In this document: positions 1 to 64,000 of the stretch, one piece after another
Layout: every line of letters begins with the position of its first letter
Position numbering within the stretch: position 1 is the stretch's first letter
NCBI RefSeq assembly: GCF_026712245.1
Contig: NZ_JAPPUY010000004.1
Location: forward strand, 372,001-436,000
Direction of reading: 5' to 3'
DNA length: 64,000 nucleotides
DNA from: Roseateles hydrophilus
GTDB taxonomy: Bacteria; Pseudomonadota; Gammaproteobacteria; Burkholderiales; Burkholderiaceae_C
The notes under the pieces: generated by a model
Databases searched by the model: none
Told to the model about the DNA's origin: nothing
The model's input: the letters and a program-made list of their open reading frames with translations, nothing else
Position numbers and translations under genes: made by a program

Positions 1-476
1 CCCGGCGCGCGGAACAGCGGCGCCAGCGCTTTGCCCGTCATGGCGGTGAAGCGCTCACCGACCTGCTTCAGGCTGGCGCAGTACTGCTCGGCCGTCAGCT
101 CGCGCACGACGGGCTTCTGCACGCCGGCCTGGGTGCGCACGCGAAAGCGCGTCACGCGCCCATCGGCCTCGGGCAGGTCAGCCAGCCAGATGTCGTGATC
201 CCAGGTGTGGGAGCCGAAGTCATGGCCCTCGGCCACACGCTCGCGCCACCACGGCGCCCAGGTCGCGTCCAGCGTCGTGCCGCCGGTCTGCGTGGGCTCG
301 CTGGCCAGAAAGAAAGTCGCGCGCGCGTCGTACTTCTTCAGCGTCTGCGCGATCAGCGGCGCCACGCCCATGTGGCCGGTGTCGAAGGTCAGGTAGACCG
401 GCTTGTCGCAGGTCGCGCCGGCCCATGGGGACACCACCGCACAGGCCGCGGCGAGCGCCAGCAATCGCGCCTTCAT
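1..476 (-). CDS. Polysaccharide deacetylase (NodB/CE4 family), 3' end outside the window
   Basis: Only the first 158 codons are present; the gene continues past the left edge. The N-terminus is a signal peptide (residues 1-21, ending WAGA), so export is expected. A NodB-type catalytic motif YLTFDTG lies at residues 28-34 and a zinc-binding HTWDH at 90-94. CE4 enzymes remove acetyl groups from polysaccharides, often chitin- or peptidoglycan-like substrates; the substrate here cannot be told. The ATG overlaps the stop of the upstream beta-propeller gene as ATGA, so the two are probably co-translated. Family call is firm, substrate unknown. Confidence 0.85.
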   Translation of the reverse strand, partial: MKARLLALAAACAVVSPWAGATCDKPVYLTFDTGHMGVAPLIAQTLKKYDARATFFLASEPTQTGGTTLDATWAPWWRERVAEGHDFGSHTWDHDIWLADLPEADGRVTRFRVRTQAGVQKPVVRELTAEQYCASLKQVGERFTAMTGKALAPLFRAP

Positions 477-1468
477 AGCCGGGGTTTGTGATCCAAGGTC
501 CAGATGCCGTGCGGCGACTTGCCGACCTTGACCTGCCGCACCACCTTGCGCGTGCTGGTGTCGATCTCGGTGACCTTGCCGGCCCAGCGCGAGGTGACGA
601 GCAGCGTCTTGCCGTCAGACAGCAGCTCCATGTCGTCCGGGCCGGACGGCCCCGGGAACTGGTCGACCACGCTCATCGTCGTCAGGTCGATCTTGCTGAT
701 GGTGTTGGCCGCGCGGTTGCTGACCAGCACATGGCGCTTGTCGCCCCAGGCGCGGAAGGAGTGCGCGCCGTTGCCGGTCGGGATGCGCTTGGCCAGCTTG
801 GGCGCGGCGCCGCTGACGTCCCACACCTCCACGAACTTGTCGCCCGTCAGGCCCACCAGCAGGTGCTTGTCGTCCGGGGTCAGGTAGATGTCGGCCGGCA
901 TCTTGCCGACCTGCGTCTTCCACTTGATCGCCTGCGTCCCCAGGTCAATGGCCAGCAGTTCGTCGCTGTCCTGCAGGCTCACGTAGACCGTGGTGCTGCG
1001 GGTGTCGATGTTCAGGTGGCTGGGCGTCTTGGGCGCGTGGATGCGCTTGACCAATTGCAGCGGCTCGGCCGCCGTGCTGCCCTGCCAGCGGTACAGGTCC
1101 ACATGGTCCAGCCGGTTGGCCGCCGTGACGAACCACTTCATGTCCGGCGAAAAGCGCAGGTGGTAGGGATCGGAGATGTTCCGCACCACGCGCTGCACCT
1201 CGGCCGTGCGCGGGTCCACGAAGGTCAGCGAGTCGCCCAGCGCATTGGCCACGATGAGGGACTTCTCATCCGGCGACAGGTAGAGGTGATGCGGCTCCTT
1301 GCCGGTGGGGATGCGCTTGGTGACGGTGAAGCTCACCGGGTCGACGACGGCGATATCCGCGCTCAGCGAATTGAGCACAAACACCGGCGGACGCGCCGGC
1401 TGAACGGACTGGGCCTGCGCCCCCAGCGCCACCACCAGCCCCAAGGCCACCGCCCAACTGCGCAACAT
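473..1468 (-). CDS. YVTN/YncE-family beta-propeller protein, exported
   Basis: 331 residues with an N-terminal signal peptide (about residues 1-20, ending AQAQ). The rest is a run of beta-propeller repeats of the YVTN type, with recurring phrases such as VVDPVSFTVTKRIPTG, LYLSPDEKSLIVAN and IYLTPDDKHLLVG. Such proteins are usually periplasmic, often without known catalysis. The reading frame stays open far upstream, but the start chosen has a GGGAG ribosome site about eight bases ahead and is followed directly by the signal peptide. It overlaps the deacetylase gene by four bases. Function unknown; a surface or polysaccharide-binding role is only a guess from the partner. Confidence 0.82.
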   Translation of the reverse strand: MLRSWAVALGLVVALGAQAQSVQPARPPVFVLNSLSADIAVVDPVSFTVTKRIPTGKEPHHLYLSPDEKSLIVANALGDSLTFVDPRTAEVQRVVRNISDPYHLRFSPDMKWFVTAANRLDHVDLYRWQGSTAAEPLQLVKRIHAPKTPSHLNIDTRSTTVYVSLQDSDELLAIDLGTQAIKWKTQVGKMPADIYLTPDDKHLLVGLTGDKFVEVWDVSGAAPKLAKRIPTGNGAHSFRAWGDKRHVLVSNRAANTISKIDLTTMSVVDQFPGPSGPDDMELLSDGKTLLVTSRWAGKVTEIDTSTRKVVRQVKVGKSPHGIWTLDHKPRL

Positions 1469-1581
1469 CCCGAACTCCCGTCGACCACGAAAAAGGGCGG
1501 CCCACGCCGCCCTGCAAAACCAGTTTACCCGGGGGGCCTGCGCGGCCAGCTGTCCCAGGTCAAACCGCGCGCGCTGCGCGT

Positions 1582-2403
1582 TCAGTCGTCGCGGTCGCCG
1601 CCGAGCAGGCCGCCCAGCAGGCCGGCGCCGGCAAAGCCGCCCAGCACCGAGCCCTCCTCGCGGCCGCCGCCGCCGGTCTGCGGCGCCGCCGCGAAGATGC
1701 GCGAGGCCAGGCGCGAGAACGGCAGGCTCTGCAGCCACACCTCGCCCGGGCCGGTCAGCTTGGCCAGGAACAGGCCCTCGCCACCGAACAGCGCCGTCTT
1801 GATCTTGCCGACGTACTGGATCTCGAAGTCCACGCTGGGCGTGTAGGCCACCACGCAGCCGGTGTCCACCAGCAGCGTCTGGCCCGGCTGCAGCGTGCGG
1901 CGCACGACCGTGCCGCCAGCATGCACGAAGGCCAGGCCGTCGCCCTCGAGCTTCTGCATGATGAAGCCCTCGCCGCCAAAGAAGCCGGTGGACAGCTTCT
2001 GCTGCAGCGCGATGCCCAGCGACACCCCGCGCGCCGCGCACAGGAAGGAATCCTTCTGGCAGATCAGCATGCCGCCCAGCTGGCGCAGATCCATCGGCAG
2101 GATCTTGCCGGGATAAGGCGCGGCGAAGGCCACGCGCTGCTTGCCGTGGCCGTTGTTGGTGTAGACCGTCGTGAACAGCGACTCACCCGTGATCAGGCGC
2201 TTGCCGGCACCCAGCAACTTGCCGAAGAAGCCGCCGCCCTGGTTGGCCGAGCCGTCGCCGAACACCGTGTCCATGTGGATGCCGGCATCCATGAACATCA
2301 TGGAACCGGCCTCGCCGATGGCCGCCTCGCCGGGGTCCAGTTCGACCTCGACGAACTGCATCTCGGCACCCTTGATCTCGTAATCGACTACATCCATCGC
2401 CAT
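1582..2403 (-). CDS. AIM24/TIGR00266 family protein
   Basis: 273 residues. The N-terminal part reads as the AIM24 family (beta-rich, TRAP-like fold): [20 protein letters not shown] near residues 18-37, then [14 protein letters not shown] and [16 protein letters not shown] repeats in the middle. The tail is glycine-rich (GLLGGLLGG). No signal peptide. The start has AGGAGA six bases upstream. Bacterial AIM24-like proteins have no settled function. It is divergent from the GbsR-type regulator, and that regulator's palindromic operator lies in the shared intergenic space, so joint control is possible but not shown. Confidence 0.8.
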
Positions 2404-2459
2404 GTCGGCTCTCCTGAAAAAAGCGCGCGCATGATGCCACGGGTCTCCAAACGCCCTTT

Positions 2460-2481
2460 AATTTCTGTGTTGACAGAAATT
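2460..2481. promoter_or_regulatory. Palindromic operator 1, upstream of the GbsR-type regulator
   Basis: Perfect inverted repeat with 9-bp arms AATTTCTGT and ACAGAAATT around GTTG. It is AT-rich in a GC-rich setting and contains a perfect -35 hexamer TTGACA (2470-2475) with a weak -10 TACGCT at 2492-2497, giving a near-leaderless start for the ATG at 2505. A protein bound here would block RNA polymerase. A related copy lies at 3131-3152. Autoregulation by the adjacent MarR-fold protein is the simplest reading. Confidence 0.75.
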
Positions 2482-2504
2482 TCAGGCGATGTACGCTGCA
2501 GGTC

Positions 2505-3089
2505 ATGGAACTCACCGACATCAGCCGCCGCTTCATCGTCCACTGGGGCGAGATGGGCACGAACTGGGGCGTCAACCGCAGCGTCGCGCAGATCCATGCG
2601 CTGCTGTTCGTGCACGGCCGCCCGCTGCACGCCGAGGAGATTGCCGACACCCTGGTGCTGGCCCGCTCCAACGTCAGCAACAGCCTCAAGGAGTTGCTGA
2701 ACTGGCGGCTCATCCGCGTCACGCAGATGCTGGGTGACCGCCGCGATTACTACGAAACCTCCAGCGATGTGTGGGAGCTGTTCCGCACCATCGTGCGCCA
2801 GCGCAAGGAGCGCGAGTTTGACCCCACCGTCGCGCTGCTGCGCGACCTGTCCGTCGACCCCGCGCTGGCCCAGGAGTCGCCCGAGATGCAGGACCGTCTG
2901 CGCAGCACGCTGGACTTCATGCAGACCCTGGGCAGTTGGAGCGACGAGATGCTGCGGCTGTCGCCCGCCACGCTGGAGAAGATCCTGCGCCTGGGCGCCC
3001 AGGTGCAGCGCTTCGTGCGACCGGCGGACGCGCCCGACGCGCCAGCCGCCGCCTTCCCCGCCATGCCCACCCTGCCCCCGATGGGATGA
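2505..3089 (+). CDS. GbsR/MarR-family winged-helix transcriptional regulator
   Basis: 194 residues of the GbsR branch of MarR-fold regulators: the N-terminal RRFIVHWGEMGTNWGVNRS is characteristic, followed by a winged helix (HAEEIADTLVLARSNVSNSL, then a wing with MLGDRRDYYET around residues 75-85) and a helical C-terminal half. Family members are DNA-binding repressors or activators; GbsR itself controls choline/betaine genes in Bacillus, but nothing here points to choline. The gene sits between two related palindromes and ends at a strong terminator, so it probably controls itself and the operon starting at 3159. The C-terminal tail is proline/alanine-rich. Confidence 0.88.
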   Translation: MELTDISRRFIVHWGEMGTNWGVNRSVAQIHALLFVHGRPLHAEEIADTLVLARSNVSNSLKELLNWRLIRVTQMLGDRRDYYETSSDVWELFRTIVRQRKEREFDPTVALLRDLSVDPALAQESPEMQDRLRSTLDFMQTLGSWSDEMLRLSPATLEKILRLGAQVQRFVRPADAPDAPAAAFPAMPTLPPMG

Positions 3090-3098
3090 GGCCGCACC

Positions 3099-3123
3099 GG
3101 GCGCAGCTGCGCCCTCTTTTTTT
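3099..3123 (+). terminator. Rho-independent terminator after the GbsR-type gene
   Basis: A perfect GC hairpin GGGCGCA-GC-TGCGCCC (3099-3114) is followed by TCTTTTTTT. This is the clearest intrinsic terminator in the window. It lies ten bases after the regulator's stop, directly ahead of operator 2, so the downstream operon needs either its own start site or regulated read-through. Confidence 0.85.
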
Positions 3124-3130
3124 GCCCTTC

Positions 3131-3152
3131 AATTTCTCTTTCAACAGAAATA
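3131..3152. promoter_or_regulatory. Operator 2, imperfect copy upstream of the DCC operon
   Basis: Matches operator 1 at 17 of 22 positions, keeping AATTTCT on the left and ACAGAAAT on the right. It ends only six bases before the ATG at 3159, so a bound protein would cover the ribosome-binding region or a start site between the terminator and the gene. The pairing of two copies flanking the regulator gene supports a shared regulon. Confidence 0.68.
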
Positions 3153-3158
3153 ACAGCC

Positions 3159-3581
3159 ATGACAGCCAGTTCACCCAGCCACACGGTCTTCTACGACGGC
3201 GACTGCCCGCTGTGCCGCAACGAGATGGGCGTGCTGATGCGCGACAACCGCGCCGGGCGGCTGCGCTTCGTCGACATCGCCCGGCCCGGCTTTGAAGCCG
3301 CGGCGCTGGGTGTCACGCAGGCCGCGCTGATGGCGCGGCTGCATGTGCTGCGCGAGGACGGCCGCTGGCTGGTGGGCGTGCCGGCCGTGCAGGCCGTCTA
3401 TGCCGCGACCGGCCATACACGCATCGCCGCCGCGCTCGCCCACCCCGTGCTGGCGCGGCTGGCCGGCCCGGCCTACGACTGGCTGGCCGACCACCGCTAC
3501 CGACTGCCGCGCTGGCTGCTGCGCCTCGTGCACCTGCACGCCGGCCGCTGCGCCCCGGACGGCGCCTGCCGCACCCATTGA
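3159..3581 (+). CDS. DCC-family thiol-disulfide oxidoreductase (DUF393)
   Basis: 140 residues. The diagnostic DCC motif YDGDCPLC is near residues 11-18, giving a CxxC redox pair; the rest fits the family (RFVDIARPGFEAAALG, then VYAATGH). No signal peptide, so probably cytosolic or membrane-associated. DCC proteins are thioredoxin-like but mostly uncharacterised. It is the first gene of a five-gene same-strand run reaching 5647 and lies directly behind operator 2. The clustering with DoxX-like and DUF2269 membrane proteins suggests membrane redox or stress work, which is inference. Confidence 0.85.
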   Translation: MTASSPSHTVFYDGDCPLCRNEMGVLMRDNRAGRLRFVDIARPGFEAAALGVTQAALMARLHVLREDGRWLVGVPAVQAVYAATGHTRIAAALAHPVLARLAGPAYDWLADHRYRLPRWLLRLVHLHAGRCAPDGACRTH

Positions 3582-3603
3582 GATCACCCCCAAGGAGAGC
3601 ACC

Positions 3604-3984
3604 ATGTCGGAACTGAACTTCGTCCTCACCCTCGTCATCGCCGTGCTGGGCCCACTGCTGGCCATCGGCTACCTGAGGCCCATCCTGCTTGTCGTGCTGG
3701 ACGCGCTCTGCGCGACGCCCTTGCCGGGCCAGGCTGGCGCGCAGTTCTGGCTGCGCAGCGCCCATGTGCTGGTCATCGCCGGCGCGCTGGTGCTGGCCCT
3801 GAGCTTCGGCGCCTTCGACGGCAGCCTGCTGGATGCGCTGCGCCGCGCGCTGTGGCTGGCGGCGGCGGGCAGCTTCGTCAGCATCGCCGTCATCGCGCGG
3901 CAGGTGTGGGCGCCGGTGCGCGAGCGGCTGGCTCGACCTGCAGCACCGCGGGCCCCGGTCGCGGCAGCCGACCGGTGGGTCTGA
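3604..3984 (+). CDS. Small integral membrane protein, unknown function
   Basis: 126 residues, starting at an ATG with AGGAG about seven bases upstream; an in-frame extension further upstream overlaps the DCC gene and is rejected. Three or four hydrophobic helices can be seen (FVLTLVIAVLGPLLAIGYL at the start, then HVLVIAGALVLALSF and LWLAAAGSFVSIAVIA), ending in a short alanine/proline-rich cytosolic tail. No family recognised. It sits 22 bases after the DCC gene and 3 bases before the SDR gene, clearly inside the operon. Confidence 0.72.
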   Translation: MSELNFVLTLVIAVLGPLLAIGYLRPILLVVLDALCATPLPGQAGAQFWLRSAHVLVIAGALVLALSFGAFDGSLLDALRRALWLAAAGSFVSIAVIARQVWAPVRERLARPAAPRAPVAAADRWV

Positions 3985-3987
3985 GCC

Positions 3988-4812
3988 ATGAACATCCTTG
4001 TCATCGGTGCCGGCGGCTTCATCGGCACGCACGTCCGCCACGCGCTGGCCGACGCCGGCCACACCCTCGTGCGCCCGTCCTTGCCGCCTGTCACGACCTG
4101 GGACCGTCCCGAAGCCTGGCGGCCGTTGCTGGCTGACGTGGCCGGCGTCGACGGCGTCGTCTACGCCGCCGGCTGCCTGCGCGACCAGGCCGGTGGCGTG
4201 ACGAACCTGCTGGACCTGCTGCACCACCGCGCCCCGGCCGCCCTGGCCGACGCCTGCGAGGCTACCGGCATCCGGCGGCTGGTCCATGTGTCCGCGCTGT
4301 GCGGCGGCATCAGCGCCTATGCGCGCAGCAAGCGCGCCGGTGAGGTGGCGCTGGCCGGCCGCGCCTGCATCGTGCGGCCCAGCCTGGTGGTCGGCCCCGG
4401 CGGCGTCAGCAGCCGCCTGCTGGATCAGCTGGCCCGCCTGCCGTGGCTGCCGCTGCCGGCCGAGGTGGCGCGCTGCCGTGTGCAGCCCATCCGCGTGGAA
4501 GACCTGGCCGCCGGCATCGTCCAGGCGCTGGGCAGCGAGGCGCTCATCACCTGGACGGCCGTGGGCCCTGAGGCGGCGCCGGTGGCCGACTGGATTGCCC
4601 GCCGCCGCGCGGCCCGGGGCCGGTGCCCCGCACGCGCCATCGCCCTGCCGGGCGCGCTCACGCGGGCGTCCGCACGGGTGGGCGACCTGCTGGCCCTGGG
4701 CCCCTGGTGCAGCACCGCGCTGGACTTGCTGGCCCACGACAGCACCGCACCGGCGGCGCCCACGCCGCTGGGCCGGCCGCTGCGCGATGCAATGCAGGGG
4801 GCCTGGGCATGA
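3988..4812 (+). CDS. NAD(P)-binding SDR/epimerase-like protein
   Basis: 274 residues with an N-terminal Rossmann motif (ILVIGAGGFIGTHV, residues 3-16) of the extended/atypical SDR type. A conserved VHVSALCGG segment and then YARSK (around residues 111-115) resemble the SDR active-site Ser and YxxxK. Members of this group include NADH:ubiquinone oxidoreductase-associated and TMR-like proteins; the substrate is unknown. The stop overlaps the next gene's ATG as ATGA, so it is translationally coupled to the DoxX-like gene. Confidence 0.82.
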   Translation: MNILVIGAGGFIGTHVRHALADAGHTLVRPSLPPVTTWDRPEAWRPLLADVAGVDGVVYAAGCLRDQAGGVTNLLDLLHHRAPAALADACEATGIRRLVHVSALCGGISAYARSKRAGEVALAGRACIVRPSLVVGPGGVSSRLLDQLARLPWLPLPAEVARCRVQPIRVEDLAAGIVQALGSEALITWTAVGPEAAPVADWIARRRAARGRCPARAIALPGALTRASARVGDLLALGPWCSTALDLLAHDSTAPAAPTPLGRPLRDAMQGAWA

Positions 4813-5174
4813 CATCGCTGCGCATCGCCCGCGCCTCCCTCGTGCTGCTGTGGTGCGGCACGGTCGCAGCCAGCCTGCATGACGGCGGCGCGGCCGGCAT
4901 CGCGCTGCTGCAACAGGCCACCGGTATTTCCACAGGCGCCGCGCGGGCCATCGTGCTGCTCGGCTGCGCCTGGGACGCCGCCATCGGCCTGCTACTGCTG
5001 CTGCGCCCCGACGCCCTCACCTACCGGCTGGCCGCACTCGGCGTCGTCGGCATGACGATCATCGCCACTGCCCTCATGCCCGCGCTGTGGCTGGACCCCT
5101 TCGGCGCGCTGCTGAAGAACCTGCCCACGCTAGCCCTGCTCGCGCTGCTGGGCGAGAAGGACGCCCACACATGA
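4809..5174 (+). CDS. DoxX-like family membrane protein
   Basis: 121 residues with about four predicted membrane helices: LVLLWCGTVAASLHDGG near the start, AIVLLGCAWDAAIGLLLLL in the middle, then VVGMTIIATALMPALW, with a conserved NLPTLALLALLGE segment at the end. This matches DoxX-like proteins that travel with an SDR and DUF2269. ATGA overlaps at both ends couple it to its neighbours. DoxX-type proteins are linked to membrane redox chemistry in some species; the role here is unknown. Confidence 0.8.
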   Translation: MTSLRIARASLVLLWCGTVAASLHDGGAAGIALLQQATGISTGAARAIVLLGCAWDAAIGLLLLLRPDALTYRLAALGVVGMTIIATALMPALWLDPFGALLKNLPTLALLALLGEKDAHT

Positions 5175-5647
5175 ACGCCTACCTGCTTGTCAAATGGCTG
5201 CACATCGTGTCCAGCGTCGTGCTCGTCGGCACCGGATTTGGCTCGGCCTTCTACCTGTTCTTCGCCAACCGCTGCGCCAGCCTCGAGGCCCGCGCGGTAG
5301 TCGCGCGCCTTGTCGTGCGGGCTGACCTGTGGTTCACGACGCCCGCCGTCATCGCCCAGCCGCTCACCGGCCTCTGGCTGGCCCACACGGCCGGCTGGCC
5401 GCTGACCACACCGTGGCTGCTGGCCTCGCTGCTGCTCTTTGCGCTGGCCGGCGCATGCTGGCTGCCGGTGCTGTGGCTGCAGCTGAAGATGGCACGCGAG
5501 GTGGAGGCCGCGCTGGCCGAGGGCCGCGGACTGTCAGTGCAATACGGGCATTGGCAACGCGCCTGGGAATGGCTGGGCTACCCGGCCTTCGCGGCCATGC
5601 TGGCGGTGTTCTTCCTGATGGTGAACAAGCCGGCATTGGGGGGCTGA
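5171..5647 (+). CDS. DUF2269 family integral membrane protein
   Basis: 158 residues, four predicted helices. It opens with MNAYLLVKWLHIVSSVVLVG and continues FGSAFYLFFANR, typical of DUF2269. The central ADLWFTTPAVIAQPLTG and the closing YPAFAAMLAVFFLMVNKP are also conserved. Function unknown. It is the last gene of the operon; the ATG overlaps the DoxX-like stop by four bases. A hairpin between this gene and phaB may separate the two convergent units. Confidence 0.82.
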   Translation: MNAYLLVKWLHIVSSVVLVGTGFGSAFYLFFANRCASLEARAVVARLVVRADLWFTTPAVIAQPLTGLWLAHTAGWPLTTPWLLASLLLFALAGACWLPVLWLQLKMAREVEAALAEGRGLSVQYGHWQRAWEWLGYPAFAAMLAVFFLMVNKPALGG

Positions 5648-5676
5648 GCACGGCGGGCCGCCGGCGCAAGAAAGCC

Positions 5677-5692
5677 GGCTGCGTGCGCAGCC
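5677..5692 (-). terminator. Candidate terminator for phaB
   Basis: A 6-bp stem GGCTGC/GCAGCC with a 4-base loop. Read on the minus strand it is followed by GGCTTTCTTG, a weak U-rich tract. It lies between the convergent ends of the DUF2269 gene and phaB. Confidence 0.45.
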
Positions 5693-5717
5693 TGCTGCTC
5701 ATGCGGCCGAGGCCGCG

Positions 5718-6455
5718 TCAGCCCATGTGCAGGCCGCCGTTGCAGGAGAAGTCCGCACCGGTAGTGAAGCCGCTGTCCTCACCGGCCAGCCAGGCGACGA
5801 CCGAGCCGATCTCGTCCGGCGTGCCCAGGCGCTTGACCGGGATGGTGGCGACGATCTTCTCCAGGATCTCGGGCTTGATGGCCTTGACCATGTCGGTGCC
5901 GATGTAGCCCGGGCTCACGGTGTTCACCGTCACGCCCTTGGCCGCCAGCTCCTGGGCGAGGGCCATCGTGAAGCCGTGCATGCCGGCCTTGGCAGCGGAG
6001 TAGTTGGTCTGGCCGGCCTGGCCCTTCTCGCCGTTGACCGAGCTGATCTGGATGATGCGGCCCCAGCCCTTTTCGACCATGCCCGGCACGACCTGCTTGG
6101 TCACGTTGAACATGGAGTTCAGGTTGGTGTCGATGACAGCCTTCCAGTCGTCCGGCGTCATCTTCAGGAACATGCGATCGCGCGTGATGCCGGCGTTGTT
6201 GACCAGCACATCAATGGCGCCATGCTCCTGCACGGCCTTGGTGAAGGCCTCGACCGTGGAGTCCCAGTCGGCGACGTTGCCGACCGAGGCGTAGAAGGTG
6301 TAGCCCAGCGCCTTCTGCTCATCCAGCCACTTCTGGTAGTCGCGGCTCGGGCCGCAACCGGCGATGACCTTGAAGCCTTCCTTGTGCAGGCGCTGACAGA
6401 TGGCGGTACCGATACCGCCCATGCCCCCGGTGACGTAGGCAACTTTCTGGCTCAT
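5718..6455 (-). CDS. phaB: Acetoacetyl-CoA reductase
   Basis: 245 residues, a classical SDR. It reduces acetoacetyl-CoA to (R)-3-hydroxybutyryl-CoA with NADPH in the cytosol, the second step of PHB synthesis. The cofactor motif TGGMGGIG is at residues 9-16, NNAG at 86-89, the catalytic Ser at 138-139 and YSAAK at 152-156. The reading frame extends upstream, but the chosen ATG has GAGGAG eight bases ahead and begins with MSQKVAYVTGG, the usual PhaB start. Third gene of phaC-phaA-phaB, 40 bases after phaA. Confidence 0.96.
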   Translation of the reverse strand: MSQKVAYVTGGMGGIGTAICQRLHKEGFKVIAGCGPSRDYQKWLDEQKALGYTFYASVGNVADWDSTVEAFTKAVQEHGAIDVLVNNAGITRDRMFLKMTPDDWKAVIDTNLNSMFNVTKQVVPGMVEKGWGRIIQISSVNGEKGQAGQTNYSAAKAGMHGFTMALAQELAAKGVTVNTVSPGYIGTDMVKAIKPEILEKIVATIPVKRLGTPDEIGSVVAWLAGEDSGFTTGADFSCNGGLHMG

Positions 6456-6495
6456 GGGTGTCTCCTCGTAGTTGGAGTGGTGGGGGAAATGAAGC

Positions 6496-7680
6496 TCAGC
6501 GCTCAACGGTCAGGGCCACGCCCATGCCGCCGCCGATGCACAGCGACGCGATGCCCTTCTTGGCGTCGCGCTTGACCATCTCGTGCAGCAACGTGACGAG
6601 CACGCGGCAGCCGCTGGCGCCGATGGGGTGGCCCAGCGCGATGGCGCCGCCGTTGACGTTGACCTTGCTCGTGTCCCAGCCCATCTCGTTGTGCACGGCG
6701 CAGGCCTGGGCCGCGAAGGCCTCGTTGATCTCCAGCAGGTCCAGGTCGGCCGGCTTCCAGCCGGCACGCTCCAGCGCCTTGCGGGCCGCGGGCACAGGGC
6801 CCATGCCCATGTAGGCCGGATCCAGGCCGGCCGACGCGTAGGACGCGATGCGCGCCAGCGGCGTGAGGCCCAGCGCGGCGGCCTTGGCGGCCGTCATCAC
6901 CATCACGGCGGCGGCGCCGTCGTTCAGGCCCGAGGCATTGCCGGCGGTCACGCTGCCGGCCTTGTCGAAGGCGGGGCGCAGGCCGGCCAGCACTTCGGCG
7001 TTGCTCTTGCGGTTGATGAACTCGTCGGCCGCAAAGACGATGGGTTCACCCTTCTTCTGCGCGATGCTGAAGGGCACGATCTCGTCCTTGAAGCGGCCCG
7101 CATCCTGCGCGGCGGCGGCCTTCTGCTGCGAGGCCAGCGCCAGCGCGTCCTGCTGCTCGCGGGTGATGCCGCACTTCTTCGCGATGTTCTCGGCAGTGAT
7201 GCCCATGTGGTACTGGTTGTACACGTCCCACAGGCCGTCGTTGATCATGGTGTCGACCATCTTCCAGTCGCCCATGCGCTGGCCGTCGCGCGAGGCGGGC
7301 AGCACGTGGGGCGACAGGCTCATGCTCTCCTGGCCGCCGGCAATGACGATGTCACTGTCACCGTCGCGGATGGCCTGCGCGGCCAGCATCACGGCCTTCA
7401 GGCCCGAGCCGCAGACCTTGTTGATCGTGAACGCCGGCACGCCCTGCGGCAGGCCGCCCTTGATGACGGCCTGGCGGGCCGGGTTCTGACCCACGCCGGC
7501 TGTCAGCACCTGGCCGAGGATGACCTCGTTGATCTGCTCGCCGGCCAGGCCGGTGCGGCGCAGCAGGTCCTGGATGACGGCGGCGCCCAGCTCGCTGGCG
7601 GGGGTCTTGGCGAGGGTGCCGCCGAACTTGCCGATGGCGGTGCGCGCGGCGGCGACGATGACGATGTCTTGCTGGCTCAT
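6496..7680 (-). CDS. phaA: Acetyl-CoA C-acetyltransferase (beta-ketothiolase)
   Basis: 394 residues, the usual thiolase length. It condenses two acetyl-CoA to acetoacetyl-CoA, the first step of PHB synthesis. The acyl-accepting cysteine is C90 in VCGSG; the C-terminal GHPIGASG carries the catalytic His and CIGGGMG the second Cys. It lies 19 bases after phaC and 40 before phaB in one transcription unit. A degradative thiolase is the only real alternative, and the operon context argues for PHB synthesis. Confidence 0.96.
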
Positions 7681-7699
7681 GGTGTCTCCAAAAAAGTGA

Positions 7700-9370
7700 T
7701 CAGGCTTTGACTTTCACGTAGCGACCGGGCGCGGGCTCGATGGCCTTGTACTTGCGGCTGCCCGGCGCCTTGGGCGCGGGCTTCTTCGCACCGGCGTGCG
7801 AGGCCAGCCAGGCGGACCAGTCGGTCCACCAGCTGCCCGGGTGTTCGGTGGCGCCCTGCAGCCAGGCCTCGGGGTCGGCCGGCAGGGCCGTGCTCTTGGC
7901 AATCCAGTGGCTGCGTTTGCCCTTGGCCGGCGGGTTGATGACGCCGGCGATGTGGCCCGAGGCGCCCATCACGAAGCGGCGCGGCCCCTTGAAGATCTGC
8001 GTGTTCCGGTAGGCCGCCTGCCAGGGCACGATGTGGTCCTCGCGCGAGCCGTAGATGTAGACCGGGCAGGCAATCGCTGACAGGTCCAGCTTCTCGCCGC
8101 ACACGGTCAGCCGGCCCGGCACCTTGAGCTCGTTCTGCAGGTAGGTGTGGCGCAGGTACCAGCAGTACATGGGCCCCGGCAGGTTGGTGGAGTCGCCGTT
8201 CCAGTACAGCAGGTCGAAGGCCGGCGGCGCCTCGCCCTTCAGGTAGTTGCCGACGACGTAGTTCCACACCAGGTCGTTGGGGCGCAGGAAGCTGAAGGTC
8301 GTCGCCAGTTCCTGGCCGTGCAGCAGCTGCGGGCCCTTGGGCGAGTCGGGGCCCAGCGTGGCCTCGCGCAGGCGCACGCTGGCCTCGTCGACAAAGATGT
8401 CCAGGATGCCGTTGTCGGCAAAGTCCAGCAGCGTGGTCAGCAGCGTCAGGCTGGCGGCCGGCTGCTCGCCGCGTGCGGCCAGCACGGCCAGCGCGCAGGC
8501 CAGCAGCGTGCCGCCTACGCAGAAGCCCAACGTGTTGATCTGGTCCTGGCCGGAGATGGCCTGCACGACACGGATGGCTTGAACAACGCCCTGCTCGACG
8601 TAGTCGTCCCAGGTCAGGTGCTTCACCGACTCGTCCGGGTTGCGCCAGCTGACGACGAAGACGCGGTGCCCCTCGGCCACGGCGTAGCGGATCAGCGAGT
8701 TGTCCGGCTGCAGGTCGAGGATGTAGAACTTGTTGATGCAGGGCGGCACCAGCAGGAAGGGCCGGGCATGCACCTGCGGCGTCAGCGGCGCGTACTCGAT
8801 GAGCTGGAACAGTTCGTTCTCGAACACCACGGTACCGGCCGTCGTGGCCACGTTCTTGCCGACCTCGAAGGCGCTTTCGTCGGTCTGCGACACATGGCCG
8901 CGCTGCACATCGCCCCACAGCTGCTGCAGGCCGCGCGCCAGCGTTTCACCATGGCTGTCCAGCGCAAGCTTCTGCGCCTCGGGGTTGGTTGCGAGGAAGT
9001 TGCTGGGCGAGGCCGCATCAACGAACTGCTGCACCGCGAACTTGATGCGGGCCCGGGTCTTGTCGTCGGCTTCCACGGCCGCGGCCATCTGCTGCAGTGT
9101 GCGGCCGTTGAGCAGGTAGAGCTGCGTCATGAAGCTGGCGGCCGGGTTGGCCCGCCACTCGGGCGCCGAGAAGCGCCGGTCGCTGACCGCCGGCACGTCA
9201 CTCTGACCCAGTGCGCTGTTCCACAACGCGGCGGCCTGCTTCAGGTAGTCGGCCTGCAGTTCGGCCAGCGTCGCGGGAGAGATCTGCGGCAGGTGCGTCA
9301 TCTGCTGCATCAGCTCGGCGAAGGGCTGCGCCTCGGCGCCGAGCGGTTCGTTCTTCTTGCGGGTGGCCAT
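7700..9370 (-). CDS. phaC: Class I polyhydroxyalkanoate synthase
   Basis: 556 residues. It polymerises (R)-3-hydroxyacyl-CoA, mainly hydroxybutyryl-CoA, at the granule surface. The lipase-like box GFCVGG puts the catalytic cysteine at C284. The catalytic Asp is in SREDHIVPW (around 444) and the His in GASGHIAGV (around 473). Length and lack of a phaE partner fit class I. The start is the ATG preceded by AGGAG; an upstream in-frame ATG is rejected because it lies inside the promoter region. A sigma-54-like site lies 47-62 bases upstream. First gene of phaCAB. Confidence 0.96.
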
Positions 9371-9416
9371 GGATCTCCTGGGAACGCTTCGTCGAGACAG
9401 TCTCGCCGTGAACCAT

Positions 9417-9432
9417 TGCAATAAGCTTGCCA
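9417..9432 (-). promoter_or_regulatory. Candidate sigma-54 (-24/-12) promoter for phaCAB
   Basis: On the minus strand the sequence is TGGCAAGCTTATTGCA. It matches the RpoN consensus TGGCACG-N4-TTGCW at 11 of 12 defined positions with exact spacing. Transcription would start near 9406, leaving a leader of about 36 bases with the AGGAG site before phaC. If real, PHB synthesis depends on RpoN and an enhancer-binding activator. No activator gene is next to it. Confidence 0.62.
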
Positions 9433-9501
9433 CATGCCGGCAGCCGCAGGCTTTGTACCCTGATGCGCCGACACGCCCATGACAAAGGTCAACCGCTCCT
9501 C

Positions 9502-9762
9502 ATGTATCTGATTGCCATCGCCTGGGCCTACGTCGCATTGATGATGGCCGCCGCCGAAGCCATGAGCCCGCAGGGCACGCTGTTCGGCGCCTTCATCACC
9601 TTGATGCTGTACGGCGTGCTGCCACTGGGTTTGCTCATGTACATCCTGGGCACGCCGGGCCGGCGCCGCCGCGCCGCCCAGGACTCAGCGCAGGCTGATG
9701 CAGGCAGCCATGCGCCCCCGGGGCCGGCCGAGCGCCTCCCCGCGGAACGAGAAGAACCGTGA
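9502..9762 (+). CDS. Small two-helix membrane protein, unknown function
   Basis: 86 residues, opening MYLIAIAWAYVALMMAAAEA, with a second helix FITLMLYGVLPLGLLMYILG, then a charged Arg/Ala-rich tail. It is divergent from phaC. The last 78 bases overlap the end of the convergent pgeF gene, so the tail is constrained by another frame. Starts at 9427 or 9463 are possible but would place charged residues ahead of the first helix. Homologues beside phaC are common in Burkholderiales, to my knowledge without a function. Confidence 0.65.
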   Translation: MYLIAIAWAYVALMMAAAEAMSPQGTLFGAFITLMLYGVLPLGLLMYILGTPGRRRRAAQDSAQADAGSHAPPGPAERLPAEREEP

Positions 9763-10410
9763 ATCGTCGGTCAACGTGCACCAGCCGCCGCCGCTGATTT
9801 GCGCGACACCGGCCGCCTGCAAGGCTTCGCGAGCCAGCAAGGCCAGGTCAATGCGCCAGCGAGGCTCGGGGGTGGGCCGGTACAGCACACCGGGCTGATC
9901 GCGCGCCAGCGGCTCGCGGCCGAAGGCGGCCACCACCTCCGGTCCCACCTCGAAGGCCTGCGGCCCGATGCAGGCGCCCAGCCAGGCGCGCACGTCGCCC
10001 GGCGCGCAGCCCGTGGCCGCACACAGCGCGCCCACCGTGTTCTGCAGCACGCCGGCCGCCAAGCCGCGCCAGCCCGCATGCGCACCGGCCACGCCGCCCG
10101 GCGCGCTGAACAGCACGGGCAGACAGTCCGCCACCAGGATGGCCACGGCCAGGTCGGGGTCGGTGGACACGGCCGCGTCGGCCGGCGGCGCGTTGTCGTC
10201 GTGCCAGTCGGCACGCAACTGCACGACGTCGGCGCCATGCACCTGATCCAGGAACACCGGCCGCGCGCCGAGCAGCGTCGCCAGCGCGGCACGGTTGGCG
10301 CGCACCTCGCTGGCATCGCCCGCCTTGCGGCCGAAGTTGGGGCCGCGCCCGGTCATGAAAGCCGTGACGCCCGGCCAGCCCGGGCTCAGCCAGGTCGCGT
10401 CAGGCTGCAT
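9685..10410 (-). CDS. pgeF: Peptidoglycan editing factor PgeF / YfiH laccase-domain protein
   Basis: 241 residues of the multicopper-polyphenol-oxidase (YfiH) family: FMTGRGPNFG near the start, LDQVHGADVV in the first third, then ADCLPVLF and AHAGWRGLAAGVL, which carry the conserved metal ligands Cys and His. Family members act on purine nucleosides, and E. coli YfiH corrects mis-built peptidoglycan precursors. The start overlaps the end of maiA by 11 bases, and the 3' end overlaps the convergent small membrane gene by 78 bases. Confidence 0.9.
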   Translation of the reverse strand: MQPDATWLSPGWPGVTAFMTGRGPNFGRKAGDASEVRANRAALATLLGARPVFLDQVHGADVVQLRADWHDDNAPPADAAVSTDPDLAVAILVADCLPVLFSAPGGVAGAHAGWRGLAAGVLQNTVGALCAATGCAPGDVRAWLGACIGPQAFEVGPEVVAAFGREPLARDQPGVLYRPTPEPRWRIDLALLAREALQAAGVAQISGGGWCTLTDDSRFFSFRGEALGRPRGRMAACISLR

Positions 10411-11035
10411 CGGGGCAGGCCTCGGGCCGGGTGCTCGCGAACGCCGGCAGCGCCAGGCAGGCGGCGTTGATCCGCATCACCGTGGGGTAGGCGTCCAGCG
10501 GGCAGTCGAAGCGCTGCGCGTTGTAGACCTGCGGCACCAGCAGGCAGTCGGCCAGGCCGGGGGCGTCACCGAAGCAGAATCGCCCCGCGCTCGCCGCCAG
10601 CCGCCGCTCGACGACCGCCAGCCCGGTGGCGATCCAGTGGCGGTACCAGGCGTCCACCTCCTCCTGCGTGTGGCCCAGCTCACCCTTGAGGTGGCGCAGC
10701 ACGCGCAGGTTGTTCAGCGGGTGGATGTCGCAGGCGATGTCCTGCGCCAGCGCGCGCACCTGGGCGCGGGCCAGGGGCTCGCGTGGCAGCAGCGGCGGCT
10801 CGGGATGCACCTCGTCCAGGTACTCCAGGATGGCCATGGACTGGCCCAGCCACTGGCCGTCGTCCAGCACCAGCGCCGGCACCAGCTGCGAGGCCTGCTG
10901 TGCCGCGAAGGCCGCGCCGAACTGCTCGTTCCTGGCCAGGTGCACGGGCAGGTAGTCGTAGGCCAAGCCCTTGAGCGCCAGGCCGATGCGCACCCGCCAG
11001 GACGCCGAGGAGCGGAAATAGTTGTAGAGCTTCAT
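10400..11035 (-). CDS. maiA: Maleylacetoacetate isomerase (zeta-class GST)
   Basis: 211 residues, glutathione S-transferase fold. The N-terminal [15 protein letters not shown] (residues 9-23) is the zeta-class active-site signature (SSxSWRVRIAL), with the glutathione-site QSMAILEYL near 65-73. It converts maleylacetoacetate to fumarylacetoacetate in tyrosine/homogentisate breakdown; no other genes of that pathway are in the window. It overlaps pgeF by 11 bases and is divergent from the Nudix gene by 32 bases. Confidence 0.9.
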
Positions 11036-11067
11036 GCTGTCATTTTGGTGCTTCTAAACTCGGCCGC

Positions 11068-11622
11068 ATGCCTCTGCACAGCCGCTTCCAACATTGCTCC
11101 AGCTGCGGCGCTGCCGTGGACTACCGCATCCCGGCCGACGACAGCCGTGAGCGCGCCGTGTGCACGGCCTGCGACACCATCCACTACCAGAACCCGCTGA
11201 ACGTGGTCGGCACGCTGCCGGTGTGGGAGGCCGACGGCCGCGTGCTGCTGTGCCGCCGCGCCATCGAACCCCGCCACGGGTTGTGGACGCTGCCTGCCGG
11301 CTTCATGGAGCTGGGCGAAACCTCGGCCGAGGGCGCGCTGCGCGAGACGCATGAGGAGGCCGGCGCCGACATCGAGATGGGCCCGCTGTACACGCTGCTC
11401 AACGTCGTGCGGGTGGGGCAGATCCATCTGTTCTACCGCGCCACGCTGCGCTCCACGACCTTCAACCCCGGGCCCGAGTCGCTGGAGGCGCGGCTGTTCG
11501 CCGAGCACGAGATCCCCTGGGACGAGCTCGCCTTCCGCACCACACGCGAGACGCTGCACAGCTTCTTCGAGGACCGGCGCACCGGCAGCGGTTTCGCGTT
11601 GCGCTGCATCGACATTCCCTGA
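11068..11622 (+). CDS. Nudix hydrolase with N-terminal zinc ribbon (NudC-like)
   Basis: 184 residues. A zinc ribbon is formed by C10, C13, C32 and C35 (HCSSCG and VCTACD). The Nudix box begins at about residue 78 ([16 protein letters not shown]) and continues THEEAG, with the metal-binding glutamates intact. Such proteins hydrolyse nucleoside diphosphates linked to another group, for example ADP-ribose or NADH; the substrate cannot be assigned. Divergent from maiA. Confidence 0.88.
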
Positions 11623-11644
11623 GCGCGCGCGCATGATGCCGGCC

Positions 11645-12403
11645 ATGCAGACACGACGCCACTGGCTGGGAAGCATGGGTGCACTGGCGCTGGCCAGTCA
11701 CGCGCAGGCGGCACCGCTGCGCGCCGTGGGCACACAGTTCGCGCGCCTGTTCGAAGGCAGCGAGGGCAAGCCGCCACGCGGCCTGGCCGTGGACCTGCTG
11801 ACCCAGCTCTTCGGCACCAACGTGCAGTGCGAATGGCTGCCCTGGCAGCGCGCGCAACTGATGCTGGAACAGGGCGAGGCCGACATCCTCGTCGGCCCCT
11901 ACCGCACGCCCGAACGCGAGGCGCGCATGCTGTTCAGCGTGCGTTCGTTCTACTCGGACGCCATGGTCTGGTACGCCCGGCGCGGCGAGGAATCGCGCTG
12001 GACGGGCGAGTTCAGCAGCCTCGCGCAGGTGCCGGTGGCCGGCGTGCGGGGCTGGGCCTATGGCAGCCGCTTCGAGCGCATGAAGCCCTCGCTCACGCAG
12101 CTGACCTGGGTCAAGAACGTCGAGGCCGGGCTGCAGATGTTGCACCGCCAGCGCGTGGATCTGTTTGCGGCGAACGACCGCAACTGTCAGCCTGTGCTGC
12201 AGCAACTCGGCCTGGGTGACGCGATTGCGCGCTGCTCGCCGCCGCTGGACGTGCTGCACGGCCACATGGCCTTCGGCCGCAGCGCGGCGGGTGAGGTGCT
12301 GGCGCAGCGCTACGACCAGGCCTTCGAGCGCTGGCTGCGCCTGCCCGAGGCGGCCGAGCTGTACCGCCGCTGGGGCGTGGAGCGCCCGGCCACGCCGAGC
12401 TGA
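11645..12403 (+). CDS. Periplasmic amino-acid-type solute-binding protein (family 3)
   Basis: About 252 residues. The N-terminus MQTRRHWLGSMGALALASHA is a signal peptide with a twin-arginine-like start. The mature part follows the family-3 binding fold: GLAVDLLTQLFG, WQRAQLMLEQGEADILVGPY, then LLHRQRVDLF-type lobe-2 motifs. No permease or ATPase gene is adjacent, so it may be an orphan receptor. An alternative ATG lies 12 bases upstream; neither has a good ribosome site. Ends seven bases before a convergent small gene. Confidence 0.78.
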   Translation: MQTRRHWLGSMGALALASHAQAAPLRAVGTQFARLFEGSEGKPPRGLAVDLLTQLFGTNVQCEWLPWQRAQLMLEQGEADILVGPYRTPEREARMLFSVRSFYSDAMVWYARRGEESRWTGEFSSLAQVPVAGVRGWAYGSRFERMKPSLTQLTWVKNVEAGLQMLHRQRVDLFAANDRNCQPVLQQLGLGDAIARCSPPLDVLHGHMAFGRSAAGEVLAQRYDQAFERWLRLPEAAELYRRWGVERPATPS

Positions 12404-12409
12404 CCTCGC

Positions 12410-12604
12410 TCAGCGGCCGCCGCCCAGCAGGCGCGCGGGCAACAGCACGATGGCGCGCAGCAGCTCGAACACGCCTTCGACCGCGATGCCCAGCAGCCGG
12501 AACGGCAGCGTGATCAGCCACACCAGCGGCCACAGCAGCAGCGCCAGCAAGGCCAGCGGCCAGCAGACGACGAACAGGATGCACCAGAGCAACAGGCCGA
12601 GCAT
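12410..12604 (-). CDS. 64-residue hydrophobic membrane protein
   Basis: Almost wholly hydrophobic: MLGLLLWCILFVVCWPLALL, then a tryptophan-rich stretch LLWPLVWLITLPFRLLG and a final amphipathic LLRAIVLLPARLL. Two membrane helices are likely. The start has AAGGAG eight bases upstream, supporting a real gene. No family recognised. Confidence 0.68.
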   Translation of the reverse strand: MLGLLLWCILFVVCWPLALLALLLWPLVWLITLPFRLLGIAVEGVFELLRAIVLLPARLLGGGR

Positions 12605-12702
12605 CGCGGGACTCCTTGTGAACGGACGGCCGCCACGGTAGGGGGCGCCGCCCTCCCCGTCACGCGGCGCGCGACGAAGCGGCGATCACGCCGGACAGCC
12701 CG

Positions 12703-14010
12703 TCAAACGCGCTGACGGCCGGCCACGTAGCAGGCGGCCAGGTTGCGCTCGTCAGCCAGCGTCATCCACGCGAACACGCGCTCGTGCAGCTCGTGGGCGG
12801 CGGCGTCGCGCACCTCGGCCACCGGCCCGTGGGCCCAGTCCCACACGCACAGGTCAGCAGCCTGCCCCGCCGACAGGCCGCCGATCTCGTGGCCCAACTG
12901 CAGCGCCTCGGCCGCACCCCGCGTGGCCGCGTGCAGCGCCGTCCAGGCGGTCAGCCGCTGGCCGCGCAGCGCCTGCACCTTGTAGGCGTCACCCATGTTG
13001 CGCGGCAGGCTCAGCGAGGTGCCGCCACCGACGTCGGACGCCAGGCTCACGTTGAACGGTGCCGCTGTCCAGTCGAACAGCCCACTACCCAGGAACAGGT
13101 TGCTGGACGGGCAATGCGCCACCTGCGCGCCGCGCTCGGCGATGAGCGCCTTGTCCTGCGCGTCCAGCCAGATGCCGTGGGCCAGCACGGCCCGCTCGTG
13201 CACCAGGCCCACGCGCTCGTAGACGTCCAGGTAGCTGCGCGCCTCGGGAAAGAGCCGCGCCACCCACTCGACCTCGGCGCGGTTCTCGGCCACGTGGGTC
13301 TGCATGTAGAGGCTGGCGTCGGCGCGGCACAGCGCACCGGCCATGGCCAGCTGCTCCGGCGTGCTGGTGGGCGCGAAGCGCACCGTCACCGCGTACGACA
13401 GCCGGCCCTGGCCGTGGAAGCGCTGGATCAGATCCACGCAGTCGCGCTCGGCGCGGGTCACGTCGTCGCGCAGGCCATCGGGCGCGTGGCGGTCCATCAG
13501 CACCTTACCGGTGATGAGCCGCATGCCGCGCGCCATAGCGCCCTGGAACAGGGCCTCGGCACTGACCTTGTGCACGGTCGCGAACACCACGGCCGCCGTG
13601 GTGCCGCTGGCCAGCAGCGCGTCCAGGAAGACCTCGGCCCCCGCCCGGCTGCGGGCCGGGTCGGCAAAGGCGCATTCGCTGGGGAAGGTGTAGCGCTCCA
13701 GCCAGTCCAGCAGCTCGGTGCCATAGGAGCCGATGACCTCCAGCTGCGGGCAGTGCACATGGGTGTCGATGAAGCCCGGCAGCACCAGCTGGCCGGCATG
13801 GTCCTTGCGCACCCAGCTGGCATCGGGCTCGTGGGCCTGGCGGCCGACGATGCGGCCGTCTTCGATCAGCAGCCAGTGGTCGCGGTCGAAGCGCACCGCC
13901 GCGGACGCCACCTCGCCCCAGGCCGGTGCGGCCGTGAAGTCCAGCAGGTCGCCCCGCAAGGCCCAGCGGCGCGGGGCCGGCTCGAAGTTTTTCTGGGTAG
14001 TAAAACTCAT
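12703..14010 (-). CDS. guaD: Guanine deaminase
   Basis: 435 residues, amidohydrolase superfamily. It converts guanine to xanthine with a bound metal. The metal site HVH is at residues 84-86 in PGFIDTHVHCPQ, with later ligands in QTHVAEN and VLAHGIWLD and the Asp in LASDVGGG. Length fits GuaD. An upstream in-frame extension is rejected because it runs into xdhA on the other strand. It is divergent from xdhAB with only 39 bases between starts, so guanine to xanthine to urate can be co-regulated. Confidence 0.95.
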   Translation of the reverse strand: MSFTTQKNFEPAPRRWALRGDLLDFTAAPAWGEVASAAVRFDRDHWLLIEDGRIVGRQAHEPDASWVRKDHAGQLVLPGFIDTHVHCPQLEVIGSYGTELLDWLERYTFPSECAFADPARSRAGAEVFLDALLASGTTAAVVFATVHKVSAEALFQGAMARGMRLITGKVLMDRHAPDGLRDDVTRAERDCVDLIQRFHGQGRLSYAVTVRFAPTSTPEQLAMAGALCRADASLYMQTHVAENRAEVEWVARLFPEARSYLDVYERVGLVHERAVLAHGIWLDAQDKALIAERGAQVAHCPSSNLFLGSGLFDWTAAPFNVSLASDVGGGTSLSLPRNMGDAYKVQALRGQRLTAWTALHAATRGAAEALQLGHEIGGLSAGQAADLCVWDWAHGPVAEVRDAAAHELHERVFAWMTLADERNLAACYVAGRQRV

Positions 14011-14049
14011 ATGGCAATTCTGGATCAAGCCTCGACAATCGACGGCAGC

Positions 14050-15516
14050 ATGAATACCCGCCCCATCCGCTTCTTCCACCGTGGCGCCGTCGTCGAGCTG
14101 GACGGCCTGCCGCCCACCACCACGGTGCTGCACTACCTGCGCGAGCATGCCGGCTGCACCGGCACCAAGGAAGGCTGCGCCGAAGGAGACTGCGGCGCCT
14201 GCACCGTCATCCAGGGTGAGCTGGATGCCAGCGGCCAGCTGCAGCTACGCAATGTCAATGCCTGCACGCAGTTCCTGCCCACGCTGGACGGCCGCGCGCT
14301 GCTGACGGTGGAGGATCTGGGCGCCCCCGGCGCGCTGACGCCGGTGCAGCAAGCGCTGGTGGACTGCCACGGCTCCCAGTGCGGCTTCTGCACCCCGGGC
14401 TTCGTGATGACGATGACGGCCTGCTACGAGGCCCACCAGGCCGCCGGCACCCGCCCCACGCGTGAGCAGCTGGCCGACGACCTGGCCGGCAACCTGTGCC
14501 GCTGCACCGGCTACCGGCCCATCCTGGAGGCCGGCGAGCGCATGTTCGACGCCCCCGCGCAGCCGCTGGACCGCGCGCCCCTCATCGCCGCGCTGCAGCG
14601 CCTGGCGGCCGATGCGCCGCTGCACTACCAGCACGGCGCGCTGCGCTTTCATGCGCCGCAAGACCTGGCCGAGCTCGCCCGCCTGCGCGAGGCCCATCCC
14701 GAGGCCACGCTGCTGGCCGGCTCCACCGACATTGGCCTGTGGGTGAACAAGCAGTTCCGCGACCTGCCCACGCTGATCTACACCGGCCGCGTGACGGCGC
14801 TGCGCGAGATCCGCGCGCAGGACGACGGCCTGTGGATAGGCGCCGCCGCCGCGCTGGAAGACGCATGGGCGGCGTTGACGACGATGGCGCCGTCGCTGGC
14901 CGAGCTGTGGCGGCGCTTTGCGTCGCCGCCGGTGCGCCATGCGGGCACGCTGGGCGGCAACATCGCCAACGGCTCGCCCATCGGTGACGGCGCGCCGGCC
15001 CTCATCGCGCTGGGCGCGGACGTGCTGCTGCGCAAGGGCGACCAGCAGCGCCGCCTGCCGCTGCAGGACTTCTACCTGGACTACATGAAGAAGGACCTGC
15101 AGCCCGGCGAGTTCATCGAAGCGCTGTGGGTGCCCAAGCCCGACACCAGCTGGGCCATCAGCGCACACAAGATCTCCAAGCGGCATGACAGCGACATCTC
15201 CGCCGTCTGCGCCGTGCTGGCCGTGCAGCTGCGCAATGGCACGGTGCAGCAGGCGCGCTTCGCGTTCGGCGGCATGGCAGCCATCGTCAAGCGCGCAGCG
15301 CAGGCCGAGGCCGCCGTCGTCGGCCAGCCCTGGGTGCAGGCCACGGCCGACGCCGCAGCCGCCGCGCTGGTGCACGACTTCCAGCCGCTGACCGACATGC
15401 GCGCCAGCCACGCCTACCGCCTCAAGGTCGCGCAGAACCTGCTGCGCAAGCTGTGGCTGGAGACGCTGGACCGCCGCACCATCACCGTCTGGCGCAGCGC
15501 GAGGCTGGCCGCATGA
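14050..15516 (+). CDS. xdhA: Xanthine dehydrogenase small subunit (2Fe-2S and FAD)
   Basis: 488 residues. Two [2Fe-2S] domains come first: CTGTKEGCAEGDCGAC at about residues 36-51, and CGFC with CRCTG around 112-155. The FAD-binding domain follows (ATLLAGSTDIGLWV near 220, then HAGTLGGNIANGSPIGD). It passes electrons from the molybdenum site in XdhB to NAD+. The stop overlaps the xdhB ATG by four bases. The frame is open far upstream but that part is antisense to guaD; ATG 14050 gives the standard N-terminus. Confidence 0.95.
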   Translation: MNTRPIRFFHRGAVVELDGLPPTTTVLHYLREHAGCTGTKEGCAEGDCGACTVIQGELDASGQLQLRNVNACTQFLPTLDGRALLTVEDLGAPGALTPVQQALVDCHGSQCGFCTPGFVMTMTACYEAHQAAGTRPTREQLADDLAGNLCRCTGYRPILEAGERMFDAPAQPLDRAPLIAALQRLAADAPLHYQHGALRFHAPQDLAELARLREAHPEATLLAGSTDIGLWVNKQFRDLPTLIYTGRVTALREIRAQDDGLWIGAAAALEDAWAALTTMAPSLAELWRRFASPPVRHAGTLGGNIANGSPIGDGAPALIALGADVLLRKGDQQRRLPLQDFYLDYMKKDLQPGEFIEALWVPKPDTSWAISAHKISKRHDSDISAVCAVLAVQLRNGTVQQARFAFGGMAAIVKRAAQAEAAVVGQPWVQATADAAAAALVHDFQPLTDMRASHAYRLKVAQNLLRKLWLETLDRRTITVWRSARLAA

Positions 15517-17831
15517 ACAAGCCCGAACACCTGCCCCTGACGCCGCCCGTCGTCGGCCATTCGCGGCCGCACGAGTCTGCCCACCTGCATGTGCGCGGCG
15601 CGGCGCCCTACACCGACGACCTGCCCGAGCCTGCCGGCACGCTGCATGCCGCGCTGGGCCTGTCGCCCCTCGCCCACGGGCGGCTGACCGGCATCGACCT
15701 GGATCGCCTGCGCCAGCAGCCCGGCGTGGTGGCTGTGCTCACCGCGGCCGACATTGCCGGCGAAAACAACTGCGGCCCGCTGCTGCATGACGACCCCATC
15801 CTCGCCGCCGACGAGCTGCGCTACGTGGGCCAGCCCGTGTTCGCCATCATCGCCACCGATCGCGAGCTGGCCCGCCGTGCGGCGTCGCTCGCGAAGCAGG
15901 TCATCCAGGCCGAGCCGCTGCCGGCCGTGCTGACCGCGCTGGACGCGCACGCCCAGGGCCAGTACGTGCTGCCGCCCATGCACCTCACGCGGGGCGAGCC
16001 CGCTGAGCAGCTGGCCCGCGCGCCGCACCGCCTGCAAGGCAGCTGGCACCTGGGCGGCCAGGAGCAGTTCTACCTGGAAGGCCAGATCAGCCTGGCCGTG
16101 CCGCAGGAAGGCGGCGAGAGCCTGCTGGTGCACTGCTCCACGCAGCACCCCAGCGAGATGCAGCAGCTGGTGGCGCACGCGCTGGGTTGGCACGCCCACC
16201 GCGTCACCGTGCAATGCCGGCGCATGGGCGGCGGCTTCGGCGGCAAGGAGAGTCAGTCGGCGCTGTTCGCCTGCGTGGCGTCCCTCGCCGCGCTGCGGCT
16301 GAACAAGCCGGTCAAGCTGCGCCTGGACCGCGACGACGACTTCCTCATCACCGGCCGCCGCCACGGCTTCGACTACCGCTGGGACGTGGGCTTCGACGAC
16401 GACGGCCGCATCCTCGCCGCCGACATCGAGCTCGTCTCCAATGCCGGCCACAGCGCCGACCTCTCCGCGCCGGTGATGGCCCGCGCGCTGTGCCACTTCG
16501 ACAACGCCTACTGGCTGCCCCACGTGGCCATGCACGGCTACTGCGCGAAAACCAACACGCAGAGCAACACCGCCTTCCGCGGCTTCGGCGGCCCGCAAGG
16601 CGCCATCGCCATCGAGATGATCCTGGACGGCATCGCCCGCCGGCTGGGCTGCGACGGCACCGAGGTGCGCCAGCGCAACTTCTACGCCCCCGGGCAAGAC
16701 GTGGCCCCCTACGGCCAGCGCGTCGAGGAACTGCACGCCCAGACGCTGACGGCGCAGCTGCTGGCCAGCAGCCGCTACGCCGAGCGCCGCGCCGAGATCG
16801 CCGCCTTCAACGCCGCCAGCCCGGTGCTCAAGAAGGGCCTGGCCTTCACGCCGGTCAAGTTCGGCATCTCGTTCAACGTCGTGCACCTGAACCAGGCCGG
16901 CGCACTGGTACATGTCTACACCGACGGCTCGGTGCTCGTGAACCACGGCGGCACCGAGATGGGCCAGGGCCTGAACACCAAGGTCGCCCAGGTCGTGGCG
17001 CACGAGCTGGGCATCCCGTTCGAGCAGGTACGCTGCACGGCGACCGACACCAGCAAGGTCGCCAACACCTCGGCCACCGCGGCCTCCACCGGCAGCGACC
17101 TCAACGGCAAGGCCGCGCAGGACGCCGCGCGCAAGATCAAGGCACGGCTGGCGGCGCTGGCGGCCGAGCGCTTCGGCTGCGCGGCCGAGCGGGTGGCCTT
17201 TGACGGCGGGCAGGTCAGCGGCGGCGGGCAGTGCCTGTCGTTCCAGGACCTGGTGGCCCAGGCCTACCTGCAGCGCGTGCAGCTGTGGAGCGACGGGTTC
17301 TACGCCACCCCCGGCCTGCACTGGGACAAGGCCAAGCTGCAGGGCCACCCCTTCTACTACTACGCCTGGGGCGGCGCCGTCTGCGAGGCGCTCGTCGACA
17401 CGCTGACCGGCGAGAGCCGCATCACGCGGGCCGACCTGCTGCACGATGTGGGCAACTCGCTGAACCCCGCGCTGGACATCGGCCAGGTCGAGGGCGGCTT
17501 CATCCAGGGCATGGGCTGGCTGACGATGGAGGAGCTCGTGTGGCACCCCACCACCGGCCTGCTCACCACGCACGCGCCCAGCACCTACAAGATCCCCACC
17601 GCCAACGACTGCCCCACCGAGCTGCACACCGCGCTGTTCGGCGTGGCCAATGCCAGTGACACCATCCACCGCAGCAAGGCCGTCGGCGAGCCGCCGCTGC
17701 TGCTGGGCTTTGCGGCGCTGCTGGCCATCAAGGACGCCTGCGCCGCCGCCGGCCCCGAAGGCTGCGACCCGCCACTGCGCGCCCCGGCCACCGCCGAGGC
17801 CGTGCTGGACGCCATCGACGCCGTGCGATGA
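15513..17831 (+). CDS. xdhB: Xanthine dehydrogenase molybdopterin-binding large subunit
   Basis: 772 residues. It oxidises hypoxanthine/xanthine to urate at the molybdenum cofactor. Moco-binding motifs are visible in order: RMGGGFGGKE (about residue 239), NTAFRGFGGPQ (about 353), EMGQGLN, then GEPPLLLG carrying the catalytic Glu. Both ends overlap neighbours by ATGA. The usual xdhC chaperone, which loads sulfurated cofactor, is not next to it; the following gene is an amidase. Confidence 0.95.
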   Translation: MNKPEHLPLTPPVVGHSRPHESAHLHVRGAAPYTDDLPEPAGTLHAALGLSPLAHGRLTGIDLDRLRQQPGVVAVLTAADIAGENNCGPLLHDDPILAADELRYVGQPVFAIIATDRELARRAASLAKQVIQAEPLPAVLTALDAHAQGQYVLPPMHLTRGEPAEQLARAPHRLQGSWHLGGQEQFYLEGQISLAVPQEGGESLLVHCSTQHPSEMQQLVAHALGWHAHRVTVQCRRMGGGFGGKESQSALFACVASLAALRLNKPVKLRLDRDDDFLITGRRHGFDYRWDVGFDDDGRILAADIELVSNAGHSADLSAPVMARALCHFDNAYWLPHVAMHGYCAKTNTQSNTAFRGFGGPQGAIAIEMILDGIARRLGCDGTEVRQRNFYAPGQDVAPYGQRVEELHAQTLTAQLLASSRYAERRAEIAAFNAASPVLKKGLAFTPVKFGISFNVVHLNQAGALVHVYTDGSVLVNHGGTEMGQGLNTKVAQVVAHELGIPFEQVRCTATDTSKVANTSATAASTGSDLNGKAAQDAARKIKARLAALAAERFGCAAERVAFDGGQVSGGGQCLSFQDLVAQAYLQRVQLWSDGFYATPGLHWDKAKLQGHPFYYYAWGGAVCEALVDTLTGESRITRADLLHDVGNSLNPALDIGQVEGGFIQGMGWLTMEELVWHPTTGLLTTHAPSTYKIPTANDCPTELHTALFGVANASDTIHRSKAVGEPPLLLGFAALLAIKDACAAAGPEGCDPPLRAPATAEAVLDAIDAVR

Positions 17832-18439
17832 CACGCCCCCTCACCGCCCTGGCCTCCCTCGCTGCAGCCCTCGCGCTGGCCGGCTGTGCCACCGCACCGC
17901 CGCCGCCACCCGCACCACCCGCGCCAGCCATCATCGAGGTGGCCGCCTGGGGCGGCACGCCCGCCAGCACCACCGCGCCCGCCCAGCCCATCCACAAGAT
18001 CACGCTGCACCACCAGGGCGAGGTCTGGAAGGACGGCACGGACGTGGCGGCCTACCTGCGCCGGCTGCAGCAATGGTCGCGCCTCACCAAGCGCTGGGCC
18101 GACATCCCCTACCACTACGTCATCGCCCCCGACGGCCGCATCTACGCGGCACGGCCCCTGCAGCAGCCGGGCGACACCAACACCGACTACGACCCGCGCG
18201 GCCACGCGCTGCTGATGCTGGTCGGCAACTTCGAGGTGCAACAGCCCACGCCCGCGCAACTGGACGCCGCCGTGCAGCTGACCGCCTGGCTGGCCCACCA
18301 GCACGGGCTGGGGCTGGACGACATCGCCAGCCACAAGGACTACAGCGCCCAGACCGTGTGCCCGGGCCAGCACCTGTACGCCCACCTGACGTCAGGCTGG
18401 TTCAAGGCCGAGGTCGCGCGGCGGCTGAACGGCCGGTGA
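17828..18439 (+). CDS. N-acetylmuramoyl-L-alanine amidase-like lipoprotein
   Basis: 203 residues. A lipoprotein signal ends at LAGC, with the modified cysteine at position 20, followed by a proline-rich linker. The amidase_2/PGRP-type domain has candidate zinc His at 61-62 (KITLHHQGE) and SHKDYSAQTVCPG near the end. It would cut the amide between MurNAc and the stem peptide from an outer-membrane anchor. The ATG overlaps the xdhB stop by four bases, an unexpected coupling. Last gene before the cassette island. Confidence 0.85.
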   Translation: MTRPLTALASLAAALALAGCATAPPPPPAPPAPAIIEVAAWGGTPASTTAPAQPIHKITLHHQGEVWKDGTDVAAYLRRLQQWSRLTKRWADIPYHYVIAPDGRIYAARPLQQPGDTNTDYDPRGHALLMLVGNFEVQQPTPAQLDAAVQLTAWLAHQHGLGLDDIASHKDYSAQTVCPGQHLYAHLTSGWFKAEVARRLNGR

Positions 18440-18599
18440 TGCGGCGCGGCTGCCGTGCGCGGCCAGCACGGGCCGGCACCAGCGAGTGGGCGGCTGTGCG
18501 TGGCGGTCAGTGAGCATGCGGCGACCGAGGTCGGCTGATGGCCAACAGCGATATTTCGCTCCAGCACGGTCAGATGCAGGTCAAAGCCGGGATGCTGCT

Positions 18600-18656
18600 G
18601 ACCAACGTGAAAGTGAGCGGACGCCGAAGGCGGTCCGCTCCAATGGCAGGTTAGCC
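18600..18656 (-). repeat. attC-like site 1 (terminal site of the cassette array)
   Basis: 57-bp imperfect palindrome. One end is GTTAGCC (18650-18656, on the plus strand) and the other GACCAAC. The centre folds as GAGCGGACGCC against GGCGGTCCGCTC with one extra unpaired base, a hallmark of integron attC sites. Its backbone matches attC 3: both read AACCTG, then CGGAC, GGCG, CCGCTCAC and TTTCACGTT on the minus strand. It lies at the end of the cassette gene 18651-19208, whose TAA stop is in the site. Confidence 0.68.
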
Positions 18657-19208
18657 GTCATTGCGGGGAACCTGTGGCAAGAGCTCTGCATACGCATCTC
18701 GCGCTTCCCTAAGCGTTGCGTCTGAATGCGCGGCTCGGAATACCTTGATGGCTTCCGCCTCGTGCCGTGCGGCAACGGCTTGGAGCACGCCAATGGGGAC
18801 AGATCGGCCACTCTTGAGAGCAACGTTCGGATGGTCGGGGTTCCAAGTTCCCCAATCGAGGGTGCGTGGGAAGGCTCCCCACTTCGCGCGCTCAAAGTTG
18901 CAAACGAAGCCACGTGCTTTCTCCAGCTCGAGGAAGCGACAGCGCTCACACTTAGCCGGGACGAATACCTTGCTGGTGTAGTGCTCGGTTTCGACGATCA
19001 CCGGGTCAGTTGGCCCTCTCACTGGGCACGGGCCATGATCGAGTGCGAGATACCCATGGACCTGCTCCATGGCGCGAGTGCATCCACCTTCAAACATGTT
19101 CTCGCAGGCGCGGCACTTGGCAGGTATCGCCCCGGTCATGAAGTGCGAATATGGAACGGGCTGGAGTGAGCCGACGACGACGCATCGGGGAATGGCGGTC
19201 CGATACAT
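18651..19208 (-). CDS. Cassette-encoded Cys-rich protein, unknown function
   Basis: 185 residues, no family recognised. Cysteines cluster in pairs: KCRACEN (about 31-37), GGCTR, GPCPVRG, then KCERCRFLE (about 82-90) and GFVCNFE, suggesting one or two zinc or iron sites. Soluble, with no signal or membrane segment. The ATG lies three bases beyond a GTTAGCC core and the stop is inside attC 1, the tight fit expected of an integron cassette. Base composition is visibly less GC-rich than the surrounding core genes. An internal start at 19139 is possible. Confidence 0.65.
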   Translation of the reverse strand: MYRTAIPRCVVVGSLQPVPYSHFMTGAIPAKCRACENMFEGGCTRAMEQVHGYLALDHGPCPVRGPTDPVIVETEHYTSKVFVPAKCERCRFLELEKARGFVCNFERAKWGAFPRTLDWGTWNPDHPNVALKSGRSVPIGVLQAVAARHEAEAIKVFRAAHSDATLREARDAYAELLPQVPRNDG

Positions 19209-19211
19209 GAC

Positions 19212-19224
19212 GGCTAACGAATGA
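19212..19224 (-). repeat. attC-like site 2, part on the left of the insertion sequence
   Basis: Sequence GGCTAACGAATGA. It carries one core (GTTAGCC on the minus strand), three bases before the ATG of the cassette gene at 19208. The rest of the site is at 20708-20765, on the other side of the IS. Joined at the shared GA, the two parts give a 69-bp site with perfect 7-bp outer arms. Confidence 0.7.
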
Positions 19225-19230
19225 AAGGGA

Positions 19231-19241
19231 CTTCCCCGTCC
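19231..19241 (+). repeat. Left subterminal inverted repeat of the IS
   Basis: CTTCCCCGTCC, an exact inverted copy of 20689-20699. It starts six bases inside the left boundary. A second partial copy of this motif (GGGGAAGTCC, 19318-19327) lies just ahead of the transposase ATG and overlaps its ribosome site. Confidence 0.75.
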
Positions 19242-19327
19242 CGAACTAGCCGCGTTGCGGCAAACGGCAACCAGGTGCCACGATGGGAAGTGCGATCTCT
19301 CATCAACTCATCCGGAAGGGGAAGTCC

Positions 19328-20344
19328 ATGACGATTCTGACCGTGGGTATCGACCTCGCCAAGAACGTTGTTGCGGTTCATGGCGTCAACGAGGCCGGCA
19401 AGGCCGAACTGATCCGGCCGGCGGTGCCGCGCGACAAGCTCCACGAGCTCATCGCCAGCCTGCCACCGTGTGTCATCGGCATGGAGGCCTGCTCCGGCGC
19501 CCACCACTGGGCGCGGCTGTTCCAGGCCTCGGGCCACACCGTGCGGCTGATCGCACCGAAGTTCGTCACGCCTTACCGCATGACGGGCAAGCGCGGCAAG
19601 AACGACGCCGCCGACGCTGCAGCGATCTGCGAGGCCATCCAGCGGCCCCACATGCGCTTCGTGCCGCTCAAGAACCTCGAACAGCAGTCGCGCCTGATGG
19701 TGCACCGCGCCCGCCAGGGGTTTGTCGAGCAGCGCACCGCCACGATCAACCGCATCCGCGGCTTGCTCAGCGAGTTCGGCATCGTGCTGCCGCTCAAGGC
19801 CGCCACCGTGCGCCGCCGGGCCTGCGAGTGCCTGGAAGAGCTGCCGGGCCACGCCAACACCGTCATCGGCGACCTGCTCAGCGAGGTCACCCACCTGGAC
19901 GAGCGCATTGCGCAGTACGACGCCCACATCCAGGCCATGGCCAAGGACGACGAGCGAGCCCGGCGGCTGATGCAGCTCGGCGGCGTGGGGCCCACCACGG
20001 CCACCTGCCTGCTGGCCATGATCGGCAACGGGCACGACTTCGATTGCGGCCGCCAGTTCGCCGCTTGGCTGGGCCTGACGCCGGGCCAGTACAGCTCGGG
20101 TGGCAAAACCCGGCTCGGGCGCATCACCAAGGCCGGCGACGCCTACCTGCGCAGCCTGCTTGTACTGGGCGCCAAGGCGCTGCTGGCCGCCGCCAAGAAC
20201 AAGGCCGACCCCGTCAGCCGCTGGGCCCTCGCCTTGGCTGAGCGGCGCGGCTACTGGCGGGCCGTGGTGGCCATCGCAGCCAAGAACGCACGCATGGCCT
20301 GGGCGGTCCTGCGGCGCGGCGATGAGTTCGTGCTGCCTGCTTGA
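19328..20344 (+). CDS. IS110-family transposase (DEDD type)
   Basis: 338 residues, full length for the family. The N-terminal RuvC-like DEDD domain shows VGIDLAKN (Asp about residue 8), GMEACSGAHHWAR (Glu about 58) and KNDAADAAAICEA (Asp about 93-96). The C-terminal Tnp_20 domain has GVGPTTATCLLAMIG and a catalytic-serine-type segment YSSGGKTRLGRITK. The chosen ATG follows GGAAGGGGAAG; an upstream ATG at 19283 is less likely. No frameshift or stop, so it may be active. It reads opposite to the cassette genes. Confidence 0.93.
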   Translation: MTILTVGIDLAKNVVAVHGVNEAGKAELIRPAVPRDKLHELIASLPPCVIGMEACSGAHHWARLFQASGHTVRLIAPKFVTPYRMTGKRGKNDAADAAAICEAIQRPHMRFVPLKNLEQQSRLMVHRARQGFVEQRTATINRIRGLLSEFGIVLPLKAATVRRRACECLEELPGHANTVIGDLLSEVTHLDERIAQYDAHIQAMAKDDERARRLMQLGGVGPTTATCLLAMIGNGHDFDCGRQFAAWLGLTPGQYSSGGKTRLGRITKAGDAYLRSLLVLGAKALLAAAKNKADPVSRWALALAERRGYWRAVVAIAAKNARMAWAVLRRGDEFVLPA

Positions 20345-20688
20345 CCCAATCCGACCCGACTCACCACACACCGAAGCCAGAGAAACACAGAACCACCGCC
20401 GTGTGACGGCAAGCGTTGATGACAACAGGTTTGGACCTGCGCGGGGCGTGACCGATGAATTCAAGGGCGGCGCAAGCTTGCCGGCTAACGAATGGGTCCC
20501 CCGCGTGCGTCCTTCATCAGGGTCCGTGGCATCGAACGCCACATCGATGACCGTTTGTAGTTTGGCCAGTCCGCACCTTGTTGTTCTTCTCGCCAGCCCA
20601 CGCTAACGCCACGGTGGCAGGTCTAGAAGGGAATGCAGATGAAGAAATGGCCCGCACGGCGGGCCATCAGGGATTCGTTTGGCTTGAC
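20345..20688 (+). ncRNA. Candidate bridge RNA / seekRNA in the IS right end
   Basis: 344 non-coding bases after the transposase, where IS1111-group elements encode their guide RNA. Bases 20482-20494 (CGGCTAACGAATG) are identical to the 13 bases of target flank at 19211-19223. They sit inside a loop closed by GATGAA (from about 20453) and TTCATC (about 20513-20518). Further hairpins follow: GTGGC/GCCAC near 20526-20542 and a perfect 9-bp stem at 20647-20667. TTGTAG at 20555-20560 also occurs at the element's right end and could be a donor guide. RNA boundaries are not determined. Confidence 0.6.
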
Positions 20689-20699
20689 GGACGGGGAAG
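20689..20699 (-). repeat. Right subterminal inverted repeat of the IS
   Basis: GGACGGGGAAG on the plus strand, the exact reverse complement of 19231-19241. It lies eight bases inside the right boundary, so the two repeats sit at slightly different distances from the ends, as in IS1111-group elements. Confidence 0.75.
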
Positions 20700-20707
20700 C
20701 CCTTGTA

Positions 20708-20765
20708 GAGCTGAGCCGCGAGCGGCGGCTTGCCGACGCGAGTCGGCTCGAGCGATTGGTTAGCC
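20708..20765 (-). repeat. attC-like site 2, part on the right of the insertion sequence
   Basis: Contains the second core GTTAGCC (20759-20765) and the central folds CGGC/GCCG and GCCGAC/GTCGGC. With the IS removed, the left arm GGCTAACGAATGAGCTGAGCCG pairs against the right arm CGGCTCGAGCGATTGGTTAGCC: 7 bp outside, AAT/ATT, then GAGCCG/CGGCTC. Both arms are 22 bases long. That agreement is the basis for placing the IS ends. Confidence 0.7.
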
Positions 20766-20779
20766 GCCATTCTCACGCA

Positions 20780-21163
20780 CTAGCCGAATAGGGCAACAAG
20801 CCCGGTCGTCGCGCCGAAAACTAAGAAGGCCAGGAGCACTAGAAGTGCCCACTTGGCGCGGTGCGAGTTCCCAGGCGCAAAAGGGCTTTCGCCCTTCCTC
20901 TTCTGTTTCAAAAGCGCTTGCAGCTTGGCCGGCTCCACGTAGTTCCAGAGGCAGCCGCAGTTCGTGCACGCGACGAACCCCTGATCTCCCAGAACAACGA
21001 CTGATCGGCGAATTGCGGTGAACTTCAGGTTTTCTGGAAAGAAGCGTCCGTTGAACCTTTCATCCTCGTCCGATGCAACAAGACTGCCCTTGACGACAGC
21101 GTCACCAGCACAGGACGGGCACTTGATATCTGCGACCGATTCGTTGGGCATACAAGCAGCCAT
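20780..21163 (-). CDS. Cassette-encoded zinc-ribbon protein with C-terminal membrane anchor
   Basis: 127 residues. A zinc ribbon is formed by KCPSCAG (about 15-21) and ACTNCGCLWNY (about 69-79). The C-terminus is a single membrane helix (AKWALLVLLAFLVFG, then ATTGLVALFG). No family recognised. The ATG lies three bases after a GTTAGCC core and the stop is 14 bases before attC 2, which fits a complete cassette. Longer in-frame starts upstream read through attC 3 and are rejected. Composition is lower in GC than the core genes. Confidence 0.65.
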   Translation of the reverse strand: MAACMPNESVADIKCPSCAGDAVVKGSLVASDEDERFNGRFFPENLKFTAIRRSVVVLGDQGFVACTNCGCLWNYVEPAKLQALLKQKRKGESPFAPGNSHRAKWALLVLLAFLVFGATTGLVALFG

Positions 21164-21166
21164 GAC

Positions 21167-21225
21167 GGCTAACGTGAAAGGTGAGCGGCGCCACGCAGTG
21201 GCGTCCGTTCTAGCGACAGGTTCTC
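21167..21225 (-). repeat. attC-like site 3
   Basis: About 59 bp. One core is GTTAGCC on the minus strand (21167-21173); the outer core, near 21219-21225, is degenerate. The stem pairs CGCCAC with GTGGCG around GCA, then GAGCGG with CCGTTC through an unpaired T. The backbone matches attC 1. An open frame on the minus strand reads right through it, ending with a TAG inside GTTAGCC. Confidence 0.65.
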
Positions 21226-21390
21226 TGGAGCTTCTGCGGGGCACGCTCGAACGGGGTTTTGCGCACCGCTCTGTGCACAAAACAGCCTACGCAAGGCTGA
21301 TACGTTCACGCTGCGTTGCTGGCTCGTCCGCACCAAGCTCGCTTGGGCGTGCGCGCCTGCTACGCAGCGCAAGCTAGCAGTTTTTCGATG

Positions 21391-21406
21391 CTGTATAAAC
21401 ATACAG
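21391..21406. promoter_or_regulatory. LexA-like box (CTGT-N8-ACAG)
   Basis: CTGTATAAACATACAG, a perfect proteobacterial LexA consensus with an AT-rich centre. Integrase promoters of integrons are often LexA-controlled, and this lies where intI would begin. No SOS gene follows on either strand. Given base composition, a chance match somewhere in the window is not unlikely, so this is tentative. Confidence 0.38.
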
Positions 21407-21718
21407 TCTTTCGATTATCCTGTTAGGTTTGCTGCAGCAGATGATCAAGGGAACGTGTTTTCGGGAGACACCCACTGCTGCTTAAGCAGGAACGGTGCGC
21501 CACAACACACCGCCGGTTGAATGCTGCAAGCACTTGACGCATCAGCAGTTTCCAAAAATATCGACGGGCGAAACGGTCATTAAATTTCCGACAAAAGCGG
21601 CGCGTTGTAACAAGTTCTCTTCGCCCGAAGAACGGCGTCTGTCGTTCGCAAATGATGCCAGCCCCCCGTTCGCACGAACTCGGTGAAAACTGCCGTGCGC
21701 CCGCCCGGGCATCTGACG

Positions 21719-21754
21719 CAACGGCGGGTGGCTGCGCCACGGCTGTTGCCGTTG
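21719..21754. terminator. Long hairpin downstream of the response regulator
   Basis: Nested inverted repeats: outer arms CAACGGC/GCCGTTG, inner arms GTGGC/GCCAC. It lies about 70 bases beyond the stop of the minus-strand response regulator. There is no clear U-tract, so it may only help stop or stabilise the transcript. Confidence 0.35.
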
Positions 21755-21822
21755 GGTGAGTGACGATAACGGGCCGATCACCGCCCACCACGCGGGCGCC
21801 GCCGGCAACCGCATGCAGCCCG

Positions 21823-22449
21823 TCACCGCCCGCGTTTTTGCGTCGCAATCAGCACCGCCTGCGTGCGTGAGTTGGCGCCGAGCGCCTTCAGCACGGCGGC
21901 GACGTGGTCCTTCACGGTGTCCACACCGATGTTGAGTTCGCGGGCGATCTCCTTGTTGGACAGGCCGCGCGACAGCAGGTCCAGCACACCCTTCTGGCGC
22001 GGTGTCAGCGGCAGGTCGGCCCAGGCCTGGCCAGGCTCGGCCGATGCGGGCGCGGGCTCGTCGGCCAGGCGCTTGAGCGGCGGCACATAGGTGCCACCGG
22101 CCAGCACCAGGTGCAGGGCCTGCACCAGCGTGCCCAGGTCGCTGCGCTCGGGCACATAGCCCATGGCACCGGCGCCCAGTGCCTGCAGTGCGTCTTCGGT
22201 GTCGTCGCTGCCGGAGATCACCACCACGGGTAGCAGCAGGTGCTGCTGGTGGATCTGGTTCATCAGCTCGAAGCCGCCGTCAACGCGCAGGTCCAGCAGC
22301 ACGAGGTGCGGCACCTGCTGCGCCAGCGCGGCCCGCGCGGCGGCGGCGCTGTCCACACCCAGCACCTGCGCGCCCGCAAAGTGCTGCTCGATCAGGGCCG
22401 TCAGCGCCGCGCGCACCATCGGAAACGCATCGACCAGCAGAACCTGCAT
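21823..22449 (-). CDS. NarL/FixJ-type response regulator with LuxR HTH
   Basis: 208 residues. Receiver domain first, with LLVDAFP near the start and the phospho-acceptor D53 in VLLDLRVDGG; the usual Lys region reads MGYVPERSD, where a Lys is not obvious. A LuxR-type helix-turn-helix follows (LTPRQKGVLDLLSRGLSNKE, then IGVDTVKDHVAAVLKALG, about 145-195). No kinase is adjacent, so its input is unknown. The start ATG follows AAGGAGG; a GTG just before it is in frame but too close. Confidence 0.87.
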   Translation of the reverse strand: MQVLLVDAFPMVRAALTALIEQHFAGAQVLGVDSAAAARAALAQQVPHLVLLDLRVDGGFELMNQIHQQHLLLPVVVISGSDDTEDALQALGAGAMGYVPERSDLGTLVQALHLVLAGGTYVPPLKRLADEPAPASAEPGQAWADLPLTPRQKGVLDLLSRGLSNKEIARELNIGVDTVKDHVAAVLKALGANSRTQAVLIATQKRGR

Positions 22450-22480
22450 CACCCCTCCTTGTGGACGCGGAAGATGATAG

Positions 22481-22549
22481 TCAACGCAGGGCGGCGGCCA
22501 GCGAGCTCTTGCCGGCGCCGCTGACGCCGGCCAGCACGAAGATCGGCAA
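22481..22549 (-). pseudogene. Truncated zeta-toxin/P-loop ATPase remnant
   Basis: Starting at a TTG one base beyond the antitoxin stop, this frame encodes 22 residues, PIFVLAGVSGAGKSSLAAAL, and then stops. That is the N-terminal strand and Walker A motif of zeta-toxin-like kinases that pair with Phd/YefM-type antitoxins. Nothing after the P-loop survives; the response regulator gene begins 32 bases further on. It is a toxin reduced to its first 7 kDa or less, almost certainly inactive. Confidence 0.6.
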
Positions 22550-22550
22550 G

Positions 22551-22901
22551 TCAGGCGGCCTTGCGGCGGGGCTTGGCGGCCTTCACGGCAGCCTGGCCGA
22601 CCGCCTCGGGCGCCATCGCGAACGCGTCGGCCAGCGCCTCGCCCTGGCCATGGCCCTGCATGCGCGCGAACATCGCATCGAACTCGCCGCTCAGCGCGCC
22701 CAGGTCGGCCTCCGCGGCGCGCTGCAGTTCGCGGTAGCGCTCGACCGGCATCAGCACGAAGGCCGGCTGGTCGTGCTTGGTGATGAGCACGGCGCCATGC
22801 GCAGCCACCGCGCGGCCCAGCTTCTGGATGCCGGCCACGAGTTCGGTGACCGTCACGCTGGGCAGTTGGTCGGCAATGGCTTGTTCGACGGCGGCAGACA
22901 T
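22551..22901 (-). CDS. Phd/YefM-family antitoxin
   Basis: 116 residues. The core SVTVTELVAGIQKLGRAVAA, then AVLITKHDQPAFVLMPVERYREL, is the Phd/YefM DNA-binding fold. The tail is longer than usual and ends in a basic KPRRKAA. The start has AGGAG nine bases upstream; the longer frame is rejected. An AT-rich palindrome at 22933-22952 lies upstream and probably is its operator. Its toxin partner is only a stub, so this is an orphan antitoxin. Confidence 0.8.
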   Translation of the reverse strand: MSAAVEQAIADQLPSVTVTELVAGIQKLGRAVAAHGAVLITKHDQPAFVLMPVERYRELQRAAEADLGALSGEFDAMFARMQGHGQGEALADAFAMAPEAVGQAAVKAAKPRRKAA

Positions 22902-22932
22902 GGGCGGCTCCTGGTCAGGCCCGCCCATGGTC

Positions 22933-22952
22933 CCTATTTTGGAAAAAATAGG
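22933..22952. promoter_or_regulatory. Palindrome upstream of the antitoxin, likely operator
   Basis: Perfect 8-bp arms CCTATTTT/AAAATAGG around GGAA, in the 54-base gap between the polA stop and the antitoxin start. AT-rich palindromes at this place are the normal autoregulatory sites of Phd/YefM modules. It could also end polA transcripts, but the stem is AT-rich and no U-tract follows. Confidence 0.58.
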
Positions 22953-22955
22953 AAA

Positions 22956-25715
<2,760 letters not shown>

Positions 25716-25756
25716 GGCGACGGATTCTCGGACACCTCCCACCTAGAATCCGCGCC

Positions 25757-26050
25757 ATGCTTCGCCCCTCCCTCCTCCTGCTGCTGGCCGCAGTCGCGAC
25801 CGGCGCCCTGGCCGACCCGCCGCCCGAGCCCAAGGTCGAGCGCAACGTGGCCGAGGACGACCAGGTCCGCATCGAGGAGCTGAAGGTGCGCGGCGAGACC
25901 AAGAAGGTCACGGTGAAGAACAAGCTCACCAAGGCGCCGGAGTACGAGATCGTCGTCAACGACGCGGGCCGCGAGTCGGCCGGCGGCACCGGCACGGGCC
26001 TGCCCAAGAGCGGCTCGGGCACGCGGGTCTGGAAAGTCCTCAAATTCTGA
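25757..26050 (+). CDS. DUF2782 family exported protein
   Basis: 97 residues. A signal peptide ends at about residue 20 (ATGALA). The mature part is charged (VERNVAEDDQVRIEELKVRG) and ends TRVWKVLKF, both features of DUF2782. Function unknown, probably periplasmic. It lies between polA (divergent, 41 bases) and thrB (same strand, 35 bases), an arrangement common in Betaproteobacteria. Confidence 0.83.
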   Translation: MLRPSLLLLLAAVATGALADPPPEPKVERNVAEDDQVRIEELKVRGETKKVTVKNKLTKAPEYEIVVNDAGRESAGGTGTGLPKSGSGTRVWKVLKF

Positions 26051-26085
26051 TGTCACGCGGCCTCGCGCCGTGTTCCCTGTAGCCC

Positions 26086-27093
26086 ATGGCCGTTTTCACC
26101 GAAGTCAGCCCCGCGCAGGCGCAAGCCCTGCTGGACCACCTCCACCTGGGGCAACTCAGCTCGCTGCGCGGCATCGGCGCCGGCATCGAGAACACCAACT
26201 ACTTCGTCGACTGCACCGGCGACGACGGCCACCTGCACCGCTACGTGCTGACGCTGTTCGAGCGCCTCACGGCCGAGCAGCTGCCGTTCTACCTGCGCCT
26301 CATGCAGCACCTGGCCCAGCGCGGCGTGCCGGTGCCCGAGCCGCATGCCGACGCGACGGGCGAGATCCTGTTCGAGGTGGCCGGCAAGCCGGCGGCCATC
26401 GTCGACCGCCTGCACGGCGGCCACCAGATGGCGCCCGACGCCTTCCACTGCGAGCAGGTGGGCGCCACGCTGGCGCAGATGCACCTGGCCGGGCGCGACT
26501 TCCCCATGCACCAGCCCAACCTGCGCGGCCTGGCCTGGTGGCAGCAGGTGGTGCCGCAGCTGATGCCCTTCCTGGACGCTGCACAGGCCGAGCTGCTGAC
26601 AGCCGAGCTGGCCTACCAGCAGCACCTGGCCGCGTCTGCCGACTATGCCCACCTGCAGGCCGAGCTGTCGGGCCCCATCCACGCCGACCTGTTCCGCGAC
26701 AACGTGATGTTCGAGCCCGGCGAGGGCCCGGGCCGCGAGCGGCTGACCGGCTTCTTCGACTTCTACTTCGCCGGCTGCGACACCTGGCTGTTCGACCTCG
26801 CCGTGTGCCTGAACGACTGGTGCATCGACCTCGCCGACGGCCGCCTCATCGAGGAGCGCGCCGCCGTATTCGTGGCCGCCTACGAGCGCGTGCGGCCACT
26901 CACCGGCACCGAGCACCGGCTGCTGCCGGCGCTGCTGCGCGCGGCGGCGCTGCGCTTCTGGGTGTCGCGCCTGTTCGACCTGCACCTGCCCCGCGAGGCC
27001 TCGCTGCTGAAGGCCCATGACCCGCGCCACTTCGAGCGCGTGCTGCGCGAGCGCATCGCCACGCCGTGGCACGCCCTGAAGGAGAACGCATGA
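26086..27093 (+). CDS. thrB: Homoserine kinase (APH-like fold)
   Basis: 335 residues of the aminoglycoside-phosphotransferase-like homoserine kinase group used by Beta- and Pseudomonadales, not the GHMP type. It phosphorylates homoserine on the way to threonine. Motifs: GIGAGIENTNYFVDC near residue 30, then the catalytic loop GPIHADLFRDNVMFE (about 196-210) and the metal-binding FFDFYFAG. Ends shortly before the BPSS1780-type gene. Confidence 0.93.
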   Translation: MAVFTEVSPAQAQALLDHLHLGQLSSLRGIGAGIENTNYFVDCTGDDGHLHRYVLTLFERLTAEQLPFYLRLMQHLAQRGVPVPEPHADATGEILFEVAGKPAAIVDRLHGGHQMAPDAFHCEQVGATLAQMHLAGRDFPMHQPNLRGLAWWQQVVPQLMPFLDAAQAELLTAELAYQQHLAASADYAHLQAELSGPIHADLFRDNVMFEPGEGPGRERLTGFFDFYFAGCDTWLFDLAVCLNDWCIDLADGRLIEERAAVFVAAYERVRPLTGTEHRLLPALLRAAALRFWVSRLFDLHLPREASLLKAHDPRHFERVLRERIATPWHALKENA

Positions 27094-27151
27094 GCCGCGC
27101 TGCGCCGGGCCGCCCCACGCCAGCGGCCCTCCCCTCGAGCGAGGGCACGCC

Positions 27152-27970
27152 ATGACCATGCAGCTGCATCTGCAGGAGGTGCCGGCACGCAACGGCCGGC
27201 TGTGGATACGCCACGGCTTCAAGGTGTTCCAGCGCCAGCCGCTGGCGCTGTCGGGGCTGTTCGGGCTGTTCCTGTTCTTCGGCTTCGTCGCCATGCTGCT
27301 GCCGGGCGTGGGGCCACTGCTGACCTTCGCGTCGCTGCCGCTGCTATCGCTGGGCTTCATGCTGGCCACGCACCTGGTGCTGCAAAAAAAGATGCCCACG
27401 GCGGCGGTGTTCACCGCGCCGTTCAAGCTCACGCCGGAACGCCGCCGCAGCCAGTTGCTGCTTTGCGTCAGCTACGCGCTGGCCGTGGTGTTCATCAGCT
27501 GGCTGGCTGACTGGGTGGACGGCGGCAGCACGCGCGAGCTGCAAAAGCTCATCGCCGAGAACGCTGACAACAGCGACGCCGTCACCAACGCCGCCACCGA
27601 CCCGCGCCTGTTCTGGGGCATGGCCACACGCCTGGGCCTGCTGGCGCTGCTGGCCGTTCCCTACTGGCATGCGCCGGCGCTGGTGCACTGGGGCGGCCAG
27701 GGCGTGGCGCAGGCGCTGTTCTCCAGCACGCTGGCGCTGTGGCGCAACAAGGCCGCCTTCGCGCTGAACGCGCTGCTGTGGGGCGCGCTGCTGATGGCGG
27801 CGGCCGGCGTCATCAGCCTGGTGTTCGGCATGCTGGGCCTGGCCGGCCTGGCGCCCGTGGCGCTGATGGCCACCGGCTTGCTGCTGTCCACGGCGTTCTA
27901 CGCGTCGCTGTACTTCAGCTTCGTCGACTGCTTCATGTTCGGTGCGCCGCAGGACGTGCTCGACCACTGA
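27152..27970 (+). CDS. BPSS1780-family membrane protein
   Basis: 272 residues, about six membrane helices in two blocks separated by a hydrophilic stretch (residues 130-150). The start HLQEVPARNGRLWIRHGFKV and the following FGLFLFFGFVAMLLPGVGPL are typical of this Burkholderiales family. Function unknown. An in-frame ATG two codons later is also possible. It follows thrB by 58 bases. Confidence 0.82.
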   Translation: MTMQLHLQEVPARNGRLWIRHGFKVFQRQPLALSGLFGLFLFFGFVAMLLPGVGPLLTFASLPLLSLGFMLATHLVLQKKMPTAAVFTAPFKLTPERRRSQLLLCVSYALAVVFISWLADWVDGGSTRELQKLIAENADNSDAVTNAATDPRLFWGMATRLGLLALLAVPYWHAPALVHWGGQGVAQALFSSTLALWRNKAAFALNALLWGALLMAAAGVISLVFGMLGLAGLAPVALMATGLLLSTAFYASLYFSFVDCFMFGAPQDVLDH

Positions 27971-28068
27971 GCTGCGCCGGGCAACGCCGGCCGCGGGTGT
28001 TTAACAGCGGTTTCACGAAGGCCACATAGTCTGTTCGGCTGTGTTCCAACCCTCGTGATGTCACATCC

Positions 28069-30309
28069 ATGACCCGCCCCTCTGGCAAGTCCATCCTGCC
28101 CCTCGCTGCCTCGTTTGACGACGAAGATTCCAACCGCTCGGCCAACCCCAGCTTCGACAGCGTGCTGCAGGCGCGCCTGAGCCGCCGCAACATCCTGCGC
28201 GGCGGCTTCGGCACCGCGATGACCGCCGCCTTTGGCGCCACCGCCCTGACCGCCTGCGGCGGCGGCGACGACAACCCGCTGACGCCCCAGCCCCCGCAGC
28301 CCAAGCCCACCGAGACGCTGCTCTCCTTCGCGGCCGTCGACAAGAACCTCAACGACACCATCACCGTGCCGGCCGGCTACACGGCCGCGGTCGTGTTCGC
28401 CACCGGCGACCCGATCTTCGCGGGCGTCTCGGCCTACAAGAACGACGGCACCGACACCGGCTTCGACAAGCGCGCTGGCGACTGCCACGACGGCATGGAG
28501 TACTTCGGCCTGTCCGCCAACGGCACGCCCGACGCCAGCAGCAGCGACCGCGCGCTGCTGGGCATGAACTTCGAATACATCACGCCGCAGTTCCTGCACG
28601 CCAAGGGCCCGAGCGCCCTGCCGCGCCCGGCCAGCGAGGCCGACATCGAAGTGGACGCCCACGGCGTGGCCATCGTCGAGTTCCGCAAGTCCTTCGGCAA
28701 GTTCGCCTATGTGCAGGACTCCGCCTTCAACCGCCGCATCACCGGCCTGACCGAGATCGAGATCTCTGGCCCGGCGCGCGGCAACGCGCTGCTGGTCACC
28801 AAGTTCTCGCCGTCGGCCACCAAGACGCGCGGCACGCTGAACAACTGCGGCACCGGCAAGACGCCCTGGGGCACGCTGCTGACCGGCGAGGAGAACTGGA
28901 CCGGCTACTTCTTCCGCGCGATGGGCGACAACGCCAAGCGCAGTGCCAACGCCAACGTCGCGCTGGCCCGCTACGGCCGCAACGCCACCGCCACGGCTGC
29001 CGCCGCCAGCCGCTACGGCTGGGAAACCGCCGGCACCGCCGACAAGTACGCCCGCTGGAACACCAGCGTGACCGGCGTGTCGGCCGACGGCAGCGACGAC
29101 TACCGCCACGAGATCAACGGCCAGGGCTACATCACCGAGATCGACCCCTACAACGCCACCTCGGTCATCAAGAAGCGCAGCGCGCTGGGCCGCTTCGCGC
29201 ACGAGGCTGCCGCCTTCAGCAAGCCGGTGGCCGGCAAGCCGCTGGCCGTCTACATGGGCGACGACGCGCAGAACGAGTACGTCTACAAGTTCGTTAGCAG
29301 CGCCAACTGGGCCGCCGCCGACGCCACGCCCACGGACCGCATCGCCGCCGGCGACAAGTACCTGGACAGCGGCAAGCTGTACGTCGCCAAGTTCAACGCC
29401 GACGGCACCGGCACCTGGATCGAGCTCAGCATGGCCAACCCGACGGTGGCCGGCTACACGGGCTACACCTTTGCCAACGACGGCGACGTGCTGATGCACG
29501 CCCGCCTGGCCGCCGACGCCGTGGGCGCCACCAAGATGGACCGCCCCGAGTGGTGCGGCACGCATCCGGTCACCGGCGAGGTCTACTTCACGATGACCAA
29601 CAACAGCAACCGCCGCGTGGCGCCCACCGGCTCGCAGACCCAGGTCAACGCCGCCAACCCGCGCGCCTACAGCGACATCAAGGACGCCTCGACCACGCAG
29701 CAGGGCAACGTCAACGGCCACATCGTGCGCGTCAAGGAAACCGGCGGCGAGCCGGGTGCGGCCAGCTTCAACTGGGACGTCTACCTGTTCGGCGCCGAGT
29801 CCACCGCGTCGCCGGGCTTCGTGAACCTGTCCGGCCTGACCGCCGACCAGGACTTCTCCAGCCCCGACGGCCTGGTGTTCAGCCAGAGCACCGGCATCTG
29901 CTGGATCCAGACCGACGACGGCGCCTTCACCGACACCACCAACTGCATGATGCTGGCCGCGCTGCCGGGCACCGTGGGTGACGGTGCGGCGCAGACGCTG
30001 AACTACGGCACGGTCTCGGTGACGACGCCGGTGGGCAAGAAGCCGACCGATGCCACGCTCAAGCGCTTCCTCGTGGGCCCGAACAACAACGAGATCACCG
30101 GCATGTGCGAATCGCCGGACGGCAAGGTGATGTTCGTCAACGTGCAGCACCCGGGCGACGACACGCCGGTGTCGGCCCTGGCCGACCCGAGCAAGTTCAC
30201 CAGCCACTGGCCGGGCAACAGCGGCTACGGTGCCGGCGGCGCCACGGCCCGCCCGCGCTCGGCCACGGTGATGATCACGAAGAACGACGGCGGCCGCATC
30301 GGCAGCTGA
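28069..30309 (+). CDS. PhoX-family alkaline phosphatase (DUF839), Tat-exported
   Basis: 746 residues. A twin-arginine signal SRRNILRGGFG lies at about residues 41-51 after an unusually long leader, followed by TALTACGGGDD, where a lipid-attached cysteine is possible. The body is the PhoX fold: ECH-type GDCHDGMEYFG, NNCGTGKTPWGTLLTGEENW, FAHEAAAFSKPV and SSPDGLVFSQSTGICWIQTD. PhoX enzymes are calcium/iron periplasmic phosphatases. I did not find a clear Pho box upstream. Gene symbol withheld because many family members are not proven phosphatases. Confidence 0.88.
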   Translation: MTRPSGKSILPLAASFDDEDSNRSANPSFDSVLQARLSRRNILRGGFGTAMTAAFGATALTACGGGDDNPLTPQPPQPKPTETLLSFAAVDKNLNDTITVPAGYTAAVVFATGDPIFAGVSAYKNDGTDTGFDKRAGDCHDGMEYFGLSANGTPDASSSDRALLGMNFEYITPQFLHAKGPSALPRPASEADIEVDAHGVAIVEFRKSFGKFAYVQDSAFNRRITGLTEIEISGPARGNALLVTKFSPSATKTRGTLNNCGTGKTPWGTLLTGEENWTGYFFRAMGDNAKRSANANVALARYGRNATATAAAASRYGWETAGTADKYARWNTSVTGVSADGSDDYRHEINGQGYITEIDPYNATSVIKKRSALGRFAHEAAAFSKPVAGKPLAVYMGDDAQNEYVYKFVSSANWAAADATPTDRIAAGDKYLDSGKLYVAKFNADGTGTWIELSMANPTVAGYTGYTFANDGDVLMHARLAADAVGATKMDRPEWCGTHPVTGEVYFTMTNNSNRRVAPTGSQTQVNAANPRAYSDIKDASTTQQGNVNGHIVRVKETGGEPGAASFNWDVYLFGAESTASPGFVNLSGLTADQDFSSPDGLVFSQSTGICWIQTDDGAFTDTTNCMMLAALPGTVGDGAAQTLNYGTVSVTTPVGKKPTDATLKRFLVGPNNNEITGMCESPDGKVMFVNVQHPGDDTPVSALADPSKFTSHWPGNSGYGAGGATARPRSATVMITKNDGGRIGS

Positions 30310-30319
30310 CGGGGTGTGA

Positions 30320-30736
30320 TCAGCGCTCCCTCGGGAGCGCGTAGGTGCCGGTGGCGTGCGCCACCGGCTCGTCCTCGCCATCGGACTGCAGCCACACCTC
30401 GCCCACGGCGAGCGTGCGCCCCAGCTTGATCAGCCGGCAGCGCGCCAGCAGGCGCCGGTCGGCGCGTGGCTTGCGCAGGAAGTTGATGGAGAGATTCGTC
30501 GTGACCGCCAGCGGCACGATGCCGATGCGCGCCAGCACGGCCACATACAGCGCCACGTCGGCCAGCGCCATCATCACCGGCCCCGACACCGTGCCCCCGG
30601 GGCGCAGCTCGGCCTCGGTGATGGCATGCGCCAGCGTGACGCCGTCGGGGTCGATGGCATCCACCGTCACCCGCGTCTGCGGGAACTCGGCCGCCAGGAA
30701 GGCGGCCATCTCGTCGCGGGTGAGCAGCGGCGTCAC
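30320..30736 (-). CDS. PaaI-family (hotdog) thioesterase
   Basis: 138 residues from a GTG start. The hotdog thioesterase core shows ELRPGGTVSGPVMMALADVA (around residues 43-62), with the conserved GG..S and Asp, then VTTNLSINFLRKP. Members hydrolyse acyl-CoA thioesters. The frame extends far upstream inside uvrD but that is a shadow; the GTG lies 12 bases after the uvrD stop, so it is the second gene of a uvrD unit. An ATG nine codons later is an alternative. Confidence 0.82.
   Translation of the reverse strand: MTPLLTRDEMAAFLAAEFPQTRVTVDAIDPDGVTLAHAITEAELRPGGTVSGPVMMALADVALYVAVLARIGIVPLAVTTNLSINFLRKPRADRRLLARCRLIKLGRTLAVGEVWLQSDGEDEPVAHATGTYALPRER
30323..30340. terminator. Strong hairpin at the convergent end of phoX-like and thioesterase genes
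   Basis: Perfect 8-bp arms GCGCTCCC/GGGAGCGC with a 2-base loop, overlapping the last codons of the thioesterase gene (LPRER). No U-tract on either side. It may act as a bidirectional, rho-assisted stop. Confidence 0.4.
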
Positions 30737-30747
30737 GGGGCCCGCCC

Positions 30748-33111
30748 TCAATCGATGGGCGTGAGCTTGGCCACCGACAGCGCCAGCCACTTGGTGCCAT
30801 GCCGGCCGAAGTTGACCTGCGCCCGCGCATCGGCGCCCGCGCCTTCCAGCGTCAGCAGCACGCCCTCGCCGAACTTGGTGTGGAACACGCCCTTGCCCAC
30901 GCGCAGGCCGCCGTGTTCTTCCGAGACCTTGGGCTTCATGCTCGCCGGCACCGGCGGCTCCACCCAGGCGGGCTTGGACACATTGCCCGCGCCCACCATG
31001 CCCTTGAGGCCCGAGCCACGGTCCCAGGCGTTCTGGTACTCGCGCGCAAAGCCCGAACCAAAGCCCTGGTTGCGCGGCGTCAGCCACTTCAGCGCGTCCT
31101 CGGGCAGCTCGTCGAAGAAGCGGCTCTTGATGTGATAACGCGTCTGTCCGTGCAGCATGCGCGTCTGGCAGAAGCTCAACGACAGCTTCTTGCGCGCCCG
31201 CGTGATGGCCACGTACATGAGGCGCCGCTCCTCCTCCAGCCCGTTGGGGTCGGACATCGCGTTCTCGTGCGGGAACAGGCCTTCTTCCAGGCCGGTGATG
31301 AACACCGCGTCGAACTCCAGGCCCTTGGCGGAGTGCACCGTCATCAACTGCACGGCGTCCTGCCCGGCCTGCGCCTGGTTGTCGCCGGCCTCCAGCGACG
31401 CGTGCGTCAGGAAGGCCACCAGCGGCGACATGATCTCGCCGGTCTCGGCGTCGGGCACCGCGCCCGGCGTGCCAGGCTGGGCTGTCTCGTCCACCGGCAG
31501 GCCGACAGCGTTCTTGCCGAAGCCCTCCTGCATGACAAAGGCCTCGGCCGCGTTCACCAGTTCGTCCAGGTTTTCCAGCCGCTCGGCGCCGTCCTTGTCG
31601 GTGCGGTAGAAGTCCAGCAGGCCCGAGGTCTGCAGCACCTGCTCGATGATCTCGCGCAGCGTCATGCCCTGCGTGAGGTTGCGCGTGGAGTCGATGAGGT
31701 TGGTGAAGGCCAGCAGGTTGGCGCCGCCCTTGCCTGCGATGGCGCTGACGCTCTGGTAGAGGCTGCGGCCCGTGGCCTTGGCGGCGTCCTGCAGGTTCTC
31801 CAGCGTCTTGGCGCCGATGCCGCGCGTCGGGAAGTTCACGACGCGCAGGAAGCTGGTGTCGTCGTTCGGGTTCTCGAGCAGCCGCAGGTAGGCCAGCGCG
31901 TGCTTCACCTCGGCGCGCTCGAAGAAGCGCAGGCCGCCGTAGACGCGGTACGGGATGCCCGAGTTGAACAGCGCCGACTCGATGACCCGCGACTGCGCGT
32001 TGCTGCGGTAGAGCACCGCGATTTCCTTGCGGTCCAGCCCGCCGCGGTGCAGGTGCTGGATCTCCTCGATCAGCCACTGCGCCTCGGCGAAGTCGCTGGG
32101 CGACTCCTGCACACGGATGGGCTCGCCCTGGCCGGCGTCGGTGCGCAGCGTCTTGCCCAGGCGCTGGCTGTTGCGGCTGATCAGCTCGTTGGCGGCATCA
32201 AGGATGTGGCCGAAGCTGCGGTAGTTCTGCTCCAGCTTGATGACCTTGCGCACGCGGTACTCGCGCTCGAAGTCGATCATGTTGCCCACGCGCGCGCCGC
32301 GGAAGGCGTAGATGCTCTGGTCGTCGTCGCCCACGGCGAGCAGGCTCTGGCCATGCGCCGAGCCCGGCGGCGCGAACATCTTCAGCCACGCGTACTGCAG
32401 CTTGTTCGTGTCCTGGAACTCGTCGACGAGGATGTGGCGGAAGCGGTTCTGGTAGTGCTCACGCACAGCCGGGTTGTCGCGCAACAGCTCGTAGGAGCGC
32501 AGCATCAGCTCGGCGAAGTCCACCACGCCCTCGCGCTGGCACTGGTCCTCGTAGTTGGCGTAGATCTCGACGAGCTTTCTCGTCTGCTCGTCATGCGCCA
32601 CCACGTCGCCCGGGCGCTGGCCGTCTTCCTTGCAGCCGGCGATGAACCAGCCGACCTGCTTGGGCACGAAGCGCTCCTCATCGAGCTTCATCGCCTTGAT
32701 GACGCGCTTGACGGCCGAGGTCGTGTCACTCGCATCCAGGATCTGGAAGGCCTGCGGCAGGTGGGCCAGCTTCCAGTGCGCGCGCAGGAAGCGGTTGCAC
32801 AGGCCGTGGAAGGTGCCGATCCACATGCCGCGCACATTGAAGGGCAGCATGGTGGCCAGGCGCGTCTGCATCTCCTTGGCGGCCTTGTTCGTGAAGGTCA
32901 CGGCCATCACGCCGCCGGGGCTGACCTGGCCCGTGTTCAGCAGCCAGGCGATGCGGGTGGTCAGCACGCGGGTCTTGCCGGAGCCGGCGCCGGCCAGGAT
33001 CAGGGCCGGCTCGGCCGCTGCCGTCACGGCGGCGAGCTGCTCGGGGTTGAGGTTGCGCAGGAGGGGGCTGGAAGCAGCGTCGGCCGCGGCACCGACAGGG
33101 GAAGAGGTCAT
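30748..33111 (-). CDS. uvrD: UvrD/PcrA-type superfamily 1 DNA helicase
   Basis: 787 residues. Walker A AGAGSGKT at residues 40-47, motif Ia VTFTNKAAKEM, Walker B VDEFQDTNKLQ, then VGDDDQSIYAFRGA, LEQNYRS, and the C-terminal TVHSAKGLEFDAVF and VAITRARKKL. It unwinds DNA in nucleotide excision and mismatch repair. The last ~60 residues contain a Tudor-like KFGEGVLLTLEGAG module found in UvrD/PcrA. Rep is an alternative by fold; the C-terminal module favours UvrD. Confidence 0.94.
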   Translation of the reverse strand: MTSSPVGAAADAASSPLLRNLNPEQLAAVTAAAEPALILAGAGSGKTRVLTTRIAWLLNTGQVSPGGVMAVTFTNKAAKEMQTRLATMLPFNVRGMWIGTFHGLCNRFLRAHWKLAHLPQAFQILDASDTTSAVKRVIKAMKLDEERFVPKQVGWFIAGCKEDGQRPGDVVAHDEQTRKLVEIYANYEDQCQREGVVDFAELMLRSYELLRDNPAVREHYQNRFRHILVDEFQDTNKLQYAWLKMFAPPGSAHGQSLLAVGDDDQSIYAFRGARVGNMIDFEREYRVRKVIKLEQNYRSFGHILDAANELISRNSQRLGKTLRTDAGQGEPIRVQESPSDFAEAQWLIEEIQHLHRGGLDRKEIAVLYRSNAQSRVIESALFNSGIPYRVYGGLRFFERAEVKHALAYLRLLENPNDDTSFLRVVNFPTRGIGAKTLENLQDAAKATGRSLYQSVSAIAGKGGANLLAFTNLIDSTRNLTQGMTLREIIEQVLQTSGLLDFYRTDKDGAERLENLDELVNAAEAFVMQEGFGKNAVGLPVDETAQPGTPGAVPDAETGEIMSPLVAFLTHASLEAGDNQAQAGQDAVQLMTVHSAKGLEFDAVFITGLEEGLFPHENAMSDPNGLEEERRLMYVAITRARKKLSLSFCQTRMLHGQTRYHIKSRFFDELPEDALKWLTPRNQGFGSGFAREYQNAWDRGSGLKGMVGAGNVSKPAWVEPPVPASMKPKVSEEHGGLRVGKGVFHTKFGEGVLLTLEGAGADARAQVNFGRHGTKWLALSVAKLTPID

Positions 33112-33217
33112 GCCGGCATTTTAGAGAGCGCCCCCGGACGGGCTGCCGTCCGACACCGCGGCCCGCCAGCGCTGGGGATACTGCCGGCTTTTGCCGCAGT
33201 ACCGCTCGCTCGCCTTG

Positions 33218-33949
33218 ATGACCCGTTCCACGCTCCTGCTCGCCGCTCTTTGCCTCACCTGCCCGGCCGTCCTGGCGCAAGACACCCCCGACGGCCACTG
33301 GCACGGCGGCCTCAGCCTCTCCGGCGCGCTGGCCAGCGGCAACACCAGCAGCCGCACACTGGCCGCCAACGCCGACACCAGCCGCGCCACGGCCGATGAC
33401 AAGATCAGCCTCTACGGCCTGGCCAACTACGGCCGCAGCCGCGTCGGCGGCGTCACCACCACCACGGCCGACCTGCTGCGCCTGGGCGGCCGCTACGACT
33501 TCAACCTCGGCGCGCGTTGGTTCTCCTTCGGCGGCGCCGAGGGCGAGACCAACGAGGCCGGCGGCGTGCGCGACCGCTACAGCCTCAACGGCGGCGTAGG
33601 CCACCACCTCGTGAAGAACGACGCCCACCTGTGGGACGTGTTCGCCGGTGTGGGCTACACCGACACGCGCGCCACCGACGGCACGCGGGCCAACGGCGCA
33701 CAGGCCCTGTTCGGCGAGGAGTCCAGCCACAAGCTCAGCGACACCACGTCGCTGAAGCAGCGCCTCGTCTACTACCCCGACGGCGGCGAGCTCGGCGACC
33801 GCGCCACCTTCGACGCCAGCCTGGCCACCACGCTCAGCGGCAGCTGGACGCTGAACGCCGGCCTGTCCAGCCGCTACAGCAGCCGCGTGCCGGCCGGCAC
33901 GCGCAAAACCGACAAGCTGCTGACCATGGGCTTCGGCTACAAGTTCTGA
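33218..33949 (+). CDS. DUF481 family outer-membrane protein
   Basis: 243 residues. Signal peptide at residues 1-21 (ending AVLA). The rest alternates short beta-strands rich in Gly, Ser, Thr and Tyr and ends in Phe (TMGFGYKF), as expected for a beta-barrel; family features include SLSGALASGNTSSRTLAANA. Function unknown; DUF481 proteins have been linked to salt-stress responses. An upstream in-frame ATG lacks the direct signal peptide and is rejected. Confidence 0.83.
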   Translation: MTRSTLLLAALCLTCPAVLAQDTPDGHWHGGLSLSGALASGNTSSRTLAANADTSRATADDKISLYGLANYGRSRVGGVTTTTADLLRLGGRYDFNLGARWFSFGGAEGETNEAGGVRDRYSLNGGVGHHLVKNDAHLWDVFAGVGYTDTRATDGTRANGAQALFGEESSHKLSDTTSLKQRLVYYPDGGELGDRATFDASLATTLSGSWTLNAGLSSRYSSRVPAGTRKTDKLLTMGFGYKF

Positions 33950-33972
33950 GGCAACCGCCGCCCCGGGCAGGC

Positions 33973-34242
33973 TCAGCGCCCGCGCCGCACCTTGCCGGCC
34001 CGGCCGGCCTTGCTCCACTCATAGACCTCGCCGTCGGGCGTCTTGCCGCCCTCCACGGCGGCCACGCCGGGCCGACCGACATGGTCGGCCAGCTCGGTGG
34101 AGATGCTCACATGGCCATGCCCCTGGCGGCGCTGGGCCTCGGCGCAGGCCAGCGCCTGCGTCAACTCATGGCCGGCGAAGAACTCGCACACCGGCCGCCA
34201 GTCCGCACCGTCCGCCTCCAGCCAATACACCACGATGCCCAC
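33973..34242 (-). CDS. Small hypothetical protein
   Basis: 89 residues from a GTG start with AAGGAGG six bases upstream. The sequence begins GIVVYWLEADGADWRPVCEF and ends in a basic tail (WSKAGRAGKVRRGR). No signal, no membrane helix, no recognised family. The good ribosome site and sensible composition support a real gene; the 45 codons in frame upstream are rejected. Confidence 0.6.
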   Translation of the reverse strand: MGIVVYWLEADGADWRPVCEFFAGHELTQALACAEAQRRQGHGHVSISTELADHVGRPGVAAVEGGKTPDGEVYEWSKAGRAGKVRRGR

Positions 34243-34385
34243 AGGCGCCTCCTTGCAACAGGGGCGCAGCGTAGCGCGTCGCGCACCAGCAGCGTGCAAA
34301 CCATGCGCCAGACGCGGGCGCTGGCACACCGCCTGGGCCCATCTCACGGTGAATGCTGGCACGCTAATTGCGCGCACCGGGCGCC

Positions 34386-36668
34386 ATGAGCAGTCCCCAG
34401 GGAACCCGTGTACCGCCCGCCCTCGTCCCCACCTTGGCTCCGCGCGTGAACAGCCCGGCCGACGGGCTCGCCGACCTGGAGCGCGCCGCCGGCTTCGGCC
34501 AGTGGTGGCACGACCCGCTGACCGGCCAGACGCAGCTGTCCCCCGTCGCCTGCGACTACCTGGAGCTGCCCGGCGCCGCCGAAGTGCCCGACAACCTGTA
34601 CGCCTGCTTCGGCCATGTGGTGGAGGAAGACCTGCCCGGGCTGATGCAGCTGTGGACCACGCCGCAGGCGCTGGCGCCGCTGGACATCCGCGTCATCGGC
34701 CTGGCGCGCGGCATGCGCTGGCTGCGCGTCACGCCGCTGCCGCCCGACCCGCTGCGCCCGCGCTGGCGTCGCGGCCTGCTGCAGGACGTGACCGACCTGA
34801 CCCACGCCGCCGTGCGCGAGCGCCTGGGCTACGCGCTGACGGAATACCTCGTCGGCACGCACACGCTGCAAGACGCCATCACCAACGTCATCCAGCTGAT
34901 CTGCCGCAACCTGGGCTGGGAATGGGGCGCCTACTGGCGCATGGAAGACGCTGGCGGCGCGCCGGGCCAGCTGCATTGCCGCCACTTCTGGCACCCGCCG
35001 GACCGCGACCTGGAGCAGTTCAGCGTCGTCAGCGCCGGCCTGGGCATGGCGCCGGGCGAGGGCCTGGTGGGCCGCGTGTGGGCCACCGGCCAGGCCGAGT
35101 GGGTGGAGGACATGAGCACCGATGCGCGCTTCCTGCGGCGCGGCAGCGCGCAGATGTGCGGGCTGTGGTCGGGCTATGTGTTCCCGGTGACCTATGTGTC
35201 CGACGACGGCAGCCAGCACTGCCCCGGCGTGCTGGAGTTCTACAGCAGCCTGGCGCGCCAGCCCGACGCGCAGCTGCCCAAGGTCTCGGCCACCATCGGC
35301 GCGCTGATCGCGCAGACCGCGCAGCGGCTGGAGACCGAGGCCGTCATCCGCCGCCTGGCCCAGGTGGACGAGATGACCGAGCTGGACAACCGCGGCTACT
35401 TCTACGCCCAGCTCAACCAGCATTGCGCGCTCAGCCAGCGCCAGGGCCGGCGCTTCGCGCTGATGTTCATCGACCTGGACCGCTTCAAGCCCATCAACGA
35501 CGCCTTCGGCCACGAGGCTGGCAACGCCGTGCTGCAGGGCTTTGCGCGCCGGCTGCAGGCCCTCGCCCCGCCGCCCGCGCGCGTGGGCCGGCTGGGCGGC
35601 GATGAGTTCGCCGTGCTGGTGCCCGACAGCGGCGACGAGCAGGCCCTGGCCGCGCTGGTGGACGCCGTGCTCGCCGCCGCCAGCCGGCCCTTCCTGTACG
35701 AGAACGTGTCGCTCAACGTGTCGGCCAGCATCGGAGTGAGCCGCTTCCCGGAGAACGGCGTCACCGGCCCCGAGCTGCTGCGCAGCGCCGACGCGGCCAT
35801 GTACCGCGTGAAGCAGAACGGCCGCAACGGCAGCACGGTGTTCTCCACCAGCAGCCCCGACACGCTGGCCCAGCAGCGCGCCAAGCTGGCCCAGCACCTG
35901 GCCATCGAGACCGCGCTGCACGAGGCGCTGCACACCGGCCAGCTCTACCTGCTGTACCAGCCCATCGTCGACATCGCCTCGGGCGCGCTGCACGGTGTGG
36001 AGGCGCTGATCCGCTGGCACCGGCCCGACGGCGAGACCGTGCCGCCGGACGTCTTCATCCCCATCGCCGAGCAGAGCCACCTCATCATCGACATCGGCCG
36101 CTGGGTGCTGGGCCAGGCGCTGCGCGACCTGGCGCTGCTGCAGCGCAGCGGCCTGGCGGCGCTGAAGATCCACGTCAACATGGCGGCCTCGGAGTTCACC
36201 AGCAGCGCGCTGCCGCAGATGCTGCGCACGATGTCGGCCGAGCTGGCGGTGCCGCCATCGCAGGTGGTGCTGGAGCTGACCGAGAGCATGCTGATGCGCC
36301 AGCCGGAACAGGTGAAGCGCGTGATGCACCAGCTGCGCGACATCGGCTTCGAGATCTCGCTGGACGACTTCGGCATGGGCCACTCGTCGCTGGCCATGCT
36401 CAAGAGCCTGCCCATCCGCTCGCTGAAGATCGACCGCAGCTTCGTGCGCGACCTGCCCACCGGCGAGCGCGACCGCGCCATCGCGCAGACCATCGTGCAC
36501 CTGGGCCAGCACCTGCAGCTGGAGGTGATCGCCGAGGGCATCGAGAGCGCGGAGCAGCTCGCCGTGCTGGCCGACTGCGGCTGCCGCTTCGGCCAGGGCT
36601 GGCTGCTGGGCCGGCCGCTGCCGCTGCAGGGCCTGATCGCGGCCTTCCCGAACGGCCGCCCGCGCTGA
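34386..36668 (+). CDS. GAF-GGDEF-EAL cyclic-di-GMP signalling protein
   Basis: 760 residues. An N-terminal PAS-like part (about 20-140), a GAF domain (about 150-310) and then GGDEF and EAL domains. The cyclase motif GGDEF is intact at residues 404-408, and the phosphodiesterase signature EALIRW starts at 539, with later NMAASEF, ELTESML, DDFGMGHSSL and IAEGIES. Both catalytic sites look competent, so the net direction cannot be predicted. No membrane segment. It precedes a small kinase and a TPR response regulator on the same strand. Confidence 0.92.
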   Translation: MSSPQGTRVPPALVPTLAPRVNSPADGLADLERAAGFGQWWHDPLTGQTQLSPVACDYLELPGAAEVPDNLYACFGHVVEEDLPGLMQLWTTPQALAPLDIRVIGLARGMRWLRVTPLPPDPLRPRWRRGLLQDVTDLTHAAVRERLGYALTEYLVGTHTLQDAITNVIQLICRNLGWEWGAYWRMEDAGGAPGQLHCRHFWHPPDRDLEQFSVVSAGLGMAPGEGLVGRVWATGQAEWVEDMSTDARFLRRGSAQMCGLWSGYVFPVTYVSDDGSQHCPGVLEFYSSLARQPDAQLPKVSATIGALIAQTAQRLETEAVIRRLAQVDEMTELDNRGYFYAQLNQHCALSQRQGRRFALMFIDLDRFKPINDAFGHEAGNAVLQGFARRLQALAPPPARVGRLGGDEFAVLVPDSGDEQALAALVDAVLAAASRPFLYENVSLNVSASIGVSRFPENGVTGPELLRSADAAMYRVKQNGRNGSTVFSTSSPDTLAQQRAKLAQHLAIETALHEALHTGQLYLLYQPIVDIASGALHGVEALIRWHRPDGETVPPDVFIPIAEQSHLIIDIGRWVLGQALRDLALLQRSGLAALKIHVNMAASEFTSSALPQMLRTMSAELAVPPSQVVLELTESMLMRQPEQVKRVMHQLRDIGFEISLDDFGMGHSSLAMLKSLPIRSLKIDRSFVRDLPTGERDRAIAQTIVHLGQHLQLEVIAEGIESAEQLAVLADCGCRFGQGWLLGRPLPLQGLIAAFPNGRPR

Positions 36669-36750
36669 GCCCGGCGCCCGTTACAGTCGGCGCGCACGCC
36701 CGGCGACGGTGCCGGTCGCGCGCTCGGCCTCGGGAGCGGAAAGGCAAGCG

Positions 36751-37437
36751 ATGGACATCTCCACCTTCGTGGCGGCGGCGGCACACGACATGAAGAACTC
36801 GGTCAGCGTCATCTCGGCCTACCTGGAGGATGCGCTGCAGCAACTCGCGCGCACCGACACGCCGCCGCCGCCCGGCGTGGCCGAGTCCACCGCCCAGGCG
36901 CTGTACGAGACGCAGCGCGTCAATGGCAACCTTGTGCAGATGATGGCGCTGTTCAAGATCGAGGAAGGCATGTACCCCTTCCAGCCGCAGCCGGTGGCGC
37001 TGGATGAGTTCGTCGACGAGCTGCTGGCACGCGTACGGCCGCTGGTGAAGCTCAAGGGCCTGACGCTGCAAGTGAACGCACAGTCCGCGCCGCCCGACTG
37101 GGTGTTCGACCGCGACCTGATCGACAGCGTCGTCGTGCAGGCCCTGTTCAACGCGGTGCGCTATGCCCGCCACACCGTGGGCCTGCAACTGCAGCGCGAG
37201 GGCGACGGGCTGGCCATCGAGGTGGCCGACGACGGCCAGGGCTTCCCGGCCTTCATGCTGGCCCAGGGCTTCCCCACGCGCCAGGGCATCGACACCCGCA
37301 CCGGCAGCACCGGGCTGGGCCTGTACTTCGCGCGGCTGGCCGCCGGCCTGCACCGCCACGGCGAACTCAGCGGCAGCACCCAGCTGGCCAACGGCGGCGC
37401 ACTCGGCGGCGGCCGCTTCATCCTGCAGCTGCCATGA
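36751..37437 (+). CDS. Small soluble sensor histidine kinase
   Basis: 228 residues, with no sensor or membrane region. The phospho-accepting His is H12 in AAAHDMKNSVSVI, close to the N-terminus. The ATPase domain has a weakly conserved N-box (ALFNAVRYARH), DDGQGFP and STGLGLYFARL. It likely takes its signal from a partner protein. The stop overlaps the next gene, a TPR response regulator, as ATGA, so the pair is probably a cognate two-component system. Confidence 0.83.
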   Translation: MDISTFVAAAAHDMKNSVSVISAYLEDALQQLARTDTPPPPGVAESTAQALYETQRVNGNLVQMMALFKIEEGMYPFQPQPVALDEFVDELLARVRPLVKLKGLTLQVNAQSAPPDWVFDRDLIDSVVVQALFNAVRYARHTVGLQLQREGDGLAIEVADDGQGFPAFMLAQGFPTRQGIDTRTGSTGLGLYFARLAAGLHRHGELSGSTQLANGGALGGGRFILQLP

Positions 37438-39062
37438 AGGAAATGCCCGCTCACCTGGACCCGCTGCGCAGCCTGGACTTCCTGCTGGTGGAGGACTTCG
37501 AGGCCATGCGCAGCGTGCTCAAGGGCCAGCTGCTGCGCAGCGGCGCCCGCCGTGTGGACACCGCCAGCGACGGTCGCGACGCCGCCGGCATGCTGGCCGC
37601 GCGCCGCTACGGCGTCGTGCTGTGCGACTACAACCTCGGCGCCGGCAAGAACGGCCAGCAGCTGCTGGAGGAAGCCCGGCTCAAGGGCTGGGTGGACCCC
37701 GCCACCGTGTGGCTGATGATCACCGCCGAGAAGACCAGCGCCATGGTCTCGGCCGCCGCCGAGGACGCGCCCGACGACTACCTGCTCAAGCCCATCACCG
37801 AGAACATGCTGCAGACGCGGCTGCTCAAGCTGGTGGAGCGCAAGACGGCGCTGGCCGGCATCGCCACCGCCATGAAGGCGCGCGACTGGCGCGGCGCGCT
37901 CAAGCTGTGCGAGGAGCAGATCGCCGCCGGCACCAAGTGCCTCGCCGAGGTGCTGCGCCTGCAGGCCCAGCTGCACCAGAAGCTGGGCGACTGGGCGCGC
38001 GCCCAGGCTGTCTACGAAGGCGTGCTGCAGCGCGGCCCCATCGCCTGGGCGCGCCTGGGGCTGGCGCAGGTGCGCGCACAGGCCGGCGACCTGGCGGGCG
38101 CGCGCACGCTGCTGCAGACCGCCGTGCGCGAGCACCCGCAGTACCTGGAGGCCTACGACGAGCTGGCCCAGGTGCTGCACGCGCAGGGCGAGGACGCGCA
38201 GCAGCTGGCGCTGCTGGAGCGCGCCGTGGCGCTGTCGCCCAACACGCCGCAGCGCCAGTCCGCGCTAGGCGTGGCTGCGCTCGCCCAGGGCCAGCACGAG
38301 CTGGCCGAGCGCGCGTTCGCCCGCGCCATCAAGCTCACCGAGCACAGCGCCGTCGAGACGCTGGACCCCTTCCTCGGCATGGCGCGGCTGCACACCGAGG
38401 CCGGCAACCCCGGCGAGGCGCAAAAGCTGCTGGCCACCATGACGCAGCGCTACGACAGCCATGACGCCCAGTTGCTCGCCAAGGCCGAGACCGTGCGCGC
38501 CGTGCAGGCCACCGGCGACGCCGAGGCGGCCGCCCGGCTGGCGGCCGAGCTGGTGGCGCTGAGCGCCGACGAGACCTCCGACCATGCCGCCGATCTGGCC
38601 GTGCGCATCGCCGAGACGCTGATCGAGTCCCAGCAGGCAGACGCCGCCACGCGGCTGCTGCAGCACGTCACGCGCAACAACTACGACGACGAGCGCCTCA
38701 TCCAGCGCTCGCAGCGCGCCTTCGAGCGCCTGGGCCTGGGCGCCAGCGGCGGCGAGCTGGCCGCAGCGGCGCGCCGCGAGGCCACGCACGCCATGAAGGA
38801 CGGCATGCAGCGCATGGCCGACGGCGACCCGCAAGCCGCGCTGGAAAGCCTGCGCAGCGCCAAGATCTCCATGCCGCGCAATGCCCGCGTGCTGCTGAAC
38901 TTTGCCGCCGTCGCCATGACCGTGCTGCAGCGCCACGGGCGTTCGGCGGTCCTGGAGGCCGAGGTGCTGCAGAGCATCCAGACCGCCCAGGCCCTGCGCC
39001 CCGGCGAGCCGCGCGCGGCCGAGCTGCTGCAGCAGCTGTCGCGCTGGACGGCCGAGTCGTGA
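37434..39062 (+). CDS. Response regulator with C-terminal TPR repeats
   Basis: 542 residues. Receiver domain first: FLLVEDFEAMR, phospho-acceptor D65 in VVLCDYNLGAG, and a Lys in YLLKPITE. From about residue 150 the protein is helical TPR-type repeats (RAQAVYEGVLQRGPIAWARL, AGDLAGARTLLQ, HPQYLEAYDELAQVL). There is no DNA-binding domain, so output is by protein contact. Similar architecture is known in Pseudomonas and other Proteobacteria. Coupled to the upstream kinase by a 4-base overlap. Confidence 0.87.
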   Translation: MKEMPAHLDPLRSLDFLLVEDFEAMRSVLKGQLLRSGARRVDTASDGRDAAGMLAARRYGVVLCDYNLGAGKNGQQLLEEARLKGWVDPATVWLMITAEKTSAMVSAAAEDAPDDYLLKPITENMLQTRLLKLVERKTALAGIATAMKARDWRGALKLCEEQIAAGTKCLAEVLRLQAQLHQKLGDWARAQAVYEGVLQRGPIAWARLGLAQVRAQAGDLAGARTLLQTAVREHPQYLEAYDELAQVLHAQGEDAQQLALLERAVALSPNTPQRQSALGVAALAQGQHELAERAFARAIKLTEHSAVETLDPFLGMARLHTEAGNPGEAQKLLATMTQRYDSHDAQLLAKAETVRAVQATGDAEAAARLAAELVALSADETSDHAADLAVRIAETLIESQQADAATRLLQHVTRNNYDDERLIQRSQRAFERLGLGASGGELAAAARREATHAMKDGMQRMADGDPQAALESLRSAKISMPRNARVLLNFAAVAMTVLQRHGRSAVLEAEVLQSIQTAQALRPGEPRAAELLQQLSRWTAES

Positions 39063-39098
39063 TCCCTGACCGCGCCCGCAGGGCATGATGCGGCCCCC

Positions 39099-39503
39099 AT
39101 GAACGCGCCCACGCCCTGCCCCTGCGGCCTGCCCGCCGCCTATGCCGACTGCTGCGGCCGCCTGCACGCCGAACACGCCACCAGCGGCCGGCTCGCCGCC
39201 GCCACGCCCGAGGCACTGATGCGCTCGCGCTACAGCGCCTTCGTGCGCGACCTGCGGCCCTACCTGCTGGCCAGCTGGCACGCCAGCACCCGCCCGGCCA
39301 CGCTGGAGCCGCCCGAGCCCGGCCTGCGCTGGCTGGGCCTGAGCGTCAAGCGCCAAGCGCTGCAGGACGCCGATCACGGCCTCGTTGAGTTCGTCGCGCG
39401 CAGCAAGCTGGGCGGCCGCGCCCACCGGCTGCACGAGGTGAGCCGCTTCGTGCGCGAGGACGGCCAGTGGTTCTATGTCGACGGCGACATCAGCGGCGCC
39501 TGA
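39099..39503 (+). CDS. YchJ family protein with SEC-C motif
   Basis: 134 residues. A SEC-C type zinc motif at the N-terminus (CPCGLPAAYADCCGRLH, residues 7-23), then ALMRSRYSAFVRDL and the NTF2-like body ending EDGQWFYVDGD, both standard for YchJ/UPF0225. Function unknown. Followed six bases later by a pseudouridine synthase. Confidence 0.88.
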   Translation: MNAPTPCPCGLPAAYADCCGRLHAEHATSGRLAAATPEALMRSRYSAFVRDLRPYLLASWHASTRPATLEPPEPGLRWLGLSVKRQALQDADHGLVEFVARSKLGGRAHRLHEVSRFVREDGQWFYVDGDISGA

Positions 39504-39508
39504 CGACC

Positions 39509-40273
39509 TTGACGCTGACCCTGCTTTATCAGGACGAGCACCTCGTCGCGATCGACAAGCCGCCGGGGCTGCTGGTGCACCGCACGCAGCTGGCGGCGCG
39601 CGAGGGCGAGGCCGCGCTGCAGCTGCTGCGCGACCAGCTGGGCCGGCCTGTGTGGCCCGTGCACCGGCTGGACCGCGGCACCTCGGGCGTGCTGCTGTTC
39701 GCGCTGTCGGCCGAGGTGGCCGCGCTGCTGGGCGCGATGTTCGAGCAAGGGCGCATGGACAAGCGCTACCTGGCTCGGGTGCGCGGCTGGCCGCGCGAGG
39801 ACGCCGGCCTCATCGACCACCCGCTGGCCCGCGACCCCGAGCTGCCCTCGGCCGGCCAGCCGCTGCTGGCGGCACAAACGCGCTGGCACGTGCTGCAGCG
39901 CGAGGAGTGGCCCGTCAGCACCGACCCGCGCTTTGCCACCACCCGCGTGGCGCTGCTGGCGGCCGAGCCGCTGCAGGGGCGGCGCCACCAGATCCGCCGC
40001 CACCTCAAGCACATCGCCCACCCCATCCTCGGCGACGCCACGCATGGCAAGGGCCCGCTGAACCGCGCCGTGGCCGCCCACCTGGGCGTGAACCGGCTGT
40101 GGCTGCACGCCGAGCAGCTGACGCTGGCGCACCCGGTCAGCGGCGCGGTGCTGACGCTGCAGTCGCCGGCCTGGGGGCCGGCGGCGGCCGCACCGGCTGC
40201 GGCGCCACCAGCCAGCGCGCCCGGATGCGCGCCAGCTCCCCCTGCGCATCCAGGCGCAGGATGGCCTCGTTGA
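39509..40273 (+). CDS. RluA-family pseudouridine synthase, TruC-like
   Basis: 254 residues from a TTG start just after the YchJ stop. The fold motifs are LLYQDEHLVAIDKPPGLLVH at the start, the catalytic HRLDRGTSGVLLFA (Asp about residue 53), and GRRHQIRRHLKHIAHPILGD. It isomerises a uridine in tRNA; length and lack of an S4 domain suggest TruC (tRNA U65). The alanine/proline tail (about the last 35 residues) overlaps the convergent solute-binding gene by 137 bases and is probably not conserved. Confidence 0.85.
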   Translation: MTLTLLYQDEHLVAIDKPPGLLVHRTQLAAREGEAALQLLRDQLGRPVWPVHRLDRGTSGVLLFALSAEVAALLGAMFEQGRMDKRYLARVRGWPREDAGLIDHPLARDPELPSAGQPLLAAQTRWHVLQREEWPVSTDPRFATTRVALLAAEPLQGRRHQIRRHLKHIAHPILGDATHGKGPLNRAVAAHLGVNRLWLHAEQLTLAHPVSGAVLTLQSPAWGPAAAAPAAAPPASAPGCAPAPPAHPGAGWPR

Positions 40274-40973
40274 TGCGCCGCACGGCGGCCTCGTCGAAGC
40301 GCTTGCGGCTGAGCTTGTAGGCCACCACGTCGCGGCTGACCGGCTCGGCCAGTTCCACCAGCGCCAGCCCTTCGGCCTGTGCGGCATGCAGCACGGCCAG
40401 CCGATCGCCCAGCAGCACGTCGCCCCGGTCATAACGCAGCAGCTCCAGGCCCTTGGCATAGTCCTCGAAGCCAGTGAGGCGGTCACGCGCGGCGAACGCG
40501 TCGACCAGCGGCACGACGCTGGGCCCGCGATGGGCCAGCAAGCGCAGGCCGGCGTCCAGCGCGGCGTTCAGCGACGGCGGCGGCGACGCCGCGCGCGGCG
40601 AACCGGCGCGCATGAAGGCCGCAAACTCCTCGTTGCGATAGGGCCGCGTGTACCAGGACACGTCCGCGCCCGGGCCGTCGTAGGAGGCCGCCACCAGCAG
40701 GTCCAGCTCACCGCTGGCCAGCTGCGGCAGGCGCCGGTTGCGTGGCAGGTTGGGCACGTAGCTCACCGTGCAGCCCAGCTCACGCGCCAGCGCGGCCAGC
40801 AGTTCCACCTCCAGCCCGGCAGGGCGGCCGGCGGCATCCAGAAAGGCATAGGGCCGCCAGTCCTCGAACGGCACCCGCCAGGGCCGCGAACAGGTCGCTG
40901 CGGCCAGCAGCGGCAGGCACAGCAGCAGCGCAGTCAGCAGGCGTCGGGGCATGGCCATCGCACGGGTGGGCAT
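40137..40973 (-). CDS. Periplasmic solute-binding protein (family 3)
   Basis: 278 residues. The signal peptide follows a short charged leader (LLTALLLCLPLLAAATC). The mature part shows WRPYAFLDAAGRPAGLEVEL, PQLASGELDLLVAAS and a C-terminal DEAAVRRINEAILRL, typical of family-3 binding proteins. No transporter genes adjoin. The start could be any of three Met within seven codons. The last 45 residues are proline/alanine-rich and overlap the end of the pseudouridine synthase gene. Confidence 0.78.
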   Translation of the reverse strand: MPTRAMAMPRRLLTALLLCLPLLAAATCSRPWRVPFEDWRPYAFLDAAGRPAGLEVELLAALARELGCTVSYVPNLPRNRRLPQLASGELDLLVAASYDGPGADVSWYTRPYRNEEFAAFMRAGSPRAASPPPSLNAALDAGLRLLAHRGPSVVPLVDAFAARDRLTGFEDYAKGLELLRYDRGDVLLGDRLAVLHAAQAEGLALVELAEPVSRDVVAYKLSRKRFDEAAVRRINEAILRLDAQGELARIRARWLVAPQPVRPPPAPRPATAASAPRR

Positions 40974-40997
40974 CGAGTCGCCAGCATAGAGGCCGGG

Positions 40998-42956
40998 TCA
41001 GCGCGGCGCGAGCACCTTCACGTCCAGGCCCGAGGCCTGGCCCTGCCAGCGGTATAGGCGCTGCGTGGCGGGCTGGAAGTCCTCGGGCCGCGCGCTGCGG
41101 ATGGGCACGAAGGTCTGCGGGTTGCGGTCGATCAGCGGGAACCAGCTGCTCTGCACCTGCACCATGATGCGGTGGCCGCGGCGGAAGCTGTGGTTCACGT
41201 CCTGCAGCGTCACGCGCAATTCCTCCACCTGCCCGGGCACCATGGCCCGTGGCGCATCGAAGCCGTGGCGGAAGCGCCCGCGCAGCGGGTCGCCGCGCAC
41301 CAGCTGCTGGTAGCCGCCCAGCGGCGCCTCGGGCGGTTCAACGTCATCGCTGCGCGGCTTGCGCTTGCGGGCGGCGTCCTCGTCCAGCTCGGGCGGGTAG
41401 ACGTCGATGAGCTTGACCACCCAGTCGGCATCCGTGCCGGTGGTGGACGCAAACAGCCGCGCCACGATCGGGCCCGCGATGACGACATCCTCCTCCAGCA
41501 CCTCGCTGCGAAAGGTCAGCACGTCCGGCCGCGTGGCGGCGAAGCGCTGGTCGCTGACCATGTATTCCTGCGGCACGCCCAGCGCGGCATAGCCGACAAA
41601 AGGCACGGGCTTGTTGGGATCGCTGACCCAGCTGTCGAAGGCAGGCGCCGTGTCGGTGGGCGGCGTGAAGCTCAACCGGCCGCCGGGCGCGAAGTACAGC
41701 GTGCGCGGCTGCGCCTCGCGCGGCGGCCAGGCCTCATAGCGGCGCCACACATTGGTGCCGGTCTCAAATACCGTGGCCCGCGCCAGCGGCACCTTGGGCG
41801 CTTTGCCCTCGCCATCGGGGCGCAGGTGCTGCTCGAAGAAGGGCAGCAGCACGTCCTTCTGGAACTGTTCCGACGTCGGCTGCTGGAACTGCACGCGGCC
41901 CAGCTGCCGGCCCGGCGCGCCGACCCAGCCGCCGTGCACCCACGGTCCCATGACGAGGCGGTTGTCCGTCGCCGGGCTCTGCGTCGCGATGGCACGGTGG
42001 ATGGCCAGCGGGCCGGCGAGGTCCTCGGCATCGAACCAGCCCCCCACCGTCAGCACGGCGGCGCGGATGTTCTTCAGGTGCGGCGTGATGGCGCGCGCCT
42101 GCCAGAAGGCGTCGTAGGTGTCGTGCTGGATCTGCACGTCGAAGTACGGGTTGGGGCCGCCGTCGCGGGCCAGCCGGGCTGACAGCGCGTCGAGGTTGCC
42201 GTGCTGCAGGTAGAACTCGTAGCCATCCAGCGTGCCCCAGTCGAAGGACGACCAGGTCTTGGGTGGCAGCACCGGCGTGCGCTGCGGCTTGAAGCCAGTG
42301 TAGAAGCCGAAGTTGGCAGCCAGCATGAAGGCGCCGCCGTGGTAGCTGTCGTCGCCCATGTAGAGGTCGGCGATGGGCGCCTGCGGCGAGGCGGCCTTGA
42401 TGGCGGGGTGGGAGTCGATGATGGACGCCGCCGTGTAGAAGCCCGGGTAGGAAATGCCCCACAGGCCGACGCGGCCGTTGTGGCCAGGCACGTGTTCCAG
42501 CAGCCATTGCACGCTGTCATGCGTGTCGGCGCTCTCGTCCACATCGGCCGCGGTCTTCTTGACCGGCTTGTGCGGTGTCATCTCGATGAACTCGCCCTCC
42601 GACATGTGGCGCCCGCGCACGTCCTGGCAGACGAAGATGTAGCCCGCCTTCAGGAAGTCCTCGCTGGGCGCGAGGCGCCGCACGCCGTCGCGGTCCACGC
42701 CGTAGGGCCCGCAGCCGTAGGGCGTGCGCACCATCAGGAACGGGTGGCGACGGCTGGCGTCCTTGGGCACGTAGACGGCGGTGAACAGCTTCTTGCCGTC
42801 GCGCACCGGCACGCGGTACTCGTACTTGGTGTAGTGCTCGCGCGGCTCGTAGGCGGGCGCGTCGGCATGGGCCGGGGTGATGGCGCCAAGCGCAGGCGCC
42901 AGCAGGCACGACAGCGCGACGCGGCGCAACGGACGAAGGGCATGGGCAGCAGGCAT
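40998..42956 (-). CDS. CocE/NonD family alpha/beta hydrolase, exported
   Basis: 652 residues. Signal peptide at 1-31 (ending AHA). The S15/CocE domain has the nucleophile S169 in GLWGISYPGFY, with TPYGCGPYG and FICQDVRG-like oxyanion motifs before it. The C-terminal jelly roll (X-Pro dipeptidyl-peptidase C-type) begins near 400. Members hydrolyse acyl esters or peptides; the substrate is unknown. It precedes the solute-binding gene by 24 bases on the same strand and may be co-transcribed. Confidence 0.88.
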   Translation of the reverse strand: MPAAHALRPLRRVALSCLLAPALGAITPAHADAPAYEPREHYTKYEYRVPVRDGKKLFTAVYVPKDASRRHPFLMVRTPYGCGPYGVDRDGVRRLAPSEDFLKAGYIFVCQDVRGRHMSEGEFIEMTPHKPVKKTAADVDESADTHDSVQWLLEHVPGHNGRVGLWGISYPGFYTAASIIDSHPAIKAASPQAPIADLYMGDDSYHGGAFMLAANFGFYTGFKPQRTPVLPPKTWSSFDWGTLDGYEFYLQHGNLDALSARLARDGGPNPYFDVQIQHDTYDAFWQARAITPHLKNIRAAVLTVGGWFDAEDLAGPLAIHRAIATQSPATDNRLVMGPWVHGGWVGAPGRQLGRVQFQQPTSEQFQKDVLLPFFEQHLRPDGEGKAPKVPLARATVFETGTNVWRRYEAWPPREAQPRTLYFAPGGRLSFTPPTDTAPAFDSWVSDPNKPVPFVGYAALGVPQEYMVSDQRFAATRPDVLTFRSEVLEEDVVIAGPIVARLFASTTGTDADWVVKLIDVYPPELDEDAARKRKPRSDDVEPPEAPLGGYQQLVRGDPLRGRFRHGFDAPRAMVPGQVEELRVTLQDVNHSFRRGHRIMVQVQSSWFPLIDRNPQTFVPIRSARPEDFQPATQRLYRWQGQASGLDVKVLAPR

Positions 42957-43043
42957 GGCCGGAGTCTGACACCACGGGCCGCGCCGCCCGCGGCGCCGAC
43001 AGCGCCGCGCGCCTGCCGAAAACCCTGAGCCGCCGGCCCCGAC

Positions 43044-44489
43044 TCAGCCGGCGCGCGTGCTGAACACGCTGACCTCGTCGGCCAGCCGCTGCGCCTGGTC
43101 GCGCAGGCTCTCGGCCGCGGCGGCGGACTGCTCCACCAGCGCGGCGTTCTGCTGCGTGACCTGGTCCAGCTGGCCCACGGCCTGGTTGACGCGGCCGATG
43201 CCCTCGCTCTGCTCGGCGGCGGAGCGCGCAATGTCACCGATGAGCTGGGCCACCTGCTGGGCCGCGCCCTCGATCTCGCGCATGGCCGTGGCCGCCGACA
43301 CCACCAGACCCGAGCCGGCCTGCACCTGCTCGGTGGACTGCGCGATCAGCCGCTTGATGTCGCGCGCGGCCTCGGCGCTGCGCTGGGCCAGCGCGCGCAC
43401 CTCGGAGGCCACGACGGCAAAGCCCCGGCCTTCCTCGCCCGCCCGGGCCGCCTCGACGGCCGCGTTCAGCGCGAGGATATTGGTCTGGAAGGCGATGGAG
43501 TCGATGAGGCCGGTGATGTCGGCGATGCGGCCGGCGCTGGCGTCGATGGCCTGCATGGTGGTCTCCACCTGCTGCACGACGCCCGCGCCGCGCGAGGCCG
43601 AGCCGGCCGCGCCGCTGGCCAGTGCGTGGGCCTGGTTGGCGGAGTCGGCAGTCTGGCGCACAGCCACGGTCAACGAGTCCATGGACGAGGCGGTGGACTG
43701 CAGGCTGGCCGCCATCTTCTCGGTGCGCACCGACAGGTCCTGGTTGCCGGCGGCGATCTCGGCGCTGGCGCCGTCGATGCTCTTGGCCGCCGTCTGCACC
43801 TGGCGCACCACGCCGTGGATGCGGTCCACCGCATCGCGCAGCAGCCCGGCCGTGCCCTCGGCGCCGGTGATGTGGCCGGTGTCCAGGTTGATGCGCTCAT
43901 GCGCGGTGAGGTGCTCCACCAGGCCCACCAGCGCCGACTGCTCGGCTGCGCGGCGGTACATCTGGCGCGCGATCAGGATCTCGAACACCGTCTGCCCCAC
44001 CACGTAGCCCGCATGCACCATCACGCGCGAGAAGCCGGGCTCGGTCAGGCAGTACACGCCCAGGCCGGCGGCCTGCAGGCGGTCGAACAGCACATGGTGC
44101 ACGGCGATGGCCGCCGCGCCGGTGACGATGGGCGCCCAGTGCCGGTAGGTCAGCAAAAAGGCCAGCGTGACGAACACGCCGAAGTGGAACTCCAGCATGC
44201 CGCGCGCGAGCTGGATCTGCAGCGCCACCATGCCCATGGCCGTGACGGCCATGGTGTGGGCGGACAGCGCCGTGCCGCCGGCCAGCAGGTGGGCCGCGAG
44301 CGCGCCGCCGGCCAGTACCAGGCTGCCCCCAAGGGCCAGGCCCAAGCCACCGAAATGCAGGCCCAGCGCCAGCGCGATCAGCACGTGCAGCGCCAGGCCC
44401 ATCAGCATCAGTCGGTCGGCGTCGCGCCATGACGCCTGCCGCGCGCTCTCGCGCTCACCCTGCCCGCTCTGCCAGGTCTCGCTGCCCAT
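43044..44489 (-). CDS. Methyl-accepting chemotaxis protein with membrane-embedded sensor
   Basis: 481 residues. The first ~190 residues hold about five or six membrane helices with no large periplasmic loop, so the sensor is in the membrane or cytosol. No HAMP is obvious. The signalling domain is complete, with the hairpin tip [20 protein letters not shown] and [20 protein letters not shown]. The start has GAGGAG nine bases upstream; a longer frame is rejected. Orphan receptor: no che genes nearby. Confidence 0.9.
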
Positions 44490-44556
44490 GCCGGTCTCCT
44501 CATCGCGTTGTTGGGGAGACCATGCTAGAAGCGCCGGGGCCTGCCCGGCAAGTCGG

Positions 44557-45630
44557 TCAACCGAACTTGACGGCGTAGATGGGCGGCAGGTGGGCCGAGA
44601 CGGTCTGCCAGCTGTCGCCGCCGTCGCCACTGGCCCACAGGCCGCCGGTGGTGGAGCCCATGATGAGCTGCTGGCCGCTGTCGTCCACGGCCAGGCCGTG
44701 GCGGTAGATCAGGTCGTAGCAATGCTGCTGCGGCAGGCCGTTGCGCAGCACGTCGAAGGTCTTGCCGCCATCACGCGTGCGGGTCACGCACAGTGCGGCG
44801 TCGACGGGGATGCGGCGCTCGTCCTTGATGGCCGGCGCGAACCAGGCCGTGCCCGGGTCCTGCGGATGCGCGGCCACGGCGAAGCCGAAGCTGGACGGCT
44901 GGGCCTGCAGCTCGTCCCACGTCGCGCCGTTGTCGGTGGAGCGGAAGATGCCGCAGTGATGCTGGCACCACAGCACATCGGGCGCGGCGCGGCAGCGGGC
45001 AATGAGGTGGGGGTCCTGCGAGTTCTCGTCGCCGGCCAGCTCGGGCGGCATGAAGTCGGCGCGCATGCCCTTGGCGCGCAGCGCCCAGCTGGCGCCGCCG
45101 TCAGTCGTGCGCCACGCGCCGCCGCAGGACACGCCGATCAGCAGCTCCTGCGGCTGCGTGGGATGCGGGCAGATGGAGTGCAGCGCCGGGTTGGGGTTGC
45201 CGCCGCCCATCCACTCGGTGCGGCGCGGGTCGCGCCACAGCGCTTCGGCCAGCTGCCAGGACTCGCCCCGGTCATGGCTGACGAACAGCCCGCCCGGCAC
45301 GCTGCCGCACCAGATGGCGTCGCCCGCGCGCTCCAGCGCGAACACTTGCTCCAGCTTCCAGGCCGGGCCCTCGGCGCCATCGGGCTGCGGCGGGAAGCTG
45401 GGCGCCGCCACCTCGCGCCAGGTCTGGCCGGCGTCGTCGCTGGCCTGCAGCTTGGCGCCGAAGTGGCCGAGGTTGAGCCCGGCCAGCATGTGGCCCGAGG
45501 CGTCGGGCGTCAGCAGCATGGTGACCGGGTCGGCGGTGAAGCTCAGCCGCTCGATCTGCCATTGGCCGTTGCGGCGGCGCAGTTCGAACAGGCCTTTGCG
45601 GGTCGCGGCCCAGGCGCGATCAGTTGCCAT
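44557..45630 (-). CDS. BNR/sialidase-like repeat protein
   Basis: 357 residues with repeated Asp-box motifs: [55 protein letters not shown] and [11 protein letters not shown]. These form a beta-propeller of the sialidase/VPS10 type. No signal peptide, so cytosolic, which is unusual for a glycosidase; it is more likely a binding or scaffolding propeller. The start has GGAGG seven bases upstream. One base separates it from the upstream MoaD-like stop (TGAGATG), so the two are coupled. Confidence 0.82.
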
Positions 45631-45631
45631 C

Positions 45632-45901
45632 TCAACCTCCAGAGAGTGCTTGCAGAACATGAACCCGGCTGTCGGGGCCGAGGGGGTCGGTCAGGCCGCG
45701 CAGGTCGCGCGCACGCCGGCCGTCGATGAAGACGACCACGTTGGGCCGCAGGTGGCCCTGGTCGTCCAGGATGTAGCCACGCAGGCGGGGATTGATCGCG
45801 AACGCGGCCGCCAGGCCGTCGCCCAGCTGCGTGGCGGCGGTGTCGAGCACGGGCGTCTCGACGAAGCGATGCAGTTGCGGCGTGAATTCGATGCGGGCCA
45901 T
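45632..45901 (-). CDS. MoaD/ThiS-like ubiquitin-fold protein
   Basis: 89 residues, beta-grasp fold by pattern: RIEFTPQLHRFVE at the start, then PRLRGYILDDQGHLRPNVVV and FIDGRRARDL, ending ALSGG. The C-terminal Gly-Gly is the sulfur-carrying end of this family. It may deliver sulfur or tag a partner. It is coupled to the BNR-repeat gene, an arrangement I know from other Proteobacteria but without a defined function. No molybdenum or thiamine genes adjoin. Confidence 0.8.
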   Translation of the reverse strand: MARIEFTPQLHRFVETPVLDTAATQLGDGLAAAFAINPRLRGYILDDQGHLRPNVVVFIDGRRARDLRGLTDPLGPDSRVHVLQALSGG

Positions 45902-45942
45902 GGGGTGACGACGAACGGGACCGGCCCGATTCGACGGCGACA

Positions 45943-45962
45943 CCCCGGTGACGGCACCGGGG
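45943..45962. promoter_or_regulatory. Inverted repeat in the MoaD-like/rarD divergent gap
   Basis: Perfect 8-bp arms CCCCGGTG/CACCGGGG around ACGG, in the 77-base gap between two divergent starts. It could be an operator for either direction. No regulator gene is adjacent. Confidence 0.35.
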
Positions 45963-45978
45963 ATTACCCGCAACGAGA

Positions 45979-46863
45979 ATGCCGGCGATGAATGCTGGTG
46001 TTCTCTATGCCCTCGGCGCCTACCTGAGCTGGGGGCTGTTTCCGCTGTACTTCCGCCAGATCGCCGCCATCCCGGCGCTGCAGATCGTGGCGCACCGGAC
46101 GCTGTGGTCGCTGGCCTTCGTGGCCGGGGTGCTGCTGCTGAGCGGCCACCTGCGCTGGCTGCGCGAGGTGCCTGCCGCCACCTGGCGGCGCTTCACGGTC
46201 TCGGCGCTGCTGATCGCCGTGAACTGGCTGACCTATGTGTGGGCGGTGGGCCATGGCCACGTCATCGACGCCAGCCTGGGCTACTTCATCAACCCGCTGG
46301 TCAACGTGGCGCTGGGCTTTGCGGTGCTGCACGAACGGCCGCGCCCGGTGCAGTGGCTGGCCGTGGGCCTGGCGGCGTTCGGCGTGCTGTGGCTGACGGT
46401 GGCGGCCGGCCGGTTGCCGTGGATCGCGCTGGTGCTGGCGGTCAGCTTCGGCCTCTACGGCCTGATGCGCAAGACCGCGGCGCTGGGCGCCATCGAGGGC
46501 CTGGCGCTGGAGACGCTGATCCTTGCGCCCCTGGCCCTGGCCGGGCTGGCCTTCTGGGCGCAGGCCGGCGCTCTGGCCGGACAGACCGCGGTGGACTGGG
46601 CCTGGCTGATCGGCACCGGGCCGGTGACGGCCGGGGCGCTGCTGCTGTTTGCGGCCGGCGCGCGCCGCATTCCGCTGGCCACGCTGGGCATCGTGCAATA
46701 CGTGTCGCCGACGCTGCAGTTCCTGCTGGGCGTGTTCCTGTTCCAGGAAGCGATGGACGCGACGCGGCTGGTCGCGTTCGGCTTCATCTGGGCGGCGCTG
46801 GCGGTCTACAGCGCGGAAGGCCTGTGGCAGGCCCGCCGCGCGGGAGTCGCCCGGCCGGCTTAG
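45979..46863 (+). CDS. rarD: EamA-family transporter RarD
   Basis: 294 residues, ten predicted membrane helices in two EamA repeats. RarD hallmarks are the start [57 protein letters not shown] and [16 protein letters not shown]. Family members are drug/metabolite exporters; the substrate is unknown. An ATG three codons later is possible. The last four bases overlap the end of ahpF on the other strand. Confidence 0.9.
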
Positions 46864-48413
46864 CTGCGCATCAGGTGATCGAAGGCGCCCAGGGCCGCCT
46901 TCGCACCGTCGCCGGCCGCGATGATGATCTGCTTGAAGGGCACGGTCGTCACGTCGCCAGCCGCGAACACGCCGGGCACCGAGGTCGCGCCCTTGGCGTC
47001 CACGATGATCTCGCCGTGCTTGCTCAGCTCCACCGTGCCGCGCAGCCACTCGGTGTTGGGCACCAGGCCGATCTGCACGAAGCAGCCGTCCACCTCCACG
47101 CGCCGGGCCTCGCCGCTGACACGGTCGGTGTAGTTCAGGCCGTTGAGCTTGCCGCCAGCGCCGGTGAACTCGGTCGTTTGCGCGTTCTTGAGGATGGTGA
47201 CGTTGGGCAGGCTTTCCAGCTTCTTCACCAGCACCGCGTCGGCGCGCAGCTGGTCACCGTACTCGATCAGCGTCACGTGCTTGACGATGCCGGCCAGGTC
47301 GATGGCCGCCTCCACGCCCGAGTTGCCGCCGCCGATGACGGCCACCGGCTTGCCCTTGAACAGCGGACCGTCGCAGTGCGGGCAGTAGGCCACGCCCTTG
47401 TTCTTGTACTCGGCCTCGCCGGGCACGCCCACGTTGCGCCAGCGCGCGCCGGTGGACAGGATGACGGTCTTGCCCTTGAGCGTGGCGCCGTTGGCCAGCT
47501 GCACCTGGATCAGGCCGCCGGGTTCGGTGGCCGGGATGAGCTTCTCGGCGCGCTGCAGGTTGTGGATGTCGACCTGGTAGTCCTTGACGTGGCCCTCCAG
47601 CGCGGCAGCGAACTTGGGGCCGTCGGTCATGGACACGGAGATGTAGTTCTCGATGCCCAGCGTGTCGTTCACCTGGCCGCCGAAACGCTCGGCCGCCACG
47701 CCGGTGCGGATGCCCTTGCGCGCCGCGTACACGGCGGCCGCCGCGCCGGCCGGGCCACCGCCGACGATCAGCATGTCGTAGGGTGCCTCGGCGTCCAGCT
47801 TCTTGGCGTCGCGGGCGGCGGCGCCGGTGTCGAGCTTGGCGACGATCTCCTCCAGGCTCATGCGGCCCGACGCGAAGGGCTGACCGTTCAGCCACACGGC
47901 CGGCACGGCCATGATGTCGCGGCCCTCGACCTCGCGCTGGTACAGGCCGCCGTCGATGACGGTGGTGCGCACGCGCGGGTTGACGATGGCCATCAGCGAC
48001 AGCGCCTGCACCACGTCCGGGCAGTTGTGGCAGGTCAGGCTCATGTAGATCTCGAAGTCGTAGTCGCCATCCAGCGCCTTAACGGCATCGATCTGGGCGG
48101 GCTCGACCTTGGGCGGGTGGCCGCCGGTCCACAGCAGGGCCAGCACCAGCGACGTGAACTCATGGCCCAACGGAATGGCCGCGAAACGCAGGCTCTGCTC
48201 GGTGCCGGTGCGGCGCAGCAGGAAGGACGGCGTGCGTGCGTCCGTGCCGTCGGTGCGCAGCGTGATCTTGTCGCACATGCCGGCGATCTCGCTCAGCAAC
48301 TCGCGCATCTCGGCGCTGCTGGCCGAGTCGTCCAGCGAGGCAACGATCTCGAAGGGGAGCTTGACGTGATCCAGGTAGCCCTGGAGCTGGGTCTTGAGGG
48401 CGGCGTCCAACAT
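46860..48413 (-). CDS. ahpF: Alkyl hydroperoxide reductase subunit F
   Basis: 517 residues. The N-terminal double thioredoxin fold carries C128/C131 (TCHNC). The thioredoxin-reductase-like part has [15 protein letters not shown] for FAD, CPHC as the redox pair (about 343-346), [14 protein letters not shown] for NADH, and GVFAAGDVT near the end. It passes electrons from NADH to AhpC. It lies 151 bases after ahpC with a hairpin between. Confidence 0.96.
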
Positions 48414-48522
48414 GGTGAGGTCCTTTCAGTGAGGCGTGGCGAGTCCGGCCACTGCTGAAAGGGTCCCCGCACCGAAGCGGCTGGAGGCCCTTTCAGCAGA
48501 ACCTGTGAGGCTCTGCGGAGGG

Positions 48523-48544
48523 AAGGAGCCCTCCCGGGCTCCTT
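48523..48544. terminator. ahpC-ahpF intergenic hairpin
   Basis: Perfect 9-bp arms AAGGAGCCC/GGGCTCCTT around TCCC. On the minus strand it follows ahpC by 21 bases and is followed by CCCTCC rather than a U-tract. It probably reduces read-through into ahpF, giving more AhpC than AhpF. A second looser repeat, CCTTTCAG/CTGAAAGG, lies just before the ahpF start. Confidence 0.5.
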
Positions 48545-48564
48545 GCAAGCGGCATGCGCGTGAC

Positions 48565-49128
48565 TTAGATCTTGCCGACCAGGTCCAGCGACGGGGCGAT
48601 GGTCTTGGCGCCTTCCTTCCACTTGGCCGGGCAGACCTGGCCGGGGTTGGCGGCGGTGTACTGGGCAGCCTTCAGCTTGCGCAGGGTTTCCGACACGTCA
48701 CGGGCGATCTCGTTGGAGTGGATTTCGGCCGTCTTGATCACGCCTTCCGGGTTGATCACGAAGGTGCCGCGCAGCGACAGGCCTTCTTCGGGGATGTGCA
48801 CGCCGAAGGCGTTGGTCAGCGTGTGGGTCGGGTCGCCCACCAGCGGGAACTTGGCCTTGCCGACGGCCGGCGAGGTCTCGTGCCACACCTTGTGCGAGAA
48901 GTGCGTGTCGGTCGTGACGATGTAGACCTCGGCGCCCAGCTTCTGGAACTCGGCGTAGCTGTCGGCCGCGTCTTCGACTTCGGTCGGGCAGTTGAAGGTG
49001 AAGGCGGCCGGCATGAAGATCAGCACGGACCACTTGCCCTTCAGCGTCTCGTCGCTGACGGTGATGAACTTGCCGTTGTGGAAGGCTTCGGTCTTGAAGG
49101 GCTGGACTTGGGTGTTGATCAGGGACAT
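48565..49128 (-). CDS. ahpC: Alkyl hydroperoxide reductase subunit C (peroxiredoxin)
   Basis: 187 residues. Typical 2-Cys peroxiredoxin: peroxidatic C47 in FTFNCPTE, resolving Cys near 166 in GQVCPAKW. It reduces hydrogen peroxide, organic peroxides and peroxynitrite in the cytosol, and is re-reduced by AhpF. The start MSLINTQVQPFKTEAFHNGK is standard. An AT-rich dyad upstream marks the control region. Confidence 0.97.
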   Translation of the reverse strand: MSLINTQVQPFKTEAFHNGKFITVSDETLKGKWSVLIFMPAAFTFNCPTEVEDAADSYAEFQKLGAEVYIVTTDTHFSHKVWHETSPAVGKAKFPLVGDPTHTLTNAFGVHIPEEGLSLRGTFVINPEGVIKTAEIHSNEIARDVSETLRKLKAAQYTAANPGQVCPAKWKEGAKTIAPSLDLVGKI

Positions 49129-49166
49129 GAAACGCTCCGTGGGGGCGGGTTGATGGGATAGACGGA

Positions 49167-49199
49167 ACTATAGATAAAACCTGTTTTCGGTTGAAAACA
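49167..49199 (-). promoter_or_regulatory. ahpC promoter region with AT-rich dyad
   Basis: On the minus strand a -10-like TATAGT (49167-49172) is preceded by a strong dyad, TGTTTTC-GGTT-GAAAACA (49182-49199), extended outward by GATAAA/TTTATC with a small indel. The dyad covers the -35 position. OxyR is the usual regulator of ahpC in Betaproteobacteria, but the site is not a clean match to the ATAG/CTAT spacing, so the protein is left open. Confidence 0.5.
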
Positions 49200-49265
49200 T
49201 TTATCAAATGACCGTTATTGGCGCTGCCTATGGCGCGGCGTCGGCCGGGCCGCAGCGCGCCGTGT

Positions 49266-50396
49266 TCAGGCCTCGTAGCGCCGGTCGTAGAGCTGGTGCG
49301 GGCTGAGCTTCACGCGCAGCGCCTGGGCCGTCGCCAGGCCCACCACGGCGTACTCGGGGCTGGCGGTGTCGCGGCGGACGGGGGTGCCCAGCGCGTCGCC
49401 GTGCCGGTTCATGACCACGCTGACCAGCGGTGCCGTGCCCGCGGTGCCGCGCCGCACCGCCACGCCCAGCTCGCCGCTGGCCAGCTTGACCAGCGTGCCG
49501 GGCGGGTACATGCCCAGTTCCTTGATCAGCAGCGCCGCCATCGCATGCCCGCCCGCCCCGGTGTAGAGCGCCTTGGCGGCTTGCGGCGCCGACAGGCCGG
49601 CACGCCCGCCACGGCTGGCAAGCTTGGCCAGAAAGATGTCCACCAGGCGCAGCAACTGGGCCGCCTCGATTGGCGCGGCCATGCCCTGCGGATAGCCGCC
49701 ACCGCCCGGCACCTCGTGGTGCTGGGCCACCGCCTGCAACCACTCGGCGTCGTCCAGACCCGCCGCTTGCAGCAAGGCCAGCGCCTCATCCGGATGGCGG
49801 GCAATCGCCGCCCGCTGCGGCGGCAACAAGCGCCCGCCCCGTGACGCGAGGCGACCTTGCAGATCGATGATGGACAGGTTCATCGTCAGGGCCGCCCCGA
49901 CGAGGCTGCGCTGCCGCTGCGACGGCCATCCCAGGCGACGCGACAGCAGCGCGCACAGGGCCGCGCTGTGCAGCAGGTGCGCCAGCCCATAGACCTCGTG
50001 ACGGCTGTGATCGTGCTGGATCACCACGTACAGCAACTGGTCTGCAAAGCGCTCGGCCCAGGCGCACAGCTGGGCGGCGCATTCGCGCACGCGCGGCAGG
50101 AACAGCGGCTCCTGCGGGGCCCGCAGCAGGACGGTCAAACGCGTCTGCAGGGCTTCCCAGCGGGCAAAGAAGTCCTCGCCCCCGCTGCCATCGTCATTGC
50201 CGCGGCGGGTTGCGTCTTTGAGCTCGTCCAGGTCGACGAAGACGCCCCGGTTCAGCAGCGCCTCGCGCATCTGCTCGTTCGGCACGACCTGACCCTTGGC
50301 GAGCAAGAGCTTGCCCTCGGCGTCTCGCACACCAAATGGCAGCGGTTCCGCAGCCTTGATGTGGCCGCCCACCTGCTGAATTGGCACCAGTTTCAT
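49266..50396 (-). CDS. HD-GYP domain protein lacking the HD pair
   Basis: 376 residues. The N-terminus (LVPIQQVGGHIKAAEPLPFG) resembles the DUF3391-like lead of HD-GYP proteins. In the catalytic domain HHEVPGGGGYPQG keeps the HHE and GYP elements, but the position of the metal-binding HD reads GAALTMNLSIIDL, with no His-Asp. Phosphodiesterase activity against cyclic-di-GMP is therefore doubtful; it may be a binding or scaffolding protein. Transcribed alone or with the genes upstream (36-base gap to wbpE). Confidence 0.78.
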   Translation of the reverse strand: MKLVPIQQVGGHIKAAEPLPFGVRDAEGKLLLAKGQVVPNEQMREALLNRGVFVDLDELKDATRRGNDDGSGGEDFFARWEALQTRLTVLLRAPQEPLFLPRVRECAAQLCAWAERFADQLLYVVIQHDHSRHEVYGLAHLLHSAALCALLSRRLGWPSQRQRSLVGAALTMNLSIIDLQGRLASRGGRLLPPQRAAIARHPDEALALLQAAGLDDAEWLQAVAQHHEVPGGGGYPQGMAAPIEAAQLLRLVDIFLAKLASRGGRAGLSAPQAAKALYTGAGGHAMAALLIKELGMYPPGTLVKLASGELGVAVRRGTAGTAPLVSVVMNRHGDALGTPVRRDTASPEYAVVGLATAQALRVKLSPHQLYDRRYEA

Positions 50397-50432
50397 GACC
50401 GGATGATGAGGCCATCCGGCGCTAACGCCCCC

Positions 50433-51527
50433 TCAGAGGGCCGCGGCCAGCGCGCTGACGACGCGGTCCTGCTGCTCGTCCGTGAGGTCTGCACTCATCG
50501 GCAGGCTCATCACGCGCTGTGCAGCCAGCACGCTATGCGGGCAGGCCTGTGCGTCGGCATAGCGCGCATAGGCCGGCTGGTGATGCAGCGGCCGGGGGTA
50601 GTGCACCGCGGTCGGGATGCCGGCTTGCTTGAGGCGGGCCTGCACGGCCTCGCGCTCGTCGACAAAGACGGTGTACTGCGCCCAGACGCAATCCCGGTCG
50701 CCCCGGACAGCCAGCAGTTGCAGGCCCGGCACAGCGGCCTTCAGCTTGCGCGCGTAGGCGTCGCCCAGCGCCAGGCGACGCTCGATCTCCCAACCGAAGC
50801 GGTCCAGCTTGCCCAGCACGACGGCACACTGCAGCGTGTCCATGCGCCCACCCACGCCCACGCGGGTGTGCAGGTAGCGCTGGCTCTGGCCGTGGGTGCG
50901 GATCTCGCGGCAGGCCTGGGCCAAGCGGTCGTCGCTCGTGAAGATGGCGCCGCCGTCGCCATAGCAGCCCAGCGGCTTGCTGGGGAAGAAGCTGGTGCAG
51001 CCGAAGGTGGAGAGGTTGCAGCTCTTCTTCGACTGGTAGGTCGCACCGAAGCTCTGCGCGGCGTCTTCGATGACGGCGAGGCCGTGCTTGTCGGCAATCG
51101 CGTTGATGGCGTTGATGTCCGCCACCTGGCCGTACAGGCTGACCGGCATGATGGCTTTCGTGCGCGGCGTGATCGCCGCCTCGATCAAGGTCGCGTCGAT
51201 ATTGGCCGTGTCCGGCTCGATGTCGACGAACACCGGCACGCCGCCGGCCAGCACGATCATCTCGGCCGTCGCCGCGAACGTGAACGGGCTGGTGATGACC
51301 TCGTCGCCGGGTTGCAGGTCCAGCGCCATCAGGCAGATCAGCAGCGCCTCGGTGCCGCTGGCCACGCTGATGCAGTGCTTGGCGCCGGTGTAGGCAACAA
51401 GGGCCGCTTCCATCTCCTTGACCTCGGGGCCCAGGATGTACTGGCCGTGGTCCAGCACCGCCTGCATGCGGGCATTGATGTTGTCGCGCAGCGCTGCGTA
51501 CTGGCTCTTGAGGTCGATGAAGTCCAT
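50433..51527 (-). CDS. wbpE: DegT/DnrJ/EryC1/StrS aminotransferase, WbpE-like
   Basis: 364 residues, PLP-dependent sugar aminotransferase. Motifs: LGPEVKEMEAALVAYTGAKH, SVASGTEALLICLMALDLQP, the PLP-binding IEDAAQSFGA, and the Schiff-base lysine in FFPSKPLGCYGDGG (about residue 185). It converts the 3-keto group of UDP-GlcNAc uronic acid to a 3-amino group using glutamate. It starts inside a TGATG with the wbpD stop. The order wbpB-wbpD-wbpE supports the specific assignment. Confidence 0.87.
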   Translation of the reverse strand: MDFIDLKSQYAALRDNINARMQAVLDHGQYILGPEVKEMEAALVAYTGAKHCISVASGTEALLICLMALDLQPGDEVITSPFTFAATAEMIVLAGGVPVFVDIEPDTANIDATLIEAAITPRTKAIMPVSLYGQVADINAINAIADKHGLAVIEDAAQSFGATYQSKKSCNLSTFGCTSFFPSKPLGCYGDGGAIFTSDDRLAQACREIRTHGQSQRYLHTRVGVGGRMDTLQCAVVLGKLDRFGWEIERRLALGDAYARKLKAAVPGLQLLAVRGDRDCVWAQYTVFVDEREAVQARLKQAGIPTAVHYPRPLHHQPAYARYADAQACPHSVLAAQRVMSLPMSADLTDEQQDRVVSALAAAL

Positions 51528-52108
51528 CAGATCAATGTCAAGGTTTGGCCGGTCAGGCGGTAACGGTCGCCCGTGTGCGGGCAGGTGGCTTCGAGGGGCT
51601 CGGCACTCTTCACGGGCAGGGCCAGCTTCTCGCCGAAGCGGCTCATCCAGCCGATCTGCTTGGCCGGCACGCCCACCATCAAGGCGAAGTCCGGCACGTC
51701 GCGGTTGATGACAGCGCCGGCGCCGACGAAGGCATAGCGGCCGATGGTCGTGCCGCAGACGATGGTGCTGTTGGCGCCCAGCGTTGCGCCCTGCATCACG
51801 CGTGTGCGGCGGTACTCGTCCTTGCGCGTGACGGCCGAGCGCGGGTTGTAGACGTTGGTGAACACCATGCTGGGGCCGCAGAACACGTCGTCCTCCAGCG
51901 TGACGGCGTCATAGACGGACACGTTGTTCTGGATCTTGACGTTGTTGCCGATGAGCACGTCGCTGCCAACGTACACGTTCTGGCCAAACGAGCACCTGGC
52001 GCCGATGCGCGCGCCGGCCGAGATGTGGACGAAATGCCAGACCCGGCAGTCGTCACCGAGCTGGGCGCCGTCGTCGACGATGGCGCTGGGGTGGACGGTT
52101 GTCGCCAT
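51527..52108 (-). CDS. wbpD: Hexapeptide-repeat N-acetyltransferase, WbpD-like
   Basis: 193 residues, left-handed beta-helix of hexapeptide repeats from about residue 10 to 140 ([40 protein letters not shown]). The motif [20 protein letters not shown] is typical of WbpD. It acetylates the 3-amino group made by WbpE. TGATG overlaps on both sides couple it to wbpB and wbpE. A longer in-frame start lies inside wbpB and is rejected. Confidence 0.87.
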
Positions 52109-53178
52109 CAGTAGTTCAAAGGCAGGTTGACCCGCTTGCCGTCGCGCGCACTCATGTACATCGCAATCAGCAGCTCCAGCGACTTGAGGCCCTCGCGCCC
52201 ATCGGTCTCTGCCTGGGCCTCGCCACGCAGCGTCTTGATGACGTTGTCGTAGTACAGCGGATGGCCAAAGCCGTAGACCGACGTGGTCTGGTAGCTCGCG
52301 TCGGCGATCTGCGCGTCCATCTCGTGCGGCGTGTCGAACTGCCAGTGCGTGATCTCGTTGACGGCCACGCCGCCAATGCGCACCGAGCCCTTCTCGCCCA
52401 GCACGGTGATGGAGCCTTCCAGGTTCTTGGGGTAGGTCAGCATGCTGACGTTGACGGTGCCCATCGCGCCGTTGCGCCACTTCAGCGCCGCCACGCCGCT
52501 GTCCTCCACCTCGATGTTGCGCGCCAGCGTGCCGGTGTAGGCCATGACGCTCTCCACCGGGCCCACGATCCAGTCCAGCAGGTCGATGTAGTGGCTGGCC
52601 TGGTTCATGAACGCGCCGCCGTCGAACTCCCAGGTGCCGCGCCAGTCGGCGCTGTCGTAGTAGGCCTGGGGGCGTGTCCAGAACACATTGACGGCCACGT
52701 TGTAGAGCCGGCCGAAGCGGCCCTCGGCCACGGCGCGCTTGAGCAGCTGCAGCGTCGAGTTGCGGCGGTTCTGCTTGACGACGAACAGGCGCACGCCCGC
52801 GTCGTCGCAGGCCTTGACCATGGCCAGGCCGTCCTGCCAGCGCGTGGCCATGGGCTTCTCGGTCATCACGTGGACGCCGGCCGCCGCCGCCTCGATGGCC
52901 TGGCGCGGGTGCAGGCCCGACGGCGTCGTCAGCACCACGCAGTCGGCCTGCAACTCGCCTTGGGCGGCCAGCAACTCGGTCAGCGCCGCGAAACCACGCG
53001 CACCACTGCGCGTCACAGCAGCGGCCAGCGCCGCAGGATCGGAGTCGCAGACGGCCACCAGCTCGGCGCGCTCGGCATGGCGCTCGATGGCCTGGAGATG
53101 GTTCTGCGCGATACGGCCGCAGCCGATCAGCGCGAAGCGGACCTTGCGGCCCTGGACGGGCGGGCGTGACAGATGCAT
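52108..53178 (-). CDS. wbpB: Gfo/Idh/MocA dehydrogenase, WbpB-like
   Basis: 356 residues. N-terminal Rossmann fold with [20 protein letters not shown] (residues 14-33), then [14 protein letters not shown] with the conserved EKP Lys, and the C-terminal domain with [20 protein letters not shown]. It oxidises C3 of UDP-GlcNAc uronic acid, feeding WbpE. First gene of the three-gene run. The UDP-GlcNAc 6-dehydrogenase (WbpA) that makes its substrate is not in the window. Confidence 0.87.
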
Positions 53179-53235
53179 GAGCGGTTCAAGCGGAACGAAG
53201 GCCGCATTGTCCCGCCTTCGGCGCCGTGCCAGCCC

Positions 53236-54480
53236 TCAGAGCTCCAGCGCCAGCAGCTCTTCGACGGTCTGGCGGCGGCGGATCAGCCGGGCAGCCTCGC
53301 CGTCCACCAGCACCTCCGCAGCCAGCGGCCGGCTGTTGTAGTTGCTGGACATCGAGGCGCCGTAGGCCCCCGCGTCGTGGATGACGAGCAGGTCGCCCAC
53401 CTGCGCATCGGGCAGCGCACGCGTCAGCACCTCACCGCCCGGTCCTTGAGTGAACACGTCGCCCGATTCGCACAGCGGGCCCGCAACCACGGACTCGCGC
53501 ACCGGCCGCGCCACGCCGTCCGCCGGCAGCAGCGTCATCGCGTGGAAGCTGCCGTACATCGCGGGCCGCATCAGCTCGTTGAAACCGGCGTCCACCAGCA
53601 CAAAGCGGTTGGCACCAGCGTTCTTGACCGCCCTCACCTCGGCCAGCAACACGGCGCTTTCAGCGACGAGGTAGCGACCGGGCTCCAGCTCCAGCGTCAG
53701 CTTGTGGCCCACCAGCGCCTCGGCCTCGCGGCGCGACGCGTCCCACAGGCCGAAGTAGTGGTCCACATCAATACCCGCATCGCCCTCGCGATAGGGAATG
53801 GACAGGCCACCGCCCGCCGAGATCGCATGCAGGTCGTGGCCGGCGTCGACGGTCTGCTGGACGAGCCCCACCATGGCCTGGCCGACCTGGGCCAGGTGGC
53901 CATAGTCCACACCCGAGCCAATGTGCATGTGCAGGCCCACGAGCTTGAGGCCGTGCTGGCGAACGGCGGCCAGCGCCTCGGGCAGGTCGGCGTGCCAGAT
54001 GCCGTGCTTGCTGTGTTCGCCGCCGGTGTTGGTCTTGTGGCTGTGGCCGTGGCCGAAGCCGGGGTTGATGCGCAGCCAGACGGGGTGCCCTGCAGACGCT
54101 GCCCCGAGCTGGTGAAGCATGTCGATGGAGCCGGCGTTGACCGGGATGCGGTGCTCGACAACGGTGGCGAGCGTCGCGTGGTCCAGCAGGTCGGCCGTGA
54201 AGACGATCTCGTCGCCACCGGGTTGGTAGCCCGCCGCGAGCGCGCGCAGCACCTCGCCGCGGGACACCGAGTCCACCTTGACGCCGGCCTCGCGCAGCAG
54301 CTTCAGCACGTGGATGTTGGAGCAGGCCTTCTGCGCGAAGCGGACGACATCAAAGCGCTTCAGCGACGCGGCGCGGGCGCGGATGGTGGCGGCGTCGTAG
54401 ACCCACAGCGGCGTGCCGTGCTCGGCGGCCAGGGCTTGCAGGCGGGCGGGGGTCAGGGCGGCAGGCAGGGGCTTGGTCAT
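53236..54480 (-). CDS. lysA: Diaminopimelate decarboxylase
   Basis: 414 residues, fold-III PLP enzyme. The PLP lysine is K51 in FAQKACSN; HMHIGSGVDYGHL, AISAGGGLSIPY and the C-terminal GPLCESGDVF and DAGAYGASMSSNYNSRP are all present. It makes L-lysine from meso-DAP. The start follows a GAGG site; the longer frame crosses the lysR start and is rejected. Divergent from a LysR-type gene, the classical lysR-lysA layout. Confidence 0.92.
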   Translation of the reverse strand: MTKPLPAALTPARLQALAAEHGTPLWVYDAATIRARAASLKRFDVVRFAQKACSNIHVLKLLREAGVKVDSVSRGEVLRALAAGYQPGGDEIVFTADLLDHATLATVVEHRIPVNAGSIDMLHQLGAASAGHPVWLRINPGFGHGHSHKTNTGGEHSKHGIWHADLPEALAAVRQHGLKLVGLHMHIGSGVDYGHLAQVGQAMVGLVQQTVDAGHDLHAISAGGGLSIPYREGDAGIDVDHYFGLWDASRREAEALVGHKLTLELEPGRYLVAESAVLLAEVRAVKNAGANRFVLVDAGFNELMRPAMYGSFHAMTLLPADGVARPVRESVVAGPLCESGDVFTQGPGGEVLTRALPDAQVGDLLVIHDAGAYGASMSSNYNSRPLAAEVLVDGEAARLIRRRQTVEELLALEL

Positions 54481-54524
54481 ACCTCGCAGCATGCCGGCGC
54501 CGACCCATTCAATCAAATTGCAAG

Positions 54525-54538
54525 TTGTCGTTGGACAA
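54525..54538. promoter_or_regulatory. Dyad in the lysA/lysR gap, likely LysR box
   Basis: TTGTC-GTTG-GACAA, a perfect 5-bp-arm inverted repeat in the 70-base divergent gap, 12 bases before the lysR ATG. The gap is AT-rich around it. LysR-type regulators bind such sites to activate the divergent target and limit themselves. Confidence 0.55.
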
Positions 54539-54550
54539 TCCATTCCTGAT

Positions 54551-55432
54551 ATGGATATCCAGCACCGCCACATCGAAGTGTTCCGCGCCGTGATGACCGC
54601 CGGCAGCGTCACAGGCGCTGCGGCGCTGCTGCACACCTCGCAGCCGACACTGAGTCGCGACCTGGCGCGGCTGGAGCAGCTGCTGGGCTACGCCCTCTTC
54701 GAACGCGAGCGCGGGCGGCTCAAGGCGACGGCCCGGGCGCGGGCGCTGTTCGACGAGGTAGAGCGCAGCTTCCAGGGCTTGGGCCGCGTCATCGAACGCG
54801 CGCAAGCGCTGGGGCGGGACGAAGGCGCGGAGCTGTCCGTGCTGTGCCTGCCGGCGCTCAGCCATGCACTGCTGCCCACCGCCCTGGCCGCCCTGCTGGC
54901 AACGCACCCACAGGTGCGTGTCGACATCACGCCGGCCGAACCGCCGTTGCTGGACGCCTGGATGAGCGAGCAGCGCTTCGACCTGGGTCTGGCCGAACAG
55001 GCCACGCCGCTGCCCGGCGTGCGCGTGGAGCCGGTGCTGGAGGCCGACGAGGTGGCGGTGCTGCCCGTCGATCACCCGCTGGCGTCCCGCGCGCGCTTGC
55101 AGCTCAGCGACTTCGCCGCCCTGCCCTTCATCAGCTTCGCCAGCGACGACCCCTACCGGCGCGAGATCGATGCGCGCTTTACCGCCGCCGGTGTGCAGCG
55201 CCAGCTGCGGGTGCAGACCCACAGCGCCGTGGCGGTGTGCGAGCTGGTGCGCGCCGGGCTGGGACTGGCCATCGTCAACCCGCTGACTGCAGCCGCCTGT
55301 GCGGGCGATGGGCTGGCGGTGCGGCCGCTGGCGGTGTCGATTCCTTATCGCGTGTCGGCGCTGCTGCCCGTGCACCGGCCGGCGCAACCCTTGGTCGAGG
55401 CCCTGCTGCGCCACCTGCGCGCGCGGGCTTGA
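54551..55432 (+). CDS. lysR: LysR, transcriptional regulator of lysA
   Basis: 293 residues. N-terminal winged HTH (RHIEVFRAVMTAGSVTGAAA, then LLHTSQPTLSRDLARLE), a linker helix and a two-lobe effector domain (about 95-293). Wording such as RHIEVFRAVMTAGS and LLHTSQPTLSR closely follows E. coli LysR, which senses DAP and activates lysA. Together with the divergent lysA this supports the specific name. A longer in-frame start lies inside the promoter and is rejected. Confidence 0.88.
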   Translation: MDIQHRHIEVFRAVMTAGSVTGAAALLHTSQPTLSRDLARLEQLLGYALFERERGRLKATARARALFDEVERSFQGLGRVIERAQALGRDEGAELSVLCLPALSHALLPTALAALLATHPQVRVDITPAEPPLLDAWMSEQRFDLGLAEQATPLPGVRVEPVLEADEVAVLPVDHPLASRARLQLSDFAALPFISFASDDPYRREIDARFTAAGVQRQLRVQTHSAVAVCELVRAGLGLAIVNPLTAAACAGDGLAVRPLAVSIPYRVSALLPVHRPAQPLVEALLRHLRARA

Positions 55433-55457
55433 CTGGCGGCGACCAGCCGGCCGGACG

Positions 55458-57350
55458 TCACCCGGCGGAGGCGCGCACGACCTGCGGCTTACCGCCGAAG
55501 CGCTTGACGATGCTGGCCTCGATGCCGGCCGCGTCCAGCCCGCACAGGCTCATCAGCTTGGCCGGGTCGCCATGCTCGACAAACTCGTCCGGCAGGCCCA
55601 GTTGCAGCACCGGGATGGAGATGCCGGCAGCGTTGAGCGCCTCGGTCACCGCACTGCCCGCACCGCCCATCAGGCAGCCGTCCTCGACGGTGACGAGGGC
55701 GTCATGCGTGCGCGCCAGTTCGGCGACGAGCTCGGCATCCAGCGGCTTCACGAAGCGCATGTTGGCGACCGTCGCGTCCAGGCGCTCCGCCGCTTCCAGC
55801 GCGGGATAGAGCAAGGTACCGAAGGCCAGCATGGCGATGCGCTGACCTTGGCGACGGACTTCACCCTTGCCCCAGGCCTGGGCCGTCATCTGCTTGACCG
55901 GCACCACGCCGGCACCGGCGCCGCGCGGGTAGCGCACCGTCACCGGGCCGTTGTGCAGGAAACCGGTGTACAGCGCCTGGCGGCATTCGTCCTCATCGGC
56001 CGGCGTCAGCACGGCCATGTTGGGAATGCAGCGCGTGTAGGCGATGTCGTAGTTGCCGGCATGCGTCGCGCCGTCGGCGCCCACCAGGCCGGCACGGTCC
56101 AGCGCAAACAGCACCGGCAGGTTCTGGATGGCCACGTCGTGGACCATCTGGTCGTAGGCGCGCTGCAGGAAGGTCGAGTAGATCGCGACGACCGGCTTGA
56201 TGCCTTCGCAGGCCAGGCCCGCGGCGAAGGTCACCGAGTGCTGCTCGGCGATGCCCACGTCGTGATAGCGCTGCGGGAAGCGCTTGTGGAACTCCACCAT
56301 GCCCGAGCCCTCGCGCATGGCCGGCGTGATGCCCACCAGTCGCGGGTCGGCCTCGGCCATGTCGCACAGCCAGTCGCCGAACACCTGCGTGAACGTTGTC
56401 TTGGGCGGCGTGGCCGGCTTGACGAAGCCCACGGCGGGGTCGAACTTGCCCGAGGCGGCGTGGTACTTGACCGGGTCGGCCTCGGCCAGCTTGTAGCCCG
56501 CGCCCTTCTTCGTGACGATGTGCAGGAACTGCGGGCCGCGCTTGTCGCGCAGGTTCTCCAGCGTCGGGATCAGCGCGTCCAGGTCATGGCCGTCGATGGG
56601 GCCGACGTAGTTGAAGCCGAACTCCTCGAAGATGGTGCCGGGCACGACCATGCCCTTGGTGTGCTCCTCGAACTTGCGCGCGAACTCGTACAGCGGCGTG
56701 TTCTTCAGCACGCTCTTGGCACCCTCGCGAGCCGCCGCGTAGAAGCTGCCGCTCATCAGGCGGGCCAGGTACTTGTTCAGCGCGCCGACCGGCGGGCTGA
56801 TCGACATGTCGTTGTCGTTCAGGATGACGAGCACGTCGCCCATCAGGCCGCCATGCGCCACGCCGGCGTTGTTCAGTGCCTCGAAGGCCATGCCGGCCGT
56901 CATCGAGCCGTCGCCGATGATGGCCACGGCCTTGCGGTCCTCGCCCTTGAGCTTGGCCGCCATGGCCATGCCGTGGGCGGCGGAGATGCTGGTGGACGAA
57001 TGGCCAGTGCCGAAGGTGTCGTACTCGCTCTCGTCGCGGCGCGGAAAGCCACTGATGCCGCCCAACTGGCGCAGCGAGCCCATGCGGTCGCGGCGGCCGG
57101 TCAGCACCTTGTGCGGATAGGTCTGGTGGCCCACGTCCCACACCAGCCGGTCTTCCGGCGTGTTGAAGACGTAGTGCAGCGCCACCGTCAGCTCGACGGT
57201 GCCCAGGTTGGAGCCCAGGTGGCCGCCGGTCTTGGAGACGCTCTCCAGCACATAGGCGCGCAACTCGTCGGCGACCTTCTTGAGGTCGGTGCGCGGCAGC
57301 CGGCGCAGGTCGGCCGGGCTGTTGATGCCGTTCAGCAGCGTGTAGTCCAT
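55458..57350 (-). CDS. dxs: 1-deoxy-D-xylulose-5-phosphate synthase
   Basis: 630 residues, full length. TPP-dependent: [18 protein letters not shown] carries the metal/TPP site, with [13 protein letters not shown] and [17 protein letters not shown] before it; [15 protein letters not shown] in the second domain. It joins pyruvate and glyceraldehyde 3-phosphate, the first step of the MEP isoprenoid pathway. It follows ispA by 11 bases, in the order xseB-ispA-dxs. Confidence 0.97.
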
Positions 57351-57361
57351 CGCAAACCCTC

Positions 57362-58249
57362 TCAGTTCACGCGTTCGACGACCGAGTCGGCCAGCAGGCT
57401 GAGGTGGCTGACATCAGCCAGGCCGCTGGCGGCCAGCGCCGCCTTGGCCTCAGCACGCAACTGCTGGGCCAGCGCCCGGGCCGGCTCCAGGCCCAGCACG
57501 CTGACATAGGTGGGCTTGTTGGCGTCCTGATCCTTGCCGGCGGTCTTGCCGAGCACGGCGGAGTCCTGCGTCACATCCAGGATGTCGTCGACGACCTGGA
57601 AAGCCAGGCCCAGCGCGGCGCCGTAGTCCGACAGCGACTGGGTCGCCAGTGCCGACGCCGGCCCGCAGGCCGCACCCATCATGACGCTGGCCTGCAGCAG
57701 CACGCCGGTCTTGCGGCGGTGCATGTCGCGCAGCGTGCATTCGTCCAGCTGCTTGCCGATGCTGGCCAGGTCGATGGCCTGGCCGCCGGCCATGCCGTCG
57801 TAGCCCGACGAGCGGGCCAGCAGCGCGCACAGCCGCGCCTGCAGCGCCGGCGCGATGCCGTCATCGGGCGTCAGCACATCGAAGGCCAGCGCCTGCATCG
57901 CGTCGCCGGCCAGCATGGCCTGGGCTTCGCCGAAAGCCACGTGCGTGGTCGGCTTGCCGCGGCGCAGCACATCGTTGTCCATGCAGGGCATGTCGTCATG
58001 CACCAGCGAGTAAGCGTGGATCAGCTCGACCGCACAGGCTGCGCGCATCGCCGCGAAGCGGTCGCCGTTGACGGCCGCGCAGCTGGCCAGCACCAGCAGC
58101 GGGCGCAGCCGCTTGCCGCCGCCCAGCACGGCATAGCGCATCGCATCGCCCAGGCCCGCGGGCGCTCGGGCAGGCACGAGCTCATCCAGCGCCGCCTCGA
58201 CAGCGCCCAGCGACTGGTCCACCCAGCGGCCGAAGTCTTTTGCTTCCAT
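57362..58249 (-). CDS. ispA: Polyprenyl synthetase, farnesyl-diphosphate synthase type
   Basis: 295 residues. First aspartate-rich motif DDMPCMDND (about 84-92) preceded by HAYSLVH, second motif DDILD (about 224-228) with AFQVV before it, and GGGKRLRP near residue 48. It makes C15 prenyl diphosphate from IPP and DMAPP. The position between xseB and dxs fits IspA. Start ATG two bases after the xseB stop; the longer frame is a shadow. Confidence 0.94.
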
Positions 58250-58251
58250 GT

Positions 58252-58503
58252 TCAGGAGCCCTCCCAGGCCTTCAGCTCGTTGCCGTCCAGCAGCTTCACC
58301 TGCTGCTCCACGGCCTGCAGTCGGCCACGGCACAGGGCCAGCAGTTCGGCGCCACGCTTGTAGGCCTGCAAAAGCTGATCCAGCGGGAGCTGCTGGCCCT
58401 CCATCGCCGCCACCAAGCGTTCCAGCTCGTCGAGCGCCTGCTCGTAGCTGGTTTCGGTGCCGTCTGTCGCGGCGGACTTGGTGCGGGAAGAGGGCTTTGT
58501 CAT
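58252..58503 (-). CDS. xseB: Exodeoxyribonuclease VII small subunit
   Basis: 83 residues, all helical, with the typical [20 protein letters not shown] and [20 protein letters not shown]. Partner of XseA, which is not in the window. First gene of the xseB-ispA-dxs unit. Candidate -10 for this unit is TACAAT at 58523-58528. Confidence 0.92.
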
Positions 58504-58522
58504 TTCAAAACGCGAAACGGCA

Positions 58523-58528
58523 ATTGTA
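58523..58528 (-). promoter_or_regulatory. Candidate -10 for xseB-ispA-dxs
   Basis: TACAAT on the minus strand, 19 bases before the xseB ATG; the -35 is not clear. On the plus strand of the same gap lie a TAGAAT -10 (58594-58599) and a dyad GCTGTC-GTG-GACAGC (58567-58581), possibly the promoter of the Rieske gene at 58736. Confidence 0.4.
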
Positions 58529-58735
58529 GTCAGCGGGTTTTGACATTCCCCCACGGCGGAAGGCCCGCTGTCGTGGACAGCCGACGGCCTGGGTAGAATC
58601 CCGACCCTTCTTTCCGCGGCCGCGCGCGTGCGCGATCCGCAGCCCCATCCACCACAGCAACCTGGCCGACTCGGCATGCCGAGATGCGCCGGAGGGACGC
58701 AGCACCCCTACCCGCCTGAAAGACCCGCCTGGATC

Positions 58736-59860
58736 ATGTCCGACCTGAGCCTCCCTGTCTCGGCGCTACAACGCAGCCAGACCCAGCTCCCGGTGAGCGC
58801 CTATTTCGATCCCGATCTGTTCCAGCGCGAACAGGCCAGCATCTTTCAGCGAGGGCCCCGCTATGTCGGCCATGCACTGGCCGTCCCCGAAATCGGCGAC
58901 CACTATGCGTTGCCGCAGGAGGGGGAAGGCCGGGCGCTGGTGCGCTCCGCCCAAGGCATCGAGCTGATCTCCAACGTCTGCCGGCATCGCCAGGCGGTGA
59001 TGTTGAAGGGGCGCGGCAACACGAAGTCCAACATCGTCTGCCCGCTGCACCGCTGGACATATTCACATCAGGGCGAGCTGATCGGCGCGCCGCACTTCGA
59101 CCACGACCCCTGCCTGAACCTGAACAATTACAAGCTGCGGGAGTGGAACGGCCTGCTGTTCGAGGACAACGGCCATGACGTCGCCGCCGAGCTGGCCCAG
59201 CTCGGGCCGCGTGCACAGCTGGACTTCTCCGGCTTCGTGCTCGACAAGGTGCAGGTTCACGAGTGCAACTACAACTGGAAGACCTTCATCGAGGTCTACC
59301 TGGAGGACTACCACGTCGGCCCCTTCCACCCCGGCCTGAGCGGCTTCGTCACCTGCGACGACCTGGCCTGGGAGTTCGGCAAGCACCACTCGGTGCAGAC
59401 GGTCGGCGTGCACCAAGGGCTGGAGCGACCCGGCTCGCCGGTCTACCAGCGCTGGCACGACCAGCTCATGAAGTACCGCGAAGGCCGGCCGCCCGAGGCC
59501 GGCGCCATCTGGCTGACTTACTACCCGCACATCATGGTGGAGTGGTATCCGCATGTGCTGGTGGTGTCCACGCTGCATCCGCAAGGCCCGCAGAAGACGA
59601 TCAACCTCGTCGAGTTCTACTACCCCGAGGAGATCGCGGCCTTCGAGCGCGACTTCGTCGAGGCCCACCAGGCCGCTTACATGGAAACCTGCGTGGAGGA
59701 CGACGAGATCGCCGAGCGCATGGATGCCGGCCGCAAGGCGCTGCTGATGCGCGGCGACAACGAGATGGGCCCCTACCAGAGCCCGATGGAAGACGGTATG
59801 CAGCACTTCCATGAATGGTTCCGCCAGCAGATGGGCATGAACGAAGGTACCGGCGCCTGA
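58736..59860 (+). CDS. Rieske non-haem iron oxygenase, alpha subunit
   Basis: 374 residues. Rieske [2Fe-2S] ligands are C82, H84, C102 and H105 (CRHRQAV and CPLHRWTY). The catalytic domain has EVYLEDYHVGPFHPG, with the His ligands for mononuclear iron. Substrate unknown; this family member is regularly found next to dxs/ispA in Burkholderiales, which hints at an isoprenoid, sterol or carotenoid-like substrate, but that is inference. No reductase is adjacent. The stop overlaps the next ATG by one base. Confidence 0.87.
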   Translation: MSDLSLPVSALQRSQTQLPVSAYFDPDLFQREQASIFQRGPRYVGHALAVPEIGDHYALPQEGEGRALVRSAQGIELISNVCRHRQAVMLKGRGNTKSNIVCPLHRWTYSHQGELIGAPHFDHDPCLNLNNYKLREWNGLLFEDNGHDVAAELAQLGPRAQLDFSGFVLDKVQVHECNYNWKTFIEVYLEDYHVGPFHPGLSGFVTCDDLAWEFGKHHSVQTVGVHQGLERPGSPVYQRWHDQLMKYREGRPPEAGAIWLTYYPHIMVEWYPHVLVVSTLHPQGPQKTINLVEFYYPEEIAAFERDFVEAHQAAYMETCVEDDEIAERMDAGRKALLMRGDNEMGPYQSPMEDGMQHFHEWFRQQMGMNEGTGA

Positions 59861-60762
59861 TGCCCGCCCCGGTGCTCATGGTCCTGGCGACCTTCCTGTT
59901 CGCCACCATGGGCGTCTGCGTCAAGCTGGCCAGCGAGCTCTACGCGGCCAGCGAGATCGTCATGTACCGCGGCCTGGTGGGCATGGTGATGATGGCCGTG
60001 CTGGTGCGCCAGCAAGGCCTCAGCCTGGCCACCCGGGTGCCTGGCATGCACCTGTGGCGCAGCATCTCCGGCGTCACCTCGCTGTGCCTGTGGTTCTATG
60101 CCATCGGCAAGCTCCCGCTGGCCACGGCGATGACGCTGAACTACATGTCCTCGGTCTGGATGGCGCTGTTCCTGCTCGGCGGCGCTGTGCTGATGGGCGC
60201 GCAGAAGCTGGACTGGCGGCTGATGGCCGCCGTGCTGCTGGGCTTCGTCGGCGTCGCGCTCATCCTGCGTCCCACGCTGGACCAGCAGCAGCTGTGGCAC
60301 GGCCTCGCGGGCCTGCTGTCCGGCATGATCGCCGCGATGGCCTACCTGCAGGTCACCGCACTCGGCCGGGCCGGCGAGCCCGAGCTGCGCGTCGTCTTCT
60401 ACTTCTCCGCCGGCGGCTGCGTCGCCGGCGCCGTCATCACCGGCATCACCGAAGGCGGCCTGCAAACCCACACGCTGCGCGGCGCCGCGCTGCTGCTGGC
60501 CGTGGGCCTGCTGGCCACGACGGCCCAGGTCTGCCTGACCCGCGCCTACGCCATCGGCCGCCCGCTGGTGAACGCCTGCCTGCAGTACCTGGGCATCGTG
60601 TTCTCCTTCGGCTACGGCATGCTGCTGTTCAAGGACCCGCTGACCTGGCTGGCGGCCCTGGGCATGCTGCTCATCATCGGCGCCGGCATCGCGGCCACCT
60701 TGCTGCGCGCCCGTGCCGCGCCGCCGCCCAAGGATAGCCAGTTCAACCCCAACGAGTCCTGA
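59860..60762 (+). CDS. EamA-family (DMT superfamily) transporter
   Basis: 300 residues, ten predicted helices in two EamA repeats: PVLMVLATFLFATMGVCVKL at the start, SLCLWFYAIGKLPLATAMTL, AMAYLQVTALGRAGEPE, and NACLQYLGIVFSFGYGMLLF. Substrate unknown. Coupled to the Rieske gene by TGATG and followed three bases later by the rhodanese gene, so the three are one unit. Confidence 0.87.
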   Translation: MPAPVLMVLATFLFATMGVCVKLASELYAASEIVMYRGLVGMVMMAVLVRQQGLSLATRVPGMHLWRSISGVTSLCLWFYAIGKLPLATAMTLNYMSSVWMALFLLGGAVLMGAQKLDWRLMAAVLLGFVGVALILRPTLDQQQLWHGLAGLLSGMIAAMAYLQVTALGRAGEPELRVVFYFSAGGCVAGAVITGITEGGLQTHTLRGAALLLAVGLLATTAQVCLTRAYAIGRPLVNACLQYLGIVFSFGYGMLLFKDPLTWLAALGMLLIIGAGIAATLLRARAAPPPKDSQFNPNES

Positions 60763-60765
60763 CCC

Positions 60766-61578
60766 ATGGCCTACACGACGCTGATCTCCGCCGCCGAACT
60801 GCGCGCGCTGCACGACCCGCTCGTCCTGGATTGCAGCTTCGACCTTGCCGACACGGGCGCCGGCGAGCGCGCCTACGCGGCCGGCCACATCCCCGGCGCG
60901 TTCTACCTGCACCTGGACCGCGATCTCGCCGGCCCCACCACCGACGCAGACGGCCGATTCCACGGCCGCCACCCGCTGCCGGCACGCGACACCTTTGCCA
61001 GCCTGATGCGCAGCCTGGGCCTGCGCGCAGGCCGCCAGGTCGTTGCGTACGACCGGCAGGGCGGCATGTACGCCGCCCGCGCCTGGTGGATGCTGCAATG
61101 GCTGGGCCATGCCGAGGTGGCCGTGCTGGACGGCGCCTGGGACGGCGACATGACGACCGCGCTGCCGGCCGCCGCGCCCAGCACCTGGCAGCCCGGCGCG
61201 CCGCTGGTGCAACAGATCAGCGCCGAGGCGCTGCTGACGCAGCTGGGGCGCGTGCGCCTCATCGACGCCCGCGCCGGGGAGCGCTTCCGCGGCGAGGTCG
61301 AACCGCTGGACAAGGCTGCCGGCCACATCCCCGGCGCCGCCAACCGTTTCTTCAAGGACAACCTCGGCGCCGACGGCCGCTTCAAGCCCGCCGCGCAGTT
61401 GCGCACCGAGCTGCAGGCCTTGGCCACCGGCAGCGTCGTGCACCAGTGCGGCTCCGGCGTGACGGCCTGCCACAACCTGCTCGCCATGGCCCATGCCGGC
61501 CTGGGGCTGGGCGTGCTCTACGCCGGCTCGTGGAGCGAGTGGTCCGCCGACCCCGCGCGCCCGATCGCCAAGGGTTGA
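60766..61578 (+). CDS. Rhodanese-type sulfurtransferase, two domains
   Basis: 270 residues, two rhodanese domains. The first has HIPGAFYLHLDRDLAGPT and a degenerate site YDRQGGMYAARAWW; the second has the active cysteine in CGSGVTACHNLLA (about residue 227) and GSWSEWSADP. This matches thiosulfate/3-mercaptopyruvate sulfurtransferases (SseA-like), which move sulfane sulfur in the cytosol. Confidence 0.88.
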   Translation: MAYTTLISAAELRALHDPLVLDCSFDLADTGAGERAYAAGHIPGAFYLHLDRDLAGPTTDADGRFHGRHPLPARDTFASLMRSLGLRAGRQVVAYDRQGGMYAARAWWMLQWLGHAEVAVLDGAWDGDMTTALPAAAPSTWQPGAPLVQQISAEALLTQLGRVRLIDARAGERFRGEVEPLDKAAGHIPGAANRFFKDNLGADGRFKPAAQLRTELQALATGSVVHQCGSGVTACHNLLAMAHAGLGLGVLYAGSWSEWSADPARPIAKG

Positions 61579-61647
61579 TCTCCGACAAGCGCATGACACA
61601 GGCATGCGCCACACTGGGGTTCTCCGCAACGACGACAGGAGGACTGC

Positions 61648-62082
61648 ATGTTCAAGCGCATCCTTGTTCCCACCGATGGCTCTGACATCACCACCCACGC
61701 GGTGGACATGGCCATCCAGCTCGCCAAGCTGCACGGCGCGCAGCTGCTGACGCTCAGCGTCATGGACCCCTTCCCCTACAGCGCGGTCTCGGAGATCCAG
61801 CCCGTGCCGCCGCAGGAGTTCATTGACGCGCAGCAGCGCCTGGCCAGCAAGCGCGTGGAAGACGTGTGCGCCGCGGCTGCGGCCGAGGGCCTGGCCTGCC
61901 AGGGCCACACGGTGGAAGCCGTCCACGCCTGGGAGGCCATCGTCGACCACGCCAAGGATCAATCCGTCGACCTCATCGTCATGGCCTCGCATGGCCGCAA
62001 GGGCTTTGCGGCGCTGCTGATGGGCAGCGAGGCGCAGAAGGTGCTCACCCACGTCGACCTGCCGGTGCTCATCGTCAAGTGA
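61648..62082 (+). CDS. Universal stress protein, UspA family
   Basis: 144 residues: MFKRILVPTDGSDITTHAVD at the start and the nucleotide-binding SHGRKGFAALLMGSEAQKVL near the end (G-x2-G-x9-G-S), so an ATP-binding type. Role: stress survival by unknown means. The 69-base upstream gap has GCGCATG/CATGCGC arms, and a partial FNR-like TTGAT-N4-GACAA overlaps the previous stop; the start has AGGAGG six bases ahead. Confidence 0.9.
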   Translation: MFKRILVPTDGSDITTHAVDMAIQLAKLHGAQLLTLSVMDPFPYSAVSEIQPVPPQEFIDAQQRLASKRVEDVCAAAAAEGLACQGHTVEAVHAWEAIVDHAKDQSVDLIVMASHGRKGFAALLMGSEAQKVLTHVDLPVLIVK

Positions 62083-62122
62083 TCTTTGGCCGGCCTTGAG
62101 GTCGGCTGGACACAATGCCAGC

Positions 62123-62794
62123 ATGCACCTGCTGCTGATCGAGGATGACCTGGACTTGGGGCGCAGCCTGCAGGCCGCGCTGCGCCAGCAGGGCATCAGC
62201 TGCGAATGGCTGCGCCGCACCCACGATGCGCCCGCGCAGCTGGCCGACGTGGCGGCCGATTGCGTGCTGCTGGACCTGAACCTGCCCGACGGCTACGGCC
62301 TGGACTTGCTGGCCCGCTGGCGCCGCGCCGACGCCGCCACACCTATCGTCATCATCACCGCGCGCACCGCGCTGGAGGACAGGCTGGCAGGCCTGGACGG
62401 CGGCGCCGATGACGTGGTGCTCAAGCCGTTTGTGATGCCGGAACTGGTGTCGCGCATCCACGCCGTCGTGCGCCGCAGCGCACGGCAGGCGCAAGACACC
62501 TGGAAGCTGGGGGATCTCAGCATCACGCCCCGCGCGCGCACGGCTCAGCTTGCCGGCGCGCCGCTACCGCTGACGCGGCGCGAGTTCCAGCTGCTGATGG
62601 AGTTGGCCCGCGAGCCGGGCAGCGTGGTGCCCAAGAGCCGCATCGCCCAGCGCCTCGCGCCGCTGGATGAGCCCCTGGACAACGCCACGCTGGAGATGCA
62701 CATCAGCAACCTGCGCAAGAAGCTGGGGGCAGAGCGCATCCGCACGGTGCGCGGCATTGGCTACCAGCTGCTGACCCAGGCAAGCGATGCCTGA
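62123..62794 (+). CDS. OmpR/PhoB-type response regulator
   Basis: 223 residues. Receiver with acidic pair EDD (7-9), phospho-acceptor D51 in VLLDLNLPDG and Lys in VLKPF; C-terminal winged helix with LTRREFQLLMELAREPG and HISNLRKKLGAERIRTVRG. It is most like the QseB/TctD/PmrA branch. The stop overlaps the downstream kinase start by eight bases. Signal unknown. Confidence 0.93.
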   Translation: MHLLLIEDDLDLGRSLQAALRQQGISCEWLRRTHDAPAQLADVAADCVLLDLNLPDGYGLDLLARWRRADAATPIVIITARTALEDRLAGLDGGADDVVLKPFVMPELVSRIHAVVRRSARQAQDTWKLGDLSITPRARTAQLAGAPLPLTRREFQLLMELAREPGSVVPKSRIAQRLAPLDEPLDNATLEMHISNLRKKLGAERIRTVRGIGYQLLTQASDA

Positions 62795-64000
62795 GCACGC
62801 GGGCGGCGTCAGCGCGTGGTTGCGGCCGCTGTGGCGGCCCACGCTGCTGCGACGCATCGTCAGCGCGCTGCTGCTGGCCTTTGCGCTGACCGGCGTGCTG
62901 CTGCTCGGGCTGAACTTCCTGGAGTTCAAGCGCGAGATGGCCGAGCGGCCCGGCGCACTGGCGGTGGTGCAGGCGCTAGCCGCGTCGCTGGCCGGGCAAC
63001 CCGACGCGCGCGATGCCCGGCTCATCGTGCAAGCGCGTGCCGAGGAGCTGAACCACCTGCGCCGCCAAAGCGGCCTCGCGCTCGGTGACGTTGAGCTGGG
63101 CATCAGCGACGCCCAGGGCCACGCGGTCTACCAAACCCCGGGGCTGAACCGCGTGCAGGCGCACAGCCACTGGATCACGCGCGCACAGTCTGGGCCATGG
63201 CAGCTGACGCTGGCCGAACCGCGGCTCGCCGACCGCCAAGTGCTCGCCTGGCTGGGCGCCGACCTGCTGCCCTCGCTGTTGGTGGCACTCCCGCTCGTGC
63301 TGCTGCCGGTCTGGATTGCGACCCACGGCGGCATGCGCCCGCTGGTGCAACTGGCCAACCGCATCGCACGCCGCGATGCGCAAGACCTGGCGCCGCTGGA
63401 CTTCCAGCCACGACATGACGAACTGCGCACGCTGGTGACCGCCTTCGACGCCTTGCTGGCACGCCTGCGCGCGCAACTGCGACGCGAGCGCGCCTTCGTG
63501 CAAGACGCAGCGCATGAGTTGCGCACACCGCTGGCCGTTGTGGCCACGCAAGCCCACCTGCTGGCTCACGCCGTGGACGACGCCAGCCGCCAAGAAGCGG
63601 CGGCGGCCCTGCAGGCCGCAGTGCAACGCAGCGACCAGCTGAGCCGCCAACTGCTGACCTTGGCGACGCTGGAAGACGGCAAGCATGCCGGCAGCCAAAC
63701 GCTGGACCTCGCCGCGCTTGTGCAAGAGGCGCTGGCCACCGCAGCGGACGAGGCCTTGGCGCGCGGCCTGGAACTGTCCCTCGACGCGCCGGCCAGCCTG
63801 CCCGCGACGCTGCACCGCGAGGCCTTCGAGTCCGTCCTGACCAACCTCGTCAACAACGCGCTGCTGTACGTGCCACGGGGCGGGCACATCGTCGTCACGC
63901 TCGCTCACCGCGGCGACCGCATTCGCCTCGATGTGGCGGACGACGGCCCAGGCATCCCACGCGAGCAACGCGAGATGGCCTTCGACCGCTTCTGGCGCGG
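62787..64000 (+). CDS. Sensor histidine kinase, 3' end outside the window
   Basis: 404 codons present. Two membrane helices (about 24-45 and about 158-178) flank a periplasmic domain of roughly 110 residues of the QseC/TctE 2CSK_N type. The phospho-accepting His is H243 in AHELRTPL. N-box LTNLVNNALLYV and G1 box DVADDGPGIP are present; the final G2 part is cut off by the window. Partner of the upstream regulator. Confidence 0.93.
   Translation, partial: MPEHAGGVSAWLRPLWRPTLLRRIVSALLLAFALTGVLLLGLNFLEFKREMAERPGALAVVQALAASLAGQPDARDARLIVQARAEELNHLRRQSGLALGDVELGISDAQGHAVYQTPGLNRVQAHSHWITRAQSGPWQLTLAEPRLADRQVLAWLGADLLPSLLVALPLVLLPVWIATHGGMRPLVQLANRIARRDAQDLAPLDFQPRHDELRTLVTAFDALLARLRAQLRRERAFVQDAAHELRTPLAVVATQAHLLAHAVDDASRQEAAAALQAAVQRSDQLSRQLLTLATLEDGKHAGSQTLDLAALVQEALATAADEALARGLELSLDAPASLPATLHREAFESVLTNLVNNALLYVPRGGHIVVTLAHRGDRIRLDVADDGPGIPREQREMAFDRFWR

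Follow-up and report, generated by a model that had tools for sequence, protein, structure and literature searches.

The window (the whole 64,000-nucleotide stretch of Roseateles hydrophilus DNA analysed here) carries an insertion sequence that, through its transposase and a guide RNA encoded downstream of it, very probably selects integron attC sites. The element is placed in the IS1111 group of the IS110 family and, judged by its sequence, would work like ISKpn4 and ISPst6. A first-pass annotation of this DNA had proposed an IS1111-type guide RNA 3' of the transposase and aimed at attC, and comparison with relatives supports the proposal well, through a test of guides against flanks, a conserved fold, and a covariance model (R1). 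Across these relatives, the fold is conserved with compensatory changes and the guides follow their flanks from element to element. That cassette arrays are the element's "intended niche", as the annotation put it, is an interpretation.

seekRNA-guided attC targeting has been shown for ISKpn4 and ISPst6 and predicted for ISPa25 (PMC11187229, in excerpt), so neither attC targeting nor a guide RNA for attC is new. Compared with the window element by description only, all three likewise belong to the IS1111 group, with the non-coding region downstream of the transposase gene and an attC target, and share the IS1111 seekRNA order in which the top-strand match lies 5' of the bottom-strand match (PMC11187229, in excerpt). 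RNA binding and movement have been shown for ISKpn4 and ISPst6, whereas the window element is known from sequence alone. ISEc11 has been retargeted by changing only the RNA and the flanks (PMC11187229, in excerpt), and bridge RNAs are predicted in 93.0% of IS1111 elements (PMC11208160, in excerpt). Tetu and Holmes (2008) and Post and Hall (2009) are cited in the excerpted PMC12444791 in its references only. The present comparison shows that a further lineage obeys the guide logic for which ISKpn4 and ISPst6 have provided the demonstration; added here are several natural changes of guide class and, relative to those two elements and ISPa25, handshake-like bases and a copy of the donor end that tracks the IS end in 74/75 elements.

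Because uninterrupted sites of three target types set its limits, the element is assigned to 19220-20708. These sites (insertion point marked by a slash) are an attC in another genome (L186, GACCTAACG/TTGAAATTC, compared with copy L003), an IS66 transposase gene (L190, TATATG/TGGGTC, compared with L064), and a transposon-end-like sequence that we take to be a Tn3-type end (L191, CTTAGCG/TACGATTTTTTCC, compared with L076). All three assign the A preceding ATG and the TAG following TTG to the insert, which in the window begins with the A at 19220 and closes with the TAG ending at 20708; one shared G makes 19219-20707 equally possible. The end motifs of relatives are AATGAAAGGGACTTCCCC (left) and GGGGAAGCCCTTGTAG (right), both variable, and were used in place of an automatic search for the longest inverted repeat, which gave wrong ends at many loci.

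Several features of the IS1111 group are present: subterminal inverted repeats of 14 bases, 13 of them matching; a long non-coding region 3' of the transposase (20345-20708); and, in the transposase translation, GLTPGQYSSG, an instance of the C-terminal motif GL-P----S(T)G that is a trait of the group (PMC11187229, in excerpt). The IS110-family domains DEDD (64.1 bits, cut-off 29) and Transposase_20 (91.3 bits, cut-off 21.3) both score above cut-off. Beyond the right repeat, IS1111 elements have an extension of 3 bases. Their left extension is 7 bases (PMC11187229, in excerpt). The lengths expected on the two sides are not found in the window element, where the empty sites give 8 bases on the left and 6 on the right, or 9 and 5 if the shared G is assigned to the other end; the difference may depend on where the repeat is taken to begin and end.

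Joined in a circle, the ends would read TTGTAG/AATGAAAG and would create a promoter, TTGACG-16-TAGAAT, for transposase and RNA. Predicted end junctions contain TAGAAT in 72/76 cases and match the -35 at a mean of 4.79/6 positions, against 2.79/6 in shuffles. An active promoter at the ISEc11 circle junction has been mentioned (PMC11187229, in excerpt).

Table 1. Features of the insertion sequence, its RNA and its target in the window.
Feature	Position	Strand	Basis
Whole insertion sequence, 1489 bp	19220..20708	+	Empty sites of three target types; end motifs common to relatives
Left half of interrupted attC, last base the shared G	19211..19219	+	
Left subterminal inverted repeat GGACTTCCCCGTCC	19228..19241	+	Sequence; 13/14 complementary to 20689-20702
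Transposase, 353 aa; alternative start 19328 possible	19283..20344	+	DEDD and Transposase_20 domains
Conserved folded RNA (seekRNA / bridge RNA)	20412..20571	+	Covariance model R1, covariation
Outer conserved stem TGATG (20417-20421) / CATCA (20515-20519)	20417..20519	+	98.9% of cells paired
Right-target guide GATGAATTCAA, specifies TTGAATTCATC on top strand	20454..20464	+	Group-wide test, 0/20,000 shuffles
Left-target guide CGGCTAACG, bottom-strand pairing	20482..20490	+	Group-wide test, 0/20,000 shuffles
AATG, the element's own left end; possible handshake bases	20491..20494	+	Boundary from empty sites
TTTGTAG, copy of right terminus; probable left-donor guide	20554..20560	+	Follows IS end 74/75
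Bases after donor copy, often like start of right target half; possible handshake bases	20561..20564	+	
Possible -35 TTGACG, junction promoter with TAG 20706-20708 and AAT 19220-19222	20684..20689	+	Activity inferred
Right subterminal inverted repeat GGACGGGGAAGCCC	20689..20702	+	Sequence
Remainder of interrupted attC	20709..20766	+	Only this stretch common to other genomes, beside unrelated sequence

The proposal of a guide RNA began with a 13-base identity between 20482-20494 and 19211-19223. The identity is exact, and CGGCTAACGAATG has no other occurrence in the window. The accompanying statement that the target copy ends at the insertion point is wrong: the insert starts at 19220, and because the element limits are set by uninterrupted sites, the 13 bases divide into 9 of target and 4 (AATG) of the element's own left end. 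When the 43-base flank is compared with the non-coding end (344 bases), a shared run of at least 13 bases arises in 1/5000 dinucleotide shuffles, whereas the 9-base target match alone arises in 203/5000 and is weak. Since nine bases alone are unremarkable, the case rests on comparison among elements.

That comparison scored guides in a fixed register against their own and against swapped flanks, over 75 elements in 29 guide groups. Left guides score 5.31/7 on their own flanks and 3.98 on swapped ones, and right guides 5.55/9 against 3.64; for each, 0/20,000 shuffles score as high, kinship among elements being only partly removed in these shuffles. Other representatives give the same result. 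Restricted to the 17 groups with a left half ending otherwise than in TAACG, of which a few (with CCAACG) remain attC-like, the test gives 5.35 against 3.58 for the left guide and 6.41 against 3.64 for the right (0/20,000 for each). The expectation that the loop should vary with each insertion flank is thus confirmed for both guides. The alternative of a chance match, or of one that follows from the element's end bases, could appeal to the four bases of the element's own end and to the frequency of the nine-base match in shuffles, but the group-wide result for either guide leaves it extremely improbable.

Individual scores vary. Left scores are 7 in 11 elements, 6 in 41, 5 in 15, 4 in 4, and 2 in 4; right scores span 1 to 9, are 4 or lower in 31/75, and are low across much of the attC group. 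Strong fits outside attC include L064 and L065 (IS66-type site), L020, and L043, each with 6/7 and 9/9, and L016 with 7/7 and 8/9. Poor fits are L055 (left 2/7), L057 (left 5/7, right 3/9), L126, L108, and L115, in part owing to a one-base shift of register in some rows. Outside the panel, the left guide of ISShdy1 matches its flank TTTCGCG over 7 bases, and its right end was not found with the end motif. The panel joins a set of 60 elements and another of 77 (loci without anchor or end left out) in a union of 83, reduced to 75 by dropping L031, L049, L075, L081, L039, two duplicates, and one element whose right flank was too short. Scoring guides at free offsets diluted the signal, and the fixed-register score with guide groups took its place; single-linkage target clusters merged 67/78 elements, and the resulting 11-cluster test still gave 0/5000 shuffles.

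In the window, one loop holds both a segment equal to the left target half (20482-20490) and a segment complementary to the right half (20454-20464). The left guide matches its own flank at 7/7 positions of the scored part. The right guide matches its own flank at 1/9 in register, against 5/9 for a related empty attC. Segments matching both target strands, as expected of a seekRNA or bridge RNA, are found group-wide; in the window the right side is weak.

Recurrence of the same 13 bases in relatives at unrelated sites had been named as evidence against a guide. For the most part, relatives at other sites carry other guides (e.g., L016, L020, L043, L064, L065, L066, L076, and L117); the exceptions are L161, the copies in genome G283, L055, and L057. 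L161 keeps the attC-group left guide and left half; its right half differs, and its right guide has changed to match, as if half re-aimed. The four G283 copies (L124-L127) share one guide at four sites with imperfect left halves (4-5/7), which suggests relaxed targeting.

The RNA itself is recognizable as a conserved structure, where its absence would have spoken against a guide. RNAalifold on 38 relatives yields 29 pairs, 15 with changes on both sides. In the consensus fold 98.7% of cells are paired, and 0/500 shuffles are as high on any of five measures, a test biased towards this structure, which came from the same alignment. Variation is almost absent from the outer stem (4/5 pairs never vary), so that helix by itself has little covariation support. 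The loop closed by GATGAA/TTCATC that the annotation described can be drawn in the window sequence alone and does not hold in the 38 relatives, with 67.1% of cells paired against 67.7% in shuffles and no compensatory change. With GATGAA a second guide begins, the one directed at the right target half; the 3' side of the proposed stem has a conserved partner elsewhere, TGATG at 20417-20421 pairing with CATCA at 20515-20519.

Model R1, built from 37 sequences, has a single match in the window (20412-20571, 152.6 bits) and three in the genome, one for each full copy. Outside the window and its overlap L166, it matches 54/63 sources (E up to 1), none of the 63 being a row of the training alignment. 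The sources without a match are L034, L053, L062, L067, L084, L138, L163, L182, and L191, the last two without a relative. The weakest full-length matches include two viral-contig relatives with transposases 45-46% identical. All 26 loci compared have the main match 40-132 bases 3' of the transposase match, and three plasmid loci added later all match. The covariance scan that the annotation suggested therefore succeeds with R1, while no Rfam family reaches its gathering score anywhere in the window; the suggested folding of the non-coding end, done on that end alone, gives ordinary stability (z 0.21). These two results count against the guide-RNA reading, as do the 1/9 right half of the window and the poor fits.

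The fold also bears on whether the copy could be an attC-like decoy or landing site read by an integron integrase. An integron integrase scores above cut-off in the same genome (on another contig, C7), and the copy resembles the end of an attC core. The slot is unpaired in the conserved fold, however, and relatives at other targets carry other sequences in it, so that a decoy is scarcely credible.

A tree of 64 different transposases, made by a quick method (four proteins shorter than 300 aa left out; L032 in the wrong frame, on a very long branch), relates guides to protein history. With guide classes labelled by rules of our own, the attC-guide label changes 5 times against 19.6 in shuffles, starred branches forcing at least 3 changes, and three guide classes change 8 times. 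On this tree, guide class has apparently been inherited within clades, yet changed several times. The clustering of target class on the tree is what would be seen if the transposase protein alone recognised attC and the copy in the non-coding end were incidental. Such recognition gives the RNA no reason to spell the target, though, and guides fit flanks over many targets and change class several times within related transposases; we regard it as very improbable. RNA guidance remains the preferred reading, and the relatives look naturally re-aimed to other targets, an indication that small guide changes let one family pass between integron sites and transposon ends.

Insertions in transposon-end-like sequence comprise L038, L044, L045, L052, L058-L061, L066, L069, L072, and L076, with guides that fit those ends; several of these relatives are on Enterobacteria plasmids. 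IS4321 and IS5075 are IS1111 elements in Tn21-family ends, and the IS4321 transposase is 36.3% identical to that of the window element, among the matches listed. When L064 2600-2860 was searched against plasmids, most matches were to element sequence, and the flank alone was then used.

The second region of the RNA holds a copy of the element's right terminus. Copy and IS end agree in all elements except L057, with TTGTAG in both places in 59/75 and TTATAG in both in 15/75 (L027, where no donor site was found, was dropped). TTATAG occurs in an enterobacterial clade and in L033, set apart on the tree; copy and terminus therefore changed together in two lineages. Donor-copy variation is limited to TTG/TTA, the handshake signal is moderate, and a left-end guide was noticed by eye only. 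The likeness of the bases after the donor copy to the beginning of the right target half is reached in 2 to 50 of 20,000 shuffles, depending on the measure; in the window copy they do not match (TTTG vs AGCT).

Handshake guides are described in IS621 (PMC11208158, in excerpt), and AATG may by analogy play that part here. IS621 and IS110 bridge RNAs likewise have target guides, a donor guide, and partner-fitting bases (PMC11208160 and PMC11208158, in excerpt). The RNA lies upstream in the IS110 group, whereas that of the window element lies downstream, with its donor part in a separate region. Many predicted IS1111 bridge RNAs have donor-binding bases in a multiloop (PMC11208160, in excerpt), and the donor arrangement is therefore predicted in kind. 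A search of listings of open-licence papers found no paper on the donor part of the RNA in this element's lineage.

On balance, the RNA of this clade probably copies both product junctions, left half plus left end and right end plus right-half start. It would then be a full IS1111 bridge RNA, with target guides, donor guide, and handshake bases, and the clade a set of natural re-aimings among attC, transposon ends, an IS66 gene, and other sites via two short segments. The RNA would pair with the left half on its bottom strand and with the right half on its top strand, its second region would read the joined ends, and the bases after each guide would assist pairing of the exchanged strands, as the handshake bases do in IS621. 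The 75 elements with matched guides, targets, and ends offer a basis for IS1111 pairing rules, donor side included.

Elsewhere in the host genome (4.77 Mb, 13 contigs), another contig holds two further full copies with 98 and 99% identity; each of the three follows directly after CTAACG. These copies and the empty attCs L183 and L186 share one fixed insertion position in attC. The attC remainder is matched in 18/120 genomes, its own included; outside its own genome the match covers only about the first 65 of 467 bases, as expected for a cassette site. Flanking open frames lie on the minus strand (18651-19208 and 20780-21280, the latter with a possible internal start). A strict attC finder reported 0 sites for the window sequence (of 20 shuffles, a single one gave 2 and the other 19 gave 0), and an inverted-repeat search was unhelpful for two of three attC stretches; neither is used as evidence. 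Searches with the window's left cassette and the right flank of L003 returned short attC or element matches only and no uninterrupted copy of either junction.

At the right junction (20706-20717) the window reads TAG/AGCTGAGCC, with TTGA absent after the element, where uninterrupted attCs of relatives read AACGTTGAAGCTGAGCC; in place of AGCTGAGCC these have TTGAAGCTGAGCC. The right-half mismatch reflects either four bases lost after insertion or an attC that differed from the start.

The two further full copies (L002 and L003, contig C10) lie about 2.0 kb apart at neighbouring attC-like sites, and nearby sequence in L002 is similar to window 21180-21560 read in reverse complement. From the 5' end of the element there is also a short fragment (L004, contig C9:11177), which likewise follows CCTAACG. 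In genome G183 (contig C2), four copies (L132-L135) stand in one orientation, two of the three intervals being exactly 2381 bases, as if element plus cassette had been tandemly repeated.
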